Of a stretch of 32,197 bases of DNA, positions 1-32,197 are shown piece by piece. The position numbers and the translations under genes are program-made. The notes below the pieces were generated by a model. It ran no database searches and was not told where the DNA came from. It saw nothing but the letters and a program-made list of their open reading frames with translations. The number at the start of each line of letters is the position of its first letter. Positions within the stretch are counted from its first letter, which is position 1. The stretch is from an uncultured Balneolaceae bacterium (GTDB lineage: Bacteria; Bacteroidota; Rhodothermia; Balneolales; Balneolaceae): the NCBI GenBank assembly GCA_938091655.1, contig CALKOA010000137.1:1-32197 (forward strand), written 5' to 3'.

Positions 1-819
1 TCCCCAACCGGCTTAGGCATCGACCGCTCCGGTCCGGTAAATCAGGCCAATCGCCTGCCCTACTATACCGCCGCGGCGTGGTATCACGAACAGCTTCCAG
101 AAGATCTTCAGTCCTTGGATTTACTTGATGCACTCGAAGCATCTGAAGAGTTTACCCAAAACGAACTTATCCCCATTCTCGCCAAAGGTGCCTGGATGAG
201 CAAAGATGAAAAAAATCATGCCATAGAGCAATTCGCCCGTTTTTCTGGTCTGTCTGAAGAGGTTATTCGGCAACATAACCTAGATGTTCCCACCTCCTTT
301 TTCTGGAAAGACCTACTGCGACACGAAGGCCATACCGTTGGCCGATTGGACTCCCGATACAAAGGCCTTGATCGCTCCGATGCCGGAACACGTCCCGATT
401 TTAACTCCGAGCTTACCTCATGGCTGCATTCGTTTACACCAGCTATTAATATGTATTTTAAACAGAACCTCAACTACGATACCGATGTGAAATACAATAT
501 GTTTGGCCCAGTGAGCCCTTGGGATCGAAGTGGAGATCGTACAGGTGAACAATTACGTGGAGCCATGGCTCAAAATCCCTACCTGCACGTGTTAATACAA
601 AGTGGGTATTACGATGGTGCTACCACCTATTATGATGCGAAATACACCATGTGGCACCTTGATCCTTCAGGAAAAATGAAAGACCGCCTCGAATTCAAAG
701 GCTATCGAAGCGGACACATGATGTACTTACGCAGGGAAGATCTAAAAAATTCCAATGATGACATTCGAACCTTTATCCAAAAAAGCCTCGCACCCGCGGG
801 AACCCCTGCTAAATACTAG
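1..819 (+). CDS. Serine carboxypeptidase, peptidase family S10 (5' end missing)
   Basis: The reading frame is open from the first base, so this is the C-terminal ~272 residues of a longer protein. S10 enzymes are secreted alpha/beta hydrolases that remove C-terminal amino acids using a Ser-Asp-His triad. The fragment keeps the last two triad positions: Asp in SGYYDGATTYYDAKYT (codon 613-615) and His in YRSGHMMY (codon 715-717). Both sit in the arrangement typical of bacterial S10 proteins. The nucleophilic Ser would lie upstream of the window. A TTG at 115 is not the real start, because the frame continues upstream with family-like sequence (DRSGPVNQANRLPYYTAAAW). A serine hydrolase begins 10 bases after the stop, so the two are probably co-transcribed. 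The family call is firm; the substrate is unknown. Confidence 0.85.
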   Translation, partial: SPTGLGIDRSGPVNQANRLPYYTAAAWYHEQLPEDLQSLDLLDALEASEEFTQNELIPILAKGAWMSKDEKNHAIEQFARFSGLSEEVIRQHNLDVPTSFFWKDLLRHEGHTVGRLDSRYKGLDRSDAGTRPDFNSELTSWLHSFTPAINMYFKQNLNYDTDVKYNMFGPVSPWDRSGDRTGEQLRGAMAQNPYLHVLIQSGYYDGATTYYDAKYTMWHLDPSGKMKDRLEFKGYRSGHMMYLRREDLKNSNDDIRTFIQKSLAPAGTPAKY

Positions 820-829
820 AGTCTGAAAC

Positions 830-2062
830 ATGCGATTCCTTACATCTTTTGTCCTTCTTTTTTTTCTTTTACGGGTTTCGGCAAACGCTCAAGCCCCCTC
901 CACTCCTGAGCTCTACTATCCTGGCAATTGGGGGGAATGGGACATGCTAAGCCCAGAAGCCGCAGGCTTTGATCCTGAAAAATTACAAGAAGCCGTCGAT
1001 TATGCTATTTCCATGGAAAGTGAGAATCCTCGGAATATGGAAATCAACCATTATGGTACCTTTGGAAGAGAACCCTTTGGCGATGGCATTGGGCCATTTA
1101 AAAGCCGGGGCGATATGACCGGAATCGTGGTAAAAAACGGGTACATCGTAGCCGAGTGGGGAGAACCTTTTCGAGTCGATATGACCCACAGCGTAACCAA
1201 AAGTTTCTTGAGCACCACCGTTGGCTTAGCCTGGGATACCGGTCTCATTAGAGATGTGCAGGATCCCGTGGCTCCCTATATGGCACCCATATTAGTCATA
1301 GATGAGGTGTACAACAGAGATAAAGGGGCCGAGGTAGGTGAAGCTCATTTTCTTGAGCCATTCCAGTCGGATCATAACGCCCAAATTACCTGGGAGCACC
1401 TTCTTCAACAAACCTCTGATTGGGAGGGCACCCTCTTCGGGAAACCCGACTGGGCCGATCGCCCCTCTGGAGAGCGTAGCGAATGGATTACTCGTGAGCG
1501 TCATACGCCGGGAAGTGTTTGGGAATACAACGATGTGCGAGTAAATCTATTGGCTTTGGCTACCTTGAATGTATGGCGAAAACCACTTCCGCAAATACTC
1601 AAAGAACATCTCATGGACAAAATTGGTGCCTCTCCCACTTGGCGTTGGCATGGCTATGAAAACTCATGGGTGCTCATCGATGGAAAACAAATGCAAAGTG
1701 TGAGTGGTGGGGGCCACTGGGGTGGCGGGATGTTTATTAGTGCCAGAGATCAGGCGCGCTTTGGGCTATTAACCTTACGCAACGGCGAGTGGAAAGGCGA
1801 GCAAATCATCTCCGAGGATTGGATTAGCATGTCTAAAAATCCAACCCAGGCTCGGCCGAATTATGGGTATATGAATTACTTCTTAAATCCTGCAAAAGAA
1901 GCCATGCCAGCAGCGCCAGAGACAGCATTTTGGCATTTAGGTGCGGGTAATAACATGGTATACGTTGATCCAGAAAATGATTTGGTCATTGTTGCTCGTT
2001 GGATTCAAGGCAGCGGTATGAATGGCTTGATAGAACGAGTGATTGGAGCGATTGAAGAGTAA
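830..2062 (+). CDS. Exported serine hydrolase, beta-lactamase class C / penicillin-binding fold (family S12-like)
   Basis: The protein has 410 aa. Residues 1-22 form a signal peptide (hydrophobic FVLLFFLL, then SANAQA). The active-site elements of the serine beta-lactamase fold are visible: S121-V-T-K124 (SxxK), Y233-N-D in WEYNDVRVNLL (the YxN position, with the last residue changed to Asp), and H369-L-G (replacing KTG). A GGGHWGGGMFISARDQARFG segment near 293-312 is typical of these hydrolases. Related proteins are esterases, D-amino acid peptidases or beta-lactamases, and sequence alone does not separate them. It sits 10 bases after the S10 peptidase, suggesting a small export operon. An AT-rich gap with a hairpin follows. 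Confidence 0.85.
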   Translation: MRFLTSFVLLFFLLRVSANAQAPSTPELYYPGNWGEWDMLSPEAAGFDPEKLQEAVDYAISMESENPRNMEINHYGTFGREPFGDGIGPFKSRGDMTGIVVKNGYIVAEWGEPFRVDMTHSVTKSFLSTTVGLAWDTGLIRDVQDPVAPYMAPILVIDEVYNRDKGAEVGEAHFLEPFQSDHNAQITWEHLLQQTSDWEGTLFGKPDWADRPSGERSEWITRERHTPGSVWEYNDVRVNLLALATLNVWRKPLPQILKEHLMDKIGASPTWRWHGYENSWVLIDGKQMQSVSGGGHWGGGMFISARDQARFGLLTLRNGEWKGEQIISEDWISMSKNPTQARPNYGYMNYFLNPAKEAMPAAPETAFWHLGAGNNMVYVDPENDLVIVARWIQGSGMNGLIERVIGAIEE

Positions 2063-2389
2063 TAAATTTTGAAATCAGCTTATTTAATCATCAGGTAGAA
2101 TTCTCAAAAAATACAAGTTTTATTCAAAAAATAGCCCGTCTCATTGCTGGACGGGCTATCTACTTCAAACCTATTATTAGAGCTTACGGAAAATAAGCGG
2201 TGTAATATTCGCGATTTGTTCACCAAAATTACCTGCTCACCAACCAAGCTTTGATTTATTATCGCTAATTATTCAGTAATAATAAATACGTAATAACTAT
2301 ACTATATAGTAGGCATCTTTATCTATTCGACTATTTTTTTACTTTGGGTATAGATGTATTTTTTGTTCAATTTTATTCCATCCACCGAT
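2063..2389. other. AT-rich intergenic region
   Basis: This stretch has no convincing ORF or RNA gene. It holds one strong hairpin (2131-2159, listed separately). A TTACTTTG just before the next gene (about 2339-2346) differs by one base from the Bacteroidota -7 box TAnnTTTG, but I saw no matching -33 TTG. Confidence 0.5.
2131..2159. terminator. Hairpin, probable rho-independent terminator
   Basis: A perfect 10-bp stem (ATAGCCCGTC / GACGGGCTAT) encloses a 9-base loop. On the plus strand it follows the serine hydrolase but lacks a T-run after the stem. On the minus strand the stem is followed by TTTTTTG, so as an intrinsic terminator it reads better leftward. It may act in both directions. Confidence 0.6.
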
Positions 2390-3403
2390 ATGAATGCTAA
2401 ACTACCCATCCTTTTTATAGTCTTGTTCGCAACCCTAAATGTGCATTGTTCTTTGAATGAAACGGGCTCATCTACTAATTTAGGCACTACACACGATTCT
2501 ATTAGCAAGGCCTCATGGGTGATCATCGACTCCATTGATTACTCAGCAATGAATGCGGATTTGGTAACAGGTAAACCAACCATGGATGTAGGGGTTTATC
2601 TTCCATCTAACCTAGACCCTGAATTTAAAAAAGTTACCATTGACCGCATCGTAACTGGCCTTCAAGCCGCCAAAGAAATCTATGCGCCTACGGGTGTGCA
2701 AATCAATGTGATGTGGATTAAAACGGGCGATATAGATCCTTCGTACCTCTCAATTCAAGCAAACGAAGTTCCTGGCATTCCGAATACTGGCTACATCAAC
2801 CTGTATAAACACAGTCAGCGGCATCCAGCCCGGTTGACAGAACATGCTTCTCAAGCGCTTGAACATATTATTGAAGTAGAGGAAAACAGTCATCGTACTC
2901 TCTATTTTGTGGTATTTCAGGATGTGTTTTATCCCTTTTTAACCGTTTCTGAAGGCCGAAACTGGACCATGAAAACCGTTCGAACGGGCGGACTTTCGTT
3001 TCCTTCTTACTCTTATCCTGGCACTATTCCTAAGCCTTATAGAGGAGTTATCAGCCTTTCGAATCTTGAGCGGCCCGACCGACAACGCCGCACCATCGCC
3101 CATGAAATTGGGCACAAAGTGATGAATGTGAGCCATGAGTATATGGATATAAGCCCAGAGCATGAGGTCTATGCCGATGGTGGACTCATGGTGTATGGTA
3201 TTGGGGAAGAGATTCCTTCTGGTGAGGAAGGTCGTTGGCATCTAGAGCGACTGTTATTATCACCTTACCTATATGTATTAGAATCGGATGGAAGCAAAAA
3301 TTGGAATCGTTATTACCAGGAAAACGGGCACTACTACGATCCTATCTACGGAGATTATATGGTTCAATTTCCTGGTACCCCCGCTATTGAGGAAGATTGG
3401 TAA
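2390..3403 (+). CDS. Exported HExxH zinc metallopeptidase, metzincin-like
   Basis: I chose the ATG at 2390 (337 aa) over the one at 2354, because it puts a signal sequence (MNAKLPILFIVLFATLNVHC) directly at the N-terminus. A Cys at residue 20 could be lipidated, but the bases before it (NVH) are a poor lipobox. The catalytic site is H238-E-I-G-H242, with another His at 249 (motif HEIGHKVMNVSH). A later GGLMVYG around 265-271 could be a Met-turn, which would make this a metzincin. However, the third His is one residue further away than in HExxHxxGxxH. The stop overlaps the next start by one base (TAATG), so it is translationally coupled to the CBM9-like gene. Zinc peptidase is well supported by the motif; the subfamily is not recognised. 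Confidence 0.65.
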   Translation: MNAKLPILFIVLFATLNVHCSLNETGSSTNLGTTHDSISKASWVIIDSIDYSAMNADLVTGKPTMDVGVYLPSNLDPEFKKVTIDRIVTGLQAAKEIYAPTGVQINVMWIKTGDIDPSYLSIQANEVPGIPNTGYINLYKHSQRHPARLTEHASQALEHIIEVEENSHRTLYFVVFQDVFYPFLTVSEGRNWTMKTVRTGGLSFPSYSYPGTIPKPYRGVISLSNLERPDRQRRTIAHEIGHKVMNVSHEYMDISPEHEVYADGGLMVYGIGEEIPSGEEGRWHLERLLLSPYLYVLESDGSKNWNRYYQENGHYYDPIYGDYMVQFPGTPAIEEDW

Positions 3404-4488
3404 TGAAGAAATACATCCTATTAGGATTGGTGCTTTGTTTGAGCTGCGGGGCGCCATCAACCCGAAAAAATTTGGATCTTGCCCTGCCTAAAGACTATGT
3501 GGTTAACAAGTCAAAGGAAACCTTAACCGTAGATGGACTAGCGAATGAGAAGGCTTGGGAGGATGCCGAATGGACCGACCTATTTATGGATATTCAGGGT
3601 CCTGAACAAAGCACGCCTTACTATAATACACGTGTAAAAATGTTGTGGGATGACACCTATTTCTATGTGTATGCCGAGATGGAAGAGGAGCATGTTTGGG
3701 GCGATATAGAAGAGCGAGATGCCGTGATTTTTTACAATAATGACTTTGAGGTATTCATTAAGCCTAATGAGTTTCAGCCTTATTATGTAGAGTTTGAGGT
3801 CAATGCTTTGGGAACATTGTGGGATTTATTTTTAGCCCGACCCTACAGGAGAAATGGTCCTGTACTGGACGAGTGGGATGTGAATGATACCCAGATTGGG
3901 ATTGACGTGCGGGGGACCTTGAATGATTTTAGAGATCGGGATCGTGGATGGTCGGTTGAATTAGCCATCCCAATTGCACCCATTAATGCGATCGACCGAG
4001 GACGTTCGTTTGGCGAAGGGAGCATGTGGCGTGTTAATTTTTCGCGAGTACAGTGGGACTTTCAGATTACCGACGGTCGATATGAAAAGAAGACCGATGA
4101 GCAAGGACGAAGATTGCCGGAATACAATTGGGTGTGGAGTCCTCAAATGGCCATTGATATGCATAGACCTGAGCATTGGGGGTATGTATTCTTTGTCGAT
4201 AATTCAGTAGATAGCGCCTCCCGCGCTCATTTGAATCAATCGACGGCCAGCGCATATCAGCTACTTTTTCACCTATACAGAAAACAAATAGCTTTACAAA
4301 ATAATACCTCTGAAAAGTCACGGTCAATTCTGGTTGATGAAGGCCTTGATTTTGAGGTAAATGGATATGTTTTTAACGCTGAATTTTCACCCACTAACCT
4401 TGGATTTGAAATCATACTAAAGGACCTATCGGGTAATATATTGAGCATAAATCAAGATGGATACATAAGGAGTTCGTATGAAAAATAG
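3403..4488 (+). CDS. CBM9-like (DOMON-type) carbohydrate-binding lipoprotein
   Basis: The ATG at 3403 (361 aa) overlaps the upstream stop by one base and gives a proper leader, MKKYILLGLVLCLSC; the TTG at 3397 is less likely. Cys15 is a likely lipidation site (LSC-G), so the protein is probably anchored in an outer or inner membrane. From about residue 40 it matches CBM9-like proteins: LTVDGLANEKAWEDAEW, then VKMLWDDTYFYVYAEME, NNDFEVFIKP, YYVEFEVNALGTLWDLF and WSVELAIPI. This is the standard order for carbohydrate-binding family 9-like beta-sandwich proteins of Bacteroidota. The role is presumably binding of a polysaccharide or xenobiotic glycoside. Its 3' end overlaps the GHL10 gene by 11 bases. 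The ligand is unknown. Confidence 0.8.
   Translation: MKKYILLGLVLCLSCGAPSTRKNLDLALPKDYVVNKSKETLTVDGLANEKAWEDAEWTDLFMDIQGPEQSTPYYNTRVKMLWDDTYFYVYAEMEEEHVWGDIEERDAVIFYNNDFEVFIKPNEFQPYYVEFEVNALGTLWDLFLARPYRRNGPVLDEWDVNDTQIGIDVRGTLNDFRDRDRGWSVELAIPIAPINAIDRGRSFGEGSMWRVNFSRVQWDFQITDGRYEKKTDEQGRRLPEYNWVWSPQMAIDMHRPEHWGYVFFVDNSVDSASRAHLNQSTASAYQLLFHLYRKQIALQNNTSEKSRSILVDEGLDFEVNGYVFNAEFSPTNLGFEIILKDLSGNILSINQDGYIRSSYEK
4467..4472 (+). promoter_or_regulatory. Shine-Dalgarno site for the GHL10 gene
   Basis: AAGGAG lies 5 bases before the ATG at 4478, inside the end of the CBM9-like gene. Clear Shine-Dalgarno sites are rare in this window, so this one supports the chosen start and independent re-initiation. 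Confidence 0.7.
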
Positions 4489-5551
4489 CCTACTATTACT
4501 CGCAATAAGCCTAATTTTTCTCCGTTGTTCTAATGCACAAAATGAGCATCAAAGTGCCGCTGATTCGTTTATGATAGCTGCTTGGACAGGTGCCGGCATG
4601 GCGGAATCCGAAGCCGAATGGCGAGAGAAATTCCAGATGTTTTCAGAGCATGGACTTACCGATTTATTTCTATCGGCAAGTGTTGAAAAAACCACCGAAG
4701 TCATTGGTTACGCCTCGGATTATAATATTAATATTCACGCGTGGGTCTGGACCTTAAACCGTCCAGGCGACACCACAGCTGCCAAACATCCAGAATGGTA
4801 CGCTGTAAATCGAAACGGTGATAATTCGTACGACTACCGAGCATATGTAGACTACTACCAATGGCTATCTCCTTTTTCGCCAGGCGCAAGGGAATATATT
4901 ACTTCTAAAATGGTCTCCTATGCTAATATTCCGGGCCTCACTTCAGTTCATCTAGATTATGTACGTTATGTAGATGTAATTTTAGGGGCTGATCTTCAAC
5001 CCAAATATGATTTAGTGCAAGACCGTCAGTTCCCAGAATATGACTACGGATACCACCCTATTGCCAGAGAAGGATTCAAAGAGATATTTGAGGTAGATCC
5101 AATGGACTTGGAGCATCCCGAACTTAGTACCGAATGGCTTCAATATCGATTAAATGCAGTGACTAGCTTGGTGAATGAAATTGCCCAAGAGGTACATGCA
5201 CGCGGTAAACAACTTAGCGCCGCCGTATTTCCTTTTCCAGTGATGTCGCGGCAAATGGTTCGTCAAGATTGGGCCAGCTGGAATTTAGATATTGCACTAC
5301 CCATGCTGTACCATAATTTTTACCGCCAAAATCTAGAATGGATTAAATTTTCAGCCGAACAAGGTGTTCGTGAATCACACGGGCGTTTCGATATTGTAGC
5401 GGGTCTATTTATTCCTGCATTAAGCCCCGAGGAGCTAGAAACTGCGGTAGAAAAAGCCCGAAGTGGTGGAGCTAAAGGTATCTCGGTCTTTGACATAGGA
5501 GCCATGACACCCGATCATTGGGGGGTGTTAAAGGAGCTACCCAAAAAGTAG
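4478..5551 (+). CDS. Exported family 10-like glycoside hydrolase (GHL10 type)
   Basis: The protein has 357 aa. An N-terminal leader MKNSLLLLAISLIFLRCSNA ends in a Cys17 that may be lipidated; otherwise cleavage would follow SNA. The rest is a TIM-barrel pattern of the GHL10 (glycosyl hydrolase-like 10) kind: a strand/helix repeat starting at SFMIAAWTGAG, then NINIHAWVWTLNR, LSPFSPGAREYI, the diagnostic TSVHLDYVRYVD (around 161-172), KQLSAAVFPFPV, LDIALPMLYHNFY, and GISVFDIGAM near the end. GHL10 proteins are taken to be glycosidases, but few have been assayed. With the upstream metallopeptidase and CBM9-like lipoprotein it forms a three-gene surface module, presumably for degrading a glycoconjugate. 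It converges on the propeller gene with only 27 bases between them. Confidence 0.8.
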   Translation: MKNSLLLLAISLIFLRCSNAQNEHQSAADSFMIAAWTGAGMAESEAEWREKFQMFSEHGLTDLFLSASVEKTTEVIGYASDYNINIHAWVWTLNRPGDTTAAKHPEWYAVNRNGDNSYDYRAYVDYYQWLSPFSPGAREYITSKMVSYANIPGLTSVHLDYVRYVDVILGADLQPKYDLVQDRQFPEYDYGYHPIAREGFKEIFEVDPMDLEHPELSTEWLQYRLNAVTSLVNEIAQEVHARGKQLSAAVFPFPVMSRQMVRQDWASWNLDIALPMLYHNFYRQNLEWIKFSAEQGVRESHGRFDIVAGLFIPALSPEELETAVEKARSGGAKGISVFDIGAMTPDHWGVLKELPKK

Positions 5552-5578
5552 TCTCCCCCAACCTTATTCGTTTGCAAA

Positions 5579-8500
5579 TCACCTTAACTGCCGGCCCGGA
5601 GTGTACGGCGCCCCGGCCTGCTGTACCTGGGTTTCATACATCTCTAGTTCTGACCAAAAATCCTGCAGGGATATTTTGAACTGATCAAATCCTTGCTTTG
5701 CTAAAGCCACATTTGTCCGGTGCGTTTGAGTTGGGGGTGCACTAGTTTCAGAAAGACCATAGAGTACCTGATTTAGACGGCCTGCTATAGCGGGTTCAAC
5801 CGAAATATCCTTTGAACGGCGAATTCGGTCCCCATATAGTTGCGTACTCAACTCACTTTGTTGCCGCTCAAGAGCTACTAATTGCTCGAAAAGCTCCGGA
5901 GCCAGGGTGGACGTTTGGACCAAAGCTGCTTCTATGTGGCGAAGACGGTTAGAGGCTTCCCCAAGTGACCTTCCAGCGCTGTTCATTTCACGCGAGAGAT
6001 CATTTAGCTCTTTATGAAAAGCAAAGGTTTCCTCAAAATTCCGCCCCTCTAAAGCAGGTATTGGCTTAACCAAAAACTCCTGCACACTTCCTTGGGCTTC
6101 TAATTTTCCATTGTGAAGCACATACAATTCTACACTATACATTCCAGGTGCGGCCAGTGGCCCTTGAGGGGTTCCTGCCCAAGGCGGGCGGAAACCAGGT
6201 GTAGCAAAACTGATAGGATCAGGGGCCGGTAAGCGTAGATCCCAGGTCGTACGATGAAAACCACGACTTCCTCCACCTTCTAACCATCGAACAGGATTCC
6301 CCGAAGCGTCTTTAATGAGCAATAATGTTTTTGGCGCTTCCTCGAGCGCATCGGCCCGTAGGGTTTCCCAACCCGGAAATGGGATATCTTTACCATCGGC
6401 TTCTAGTGCTTTTATTTCAGCTTGGCGCTGCTGTACTGCTGTTGCTGGCAAGTCGGCTAGGTAGTAGCTAATAGTTGCACCATAAGGTGGGTTAGGTGCA
6501 CGGTAAGCTGCAGAGCCTTGAGAGGGCATACCACTGGCTTGCATAGGTGTTTGTTCAATGTACCACCAAGCATCACGAACGGGGAAAATGGTATGACTTT
6601 GGTTAGCAGCCAGTTCGTATATATGCCGAAGCTGAGAATAATCGTCCAGAATGTATATGCCTCGGCCAAAGGTTCCCCCGATTAGATCATGATTGCGCTC
6701 ATGTAATTCAATATCACGATACGATATGGTTGGTGCAGAAGCAGCAAGCTTGATCCAATTTCCCCCAGCATTGTATGAGAAATATATCCCATTCTCAGCA
6801 CCAATAAACAGTAAGTCTGAGTGTACTGGATCTTGCTTAATGGACCACACAATTACCCCTATTGGAAGATCGCCAGAGATATTTTTCCATGATTTACCCC
6901 GATTGGTGCTCCTATATATATAAGGTGTGTAATCCCCTTCTTTGTGCGCGTCAGCGGCCACAAATACGGTTTGGGCATCATGTGAGGAGGCTTCAATGTC
7001 GTTGATAAAGGACAAGGGTGGCATACCAGGAAGCTCGGGCGCCTGGGTCCAACTTTGACCGTCATCCTCGCTAGCATGTATTAACCCATCATCCGATCCG
7101 GTGTAAAGCATTCCCGCCTGTACTGGTGACTCTGCTATGGCCGTTAGCGTAGCGAATTTTGACATAGCCCCATTGTCATACAACGCATCGATTCCTGGGA
7201 CCCGATCATGCATAGGTAGTTCAAACGGATTGGTGTTGGTGGTTAAATCTCCACTAATAGGTGTCCAAGAGTCTCCACGATTCACACTTTTCCACACCCG
7301 CTGGGAACCAAAATAGAGGGTTTTGTTATCATGCGGGCTAATAATGATCGGCGCATCCCAATTGAACCGTTCGGCTGGATCTCCTGGCGAGGGCTGTGGT
7401 TGAATATCCATTAATTCTTCGGTTCTCCGATCCAAACGATACAACACCCCTTGCTGAATTTCCATATATACGATGTTGGGATCTGTAGGATCGAACGCCG
7501 CGTCATATCCATCGGCTCCCAGAGGTACATACCAATCCTGATTCCGAATACCTTCTCCATTCAAGGTGCGCGAAGGCCCGATCAAAGTTCCTAAATCCTG
7601 CGCTCCAGCCACTACATTATAGAATGGCTCGGCATTATCGACCCCAATTTTATAAAACTGAGCTATGGGTAAATTAGACAAAAATCTCCAGGTCTTCCCC
7701 TCATCAAATGACTCATACAAACCGCCGTCCGAGCCCGCTAACATGTGCTCTGTGTTCGAAGGGTCTATCCATAAAGCATGATTATCGCTATGCTTTGATC
7801 GGCCTGTTTCTAAGTAGTTGAAGGTAGCTCCTCCATCTCGAGTGACCTGATAAAACACATCCATTTGAATCACCACGTCTGGATTGGTTGGGGAAGCCTC
7901 AATCTCCTGATAATAATGAGGCCCCGTACCACCGGAGGTATAACTGTTACGCTTTTCCCAACTCTCCCCTTTATCTGTTGAGCGATAAAAACCCTTATTA
8001 GCTGGATCCGATTCTATGGTAGCATACACCAAATTAGGATCCGCTGGGGTTACTGCTAAACCAATTTTTCCCATGTCTGCTTTTGGTAATCCACTACTAA
8101 GCTTTGTCCATGAACGCCCATTATCCGTCGACTTATGAATCCCAGAACCCGGTCCTCCTGCCAAAAAAGCCCATGTTTTACGGCGACGCTCATAGGTAGC
8201 TGCGTAAATCACCTCCGGATTCGAAGGATCAAACTCCAAATCTGTTGCACCAGTTTTCTCGTCAATATCGAGCACCTGCTCCCAATTTTCACCGCCGTCC
8301 GTGGTTCTAAAGACCCCTCTAAGACCACCAGATGACCACAAAGGACCCTCCGCTGCTACCATAACCACATCACTATCTCGGGGATCAATCAAAATTCGCC
8401 CAATATGATCCGACCCGTCGAGGCCCATTTTCTTCCAACTTTTTCCTGCATCTTCACTTTTATACACCCCATCACCCCAAGCCACATGTCTTCCACTGAC

Positions 8501-8890
8501 ATTTTCGCCCGTTCCTACCCAAATTACCTTCGAGTTATTCGGGTCAATTTCGATGGTTCCAATCGAATAAGATGCTTGATTATCGAAAATAGCTTCCCAC
8601 GTCGTTCCACTGTTAACCGTCTTCCAAACGCCCCCCGAACCGACCGCCACATACCAGATCGAAGGATGATTCGGATCCACCTTAATATCCGAAATCCGCC
8701 CACCCATCGCTGCCGGCCCTATGCCCCTAAGCGCCATACTACGCGCCGCGGATTCATAGAGCTCTTGCATGCTCCAATCCTCACTGGTTGATGTGTGTTG
8801 AGCCTTGGTCGAAAAGGAGAGAGAAACAACAAATAAAAAGCTCAGACTAAAATGGAGCTGTTTTTTTAGAATCGCGATATAGTTAGACAT
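5579..8890 (-). CDS. Large secreted Asp-box beta-propeller protein (sortilin/VPS10-type, BNR repeats)
   Basis: The protein has 1103 aa with a signal peptide (residues 1-30, ending FSTKAQ). It carries many Asp-box hairpins of the S-x-D-x-G-x-x-W kind, including TVNSGTTW (91), SEDAGKSW (145), TTDGGENW (196), STDNGRSW (254) and STDKGESW (304), then SFDEGKTW, SVNRGDSW, SEDDGQSW, STNRGKSW and SYNAGGNW. These form one or two large beta-propellers like the sortilin N-terminal domain. The leading MALRGIGPAAMGGRISDIKVDP is typical of the bacterial family often labelled glycosyl hydrolase or VPS10. The last ~150 residues are helical and Gln/Glu-rich. No sialidase catalytic set is evident and there is no type IX sorting tail. 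The propeller fold is firm; the function is not. Confidence 0.8.
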   Translation of the reverse strand: MSNYIAILKKQLHFSLSFLFVVSLSFSTKAQHTSTSEDWSMQELYESAARSMALRGIGPAAMGGRISDIKVDPNHPSIWYVAVGSGGVWKTVNSGTTWEAIFDNQASYSIGTIEIDPNNSKVIWVGTGENVSGRHVAWGDGVYKSEDAGKSWKKMGLDGSDHIGRILIDPRDSDVVMVAAEGPLWSSGGLRGVFRTTDGGENWEQVLDIDEKTGATDLEFDPSNPEVIYAATYERRRKTWAFLAGGPGSGIHKSTDNGRSWTKLSSGLPKADMGKIGLAVTPADPNLVYATIESDPANKGFYRSTDKGESWEKRNSYTSGGTGPHYYQEIEASPTNPDVVIQMDVFYQVTRDGGATFNYLETGRSKHSDNHALWIDPSNTEHMLAGSDGGLYESFDEGKTWRFLSNLPIAQFYKIGVDNAEPFYNVVAGAQDLGTLIGPSRTLNGEGIRNQDWYVPLGADGYDAAFDPTDPNIVYMEIQQGVLYRLDRRTEELMDIQPQPSPGDPAERFNWDAPIIISPHDNKTLYFGSQRVWKSVNRGDSWTPISGDLTTNTNPFELPMHDRVPGIDALYDNGAMSKFATLTAIAESPVQAGMLYTGSDDGLIHASEDDGQSWTQAPELPGMPPLSFINDIEASSHDAQTVFVAADAHKEGDYTPYIYRSTNRGKSWKNISGDLPIGVIVWSIKQDPVHSDLLFIGAENGIYFSYNAGGNWIKLAASAPTISYRDIELHERNHDLIGGTFGRGIYILDDYSQLRHIYELAANQSHTIFPVRDAWWYIEQTPMQASGMPSQGSAAYRAPNPPYGATISYYLADLPATAVQQRQAEIKALEADGKDIPFPGWETLRADALEEAPKTLLLIKDASGNPVRWLEGGGSRGFHRTTWDLRLPAPDPISFATPGFRPPWAGTPQGPLAAPGMYSVELYVLHNGKLEAQGSVQEFLVKPIPALEGRNFEETFAFHKELNDLSREMNSAGRSLGEASNRLRHIEAALVQTSTLAPELFEQLVALERQQSELSTQLYGDRIRRSKDISVEPAIAGRLNQVLYGLSETSAPPTQTHRTNVALAKQGFDQFKISLQDFWSELEMYETQVQQAGAPYTPGRQLR

Positions 8891-8971
8891 GAAATTAGCT
8901 ATTCGATTATGGGGTTCGGTTAGAGTTTAATTAGGTTTCGATGCGAGTTCGGTAAAATTTTGATGAGTTGG

Positions 8972-8992
8972 ATGTGATTCATACTATCACAT
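8972..8992. promoter_or_regulatory. Palindromic operator candidate upstream of the propeller gene
   Basis: ATGTGAT and ATCACAT form a perfect 7-bp inverted repeat with a 7-base spacer. It overlaps the proposed -10 box of the leftward promoter, so a bound dimer would block RNA polymerase. The arms resemble half-sites of CRP/FNR-type regulators, but the inner spacing (TGTGA-N9-TCACA) does not match the CRP spacing of 6. Confidence 0.4.
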
Positions 8993-9009
8993 ATGCTGCT
9001 TTTCGTCAA
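8981..9009 (-). promoter_or_regulatory. Sigma-70-like promoter for the propeller gene
   Basis: On the minus strand TTGACG (9009-9004) is separated by exactly 17 bases from TAGTAT (8986-8981), with TG one base before the latter (extended -10). The predicted start lies about 80 bases ahead of the ATG at 8890. The match is good for a sigma-70 promoter, but related Bacteroidota often use a different consensus. Confidence 0.4.
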
Positions 9010-9037
9010 GACAACAAAAAATAAATTAGCGATTTAA

Positions 9038-9361
9038 CTATTTAGACTTTTTTTGTTTGAATAGTGGATAGGTTTTAAAGAGGAAATAGCCGAAAAAAAG
9101 TAATGGATAGATTGATATAAAAAGTGCTGCCACCCGATCTCCAAACCATAACAGAGTAACTACTCCCAGAAGGAAGGTGCTAATCGCTAATGTTATGTGA
9201 GCCTGCTTAAACATCTTAAGATAAGTCTCGATATCTACCTGCTCTCTTTGCTCTTTTGGCATCGTATTATACCCAGCAAGATAGTATTTAGCGTTATCTA
9301 CAGTCAAAATAAATGCTAAGGATCCAAAAATTAGGCTTACACCGATAATAACGTATATCAT
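9038..9361 (-). CDS. Small membrane protein, DUF3784-like
   Basis: The protein has 107 aa and three likely membrane helices: residues 1-21 (IYVIIGVSLIFGSLAFIL), about 54-73 (ITLAISTFLLGVVTLLWF) and about 78-97 (ALFISIYPLLFFGYFLF). Between the first two is the segment LAGYNTMPKEQREQVDIETY, the hallmark of DUF3784 proteins (an 'AGYNTM-K-E' stretch followed by an acidic turn). The C-terminus is Lys-rich and probably cytoplasmic. It stands alone between the propeller gene and a divergent pair. The function of DUF3784 proteins is unknown. Confidence 0.65.
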   Translation of the reverse strand: MIYVIIGVSLIFGSLAFILTVDNAKYYLAGYNTMPKEQREQVDIETYLKMFKQAHITLAISTFLLGVVTLLWFGDRVAALFISIYPLLFFGYFLFKTYPLFKQKKSK

Positions 9362-9585
9362 AATAAAATTAGATTGGTGTATGTACTTAGATGTATTTTA
9401 TTGAGAAATAATACTAAAATTGTTAATTCCGTGAATGCTAAAAGCTTTAATTATGAATAATTAACAAAAATAATACGCTAACTAACTGTATGCCATTCAA
9501 CTTTCTATGAATATAGTATCTATGAGTTTTCTTTAGTTTCTTGTAGCTAACCGTTCATTCAAAACACATTAAATCAGTAACCTAT

Positions 9586-10497
9586 ATGATACACGGAACA
9601 CATAATGCACTGGAGGATTCCAGAAATGAACACATCCTTATTTCTATTAATGATGAACTTTTTCCTCGAAACGAAGCTAGGATTTCGGTTTTTGATGCGG
9701 GCTACTTGGTTGGTGATGGTGTTTGGGAAGGATTACGGCTTCATCAGGGTAGACTAGTATTTTGGGATGATCACATGGATCGTTTGTATGCCGGCGCTAA
9801 AACCATAGGTTTGGATATTGGATATAAAAGAGAAGATTTACTCAAGTCTGTTCAACATGTTTTGAATGCAAATAATATGGTGGATGGGGTTCATGTTCGA
9901 ATTATGATTACTAGGGGAATAAAAAAAACACCTAGCCAAGATCCTCGTTTAACCATTTCTGGACCAAATATTGTCATTATAGCAGAACATAAAGAAGCCG
10001 ACCCAACATCTACTAAAAATGGCATTACCCTGTTTACAAGTACCATCCGTCGAGGTTCTCCTGATTATTTGGATCCACGCTTAAATTGCCATTCGAAAAT
10101 ACACGAGGTGCAGGCACTAATCCAAGCATTAGAAGCAGGAGCTGATGAGGCACTAATGCTCGATATTCACGGTTTTGTAAGCACATGCAATGCAACCAAT
10201 TTTTTCATAGTTAAAGGCCAAGAAGTTTGGACATCCACCGGAAATTACTGCATGATGGGCATTACACGATCAAAAGTGATTGATATTTGTAGGACTAACA
10301 ATATCACGTGCAAAGAAAAAAATTTCTCACTGTTCGATGTTTATAGCGCGGATGAAGCTTTTGTAACCGGTAGTTTTGGTGGCCTAACACCTGTGACAAA
10401 AATTGATGGCCGTATTATTTCTGAACACATACCTATGCCCATAACAAAGCAATTGCAACAATTATACAAAGCACGAATAAAGTCTGAAATGTCCTAA
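9586..10497 (+). CDS. Class IV aminotransferase-like protein (plant BCAT-like fusion family) with altered active site
   Basis: The protein has 303 aa and the full class IV fold: an N-terminal block LFPRNEARISVFDAGYLVGDGVWEG, the hydrophobic strand RIMITRG (105-111), then ADEALMLDIHGFVS and MMGITRSKVIDIC. This places it with branched-chain or D-amino acid aminotransferases. Two key positions look changed. In YLDPRLNCHSKIHEV (161-175) the Schiff-base Lys of the family falls on a non-Lys residue by hand alignment; the only Lys nearby is K171. The Glu that contacts the PLP ring (E in VAEGSGxN) is Thr200 in VSTCNATN. The next gene encodes a sulfotransferase-like protein, and in plants the two domains occur in one polypeptide. 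The fold is certain, the reaction open. Confidence 0.8.
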   Translation: MIHGTHNALEDSRNEHILISINDELFPRNEARISVFDAGYLVGDGVWEGLRLHQGRLVFWDDHMDRLYAGAKTIGLDIGYKREDLLKSVQHVLNANNMVDGVHVRIMITRGIKKTPSQDPRLTISGPNIVIIAEHKEADPTSTKNGITLFTSTIRRGSPDYLDPRLNCHSKIHEVQALIQALEAGADEALMLDIHGFVSTCNATNFFIVKGQEVWTSTGNYCMMGITRSKVIDICRTNNITCKEKNFSLFDVYSADEAFVTGSFGGLTPVTKIDGRIISEHIPMPITKQLQQLYKARIKSEMS

Positions 10498-10527
10498 GTC
10501 ACTTTGTTAACTAATAATATTGTTCCT

Positions 10528-11241
10528 ATGAAACGAATTTGTCTTTGGTCTGGTCCACGTAATATATCTACCGCACTCATGTATTCATTTGGCCAGCGTA
10601 GTGACACGACCATTGTAGATGAGCCTTTGTATGCACACTATTTATGTTCTACAAGTGCTAATGAGTATCATCCAGGATCAAAAGAAGTACTTTTATCCCA
10701 GGAAAATGATGGTGAAAAAGTAGTGAAAAAGATGATAGGGGACGTCTTCCAAACACCCGTTGTTTTCTTTAAACACATGACGCATCATTTGATCAATTTA
10801 GACAGAAGTTTCTTGAAGGAAACGGAGAATATCATTTTAACGAGGGATCCAAAAGAAATGATTACTTCGTTCATTAAACAAATCCCTAATCCTGTTATTA
10901 CAGACACAGGTTATCCTCAACACTTAGAACTATATGATTACTTAGTTAATATAGGTAAACCACCGCTAATCGTAGACTCTAAAGATCTATTACTTGACCC
11001 AAAGAAAAAACTAAACGAATTATGCGCCTACCTTGAAATACCTTTTCAGGATGATATGGTAAGATGGGAGGCTGGACCAAGGAAAGAAGATGGGGTGTGG
11101 GCTAAATATTGGTACCATAATGTTCATAAATCAACAGGTTTTAGAACATATCAAGAAAAAAATGAACCCATTCCTGCGTCACTAATGTCTCTTTATGAGG
11201 AATGTGATGATATCTACAAACAACTAATCTCACAAAATTAA
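10528..11241 (+). CDS. P-loop sulfotransferase-like protein, partner of the class IV aminotransferase
   Basis: I prefer the ATG at 10528 (237 aa) to the TTG at 10504, because the fold's first strand starts right there (MKRICLWSGPRNISTALMYS). Residues 8-15 (SGPRNIST) match the phosphate-binding loop of the sulfotransferase superfamily. VVDEPLYAHYL-type sequence (here IVDEPLYAHYL, 29-39), IILTRDPKEMITSF and the C-terminal EDGVWAKYWYHNVHKSTGF are characteristic of the branch found fused to class IV aminotransferases in plants. It starts 30 bases after the upstream stop and is probably co-transcribed. Whether it transfers sulfate, using PAPS, or has another nucleotide-linked role is unknown. Confidence 0.75.
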   Translation: MKRICLWSGPRNISTALMYSFGQRSDTTIVDEPLYAHYLCSTSANEYHPGSKEVLLSQENDGEKVVKKMIGDVFQTPVVFFKHMTHHLINLDRSFLKETENIILTRDPKEMITSFIKQIPNPVITDTGYPQHLELYDYLVNIGKPPLIVDSKDLLLDPKKKLNELCAYLEIPFQDDMVRWEAGPRKEDGVWAKYWYHNVHKSTGFRTYQEKNEPIPASLMSLYEECDDIYKQLISQN

Positions 11242-11277
11242 AGGGTATTCCCCCAAATAACTTTAACGAATAATTGC

Positions 11278-11379
11278 ATGTACAAAATTAAAAAAGTCAT
11301 TCAAAAATCAGAAGGTCAAACAGACAAATTATATCAAAAATACTATTTGATAGAGTATTTAGCCTTCATGGTATGCTGA
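11278..11379 (+). CDS. Tiny ORF of 33 codons, possible leader peptide
   Basis: ATG at 11278 opens a short frame (start MYKIKKVIQKSEGQ, end LIEYLAFMVC) whose TGA overlaps the start of the next gene by 7 bases. The overlap is what suggests it may be translated and coupled; there is no recognisable domain. It could equally be chance. Confidence 0.25.
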   Translation: MYKIKKVIQKSEGQTDKLYQKYYLIEYLAFMVC

Positions 11380-11867
11380 AAAAAAGAGTCATTAAAATAG
11401 ATGAGTACAATAACAAAATAGCCTCAATTGAAGCTGAGATTCGAACCTTAGAAAAAAGGATTCAGCATGTGGTCAAGGATATTGATAAAGAGAAGATGGA
11501 TATTACCGAAATTCAACAAGAAATTAATGCCTATCGGACTAAAGTCGAATCTTTTAAAAGAAAAGATACCTTACTATATGAACCTACTTTTGATATAAGA
11601 ACCTATCAAAGAGGTAAAAATGAGTACTGGTATATAGAGGGCAGGGTGCGATTACCAATGGTGAACGGAAAGACAGGTAAAGAATTCCACACTTCTTTTG
11701 GCCGATATGAAGATGTAGTAGCTGAGTATAGAGAGCTAGATCGGGTTAGGTATAATCTTCTCGGTATTTTTACCGGGGTAAATGGTACAAAACAGAGAAA
11801 ACTCGACTATAAATTACAGAACCGCCTAACAAATGTATTAAAAGATTGGTGGTGGAATGGCATCTAA
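11373..11867 (+). CDS. Hypothetical protein with N-terminal coiled coil and possible AP2-like beta domain
   Basis: The protein has 164 aa. Residues ~8-55 are a heptad-like, charged coiled coil (KIASIEAEIRTLEKRIQHVV and onward). From about 70 there is a strand-strand-strand-helix pattern: IRTYQRG, YWYIEGRVRLP, KEFHTSFGRY, then EDVVAEYRELDRVRYNLL. That order resembles AP2/integrase arm-binding domains, which bind DNA with a three-stranded sheet. This is only a pattern match by eye, and no family is recognised. The C-terminus is Trp-rich (DWWWNGI). Composition is more AT-rich than the flanking core genes, which fits a transferred region. Alternatives are a phage or plasmid accessory protein or a lineage-specific orphan. 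Confidence 0.5.
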   Translation: MLKKRVIKIDEYNNKIASIEAEIRTLEKRIQHVVKDIDKEKMDITEIQQEINAYRTKVESFKRKDTLLYEPTFDIRTYQRGKNEYWYIEGRVRLPMVNGKTGKEFHTSFGRYEDVVAEYRELDRVRYNLLGIFTGVNGTKQRKLDYKLQNRLTNVLKDWWWNGI

Positions 11868-11885
11868 TCTACAAAGCAGTTAATT

Positions 11886-12140
11886 CTACTTAATCAGCAG
11901 CATTTTATTGGTTTGTGTATAAGTAGGTATTGTTAACTTGTACAGATACAATCCACTAGATAAATCCTTGGCATCAAAATTAACGGTATGATACCCTGCC
12001 GCTTGTTGACCATTAACCAGCTCTACTACTTTCTGACCCACACTATTAAAGATTTCCAATGTCACATGAGACGCTTGTGGAAGGACGTACTGTATTTGAG
12101 TAGACGGGTTAAATGGGTTGGGGTAATTTTGAAAAAGCAA
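11886..12140 (-). pseudogene. Orphan type IX secretion C-terminal sorting domain (gene remnant)
   Basis: The frame gives a complete C-terminal sorting domain: LFQNYPNPFNPSTQIQYVLP, then VTLEIFNSVGQKV, GYHTVNFDAKDLSSGLYLYKL and a final KMLLIK. Such domains (about 80 residues) sit at the end of large secreted proteins of Bacteroidota and relatives. Here nothing precedes it: a stop codon lies on the minus strand at 12165-12167, nine codons upstream of the TTG, and no passenger protein is readable further up. It is therefore most likely the tail of a lost cargo gene, cut off by deletion or insertion. Its upstream end now overlaps the likely promoter region of the rightward lipoprotein gene. Confidence 0.75.
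12124..12131 (+). promoter_or_regulatory. Possible Bacteroidota -7 promoter box for the lipoprotein gene
   Basis: TAATTTTG matches TAnnTTTG and lies 35 bases before the ATG at 12167. The nearest upstream TTTG (12095-12098) is 25 bases away, longer than the usual 19-21, so support is weak. Confidence 0.25.
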
Positions 12141-12166
12141 TAAATAAAAGTATACGTGTTTATATC

Positions 12167-12538
12167 ATGGGAAAGCTGAAATACCTATTCATTTTTGTGC
12201 TAATAAATATAGTCTTCACTAGTTGTATTGTTCCTAGTTACATTAGTTACGACGATACAAGAAGAGAGCCTAAAGCCGAAAATTTTTTGGTCAAGGTCTA
12301 CAACCAAGATCAATTAAATGTAAATGACTATAAAATCATTGGCGAAATTTCTGTGGAAGGATGTAGCTGTGAAATAGAAAAAATGCTCAAAGAAATTAAA
12401 AACACCGTAAAAGAAGTAGGTGGCGAGGCGATAATGGATCTGAGTTTAGATGAAGGTGTTGGCGGCAAGATAAGTTCGGATACGTACCTTATTTCTGGAA
12501 AGGTTATCGTTTTTATCAAAAATAAGGTGGTGCAATGA
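12167..12538 (+). CDS. Small lipoprotein of unknown function
   Basis: I chose the ATG at 12167 (123 aa) because it gives a clean lipoprotein leader, MGKLKYLFIFVLINIVFTSC, with Cys20 as the lipidation site. The longer frame from 12113 starts inside the sorting-domain remnant and is unlikely. The mature part has a strand NVNDYKIIGEISVEG, a CSCE turn with two Cys, a helix MLKEIKNTVKEVGGEAIMDL, and a final strand TYLISGKVIVFIKN. A strand-helix-strand with 'GGEAI' resembles the RcsF/YbjQ-type fold, but that is speculation. Its TGA overlaps the ATG of the next small gene (ATGA), so the two are coupled. Product localisation is probably the cell envelope. Confidence 0.6.
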   Translation: MGKLKYLFIFVLINIVFTSCIVPSYISYDDTRREPKAENFLVKVYNQDQLNVNDYKIIGEISVEGCSCEIEKMLKEIKNTVKEVGGEAIMDLSLDEGVGGKISSDTYLISGKVIVFIKNKVVQ

Positions 12539-12714
12539 GAGATTTTTTTATTCGATCGCAAAAAATACGTTGGATCTGTTTTACCATACTACTTTCTATC
12601 TACGTACTCATTAAACTGGATGATGTCGTTTATGCACTTTTAAGGGTCTTTTTCATGTGCTTAGTTGGGTATTATCTTGAAAGAATGATTACTGCTAGTT
12701 ATGCTGAGGAGTGA
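12535..12714 (+). CDS. 59-residue membrane protein coupled to the lipoprotein
   Basis: ATG at 12535 overlaps the upstream TGA (ATGA). The product starts MRDFFIRSQKIRWICFTILL and has two hydrophobic stretches, about residues 12-26 (RWICFTILLSIYVLI) and 31-47 (VVYALLRVFFMCLVGYY), with a short acidic turn (KLDD) between, and an acidic end (SYAEE). It is a plausible two-helix hairpin in the inner membrane. Basic residues at the N-terminus suggest that end is cytoplasmic. Translational coupling to the lipoprotein is the main evidence that it is real. No family is recognised. Confidence 0.5.
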   Translation: MRDFFIRSQKIRWICFTILLSIYVLIKLDDVVYALLRVFFMCLVGYYLERMITASYAEE

Positions 12715-12984
12715 TATTGAGGCAACACGCCATGGATAGTGAATTTGATAACCTATATAGGGATAAAAAGCCAACTCTGTATTTTAACCTCCCCCGCGAT
12801 CCTTTATGATGTTGATTTCATTGGATTACATTAACACCCTTACCCCTTTATTCCACTTATAAACGATTAGCGACTTATAGGATATCACATATTAGTGTAT
12901 GGGAATAGCACCACTTAAAATGAAAATATTACACACTAATGAACGAATGAATTACAGTAATCTATCCCGATTCAGGTATGAGTT
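12715..12984. other. AT-rich gap with no convincing gene
   Basis: Only a 25-codon frame (12732-12809) is present, without support. ATTAGTGT (12891-12898) and ACACTAAT (12933-12940) form an 8-bp inverted repeat with a 34-base loop of unclear meaning. Confidence 0.4.
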
Positions 12985-13206
12985 CTATTCGGCTAGTTCT
13001 TTCATTCTCTTCCAATGACTTTTACCTGTACGGGAGAAGGTAAGTCCACCGATATAGTGGTTTTCATTGGTTCCCTCGTTTAGGATATATGTATCTACCC
13101 ATCCTGAACCAACCTGCTGTTCTAATTCAAGTAGTGTTACAGATGGATGATTTTTAATTAGTCGTTTCTGTTCTCGTTTTCTCTTTTTTCTTGGTTCCGT
13201 TCTCAT
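12985..13206 (-). CDS. Small basic hypothetical protein
   Basis: The protein has 73 aa. The first 20 residues are strongly basic (RTEPRKKRKREQKRLIKNHP), followed by VTLLELEQQVGSGWVDTYIL, NENHYIGGLTFSRTGKSHW and KRMKELAE. The basic N-terminus could bind nucleic acid. No domain is recognised. It lies alone, facing left, in the AT-rich stretch between the small-gene cluster and tRNA-Phe. It may be a real accessory gene or a chance frame; the even amino-acid composition slightly favours real. Confidence 0.4.
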   Translation of the reverse strand: MRTEPRKKRKREQKRLIKNHPSVTLLELEQQVGSGWVDTYILNEGTNENHYIGGLTFSRTGKSHWKRMKELAE

Positions 13207-13300
13207 ATAATTACCCTTATTTAACTACCCAAATTATACGAAAATAGCCTCTGTTTTGTTCCAAAATTTCACCCCAAATAACAATCAAAAAACTGAAGAA

Positions 13301-13321
13301 GGTTGTCCCACGGTTGTCCCA
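13301..13321. repeat. Tandem direct repeat GGTTGTCCCA beside tRNA-Phe
   Basis: GGTTGTCCCA occurs twice (13301-13310 and 13312-13321) with one base between, i.e. an 11-base period, about one helical turn. The repeat lies 70-90 bases from the 3' end of tRNA-Phe, at the edge of the small-gene region. Helically phased repeats are typical of protein-binding sites such as integrase arm sites or operators. Confidence 0.5.
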
Positions 13322-13343
13322 ATTTTACCCATTTCAACCAAAT

Positions 13344-13385
13344 AAAAAAACCCTGAAAATCAATAAGTTATTGACTAACAGGGTT
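13344..13385 (-). terminator. Rho-independent terminator of tRNA-Phe
   Basis: On the minus strand AACCCTG pairs with CAGGGTT (13385-13349). The loop contains a second palindrome (TCAATAAgTTATTGA), and the stem is followed by a T-run (complement of 13344-13350). It begins a few bases after the tRNA 3' end. Confidence 0.8.
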
Positions 13386-13391
13386 TTACAA

Positions 13392-13467
<76 letters not shown>

Positions 13468-13480
13468 AACCGAAAGGATG

Positions 13481-13512
13481 GCAAATATACACCCTTTAGC
13501 TTGGAGAAACAA
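13481..13512 (-). promoter_or_regulatory. Bacteroidota-type promoter of tRNA-Phe
   Basis: On the minus strand TTG (13512-13510) is followed after exactly 20 bases by TATATTTGC (13489-13481). This is the full -33 TTG / -7 TAnnTTTG(C) arrangement used by the primary sigma factor of Bacteroidota. Transcription would start a few bases ahead of the tRNA 5' end at 13467. Confidence 0.75.
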
Positions 13513-13521
13513 TACGAAAGC

Positions 13522-15225
13522 CTAAGTTTCCTTAACATCACGCAAATGAATCTGTATGGATGTGATGCCATTCCAGGTGTTTTCTTCTAGTTCGTATGCA
13601 ATGTCGAATTTTTTTCCATCCCGCACTTTGGGCATTAAATCATGCATATTAAACCCAATCGCATCAAATATAGGTGAGCCCTCTTGCTTTAATCGAAGCT
13701 TTAAGTGCCCATTCCCAACTATGGTAGGTACTCCAACTGTTCTTAACCCCTTACTAGTAAACAAAGGCTTGGTATTGGCTGGACCAAAAGGCTGAAACTG
13801 ATGCAGCAATTTCCAGAACTTTCCATCAATCTCTGCTAGGTTTATTTCTGCATCAACCAGTAATTCAGCTTCAAAGGAGCTTCCAGAGAGTTCTTCTACT
13901 GCCTTGCTGTTCATTCGTTTTCGAAACTCTTTAAGCGCGCCATCCTTTAGGGTTAAACCAGCCGCGTATTCATGCCCACCAAATTGTTCCAGTAAATCTT
14001 CGCACTCCCGAATTGCTTCATAAATATTAAATCCACGGATACTTCTGGCAGATCCTTTGATCTTTCCGTCGACCTCGCTTAGCATAATGGCTGGCCTATG
14101 GTATTGGTCCACCAAACGGGAAGCAACAATACCTATGACCCCTAAGTGCCAATCTGGATTAAATAGCACCAATGCAGATATACGATCCATATTCAGCTGC
14201 TCTTCAATCTGTTCGACCGCTTCATTCATTGTGGTAGTATCGGTATTGCGCCGCTTCGCATTAATTCCTTCCAATTCTCTGGCCATTAAGTTGGCCTCTG
14301 GCTCATCCTTGGCAATCAATAATTTCACTGCCGTGGACGCATCTCCCATCCGACCCGCTGCATTAATTCTTGGACCAATGGAAAACACAATTTTTTTGGT
14401 ATCCAATTCTGTTTGTGGCACCCGAATTAAGTCCATCAAAGCCTGAATTCCAACTCTAGGCTTTGTTCTAAGTCGCTCTAAACCTGCCCACATTAGTATT
14501 CGATTCTCGTCGATAATGGGCACGATATCCGATGCTATGGACACAGCTAGTAAATCCAAATATTCATAGGCAACCTTCGCAGGTAGTCCCAAACGAGCTA
14601 AGGTAGCTTGCACCAACTTGAAACCTACACCTGCCCCAGATAATCCATCAAAAGGATAGGAACAGTCTTCTCGTTTAGGGTCTAAGACGGCATATGCATT
14701 GGGCAAGGAAGCCCCTACGGTATGGTGATCACAAATAATGAGATCCATGCCCAAGGCTTTGATTTCCTCAGCCTCTTCAATAGCAGTAATTCCACAATCT
14801 ACTGACACAATAACCTTTGCACCCATCTCATGTGCGTACTGCACACCCTCGGGGTTAATCCCATATCCTTCTTTAAATCGATGTGGAATGTAATAATCGA
14901 CTTCTACCCCAAATTCTTTTAAAAAGGAATAAACAATAGCTGTTGCGGTAGTACCATCAACATCATAATCCCCATATACCAGCACTTTTTCATTAGAACG
15001 AATAGCCAAGGAGAGGCGCTCGGACGCGCGGTCCATGTCTTTCATTAGAAAAGGATCATAAAGTTCGTTTAGGGATGGTCTAAAAAATTGTTTTGCATCT
15101 TCAAAGCTTGATATTCCCCGTATTGCCAATAGTCGAGCTATGGACTCCGGAACATTGAGCATTTCCATTAAAGTGGATACAGCTTCCTCCTGTTCCGGCT
15201 GTGTAATGACCCAGCGGAATGACAT
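13522..15225 (-). CDS. recJ: Single-stranded-DNA-specific exonuclease RecJ
   Basis: RecJ degrades single-stranded DNA 5' to 3' in recombination (RecF pathway), mismatch and base-excision repair. The 567 aa are the normal length. All DHH-family metal sites are visible: GDYDVDG (85-91), SVDCG (141-145) and the signature D166-H-H168 in LIICDHH. The linker motif GRMGDA (291-296), H360 in WHLGVIGIVASR and GGHEYAAGL (416-424) of the DHHA1 domain follow, then an OB-type C-terminal region. The ATG start at 15225 gives the expected N-terminus. It is divergent from the leucine-dehydrogenase-like gene across 177 bases that contain a palindrome. Confidence 0.97.
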   Translation of the reverse strand: MSFRWVITQPEQEEAVSTLMEMLNVPESIARLLAIRGISSFEDAKQFFRPSLNELYDPFLMKDMDRASERLSLAIRSNEKVLVYGDYDVDGTTATAIVYSFLKEFGVEVDYYIPHRFKEGYGINPEGVQYAHEMGAKVIVSVDCGITAIEEAEEIKALGMDLIICDHHTVGASLPNAYAVLDPKREDCSYPFDGLSGAGVGFKLVQATLARLGLPAKVAYEYLDLLAVSIASDIVPIIDENRILMWAGLERLRTKPRVGIQALMDLIRVPQTELDTKKIVFSIGPRINAAGRMGDASTAVKLLIAKDEPEANLMARELEGINAKRRNTDTTTMNEAVEQIEEQLNMDRISALVLFNPDWHLGVIGIVASRLVDQYHRPAIMLSEVDGKIKGSARSIRGFNIYEAIRECEDLLEQFGGHEYAAGLTLKDGALKEFRKRMNSKAVEELSGSSFEAELLVDAEINLAEIDGKFWKLLHQFQPFGPANTKPLFTSKGLRTVGVPTIVGNGHLKLRLKQEGSPIFDAIGFNMHDLMPKVRDGKKFDIAYELEENTWNGITSIQIHLRDVKET

Positions 15226-15293
15226 AGTTATGGTTTCCTTTATTTTTATTTTTATTCATAAGAGGCACATTGGCTGTCACACCAATTGACCAG

Positions 15294-15313
15294 TTCAAAC
15301 TATATTGTTTGAA
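15294..15313. promoter_or_regulatory. Palindromic operator candidate in the recJ/leucine dehydrogenase divergent region
   Basis: TTCAAAC-TATATT-GTTTGAA is a perfect 7-bp inverted repeat with a 6-base AT spacer. It lies 69 bases from recJ and 90 bases from the dehydrogenase start. A TTGACC precedes it and TATACT follows. The shape fits a dimeric repressor site; the regulator is unknown. Confidence 0.45.
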
Positions 15314-15402
15314 TTATACTTTATTCCACACTCAGATACTAAGTAAACCTCGAGGCTTTTTGGTATATTTACAAAAATACCATCTTCTAAGATCCATTCT
15401 TT

Positions 15403-16506
15403 ATGAGCGACGCTTTTACACCATTCGGAAAAGCTACCGAAATCTCCTCTGGACTTTTATATACACCAGTGCACACACCTGCTACTGCCGCACATGAACA
15501 AGTCGTTTATTTCAAGGATGAAAAAACAAGTCTTCAAGCTATCATCGCCATTCACGATACCACATTTGGACCCTCTTTAGGTGGCGCCAGAATGTGGCCA
15601 TATCCTAATCTTGAAGCCGCTCTGGATGATGTACTCCGGCTTTCAAAAGGTATGACCTACAAAGCAGCTATTTCCGGACTTAATCAAGGAGGAGGAAAAG
15701 CAGTCATCATAGGAGATTCAAGAACCGATAAATCTGAGGAACTGTTTCGAGCCTTCGGACGATGTGTAGATTTTCTAGCTGGGCAATACATCACCGCTGA
15801 GGATGTAGGCATGGACGAAGAAAATATGGCTTGGGTGCACCAAGAGACCCCTCATGTTACCGGACTGCCAAAGCATTTAGGCGGCAGTGGTGATCCCTCT
15901 CCTTTTACTGCGCTTGGGGTTTACGTAAGCATGAAAGCCTCAATGCAATACGCAACAGGCCAAGATAGTTTGGAAGGAAAGAAAATCGCCATACAAGGAG
16001 CTGGACATGTAGCATCTTATTTAGCTAAGCACCTTCAAAAGGAAGGCGCAATACTCTACATTTCTGACATATATCCCGAAAAAGCCGAACAACTTGCTGC
16101 AGAAGTAGGGGCGGAGATCCTTGCCCCTGAACATATTCTCTCCCACCGGGTCGACATACTAAGCCCCTGCGCACTTGGTGGGGTGATCAATGACGAAACG
16201 CTGGACCGTTTAGCTTGTGACTTTATCGTGGGTGGTGCAAATAATATCCTCCGGGAAGAAGTGCACGGCCAACGATTGAAAGAAAGATCCATCCTTTACG
16301 CGCCCGATTATGTGGTAAATGCAGGGGGTATTATTAATATTTCGAACGAAATAGGTGGGTACAATCCCGAAAGAGCTACCGAACAAACCCGCGAAATTTA
16401 TCACACTCTGCTAGAGGTCTTTTACTACGCAAAAACTCACAATTTAACCCCTAACTTAGCGAGTAACCAACTTGTAGAACAGCGTTTAGCCAACGCTCAA
16501 AAATAA
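15403..16506 (+). CDS. Glu/Leu/Phe/Val dehydrogenase family enzyme, probably leucine dehydrogenase
   Basis: These NAD-dependent enzymes reversibly deaminate branched-chain or aromatic amino acids to 2-oxo acids. The 367 aa match leucine dehydrogenase length. The catalytic domain has GGARMW (60-65), the catalytic lysines in GMTYKAA (K87) and NQGGGKA (K99), and TAEDVGMD (131-138). The NAD domain has IAIQGAGHVASYLAKHL (195-211), and later DYVVNAGGIINIS. The ATG at 15403 is preceded by a palindrome that may control it. hslO starts 2 bases after its stop, so they share a transcript. The substrate preference (Leu, Val or Phe) cannot be read by eye. In many bacteria this step feeds branched-chain fatty acid synthesis. 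Confidence 0.88.
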   Translation: MSDAFTPFGKATEISSGLLYTPVHTPATAAHEQVVYFKDEKTSLQAIIAIHDTTFGPSLGGARMWPYPNLEAALDDVLRLSKGMTYKAAISGLNQGGGKAVIIGDSRTDKSEELFRAFGRCVDFLAGQYITAEDVGMDEENMAWVHQETPHVTGLPKHLGGSGDPSPFTALGVYVSMKASMQYATGQDSLEGKKIAIQGAGHVASYLAKHLQKEGAILYISDIYPEKAEQLAAEVGAEILAPEHILSHRVDILSPCALGGVINDETLDRLACDFIVGGANNILREEVHGQRLKERSILYAPDYVVNAGGIINISNEIGGYNPERATEQTREIYHTLLEVFYYAKTHNLTPNLASNQLVEQRLANAQK

Positions 16507-16508
16507 TC

Positions 16509-17417
16509 ATGAGTATTACTAAAGAAGACTTTCTATTCAAAGACCGAATGGTTAAAGGAATGACCAAAGACGGACATTTCAAACTTTCTGTGGTCAAAAC
16601 AACAGCACTGGTTAAAGAAGCCAGAGACCGTCATGGTTTATCCCTACTAGCCACCGTAATGCTAGGTAAAACACTTACAGCTGCGGCTTTATTAGCTTCC
16701 GAATTAAAAAAGGAAGAACGCATACAAATTCGACTAGACGGTAGTGGACCCCTTCAATATGTAGTTGCAGAAGCGAACAGTTTAGGAGAGGTTCGAGGAT
16801 ATGTAGGGAATCCTAGCGCCGAATTAGCCTATGATGACCCGGATGTATCGTTATCCGACGGTATAGGCTTGGGTGTGCTCAGCTTAACCAAGGTGCTCTA
16901 CAATGAAGCAGAACCCAGAACCAGTTCTATAGAATTAATTGCTGGGGATGTAACCCGAGATATTGCTCACTATTTGGCACAATCCGAGCAGGTTCCATCT
17001 GCGGTTATGCTGGATATTGGAATTACAGAGGACGGTGCCATATCCGAGGCTGGAGGCCTTCTTCTGCAGCGACTTCCCGACGCACCAGATGGACAAATTG
17101 ATATGCTACAAGAGCGTTTGGCTTCATTTCAACCCATCGATCAATTGCTCTCGGAAAAAATATACATTGATGATATTATGCACCGTTCCGTCTCACCTAT
17201 ACAGGTAAAAGAGCTTGGTCGGAATCCTGTGGATTTCTTTTGTCGATGCAGTCGTAAACGATTTTTAGGCGCATTGACAATGCTTAGTCTTGAAGACTTA
17301 GAAGATCTAAAAGATGAAGGGCAAGAAATCGTTTGTCATTTTTGTAACAACAAAGAATACATCTCTGCTCAAGAAATCCGAGGATTAATCACCAAGGCAA
17401 AAGCGCAGCGCAATTAA
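16509..17417 (+). CDS. hslO: Redox-regulated chaperone Hsp33
   Basis: Hsp33 is a cytosolic holdase activated when oxidation releases zinc from four cysteines. The four ligands are present as C245-R-C247 and C276-H-F-C279, the classical CxC...CxxC set near the C-terminus. The N-terminal domain shows KTTALVKEARDRHGLS and MLGKTLTAAALLAS, and the hinge IQVKELGRNPVDFFCRC. Length (302 aa) is normal. It follows the leucine-dehydrogenase-like gene by 2 bases. Its TAA shares TTAA with the stop of the convergent Fe-S carrier gene (4-base overlap), leaving no room for a separate terminator. Confidence 0.96.
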   Translation: MSITKEDFLFKDRMVKGMTKDGHFKLSVVKTTALVKEARDRHGLSLLATVMLGKTLTAAALLASELKKEERIQIRLDGSGPLQYVVAEANSLGEVRGYVGNPSAELAYDDPDVSLSDGIGLGVLSLTKVLYNEAEPRTSSIELIAGDVTRDIAHYLAQSEQVPSAVMLDIGITEDGAISEAGGLLLQRLPDAPDGQIDMLQERLASFQPIDQLLSEKIYIDDIMHRSVSPIQVKELGRNPVDFFCRCSRKRFLGALTMLSLEDLEDLKDEGQEIVCHFCNNKEYISAQEIRGLITKAKAQRN

Positions 17418-17950
17418 ACGGCAAAGCTTTCACCGCACCCACAGTTATCGGTAGCATTGGGATTGTCAAACACAAAGCCGCGAGCATCCAGCCCATCGGG
17501 ATAATCGATACTAATTCCTTCTAAGTACATCAGATGTTCTTCCTTTACGATAATTTCTACATCAAAACTAGCGTATATTCGATCCTCATTGGTTCGGTGA
17601 TCTAGACCTAATTTATAACTAAGGCCTGAACAGCCACCACCTTCTACCGCAACACGCAAATAAAGCTCAGATTCCAAGCCTTCTTGCTCCACTATCTTTT
17701 TGACTTGCCGCGCAGCTCGTTCAGTAAGTACAATGGGTCGAGCGGTTTCTGGATCAAAATCATCTGCATTTTGTAACCCTTTATCCATGAGCCTTTGATC
17801 GGCGGAAGAACTCTCCAAAACGTCCTCTTCATCCAAGTCAATTAATGACGCAATTACGTCATCTAATGAATCCTGTAATGATTCATCCGCAATGGGTCTG
17901 ACTTCGCTAGAGCGCCCGGGTTCATTGACTTTGTTATTGCCTCTATCCAT
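17414..17950 (-). CDS. A-type Fe-S cluster carrier (IscA/ErpA/SufA family) with N-terminal extension
   Basis: The last 107 residues (72-178) are a standard HesB/IscA domain, which carries Fe-S clusters to target enzymes. All three ligand cysteines are present: C107 in EGGGCSGLSYKL and C170/C172 in the C-terminal NCGCGESF. Ahead of it are about 70 extra residues, rich in Asp, Glu and Ser (SLQDSLDDVIASLIDLDEED) with one predicted helix; IscA proteins normally have about 107 aa in all. An internal ATG (Met55) could give a short form, but upstream spacing (10 bases after the AlbA_2 gene) favours the long one. It ends the run that includes lipA, a [4Fe-4S] enzyme, which suggests a role in supplying lipoyl synthase. 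Confidence 0.92.
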   Translation of the reverse strand: MDRGNNKVNEPGRSSEVRPIADESLQDSLDDVIASLIDLDEEDVLESSSADQRLMDKGLQNADDFDPETARPIVLTERAARQVKKIVEQEGLESELYLRVAVEGGGCSGLSYKLGLDHRTNEDRIYASFDVEIIVKEEHLMYLEGISIDYPDGLDARGFVFDNPNATDNCGCGESFAV

Positions 17951-17960
17951 AATGACAAAT

Positions 17961-18665
17961 TTACGTAGATTTAACCGAAAATGTGTAGTGTGCTTTTCCG
18001 TCTTTTTCGAAGAGATCTAATACACCCGCGCTTACCAAATTCACCAAAATTTTAGTCGCTCTATAGCTGTTGATATAAGCAACATTGGAAAAATCTGAGA
18101 CAGTAATGACGCTATATTCCTTTAAATAGCGAAACAATATCTGCTCTTTCTCTCCATATTCAAATGTTACTCCATGAGGAGCTCCGCCCTGCTTAAGAAC
18201 TTGGATATATTCATCGCTAGCCTCCACGCTGGCATCATTTACCCGAACAAATACCTTTCGTAGTTTATTGGACTTTCCTGCCTTCACCTGTACTGGCTTT
18301 TCAGGCGATTCAGGTACGCCTACTATAAGGATATCACGCTGTCCTATTTGAAATAATTCAAGGGTAATGTCTACTGGGGGAATACATTCTTCTTCGGCTG
18401 CTTTTTTTAACCAAAACTCCTCTTCTAAATAAGTCTCTAGCCCTATCAATTCTCCTCTGTCACTTACACCAACCAATATGATTCCGCCTTCTGTATTAGC
18501 AAAAGCAGCAATTTCACGCGCCAATTTTTCGGGTGATGCGACTTTCTGCTTAAACTCCAAAAATGACGACTCCCCTCTCTCAACCAGATTGGTTAAGTCG
18601 GCTTTTGACATAGAACTAAGCTTGGTTGTACCTGAATACTTCAGGTACTGTTCGTATTCCTTCAT
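17961..18665 (-). CDS. AlbA_2 (Schlafen-like) DNA-binding domain protein
   Basis: The protein has 234 aa. Residues ~25-140 form an AlbA_2 domain (the former divergent AAA-4 family): GESSFLEFKQK (31-41), REIAAFANTEGGIILVGVSD (50-69), and later VFVRVNDASVEAS. Residues ~160-230 look like a winged helix: ILFRYLKEYSVITVSDFSN, YRATKILVNLVSAGVLDLF, HYTFSV. Such proteins are usually nucleic-acid binders or transcription regulators; some relatives act in defence. The start overlaps the gpsA stop by 4 bases (ATGA) and the stop is 10 bases before the Fe-S carrier, so it is part of the operon. A regulator for this operon is plausible but unproven. Confidence 0.8.
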   Translation of the reverse strand: MKEYEQYLKYSGTTKLSSMSKADLTNLVERGESSFLEFKQKVASPEKLAREIAAFANTEGGIILVGVSDRGELIGLETYLEEEFWLKKAAEEECIPPVDITLELFQIGQRDILIVGVPESPEKPVQVKAGKSNKLRKVFVRVNDASVEASDEYIQVLKQGGAPHGVTFEYGEKEQILFRYLKEYSVITVSDFSNVAYINSYRATKILVNLVSAGVLDLFEKDGKAHYTFSVKST

Positions 18666-19690
18666 GAATAAATATTTTGTAGACCTTCTTGCTTAGGATC
18701 CCGATTCATCAGCTGAGTCATTGCATCAATGGGATTTACCCCTTCGAAAAGTACATGATATACTGCCGAGGTAATGGGCATTTCAACGGAGTTTTTTTGT
18801 GCCCAAAAGTGTACTGCTTGGGTGGTTTTAACGCCTTCAGCTACCATTTCCATTCCATCAATAATCTCTTCAAGGCTCTTCCCTTCTCCGATGAGTTGCC
18901 CTAAACGGCGGTTACGACTATGAGGAGAGGTACAGGTTACAATTAAATCCCCCATTCCTGTAAGCCCAGAAAAAGTATCCGTATGTGCCCCAAAATAAGC
19001 ACCCATCCGCTTCATTTCATGCAATCCCCGAGTGATGAGTGCCGCTTTGGTGTTATCCCCCCAGCCCGCACCATCAATAACACCGGCGGCAATAGCCATA
19101 ATATTTTTAACTGAGCCCCCGACTTCAACTCCCGCCACATCGTTATTCACGTAAATACGGAACATCGGCGTCATACACGTATCCTGAATATAGGTAGCCG
19201 TCTGAGTAGAATAGGATGTTGCTACAACGGTTGTTGGTTTTTGATGAGCCACTTCTTCGGCATGGCTCGGCCCGGATAAGACTCCAATCCTATCAGAGCT
19301 AATCACACCATCAAGTACATGGACTAGTACCTGTGACATTGTTTTGAAGCTATCCTTTTCAATGCCTTTTGATACTGTTATGACGACTTCATTGCCACTG
19401 AGCAAGGGCTTTATGCGACTAGCCATGTCACCTAAGGTATGCGAGGGAGTGGCCAAGACCAATAAATCTTTTTCTTGTACAAGCTCCGAAAGCTCTTCTA
19501 CCGCATAAACCGAATCGGGTAATACTAGATCCGACAAATAACTTGGATTTACGTGGTGGGCGTTTATATGCGCAACAATTTCTGGCTCTCTTGCCCAAAC
19601 ATGAACTTGGTTCCCCGCCTCATAGAATACCTTTGCTAAAGCCGTTCCAAAACTACCTGCGCCAATAATCCCAATACGTTGTTTGCTCAT
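18662..19690 (-). CDS. gpsA: Glycerol-3-phosphate dehydrogenase [NAD(P)+]
   Basis: GpsA reduces dihydroxyacetone phosphate to sn-glycerol 3-phosphate, the backbone of phospholipids. The 342 aa are normal length. The nucleotide loop is GIIGAGSFGTALA (7-19). SKGIE (107-111), SGPSHAEEV (139-147) and the catalytic lysine K195 in GGSVKNIMAIAAGV are all present, and GWGDNTKAALITRGLHEM binds the substrate. It starts 9 bases after plsY, the enzyme that uses its product, and overlaps the AlbA_2 gene. Confidence 0.98.
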   Translation of the reverse strand: MSKQRIGIIGAGSFGTALAKVFYEAGNQVHVWAREPEIVAHINAHHVNPSYLSDLVLPDSVYAVEELSELVQEKDLLVLATPSHTLGDMASRIKPLLSGNEVVITVSKGIEKDSFKTMSQVLVHVLDGVISSDRIGVLSGPSHAEEVAHQKPTTVVATSYSTQTATYIQDTCMTPMFRIYVNNDVAGVEVGGSVKNIMAIAAGVIDGAGWGDNTKAALITRGLHEMKRMGAYFGAHTDTFSGLTGMGDLIVTCTSPHSRNRRLGQLIGEGKSLEEIIDGMEMVAEGVKTTQAVHFWAQKNSVEMPITSAVYHVLFEGVNPIDAMTQLMNRDPKQEGLQNIYS

Positions 19691-19699
19691 AATTAGCCT

Positions 19700-20395
19700 T
19701 TAATTCACCTTTGCTGCGCTCGCTTCAGTCTTTGCTAGGGTCGTTGCCTTAGCACCAACTTTATTTTCTGTACCCGACATTAACCTGCCAATATTGGCTT
19801 TGTGTTTATAAATGATTCCAAATGCTATAATGGCCGCAAATAAAATAATACTTCCATCCACATACCAATCCAAACCAAAACGCATAATTAATAACGTAAT
19901 GGGATAAATCCCTGTAGCAATGATAGAGGCTAATGAAACATACCTAGTGGACCACACAATAAGTCCAAACAACGTAAACGAAATCCCGATGGATATGGGT
20001 TCGATCCCAAAAAGCATTCCACAGGCTGTTGCAGCGCCCTTTCCTCCCTTAAATCCAGCAAAAATCGGGAACATATGACCACCCACAGCTGCCATCCCAC
20101 AAGATATAGCGAGAAAAGCTTCAACATCCCAATTCGGGGGCGCCAAAGGTCCGCTAAACCAAAGAAAGGCCAAACCACTAATCCAAAATGAGCTGACAAA
20201 GCCTTTCATGAAATCCAACACAAATACCGTCACCCCAAAAGGTACTCCTAACACTCGAAATGTATTGGTTGTACCTGCATTTCCGCTTCCGTGTTCTCGT
20301 ACATCGATTCCTTTAAAGCCCTTACCCACCCAGATTGCAGAAGGTATAGAGCCTAACAAATAACTTATAATAAGTACCGTTACGGTTGCGGCCAT
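19700..20395 (-). CDS. plsY: Glycerol-3-phosphate acyltransferase (acyl-phosphate dependent)
   Basis: PlsY is an integral membrane enzyme that acylates glycerol 3-phosphate with acyl-phosphate, the first step to phosphatidic acid. The family signatures are visible: LLGSIPSAIWVGK (13-25), REHGSGNAGTTN (33-44), and GGHMFPIFAGFKGGKGAATA in the middle. Several hydrophobic helices fit the multi-pass topology. The 231 aa are slightly longer than usual because of a polar Ala/Lys/Thr-rich tail (about 209-231). It lies between lipA (40-base gap) and gpsA (9-base gap) on the minus strand. Confidence 0.97.
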   Translation of the reverse strand: MAATVTVLIISYLLGSIPSAIWVGKGFKGIDVREHGSGNAGTTNTFRVLGVPFGVTVFVLDFMKGFVSSFWISGLAFLWFSGPLAPPNWDVEAFLAISCGMAAVGGHMFPIFAGFKGGKGAATACGMLFGIEPISIGISFTLFGLIVWSTRYVSLASIIATGIYPITLLIMRFGLDWYVDGSIILFAAIIAFGIIYKHKANIGRLMSGTENKVGAKATTLAKTEASAAKVN

Positions 20396-20435
20396 TTCAA
20401 TTCCGACTAATTAATAAACTCAGAAGCTTGTCACG

Positions 20436-21311
20436 TTACACGTGACGCTCGGCATGATACGAAGAACGGACCAAAGGACCGCTCTCTACATGTTCAATAC
20501 CTAAGTGCTCACCGATTTCTTTGTATTCGGCAAACTGATCCGGATGAATCCAATCTTTCACGGGATAATGCATTTTAGTCGGCTGCATGTACTGCCCAAT
20601 AGTAAGCACGTCTACTTGATGATTCGCACAATCCTGCATGAGCTCGATCACCTGCTCTCTGGTTTCACCCAGACCCACCATAATACCTGTTTTAGAACGA
20701 ATACCTGCCTCTTTTGTGCGCAACAATAAATCCAAAGACCGTTGATATTTGGCTTGTGGCCGCACTCTTCGATACAGTGCAGGAACGGTCTCTAAATTAT
20801 GGCTCAACACATCGGGAGGAGTATCCAGGACAATTTGCAAGGTTTCCCAGTCACCCTTAAAATCGGGAATAAGAGACTCAATGGTCACTCCAGGAATTAC
20901 GCGTCTTAATTCGGTATGGGTAGCGGCAAAAATAGGGGCTCCTCCATCCTTTCGATCGTCACGGTTTATGGAAGTTAAAACAACATGTTTTAAGCCCATT
21001 TTACGAGCAGCATCGGCTACTCGAAGCGGCTCTTCCCAATCCAAATCAGCCGGCGGTCTCCCTGTTTTGATCGCACAAAATGCGCACGAGCGGGTACATA
21101 CATCACCCAGAAGCATAAAAGTAGCCGTTCCAGCTCCCCAGCACTCGCCCATGTTAGGACAACGAGCCTCAGAGCAAACCGTATTCAACTTATGCTCATT
21201 AATCGTGTCGAGTACTTCTTTAAATTTTTCTCCGGAAGGAAGCTTTACACGTAACCAGTCTGGTCTTCTTTGAGTAGTAGATCGATCTACCACATTCAAT
21301 TCTTTTATCAT
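20436..21311 (-). CDS. lipA: Lipoyl synthase
   Basis: LipA is a radical-SAM enzyme that inserts two sulfurs into protein-bound octanoyl chains, consuming an auxiliary [4Fe-4S] cluster. All cluster ligands are visible: auxiliary C46, C51, C57 (CSEARCPNMGEC) and radical-SAM C72, C76, C79 (CTRSCAFC). The conserved terminal RSSYHA (282-287) supplies the Ser ligand. The length, 291 aa, is normal. It follows lipB by 80 bases and precedes plsY by 40. A clear Shine-Dalgarno site precedes the start. The Fe-S carrier at the end of the same gene run may serve it. Confidence 0.98.
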   Translation of the reverse strand: MIKELNVVDRSTTQRRPDWLRVKLPSGEKFKEVLDTINEHKLNTVCSEARCPNMGECWGAGTATFMLLGDVCTRSCAFCAIKTGRPPADLDWEEPLRVADAARKMGLKHVVLTSINRDDRKDGGAPIFAATHTELRRVIPGVTIESLIPDFKGDWETLQIVLDTPPDVLSHNLETVPALYRRVRPQAKYQRSLDLLLRTKEAGIRSKTGIMVGLGETREQVIELMQDCANHQVDVLTIGQYMQPTKMHYPVKDWIHPDQFAEYKEIGEHLGIEHVESGPLVRSSYHAERHV

Positions 21312-21318
21312 AATCTTG

Positions 21319-21324
21319 CTCCTT
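21319..21324 (-). promoter_or_regulatory. lipA: Shine-Dalgarno site of lipA
   Basis: The minus strand reads AAGGAG seven bases before the ATG at 21311. It is one of the few clear sites in the window and fixes this start. Confidence 0.7.
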
Positions 21325-21391
21325 GCTGCACTGTCCTGTTAAGGATGGCAATTAATCCTACTAACGGCCCGCCATAAAACGTACACCATTT

Positions 21392-22141
21392 TTAAAAATA
21401 CGAAATTTTATCGTCTAGTTCTTTGGTGGCACCTGCCCAATTGGCTCGCACCTGAAACACTTCTTCAAAACATTGAACTATTTGTTTTTTAACCGAATCA
21501 ATGGAAACTTCCGTTCCTAACTCCACCTGCATGCTGGTAACCTGTTTGTCTTGGATGCCACAGGGGACGATATGGGAAAAGTAATCCAAATTAGTTGCTA
21601 CATTTAACGCGAAGCCATGCATGGTTACCCACCTAGACGACCGAATACCCATTGCTGCAATTTTACGGTCCTCTAGCCAAACTCCGGTTTGCCCCTCTGC
21701 CCTACCCGCTTTAAGTCCGTAATGCGCTAATGCTTTAATAAGCACTTCCTCCAAATAGCGAAGATACTTGTGTATGTCGGTAAAATGTCGATCCAAATCT
21801 AATACTGGGTACCCCACAATCTGCCCAGGGCCGTGGTAAGTAATATCCCCTCCACGATCTACTTGAACAAATTCCGCTTCCAGATCATGAAGCTCCGTTA
21901 CCGAACGCAACAAATGCGCAGCATTCCCACTTTTGCCCATGGTATACACATGGGGATGTTCGACAAAAAGCAGCATATCCGCCAAATCGTCGTCGGTATA
22001 TTGGGTGTGTTCGGGGTTTCTCTTTTGCTGAATAAGCGCTTCTTGAAGTTGCTTCTGAAGATCCCAAACGCTGCGATACGCAACTCGTTCTAGGTCATAA
22101 ACCTCTAGTATAGAACGAGCGTCCGCAGCTTCACTCTTCAT
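21392..22141 (-). CDS. lipB: Octanoyl-[acyl-carrier-protein]:protein octanoyltransferase
   Basis: LipB moves octanoate from acyl carrier protein to the lipoyl domains of dehydrogenase complexes, making LipA's substrate. Signature RGGDITYHGPG (96-106), catalytic K150 in DRKIAAMGI, H175 in MHGFALN and catalytic C194 in IVPCGIQDKQVTSM are present. At 249 aa it is somewhat longer than E. coli LipB because of a longer N-terminus and an insert with Tyr/Asp (HTQYTDDDLADML). It begins 23 bases after lpdA, so lipoate is attached and used by neighbours in one transcript. Confidence 0.96.
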   Translation of the reverse strand: MKSEAADARSILEVYDLERVAYRSVWDLQKQLQEALIQQKRNPEHTQYTDDDLADMLLFVEHPHVYTMGKSGNAAHLLRSVTELHDLEAEFVQVDRGGDITYHGPGQIVGYPVLDLDRHFTDIHKYLRYLEEVLIKALAHYGLKAGRAEGQTGVWLEDRKIAAMGIRSSRWVTMHGFALNVATNLDYFSHIVPCGIQDKQVTSMQVELGTEVSIDSVKKQIVQCFEEVFQVRANWAGATKELDDKISYF

Positions 22142-22164
22142 GGCATTGCCTTTGAGTTACCGGC

Positions 22165-23583
22165 TTAATGTTTTACTGGGGTGCCCAAATGAACCCCTTC
22201 ATTATACGCCTCAGCTACCGCTTCCATTACCGCCTCAGAAAGAGTTGGGTGCGGATGCACAGCGCTGATAATCTCATGACCGGTGGTTTCTAGGTCTCTA
22301 GCAACTACTGCCTCTGCAATCATTTCTGTCACACCAAAACCAATCATATGACAACCTAACCACTCGCCATACTTAGCGTCAAAGATTACTTTTACAAACC
22401 CTTCTTCGTGCCCAAGCGCCGTTGCTTTGCCACTGGCAGACAATGGGAACTTACCTACTTTTACCTCATATCCTGCTTCCTTAGCAGCGGCTTCGGTCAA
22501 TCCAACAGAAGCTACTTGTGGCTCACAGTACGTACAACCTGGAATATTTTCGTAATTAATGGCTTTTGGATTTTTACCCGCCAACTGCTCAACCAATACA
22601 ATGGCTTCATGAGAGGCTTTATGAGCCAACCAAGGAGCACCGATAATATCACCCACTGCATAAATACCCTCCACTCCAGTAGAGTAGGTGGACCGGTCTA
22701 CAACTATGGCTCCTCGTTCTATTTTAACGCCAATTTCTTCTAAGCCTAATCCTTCCACATTACCAGTTACACCAACAGCCGAAAGCACCACATCTGCTTC
22801 TACTTTCTGCTCGCCTTTTTTGGTATTAATAGTTACTTCAACGCCTTTTCCTTTTTTGGTAACTGATTCAACCGTACTCTCTGTGAGGATATTAATGCCT
22901 TTCTTTTTGTAGATTTTACCCAATTCTCGTCCAACATCAGCATCTTCGACAGGAACTAAGTTCTTTTGTAATTCTACTAGTGTAACCTCTGTGCCAATAG
23001 TATGGTAGAAATAGGCAAACTCTACCCCAATGGCACCAGCCCCAACAATAACCATTTTCTTCGGTTGCTTTTCCATTGTCATTGCAGCTTCTGAATCGAT
23101 GATCGTTTTTCCATCAATGGGAAGATTAGGTAGCACACGTGGCCTTGCTCCCGTGGCAATGATAAAATGCTTTGCTTTAATCCGTTCGGTTTCTTTCCCC
23201 GATTCGTCCTGAACTTGTAATTCATTTTTAGAAGCAAAAACCCCTGTACCCATAAATACTTGGATTTTGTTGGCCTTCATCAAAAACTGAACCCCTTTAC
23301 TCATTTTGTTGGCCACACCGCGGCTGCGCTTTACCATTCCGCCAAAATCAGCTTTAGATCCGCTTACCTCAATTCCATAATCCGACGCATGTTGAATGGA
23401 CTCGAGTACCTCAGCAGAGCGCAATAACGCTTTGGTTGGAATACATCCAATATTTAAACAAACCCCACCGAGATGTCTTTTTTCTATAATTGCGGTAGAA
23501 AAACCAAGTTGTGAAGCTCTAATTGCAGCCACATAACCACCAGGGCCTGAGCCAATTACACATACATCAAATTCTTTAGCCAT
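22165..23583 (-). CDS. lpdA: Dihydrolipoyl dehydrogenase (E3)
   Basis: This FAD enzyme reoxidises dihydrolipoamide in the pyruvate and 2-oxoglutarate dehydrogenase complexes and the glycine cleavage system. FAD loop GSGPGGYVAA (11-20), the redox disulfide C42-LNIG-C47, NAD loop GAGAIGVEFAY and the catalytic dyad H445/E450 in HPHPTLSEA are visible. The 472 aa are normal length. The E1 and E2 genes are not in the window, so E3 here is grouped with lipoate genes instead. It is the first gene of the leftward run, and two 11-base direct repeats lie just upstream. Confidence 0.97.
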   Translation of the reverse strand: MAKEFDVCVIGSGPGGYVAAIRASQLGFSTAIIEKRHLGGVCLNIGCIPTKALLRSAEVLESIQHASDYGIEVSGSKADFGGMVKRSRGVANKMSKGVQFLMKANKIQVFMGTGVFASKNELQVQDESGKETERIKAKHFIIATGARPRVLPNLPIDGKTIIDSEAAMTMEKQPKKMVIVGAGAIGVEFAYFYHTIGTEVTLVELQKNLVPVEDADVGRELGKIYKKKGINILTESTVESVTKKGKGVEVTINTKKGEQKVEADVVLSAVGVTGNVEGLGLEEIGVKIERGAIVVDRSTYSTGVEGIYAVGDIIGAPWLAHKASHEAIVLVEQLAGKNPKAINYENIPGCTYCEPQVASVGLTEAAAKEAGYEVKVGKFPLSASGKATALGHEEGFVKVIFDAKYGEWLGCHMIGFGVTEMIAEAVVARDLETTGHEIISAVHPHPTLSEAVMEAVAEAYNEGVHLGTPVKH

Positions 23584-23597
23584 AATATTCTTTCATC

Positions 23598-23633
23598 GAT
23601 TGGGTTTGTATTTACCTCATATGATTGGGTTTG
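23598..23633. repeat. Paired direct repeat upstream of lpdA
   Basis: GATTGGGTTTG occurs at 23598-23608 and 23623-23633 (25 bases from start to start), 15-50 bases ahead of the lpdA ATG. Two identical 11-mers this close to the first gene of an operon suggest an operator, but could be a simple duplication. Confidence 0.4.
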
Positions 23634-23849
23634 GGCTATCGGAACCGCCTAAAGTAGATACCTAAATGAGCCTATTACTCCCAAAATGACAAGGATTATA
23701 GAGAAACATTATTGAGCTCTAAATATAAGGCATTTCTAGTTGATAGTCATATGGGATTCCCACGAAAATCCTGACCCTTCTGCTTGATGTATTTGGTAAA
23801 TCTTTGGTATACTGAGATACAATATTTGAATGTAGAAAAAAATAGGCCC

Positions 23850-24791
23850 ATGAATCCCCATCCCTTTTTATCTGAAAGTGTATCACAGAAAAGACCCCCA
23901 AATTTAGCTGAACTAGCTCGTATAGGGCCTAGCGATTGTGCATTTGTTAGGAAAATCCACCATACGATTCGACAAAGTCTTCGGTATGGACTCACTATCG
24001 TATTTTGTGTTGCTTTCTTGGGAGGGAAGCCCACGCAAGCACAATCCACAGAATTTACTACACCGACTTCTGAAATCAATGATCGTGTGCCCGATGACAT
24101 TCAGCGCCGCATTGCGTTAATAGTTAGCCAATACAACGACATGGGATGGAACTTAAGTGAGTATCTTGCCGATGATAGGTTTCAGTACATCGAGGGAATT
24201 ACCGAAAAATTTACCCGTTCCGCCGAGCGTCGAATCGAAAGCTTTGAGGATTATAAAGAAATTCTAGCCTACGAAATAAAGAAAAATAAATTAGCCGAAT
24301 TCTATTCTACCTACTCCGCTGAGCTACTTGCTGCGGAAAAAGAATTTGGTATCCCCAAAGAAATTATCATGGGTATTTTAGGGGTGGAATCTGAATTTGG
24401 CCGCTATAAAGGTAGTTACAACCCGCTTAATGCCTATATCTCCATGATGGCAGAAGATTATAGGTACAGTTTTGCCGAGGCACAACTTATCGAATTGCTA
24501 CGTTTTTGTAAGCGAACCGGGTTGGATGTTATGAGCTTACAATCCAGTTATGCAGGGGCTATGTCCTATGCCCAATTTATCCCATATTCGTTAAACAGAT
24601 GGTGGAAAAACAGCGAAGGACAAGGACTGTATCATATGCCCGACAACATTCGCTCAGTGGCAAATTATTTAGCTCACTTTACCGAGATAGAAGGGAATGT
24701 CAAAGATGCAATTTTACGCTATAATACCAGTTCACTGTATCAACAGGCGGTACTCTCTTTAGCTGAGGATGCTAAGCAGGTAATTCCTTAG
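23850..24791 (+). CDS. MltB-type lytic murein transglycosylase (SLT_2 family)
   Basis: The family cleaves peptidoglycan glycan strands and forms 1,6-anhydro ends. I prefer the ATG at 23850 (313 aa) over upstream 23787, but either leaves a long, basic N-terminus before the single hydrophobic segment (about 47-58, ending GGKPTQAQ), so the true start is uncertain. The catalytic Glu is E180 in GILGVESEFGRYKG, matching the GVExEyG of MltB. The family pattern continues with LNAYISMMA, SYAGAMSYAQFIPYS and SVANYLAHF. Its 3' end overlaps the convergent GNAT gene by 20 bases. The transglycosylase call is strong. Confidence 0.87.
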   Translation: MNPHPFLSESVSQKRPPNLAELARIGPSDCAFVRKIHHTIRQSLRYGLTIVFCVAFLGGKPTQAQSTEFTTPTSEINDRVPDDIQRRIALIVSQYNDMGWNLSEYLADDRFQYIEGITEKFTRSAERRIESFEDYKEILAYEIKKNKLAEFYSTYSAELLAAEKEFGIPKEIIMGILGVESEFGRYKGSYNPLNAYISMMAEDYRYSFAEAQLIELLRFCKRTGLDVMSLQSSYAGAMSYAQFIPYSLNRWWKNSEGQGLYHMPDNIRSVANYLAHFTEIEGNVKDAILRYNTSSLYQQAVLSLAEDAKQVIP

Positions 24792-25269
24792 TCATATACC
24801 ACCACCGAGGCTCACCAAACTCGAAACCCTCGCGCTCATATAATTTCTTAACAGGATTATCTTCCCGCACCTCCAACGTTATCTTAGAACAGTCTCGCCG
24901 CTCAGCCTCTTCTTGGACATAATCCAGGAGTTTTGTTCCCACACCCAAACCACGTGCATCGGGATGCACCACCAAGTCGTGAATTTTAAGAGTTTGTTTA
25001 GCAGTAAAGGTTGAAAAGCCTAAAAAGGCCGTCACCAAACCAATGGGTTGTTCGCCCTTAAACGCCAAAAAAACCAAGGTAGTTGGATGCTTTCTAAGCT
25101 CTTGAATGACGTCTTTTTTTATACCCTCTTCAAGGGGTTCATTTTGACCCATTTTATCTTTAGAAAATAGGTCTAATAGGTTAATAATTGCTTGCGTATG
25201 TTTTTTTAGATCTAGATTGGCAAGCTCTATAGTAAGCATGCTCATCTCTGGATCTTTAATTGAAGACAT
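24772..25269 (-). CDS. GNAT-family N-acetyltransferase
   Basis: The protein has 165 aa. The acetyl-CoA pyrophosphate-binding loop is ARGLGVGTKLL (105-115), after the strand LKIHDLVVHPD. The following helix QEEAERRDCSKITLEV and the closing NPVKKLYEREGFEF are typical of single-domain GNATs. Substrate unknown. It lies 20 bases after prfC on the same strand, so it is probably co-transcribed, and it converges on the transglycosylase with a 20-base overlap. An internal Met (residue 9 or 11) is an alternative start. Confidence 0.88.
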   Translation of the reverse strand: MSSIKDPEMSMLTIELANLDLKKHTQAIINLLDLFSKDKMGQNEPLEEGIKKDVIQELRKHPTTLVFLAFKGEQPIGLVTAFLGFSTFTAKQTLKIHDLVVHPDARGLGVGTKLLDYVQEEAERRDCSKITLEVREDNPVKKLYEREGFEFGEPRWWYMTKELPA

Positions 25270-25289
25270 GTGTCTTTGTTTTTTTGGGG

Positions 25290-26900
25290 TTAACCTTGCT
25301 TAAATTTAAATAGGTGCTGGGCTCCGACTTTTTCCTCGGCCTGTTGAAGGGCGTACATAGAGTCAAAAAGAACAATTGGATTTTCTTCCATGTCCTTTGT
25401 TACGTGGGTTGAGTAGGCCGATTCCAACTTCGAAATTATATCGGGTCTTTCGTTTGGTAACCATCTAGCGCAGTGATAGGCAACGGGTGTTTTAACTAGA
25501 TCTACATTGTACTCTTCTCTCATTCTATGTTCTACTACTTCGAACTGCAAAACCCCAACGGTACCTAATAGAAGTTCATTTCCCACCCCATTAGGTACTT
25601 CAAAGACATGGACTACTCCTTCTTCAGAAAGCTGCTGCAAGCCTTCCCTTAACTGTTTCCGCTTAAAAGGGTCTTTGGTAGCAACTTTTTGAAAATGCTC
25701 CGGAGTAAAAAGGGGAATAATGTCAAATTGAACAGGATTTTTAGCATAGACTGTTGTTCCAATACGAAAATCTCCAGGATTAAAAATGGACACAATATCA
25801 CCCGGATAAGCTTCTTCTAATAACTGCCTGTCATCCCCCATAAGGGTATGTGGAGTGGCCAATTTTAATTTCTTTCCCGTATGTGCGACAACTACATCCT
25901 GCCCTCTCACAAATTTTCCTGATGCAATGCGAATAAAAGCCGCACAGTCCCTATGGCCTGGATTCATGTTGGCCTGCATCTTAAAAATAAAACCAGAAAA
26001 TTCGTCCTCTAATCCTCGTTTCTCTCCCTTGGAGTACTCATAGCCTTGAGGTGGTGGGGCCAGGCGATGGAAATAATGCAAGAATACATCCAAGCCAAAA
26101 TTATTTAGTGCACTCCCAAAAAAAACTGGGGTTACTTTACCGCCATTATAAAGATCTTGGTCCATGCCTTCATACATGTCGTCAATAAGCATTAGCTCTT
26201 CTAAAAATGCCTCTTTCTCTAGATTTGATAAATTACTTCTATCTAATGCCTCTTCTGGGCTAACTAATTCCGTTATCGCCTTCTTGGCTCCATGATCGGC
26301 TTTTTCGTACACATGTACTTTTTTTGCCTGAACATCATAAATACCTTGAAATTTTTGCCCATATCCCATAGGCCAACTTGCAGGAACGGCCTCGATTCCT
26401 AGCTTATTTTCAATATTACTTAGTACTTCCAGTGGTTCCATCCCAGGACGATCACACTTGTTTACAAAGGTGATCACCGGAACTTCACGCAACTTACACA
26501 CTTCAAACAGCTTTTCAGTTTGTTCCTCAACTCCTTTAGCCACATCGATGACCATTAGTCCAGAATCGGCGGCCACCAACGTGCGAAGTGTATCTTCAGA
26601 GAAGTCTTTGTGACCTGGAGTATCCAACAAATTATATTTTATACCATCTTTTTCGAAACGCATAACCGAAGAGGTTACCGAAATACCTCGCTCCTTCTCA
26701 ATGGCCATCCAATCTGAAGCGGCATGATGGGAGGCCTTACGAGCACGCACAGAACCCGCTTCATGAATAGCTCCACCATACAACAACAGCTTTTCGGTGA
26801 GAGTCGTTTTACCTGCATCTGGGTGTGATATAATCGCAAACGTACGCCGCTTTAAGGCCTCGGTAGAAATACTTGTATCGGCGGTAGCCGTTGTGCTCAT
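25290..26900 (-). CDS. prfC: Peptide chain release factor 3
   Basis: RF3 is a GTPase that recycles RF1/RF2 from the ribosome after peptide release. G1 loop SHPDAGKTT (25-33), ERGISVTSS (G2), DTPGHKDFSEDT (G3) and NKCDRPGMEP (G4) are all present. Downstream are the RF3 hallmarks: PMGYGQKFQGIYD, FFGSALNNFGLDVFL, and the domain III GVLQFEVVEHRMREEYNVD. Length 536 aa is normal. SirB1-type gene lies 95 bases upstream, GNAT 20 bases downstream. Confidence 0.97.
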   Translation of the reverse strand: MSTTATADTSISTEALKRRTFAIISHPDAGKTTLTEKLLLYGGAIHEAGSVRARKASHHAASDWMAIEKERGISVTSSVMRFEKDGIKYNLLDTPGHKDFSEDTLRTLVAADSGLMVIDVAKGVEEQTEKLFEVCKLREVPVITFVNKCDRPGMEPLEVLSNIENKLGIEAVPASWPMGYGQKFQGIYDVQAKKVHVYEKADHGAKKAITELVSPEEALDRSNLSNLEKEAFLEELMLIDDMYEGMDQDLYNGGKVTPVFFGSALNNFGLDVFLHYFHRLAPPPQGYEYSKGEKRGLEDEFSGFIFKMQANMNPGHRDCAAFIRIASGKFVRGQDVVVAHTGKKLKLATPHTLMGDDRQLLEEAYPGDIVSIFNPGDFRIGTTVYAKNPVQFDIIPLFTPEHFQKVATKDPFKRKQLREGLQQLSEEGVVHVFEVPNGVGNELLLGTVGVLQFEVVEHRMREEYNVDLVKTPVAYHCARWLPNERPDIISKLESAYSTHVTKDMEENPIVLFDSMYALQQAEEKVGAQHLFKFKQG

Positions 26901-26995
26901 GAAGCTTTGATTAAATTAAAAAAGTAAAATACGACCTTTTTCTACCTAATTCAGCAACATACGCTTAATTTTACTCATCTAAGCTATATAACCTA

Positions 26996-27850
26996 TTAAA
27001 CCGCTTCCCCTTCCACTAATCCCAGCAGGCTTTTTAACTCCTGTACCCGGTCATGCTCCTCGTTTCGCTCGTAACTATGCATTAAATTTCTAATACAACG
27101 AGCTAAAATGTCTATATCGGAAGCCATCTTAAAATGTTCCGGCTTTGGTGTGACATTGTTCTTTTTTAAAAAGAAGTAGCACTGATCGTAGCTTACCTCA
27201 GCCCCCTGATCATAGGGGTCGATAAGTTGTTCTTCTTTTTCACCCACAAAGGCCAACATGAAGTGAATAGGCATGTTCACACCAAAAACAGGTAATTGAA
27301 GTCGTCGCGCAATAAACATTGCCACTAAACTCAGAGATATTGGAAGCCCCTTTCTTCGCTCAATTACCTGATCAATAAATCCGTTGGCTGGATTATGATA
27401 ATCCTTATTGTCACCCCTGAAATTCAAATCCTCGAAGATAAATTTCATAAGGATGCGCATTTTTTCCCTCTCGCTTCGTTTGTACCGCAAGCTAGGACGA
27501 ATCATATCTGCGAAATGATCCAGGGTTTTCACATACTCGGATTCTCGTAAGGTTGGGTGGCCAAACCGTGCAAGCGTGATAACAACCCGTTCCAGTTGCG
27601 CTCGGTTACCTATACCTTCTAGCAGAAGCTCAGCAAAATCTTCTTTAAGCGTGGCAAATGTGAGTTTATGAAGTACGTCCTTCGCTCGCTTTTTTTCTTC
27701 TTTATTCTTGGTTTGGACACGTATCTGGTCTAGCAAGGGTACGGCACGATCCCCTAACTCCATAAATCGAAGCTGAACTTGCTCCTGCACAAAAGGATCG
27801 GGATCCTCCAACAAAAACATAAGTGATTCTATTTCTGCACGGGTAGACAT
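26996..27850 (-). CDS. SirB1-type transglutaminase-fold protein with HEAT-like N-terminus
   Basis: The protein has 284 aa. Residues ~5-70 are helical repeats (ESLMFLLEDPDPFVQEQVQL, GDRAVPLLDQI). From about 100 it follows the SirB1/YchA family: LMKFIFEDLNFRGDNKDYHN, GFIDQVIERRKGLPISLSLV, RRLQLPVFGVNMPIHFML and QLIDPYDQG. The papain-like Cys is not present in the expected helix (ISLSLVAMF has none), so no protease or transglutaminase activity is expected; this is a known trait of the family. The role is unknown. It is divergent from arcA across 100 bases. Confidence 0.82.
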   Translation of the reverse strand: MSTRAEIESLMFLLEDPDPFVQEQVQLRFMELGDRAVPLLDQIRVQTKNKEEKKRAKDVLHKLTFATLKEDFAELLLEGIGNRAQLERVVITLARFGHPTLRESEYVKTLDHFADMIRPSLRYKRSEREKMRILMKFIFEDLNFRGDNKDYHNPANGFIDQVIERRKGLPISLSLVAMFIARRLQLPVFGVNMPIHFMLAFVGEKEEQLIDPYDQGAEVSYDQCYFFLKKNNVTPKPEHFKMASDIDILARCIRNLMHSYERNEEHDRVQELKSLLGLVEGEAV

Positions 27851-27886
27851 GGGATCAAAATACTAAATGGAGACATTCAATTCCGC

Positions 27887-27917
27887 TTAATAATGGCAAT
27901 ACTAAAGCGTATATTTG
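27887..27917 (+). promoter_or_regulatory. arcA: Possible Bacteroidota-type promoter of arcA
   Basis: TATATTTG (27910-27917) matches TAnnTTTG, with TTA in the -33 slot 20 bases upstream (27887-27889; consensus TTG). Transcription would begin about 26 bases before the ATG at 27951. The -33 mismatch keeps confidence moderate. Confidence 0.45.
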
Positions 27918-27950
27918 AGATGAACTGTGACATTGTAACTAAACCAGCGT

Positions 27951-29270
27951 ATGGCTCTCAACGTTTCTTCTGAAATTTCCCATTTAAGCGGGGTTATTGT
28001 TCACACTCCTGGACCTGAGTTGTCTTGGGTGCATCCTGGGATGAAACACGAGTTACTTTTCGATGATATTATATTTGAAGAGCATGCCCGAGAAGAACAC
28101 TTGGATATGCTTGCGGTCTTCAAAACTATCATGAAAGATCCAACCCAAGTTTATGAAATACGCACCTTATTTAGCCAATGTTTTGAACAAAAAGAAGCCA
28201 GAGAATACTTCATAGATGAACTTATCAAAGCTTTTCCCAACCTGCCTTTAAGCCTTGTTCGGACAGAATTAGAGGCCTTAGAGCCATCTGATTTGTTACT
28301 CTGGGCCATTGAAGGTTCTGATAGTTTTGTTAAACATATGTCCTCCTTATCCAGGCTAAGGAGCGCGAATGGCCTGGCTTCAGAAAATAGGCTACGAGTA
28401 CTAGCCAACATTCCTATTTTTCCCATTCCAAACCTTTTATTCACTCGCGATTTAGCTGCTGTAATTGGGAATCAAATTATCTTATCCAGGGCAGCTACAC
28501 CAGCCCGACTAAGAGAGTCCATACTCATGGATACCCTTGTCCATTACCATCCTTTATTTGATCCGGTCCGTAATTCCATCATACAGCTTCCGGCAGAGCA
28601 GTCTATCGAGGGTGGTGATATTTTGGTGGCATCTGAAAAGTTAATTCTTATCGGGATAAGCGAACGAAGCTCTTTTGCTGGGGTGCTAAAAGCTGCTGAA
28701 TCCCTAATGACTGGAGGAGTTGAAACTATTTTAGCTATCGACATACCTAAACAACGATCCTCTATGCACCTGGACACCATCTTTACTTTTGCAAGCGAAT
28801 ATGAATGCGTGATTTACCCACCCGTTTTCAAGAACAAAGCAAATAATGTGGTGGCATTAAGGAAGCAAGACGATCAGATCGTGGTGGAATCACGTTATCA
28901 TATAAAAGAGGCTTTGGAAGAATTTACTGGCAGGGAGTACACGTTCATTTCCTGTGGTGGGAGTGAGGGGGTGCAGCAAGAGCGGGAGCAGTGGACGGAT
29001 GGAGCTAACGTTTTTGCCTTGGCACCGGGAGTAATAATGGGTTACGACAGAAATACCTATACCTTTAAAGCCTTAGAAGAGCATGGATATACCTATTTAA
29101 AAACTCATGAATTCCTAGAAGAGTATGGCAACAAAAACTATGATTGGTCTATGCATAAGAGTACAAACAATAAAATTGCTATAGGATTTGAGGGGCATGA
29201 ATTATGTAGAGGTCGAGGCGGAGCCCGTTGTATGACCTTACCTATACATAGAACCCCTTCACCTACATGA
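27951..29270 (+). CDS. arcA: Arginine deiminase
   Basis: The enzyme hydrolyses L-arginine to citrulline and ammonia. Catalytic positions line up with the bacterial family: TRD (165-167), E220-GGD223, H273-L-D275 and the nucleophile C427 in CRGRGGARCMTLPIHR. The N-terminus SSEISHLSGVIVHTPGPELS and FDDIIFEEHAREEH are also typical. The length, 439 aa, is a little longer than usual. Carbamate kinase and ornithine transcarbamylase genes are not adjacent, so this is not an ADI energy operon in this window. An M50 protease gene follows 36 bases later. Confidence 0.95.
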   Translation: MALNVSSEISHLSGVIVHTPGPELSWVHPGMKHELLFDDIIFEEHAREEHLDMLAVFKTIMKDPTQVYEIRTLFSQCFEQKEAREYFIDELIKAFPNLPLSLVRTELEALEPSDLLLWAIEGSDSFVKHMSSLSRLRSANGLASENRLRVLANIPIFPIPNLLFTRDLAAVIGNQIILSRAATPARLRESILMDTLVHYHPLFDPVRNSIIQLPAEQSIEGGDILVASEKLILIGISERSSFAGVLKAAESLMTGGVETILAIDIPKQRSSMHLDTIFTFASEYECVIYPPVFKNKANNVVALRKQDDQIVVESRYHIKEALEEFTGREYTFISCGGSEGVQQEREQWTDGANVFALAPGVIMGYDRNTYTFKALEEHGYTYLKTHEFLEEYGNKNYDWSMHKSTNNKIAIGFEGHELCRGRGGARCMTLPIHRTPSPT

Positions 29271-29306
29271 GTCCCCATGATAAAGCAACCAAAAGATTCA
29301 TAATCA

Positions 29307-30569
29307 ATGCCTGAAACCCCATCATCAGAACGCTCAGATAATCTCTTTCCGGTTGATCGATCAAGTCAAGAGCACTGGAACAACGAAGCGCTTGAACGCA
29401 AGAATGACAAACCCACCCTTAAAGAACTCTTTATCCATAGCGTACTGTTCATTCTTACGTTTATTTCTGTTAGTATCGTAAGCACCTTACTAGTAGGTAA
29501 GGGATTACAAATTAAAACTCTTGCGGGTTTTAGCTTTCCGTTTCCAACGAACGAAGATCTTAAAGCTGGGGCTTTATTTGCCTCATTATTGCTTAGTTTT
29601 TTAACTATTCATGAATTTGGCCATTATTTTGCCGCAGTATATCATCGAGTTCGCGTGAGCTTACCTTATTATATACCCTTACCTGTAGGGATTGGAACAT
29701 TAGGGGCTGTTATAAAAATTCGGCAACCGATTCAACGTACTCGAAGTCTATTCGATATTGGGGCAGCTGGTCCTCTTGCTGGATTTATCGTTTCCTTAGC
29801 CATTCTCATCATTGGCTTTCTTACACTTCCAGGACCCAGTTTTTTAAACGAATTTGGGGATCATCAAATGCTTATAGATCACTTTAATGAGTTTGGGTAC
29901 TATCCTCCTCTGCCATCATTAATGGAAGGACAAATGGTTTTTTTATTTGGCGAAACCTCTTTGTATAGTTTTATTGCCTCATTTTTCCCTTCAGCACCAC
30001 CTATGTATGAAATCATGCATTATCCTTTCCTGCTAGCGGGTTGGTTTGGGTTATTTTTCACGGCTCTTAATTTAATGCCCGTTGGACAACTCGATGGTGG
30101 TCACATATTATATAGTCTAGTGGGCTACGAAAAACACCGTATTATCGCGCGAATATTTTATGGAGGCTTAACCATTCTAGCCGGTATTGAGGCCGTCCCT
30201 CTTTTTCAAAACTATTTAACCACCCACGGCTTTGGTTCTATAGGATATGCTTGGGGGATTTGGACCATCATGCTTAGCCTGCTCATGAAAAAAGCCTACA
30301 AAGAACACTTGTATTGGATGGGAGCCATGATTCCACTTTCTCTCTTAATGAGTGGATTTTTTCTGTATGTATGGACTCCATCATTCGCACAAGAGGGATC
30401 TGTACTATGGCTTTTTTGGTCTTTCTTCACTGCATTTGTTGTGAAAATTGAGCATCCACCCGTGCGATATGAAGAAACCTTGAGCACCGGGCGCACATTA
30501 TTAGGCTGGGTAAGTATGCTTATTTTTATACTGTGTATTAGCCTTAATCCCTTAACCTTAATTAGTTAA
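29307..30569 (+). CDS. Membrane-embedded site-2-type zinc protease (family M50)
   Basis: M50 proteases cut within membranes and often release regulators. Zinc site H102-E-F-G-H106 sits in a hydrophobic helix (LSFLTIHEFGHYFAA), and the third ligand is D263 in NLMPVGQLDGGHILYS. The conserved GAAGPLAGFIVS (152-163) lies between them. At least six hydrophobic helices are visible over 420 aa. There is a soluble, charged N-terminus (1-40) and no PDZ domain between the metal motifs, so this is the family branch without PDZ. Substrate unknown. It follows arcA by 36 bases and is likely in the same transcript. Confidence 0.88.
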   Translation: MPETPSSERSDNLFPVDRSSQEHWNNEALERKNDKPTLKELFIHSVLFILTFISVSIVSTLLVGKGLQIKTLAGFSFPFPTNEDLKAGALFASLLLSFLTIHEFGHYFAAVYHRVRVSLPYYIPLPVGIGTLGAVIKIRQPIQRTRSLFDIGAAGPLAGFIVSLAILIIGFLTLPGPSFLNEFGDHQMLIDHFNEFGYYPPLPSLMEGQMVFLFGETSLYSFIASFFPSAPPMYEIMHYPFLLAGWFGLFFTALNLMPVGQLDGGHILYSLVGYEKHRIIARIFYGGLTILAGIEAVPLFQNYLTTHGFGSIGYAWGIWTIMLSLLMKKAYKEHLYWMGAMIPLSLLMSGFFLYVWTPSFAQEGSVLWLFWSFFTAFVVKIEHPPVRYEETLSTGRTLLGWVSMLIFILCISLNPLTLIS

Positions 30570-30844
30570 TACGATTTATTATATGTCTTATATGAACGGT
30601 ATTTTTGGGGCTAATGTGCATCATATCAAGTAATATTTGATCGAAGATATACTCGTTATAGAACATTCTTCGTAACGCATGTATCCGTTACATCACCGTG
30701 TATTTCAACTTTTCTACCATCTATTTGAACCAATATAGTACCGTAAAAAAGTAATAATCTCTGAGTTTAGACCTATAATTATCACTTAAGCTTCTTATTA
30801 TTCCTCATTGTATCGACGAAAACTGTAACCCCTACTCCACATAT
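30570..30844. other. Intergenic region upstream of the lipoprotein-smpB pair
   Basis: This AT-rich stretch has no ORF. TATAAT at 30774-30779 is a candidate -10, but I found no matching -35, so the promoter of the downstream lipoprotein/smpB pair remains unplaced. Confidence 0.3.
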
Positions 30845-31303
30845 ATGAACACTTCAAATAGATTATTATCCACCCTAGGCATATGCGTACTCAGTATTAC
30901 TTTCATGTCTTGTTCGTCTAGTGGTGAAGATCAAAACTCCTCCGTAACCAGCACTGTAGACATTACCCTCCAAATTGAAAAATTAGTAGGAGAAGATAGG
31001 TACGTGGAAGCCTTAGAATTGTTAGCGGAACAACCCGATAGCCCTGAAATTTTAACGTTAAAAGAAATGACTCACTTGAATTACGGTTTATTTTTGGAAT
31101 ATAGGGATGCAAATGTGACCAATATGAGAGATAAGATGAATAATGCTTTACGTGAGTATGTAAAAGTTCTTCGTATAAATCCAGACAACGAAAAAGCCAT
31201 TTCTGAGATTGAACAAATACTGGGTATCTACGCTACTTTTGGGAACCGTGCCCCTGCGGACGATGTGGTCGCCGATCTTGAAGAATTTGGCTTTACACTC
31301 TAG
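30845..31303 (+). CDS. Small lipoprotein, helical, TPR-like
   Basis: The protein has 152 aa. The leader MNTSNRLLSTLGICVLSITF ends at lipobox FMSC, with lipidated Cys23 followed by a Ser-rich linker. The mature part is helical with repeated segments: VEALELLAEQPDSPEILTLK, MTHLNYGLFLEYRD, MRDKMNNALREYVKVLRINP, NEKAISEIEQILGIYATFG. The pattern of paired helices and a 'RINPDNEKA' turn resembles tetratricopeptide repeats, though no canonical TPR consensus is complete. It lies 23 bases before smpB and is probably co-transcribed. The function is unknown; a cell-envelope assembly role is possible. Confidence 0.72.
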   Translation: MNTSNRLLSTLGICVLSITFMSCSSSGEDQNSSVTSTVDITLQIEKLVGEDRYVEALELLAEQPDSPEILTLKEMTHLNYGLFLEYRDANVTNMRDKMNNALREYVKVLRINPDNEKAISEIEQILGIYATFGNRAPADDVVADLEEFGFTL

Positions 31304-31326
31304 AATAAGTTTGGATCACCACCCTT

Positions 31327-31803
31327 TTGAGCGATAAAAAAAATAACACACCTACAATAAGCAATCGAAAAGCTTTCCATGAATACACCATCGTGGAAAC
31401 TTTTGAGGCAGGCATTTCGCTTCAGGGAACCGAAGTAAAATCGCTCCGAGCTGGTAAAGCTAATTTTACCGATGCTTTTGCCTTCGTTCAGGGAGAAGAA
31501 GTTTGGCTGAAAGAATTCCACATTTCACCCTATGATCATGGTTCTTACATGAATCATGAGCCCAAACGGGATCGCAAGCTTCTTCTACACAAAAAAGAAA
31601 TACGAGCTCTTGATAAAGGGGTGCAACAAAAAGGAAATACCATTGTACCTCTGAAGCTATACTTTGTACGGGGTAAGGCAAAACTACAGATTGGCTTAGC
31701 AAAGGGTAAGAAGCTTTACGACAAACGCGACAGCATAAAAGAAAAAGATGTTAAGCGCCAAATGAAACGAAGCATCAAAGAAGGTGTTCGTTTCAACCCT
31801 TGA
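31327..31803 (+). CDS. smpB: tmRNA-binding protein SmpB
   Basis: SmpB delivers tmRNA (ssrA) to stalled ribosomes for trans-translation. The 158 aa show the family order: NRKAFHEYTIVETFEAGISL, QGTEVKSLRAGKANFTDAF, EVWLKEFHISPYDHGSY, RDRKLLLHKKEI, LKLYFVRGKAKLQIGLAKGK and the basic tail KLYDKRDSIKEKDVKRQMKR. The frame is closed by a stop at 31306 and holds no ATG before the conserved region, so a TTG at 31327 is the only plausible start. The tmRNA gene itself is not in the window, but rnpB follows on the other strand. Confidence 0.96.
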   Translation: MSDKKNNTPTISNRKAFHEYTIVETFEAGISLQGTEVKSLRAGKANFTDAFAFVQGEEVWLKEFHISPYDHGSYMNHEPKRDRKLLLHKKEIRALDKGVQQKGNTIVPLKLYFVRGKAKLQIGLAKGKKLYDKRDSIKEKDVKRQMKRSIKEGVRFNP

Positions 31804-31808
31804 CCAAT

Positions 31809-31833
31809 AGTACTGTATCAAATGTACAGTACT
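31809..31833. terminator. Palindrome after smpB, possible terminator hairpin
   Basis: AGTACTGTA-tcaaatg-TACAGTACT is a perfect 9-bp stem starting five bases after the smpB stop. It is not followed by a T-run on either strand, so it may be a weak terminator, an RNA-protecting stem or a protein site. Confidence 0.4.
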
Positions 31834-31923
31834 ACATCTACAGTTTCTCGTTTTGGGTATCTAGTTTAGAGTATTTAGTTCATTAAAAATTGAACTTACT
31901 AAGTTTAACTCCTATAAAAGAAA

Positions 31924-31951
31924 GAGCTCTCGACCTTTCGGACGAGAGCTC
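31924..31951 (-). terminator. Rho-independent terminator of rnpB
   Basis: GAGCTCTCG pairs with CGAGAGCTC across a 10-base loop. Read leftward, the stem is followed by TTTCTTTT. It begins about 20 bases after the RNase P RNA 3' end. Confidence 0.85.
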
Positions 31952-31970
31952 CATATTTGGCTGAATACAT

Positions 31971-32197
31971 CTATAAGCCGGATTCTGTATTTCGAACTAG
32001 CACTTTAGCATTCGAAACGACAATCATTTATCTAATGCGTTCCACCCGGCAACGTAATGACAAGTGGCACGTATTGCCTGCGTGAACTTGCACCCCGTGA
32101 GGTTTACCATGCCCTCTGTCTCACGACAAGAGGCGGTGAGCTCTTACCTCACCTTTTCACCCTTACTCCCGAAGAAGCGGTTTATTTTCTGTTGCAC
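31971..32197 (-). ncRNA. rnpB: RNase P RNA, catalytic subunit (5' end beyond the window)
   Basis: Read on the minus strand, the block contains the conserved core of bacterial RNase P RNA. It has GGGTGAAAAGGTGAGGTAAG and GAGCTCACCGCC, then GGGCATGGTAAACCTC, GGGGTGCAAGTTCACG, GGGTGGAACGCATTAGATAA and ATGATTGTCG, ending in ACAGAATCCGGCTTAT. The final ACAGAAnCCGGCTTAT is the hallmark 3' end. The 3' end is placed at about 31971 from that motif and is followed by a strong terminator. The gene continues past base 32197, so roughly the first third is missing. Confidence 0.93.

Follow-up and report, generated by a model that had tools for sequence, protein, structure and literature searches.

The window, that is, the whole 32,197-nucleotide stretch that was analysed, contains two adjacent genes on its forward strand. 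The first one (9586..10497, +) encodes a 303-residue aminotransferase-like protein, hereafter AT-like protein, which has the domain and the fold of class IV (fold type IV; PF01063 Aminotran_4, 1e-44 in Pfam) and lacks the catalytic lysine. Its scores against the NCBIfam equivalogs for branched-chain and D-amino-acid transaminases are below cut-off (best 240 bits versus 363). The second gene (10528..11241, +) encodes a sulfotransferase-like protein (PF19798 Sulfotransfer_5, 6e-41; 140.7 bits versus a gathering cut-off of 23.2 in Pfam) that has no match among NCBIfam models. Its probable start is the ATG at 10528, with a TTG at 10504 as the alternative; counted from the ATG, 30 nt separate the two genes. 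Both open reading frames, their strand, the residue patterns quoted in the original prediction and, from the ATG start, the 30-base gap were found as described there.

The pair is accessory in its genus, where it occurs in one of nine genomes, that of the window. It lies in a segment (9012..12263) that a congener (G249) lacks: only about 220 bp are found there at the corresponding site, whose two flanks are collinear with the window. Besides the pair, these 3.25 kb contain a DUF3784 gene and an open reading frame for a 164-residue coiled-coil protein. The 9012-12263 stretch has a lower GC content than the window (42.5%), that of the pair being 36-39%. Contamination of the assembly was considered and is unlikely: the contig also carries gpsA, which shares 96-97% identity with its congeneric counterparts, and the flanks of the segment are collinear with G249.

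Conservation of the gene pair

Full-length PF19798 proteins were found in 34 of 247 genomes of the same phylum and the AT-like protein, counted as present at E<=1e-40, in 38 of them. All 34 sulfotransferase genomes have the AT-like protein (Fisher p=1e-37, a value that overstates independence, the genomes being related). The four genomes with the AT-like protein only belong to one family (f8), and no sulfotransferase was detected in them even at E<=10. A 61-residue sulfotransferase remnant (G108:C2:970153-970341), probably a recent loss, was observed in a genome devoid of the AT-like protein.

Next, 85,000 species genomes were scanned with the sulfotransferase profile as the only seed; the best 80 loci are described here (at least 80 exist). 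They are distributed among Planctomycetota, Acidobacteriota, Gemmatimonadota, Verrucomicrobiota, Armatimonadota, Pseudomonadota, Rhodothermota, Chloroflexota, Actinomycetota and Neomarinimicrobiota, together with one archaeal MAG. The latter carries an Asn-type pair (see below) on a contig labelled Candidatus Thalassarchaeum (L157), possibly an archaeal occurrence or a binning error. An AT-like gene is present on the same locus in 73 of these best 80 loci, across about 10 other phyla, and on the same strand in 72; the median intergenic gap is 17 nt. For four of the seven unpaired loci (L096, L097, L103, L129), the AT-like gene is elsewhere in the genome. The genomes of the three others (L119, L152, L164) yielded only a class IV protein with the lysine, and two of these loci (L119, L152) stop at a contig edge. 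A search seeded from the AT-like side gave a similar picture in Planctomycetota, whose species may overlap with those of the best 80 loci: the AT-like protein occurs in 28 of 199 genomes, well separated by score from ordinary class IV proteins (>=395 versus <=293 bits), and the sulfotransferase gene adjoins it in 21 of the 28. The possibility that the two genes are unlinked elsewhere, which would have spoken against the original prediction, is thus clearly contradicted, such adjacency (73 of the best 80 loci, 21/28) being far above chance.

A neighbourhood search of the pair loci revealed no other neighbour recurring across phyla. Therefore, the conserved unit consists of two genes. A scan of viral sequences showed no relatives. 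The original prediction also held that the two genes are fused in plants, Arabidopsis At3g05190 and At5g27410, annotated as branched-chain-amino-acid aminotransferase-like, being said there to carry both domains in one chain with the sulfotransferase first. In prokaryotes, fusion was seen in none of 125 pairs. Overall, the two genes form a real and widely conserved functional pair.

Not every PF19798 protein belongs to it. Those found on plasmids of Dolichospermum and Streptomyces (L188, L189) were examined as candidate members and set aside: they are about 30% identical, and the two regions read have no AT-like partner. Their genes sit near cysC or cysD, and the Streptomyces one adjoins adenylation-domain genes. 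They are likely other sulfotransferases, of a natural-product type.

The aminotransferase-like protein

In an alignment with solved branched-chain aminotransferases, Asn167 of the AT-like protein (codon 10084..10086, +) falls opposite their internal-aldimine lysine, the residue through which ordinary class IV aminotransferases bind PLP as a Schiff base. Among 130 readable module copies, two truncated and unreadable ones being left out, 97 have a His at this column and 33 an Asn; Lys does not occur. The 23 ordinary class IV controls, mostly other family members from the same genomes, all have Lys there. A displacement of the lysine along the strand, by two residues, was looked for and rejected, that column being K/R/N/T and not conserved as Lys. 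We conclude that the AT-like protein is very probably not a conventional transaminase; judging from the aligned residues, neither version is at all likely to perform ordinary transamination, the Asn version least of all.

The AT-like tree splits cleanly into a His type and an Asn type, and the residue tracks gene order: the sulfotransferase gene comes first in 89/89 His-type pairs and the AT-like gene in 33/33 Asn-type pairs. The window pair is of the Asn type, with the AT-like gene first, which is opposite to the order stated for plants; the latter, if the fusion is real, matches that of the His-type module. Sulfotransferase and AT-like distances are correlated within the His set and the Asn set (r 0.88 and 0.95, respectively) and less so overall (0.53). 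These matched branch lengths within types, together with co-occurrence, adjacency and common strand, uphold the linkage that was initially claimed. In a quick tree, a single clade of Asn-linked sulfotransferases was rejected (AU p=0.005). Therefore, AT-like partner type and sulfotransferase lineage have recombined at least once, which suggests that the His and Asn types can replace each other.

The site that holds the PLP phosphate has been retained. Its arginine R66 (codon 9781..9783, +) is invariant in module copies as well as in ordinary controls, the G225-I-T-R228 loop (10258..10269, +) is present, and position 263 is kept as Thr/Ser. The ring contacts differ between types. The glutamate facing the pyridine nitrogen is kept in the His type (85/85), as the only one of the two contacts; in the Asn type it is replaced by Thr/Ser (37/37), and the tyrosine contacting O3' by Lys/Arg. 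Accordingly, the window protein shows Thr200 at the Glu column and Lys171 at the Tyr column, and has neither PLP-ring contact. Because these two columns differ, the chemistries of the Asn and His types may not be identical.

In addition, eight residues, W47, H103, K113, T115, E134, K136, N202 and C222, are invariant in 122/122 AT-like proteins, and none of them is the residue conserved in ordinary relatives. H103 (9892..9894, +; 122/122 module proteins) is mostly Tyr in the latter. K113 (9922..9924, +) and K136 (9991..9993, +), the second of which is located two residues past the new invariant E134, are new invariant lysines (131/131). From E. coli IlvE, several of the new invariant columns presumably line the substrate pocket. 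An intact phosphate cup and several newly invariant pocket positions argue, at the level of sequence, that the AT-like protein has been repurposed rather than left to decay.

The closest structure is that of an aminotransferase-like protein from Variovorax paradoxus (7Z79; 51-53% identity, model TM-score 0.91-0.94), which also has an Asn, N174, at the catalytic-lysine position. The title of entry 9J32 names the N174K mutant of this "aminotransferase-like protein", the mutated residue corresponding to N167 in the window. Likewise, K113, K136 and H103 correspond to K120, K143 and H110 of the Variovorax protein. Archaeal branched-chain aminotransferases (5MQZ, 5CM0, 5E25; about 36% identity) and E. 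coli IlvE resemble the AT-like protein in fold, phosphate cup and overall alignment. Unlike it, they possess the Schiff-base lysine and the ring-contact Tyr and Glu, and they have none of the new invariant residues. In the literature searched, we found no function for the Variovorax 7Z79 protein and nothing describing At3g05190/At5g27410, 7Z79/9J32, N174K or a lysine-less fold type IV protein with respect to the pair.

The sulfotransferase partner

The sulfotransferase shows two PAPS-type motifs, PRNxST and R-x7-S, the expected holders of the 5'-phosphosulfate and of the 3'-phosphate. SGPRNIST (10549..10572, +) is the candidate 5'-phosphosulfate-binding loop, and RDPKEMITS (R114 to S122; 10843..10869, +) the candidate 3'-phosphate-binding motif. 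P18, R19, S22, T23, R114 and S122 are invariant in 45 sequences. The motif register is backed by the CurM alignment, in which the first motif falls only within a sub-threshold stretch.

Profile searches match the protein to CurM (7e-9) and to olefin synthase (1.4e-6). Among PDB folds, its AlphaFold model (mean pLDDT 93) comes closest to the sulfotransferase domains of CurM and of olefin synthase, and to TPST2 with PAP. By profile and fold, the closest solved relatives are therefore CurM (4GBM) and the olefin-synthase domain (4GOX). They share the LVRHP/LIRDP..S region with the window protein, at about 15% identity, but are domains of polyketide synthases, whereas the latter is free-standing, with about 240 residues. 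PF19798 itself appears in two papers of the literature searched, as a search model or list entry only, and no described function was found there.

APS kinase makes PAPS. Of the 34 genomes with the sulfotransferase, 32 encode it, compared with 56 of the 213 others (p=2e-14); in the family to which the window belongs, the figures are 20/22 with the sulfotransferase and 2/8 without it (p=0.001). In one genus (g2), it occurs in 3/3 genomes with the pair and 0/5 without. The genome that contains the window, a 90%-complete draft assembly, yielded no APS kinase, and the co-occurrence may reflect only sulfate assimilation. PAPS is probably the sulfuryl donor.

Possible joint reaction

Given the conserved pairing, it is reasonable to infer a shared, undescribed reaction, as the original prediction did, and both proteins probably act on one substrate or pathway. 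Our preferred reading, to which we give about an even chance, is a two-protein module for small-molecule modification, in which the sulfotransferase and the lysine-free AT-like protein would perform joint chemistry. With PAPS as donor, the sulfotransferase would sulfonate a small metabolite. The same metabolite, or its phosphorylated precursor, would be bound by the AT-like protein through the retained cup; the old PLP-phosphate site could then hold a phosphate-bearing or otherwise anionic ligand. The AT-like protein would carry out a step adjacent to sulfonation without an internal aldimine, the new His, Lys and Glu residues providing acid-base chemistry. In a more specific form, the sulfonated product would undergo elimination or substitution on the class IV fold, which is capable of lyase chemistry. 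This form is put forward because the nearest solved sulfotransferases are CurM and olefin synthase. These enzymes turn a hydroxyl into a leaving group by sulfonating it. By analogy, sulfate might leave in the present case too, which we regard as rather doubtful.

Retention of the phosphate cup (R66, GITR, T/S263) could also mean that the AT-like protein is still a B6 enzyme, with PMP or PLP bound non-covalently and the replacement residue, His, acting as base. PMP-dependent sugar dehydratases such as ColD and E1, which are of fold type I, have a His in place of the aminotransferase Lys. The pyridine-nitrogen Glu kept in all 85 His-type proteins is in line with this idea. However, the Asn type, to which the window protein belongs, has no base at that position and has lost both the Glu (Thr/Ser in 37/37) and the Tyr (Lys/Arg), yet it still partners the same sulfotransferase family. 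We consider such a B6 enzyme unlikely.

With the catalytic lysine gone, a strict partnership and mostly short intergenic gaps, the AT-like protein could instead be a pseudoenzyme, serving the sulfotransferase as a substrate-binding or regulatory subunit without catalysis of its own. This is quite improbable: new invariant polar residues within the substrate region and close to it speak for catalysis or for a tightly recognised ligand, and the protein is present without the sulfotransferase in the four f8 genomes. The latter observation, made in a single family, is also a counterpoint to a shared reaction, and the AT-like protein may act alone.

K113 and K136, invariant in 131/131 proteins and different from the residue conserved in ordinary relatives, raise the question of an ordinary PLP enzyme whose Schiff base has moved to one of them. 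The K/R/N/T column two residues before the old lysine rules out a near shift along the strand, and the Asn type also lacks the Glu and Tyr contacts with the PLP ring, which makes a relocated lysine very doubtful. Finally, a conventional class IV aminotransferase coupled to a sulfotransferase, as first envisaged, agrees with family and fold and with the below-cut-off matches to BCAT and D-amino-acid transaminase models, but the Schiff-base lysine is absent from 130/130 readable module copies, which deprives the proposed amino-group-linked sulfation of its chief support and makes this reading hardly credible.

The joint action of a sulfotransferase and a lysine-free AT-like protein can be extended, tentatively and with somewhat less assurance than the module itself, to an undescribed two-step reaction that would be widespread in bacteria and perhaps fused in plants. 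It would combine a PAPS sulfotransferase with a fold-type-IV enzyme having a new lysine-free active site, for which His and Asn would be interchangeable alternatives, each tied to one gene order. If this is true, fold type IV would gain a lysine-free member and PF19798 a biological role. Family members match branched-chain or D-amino-acid transaminase models, so that such an annotation is likely, yet the function is very unlikely because the lysine is missing; labels such as "branched-chain aminotransferase" conceal a probable two-protein reaction. Strict pairing offers a testable handle, with one substrate, two proteins and a solved relative (7Z79), and confirmation of the plant fusion would bring a plant reverse-genetics system.

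The four f8 genomes with the AT-like protein only (G085, G183, G239, G242; loci L086, L091, L092) include one Asn-type and at least two His-type proteins. At L091 and L092, the neighbours of the AT-like gene resemble a permease and a metallophosphoesterase.
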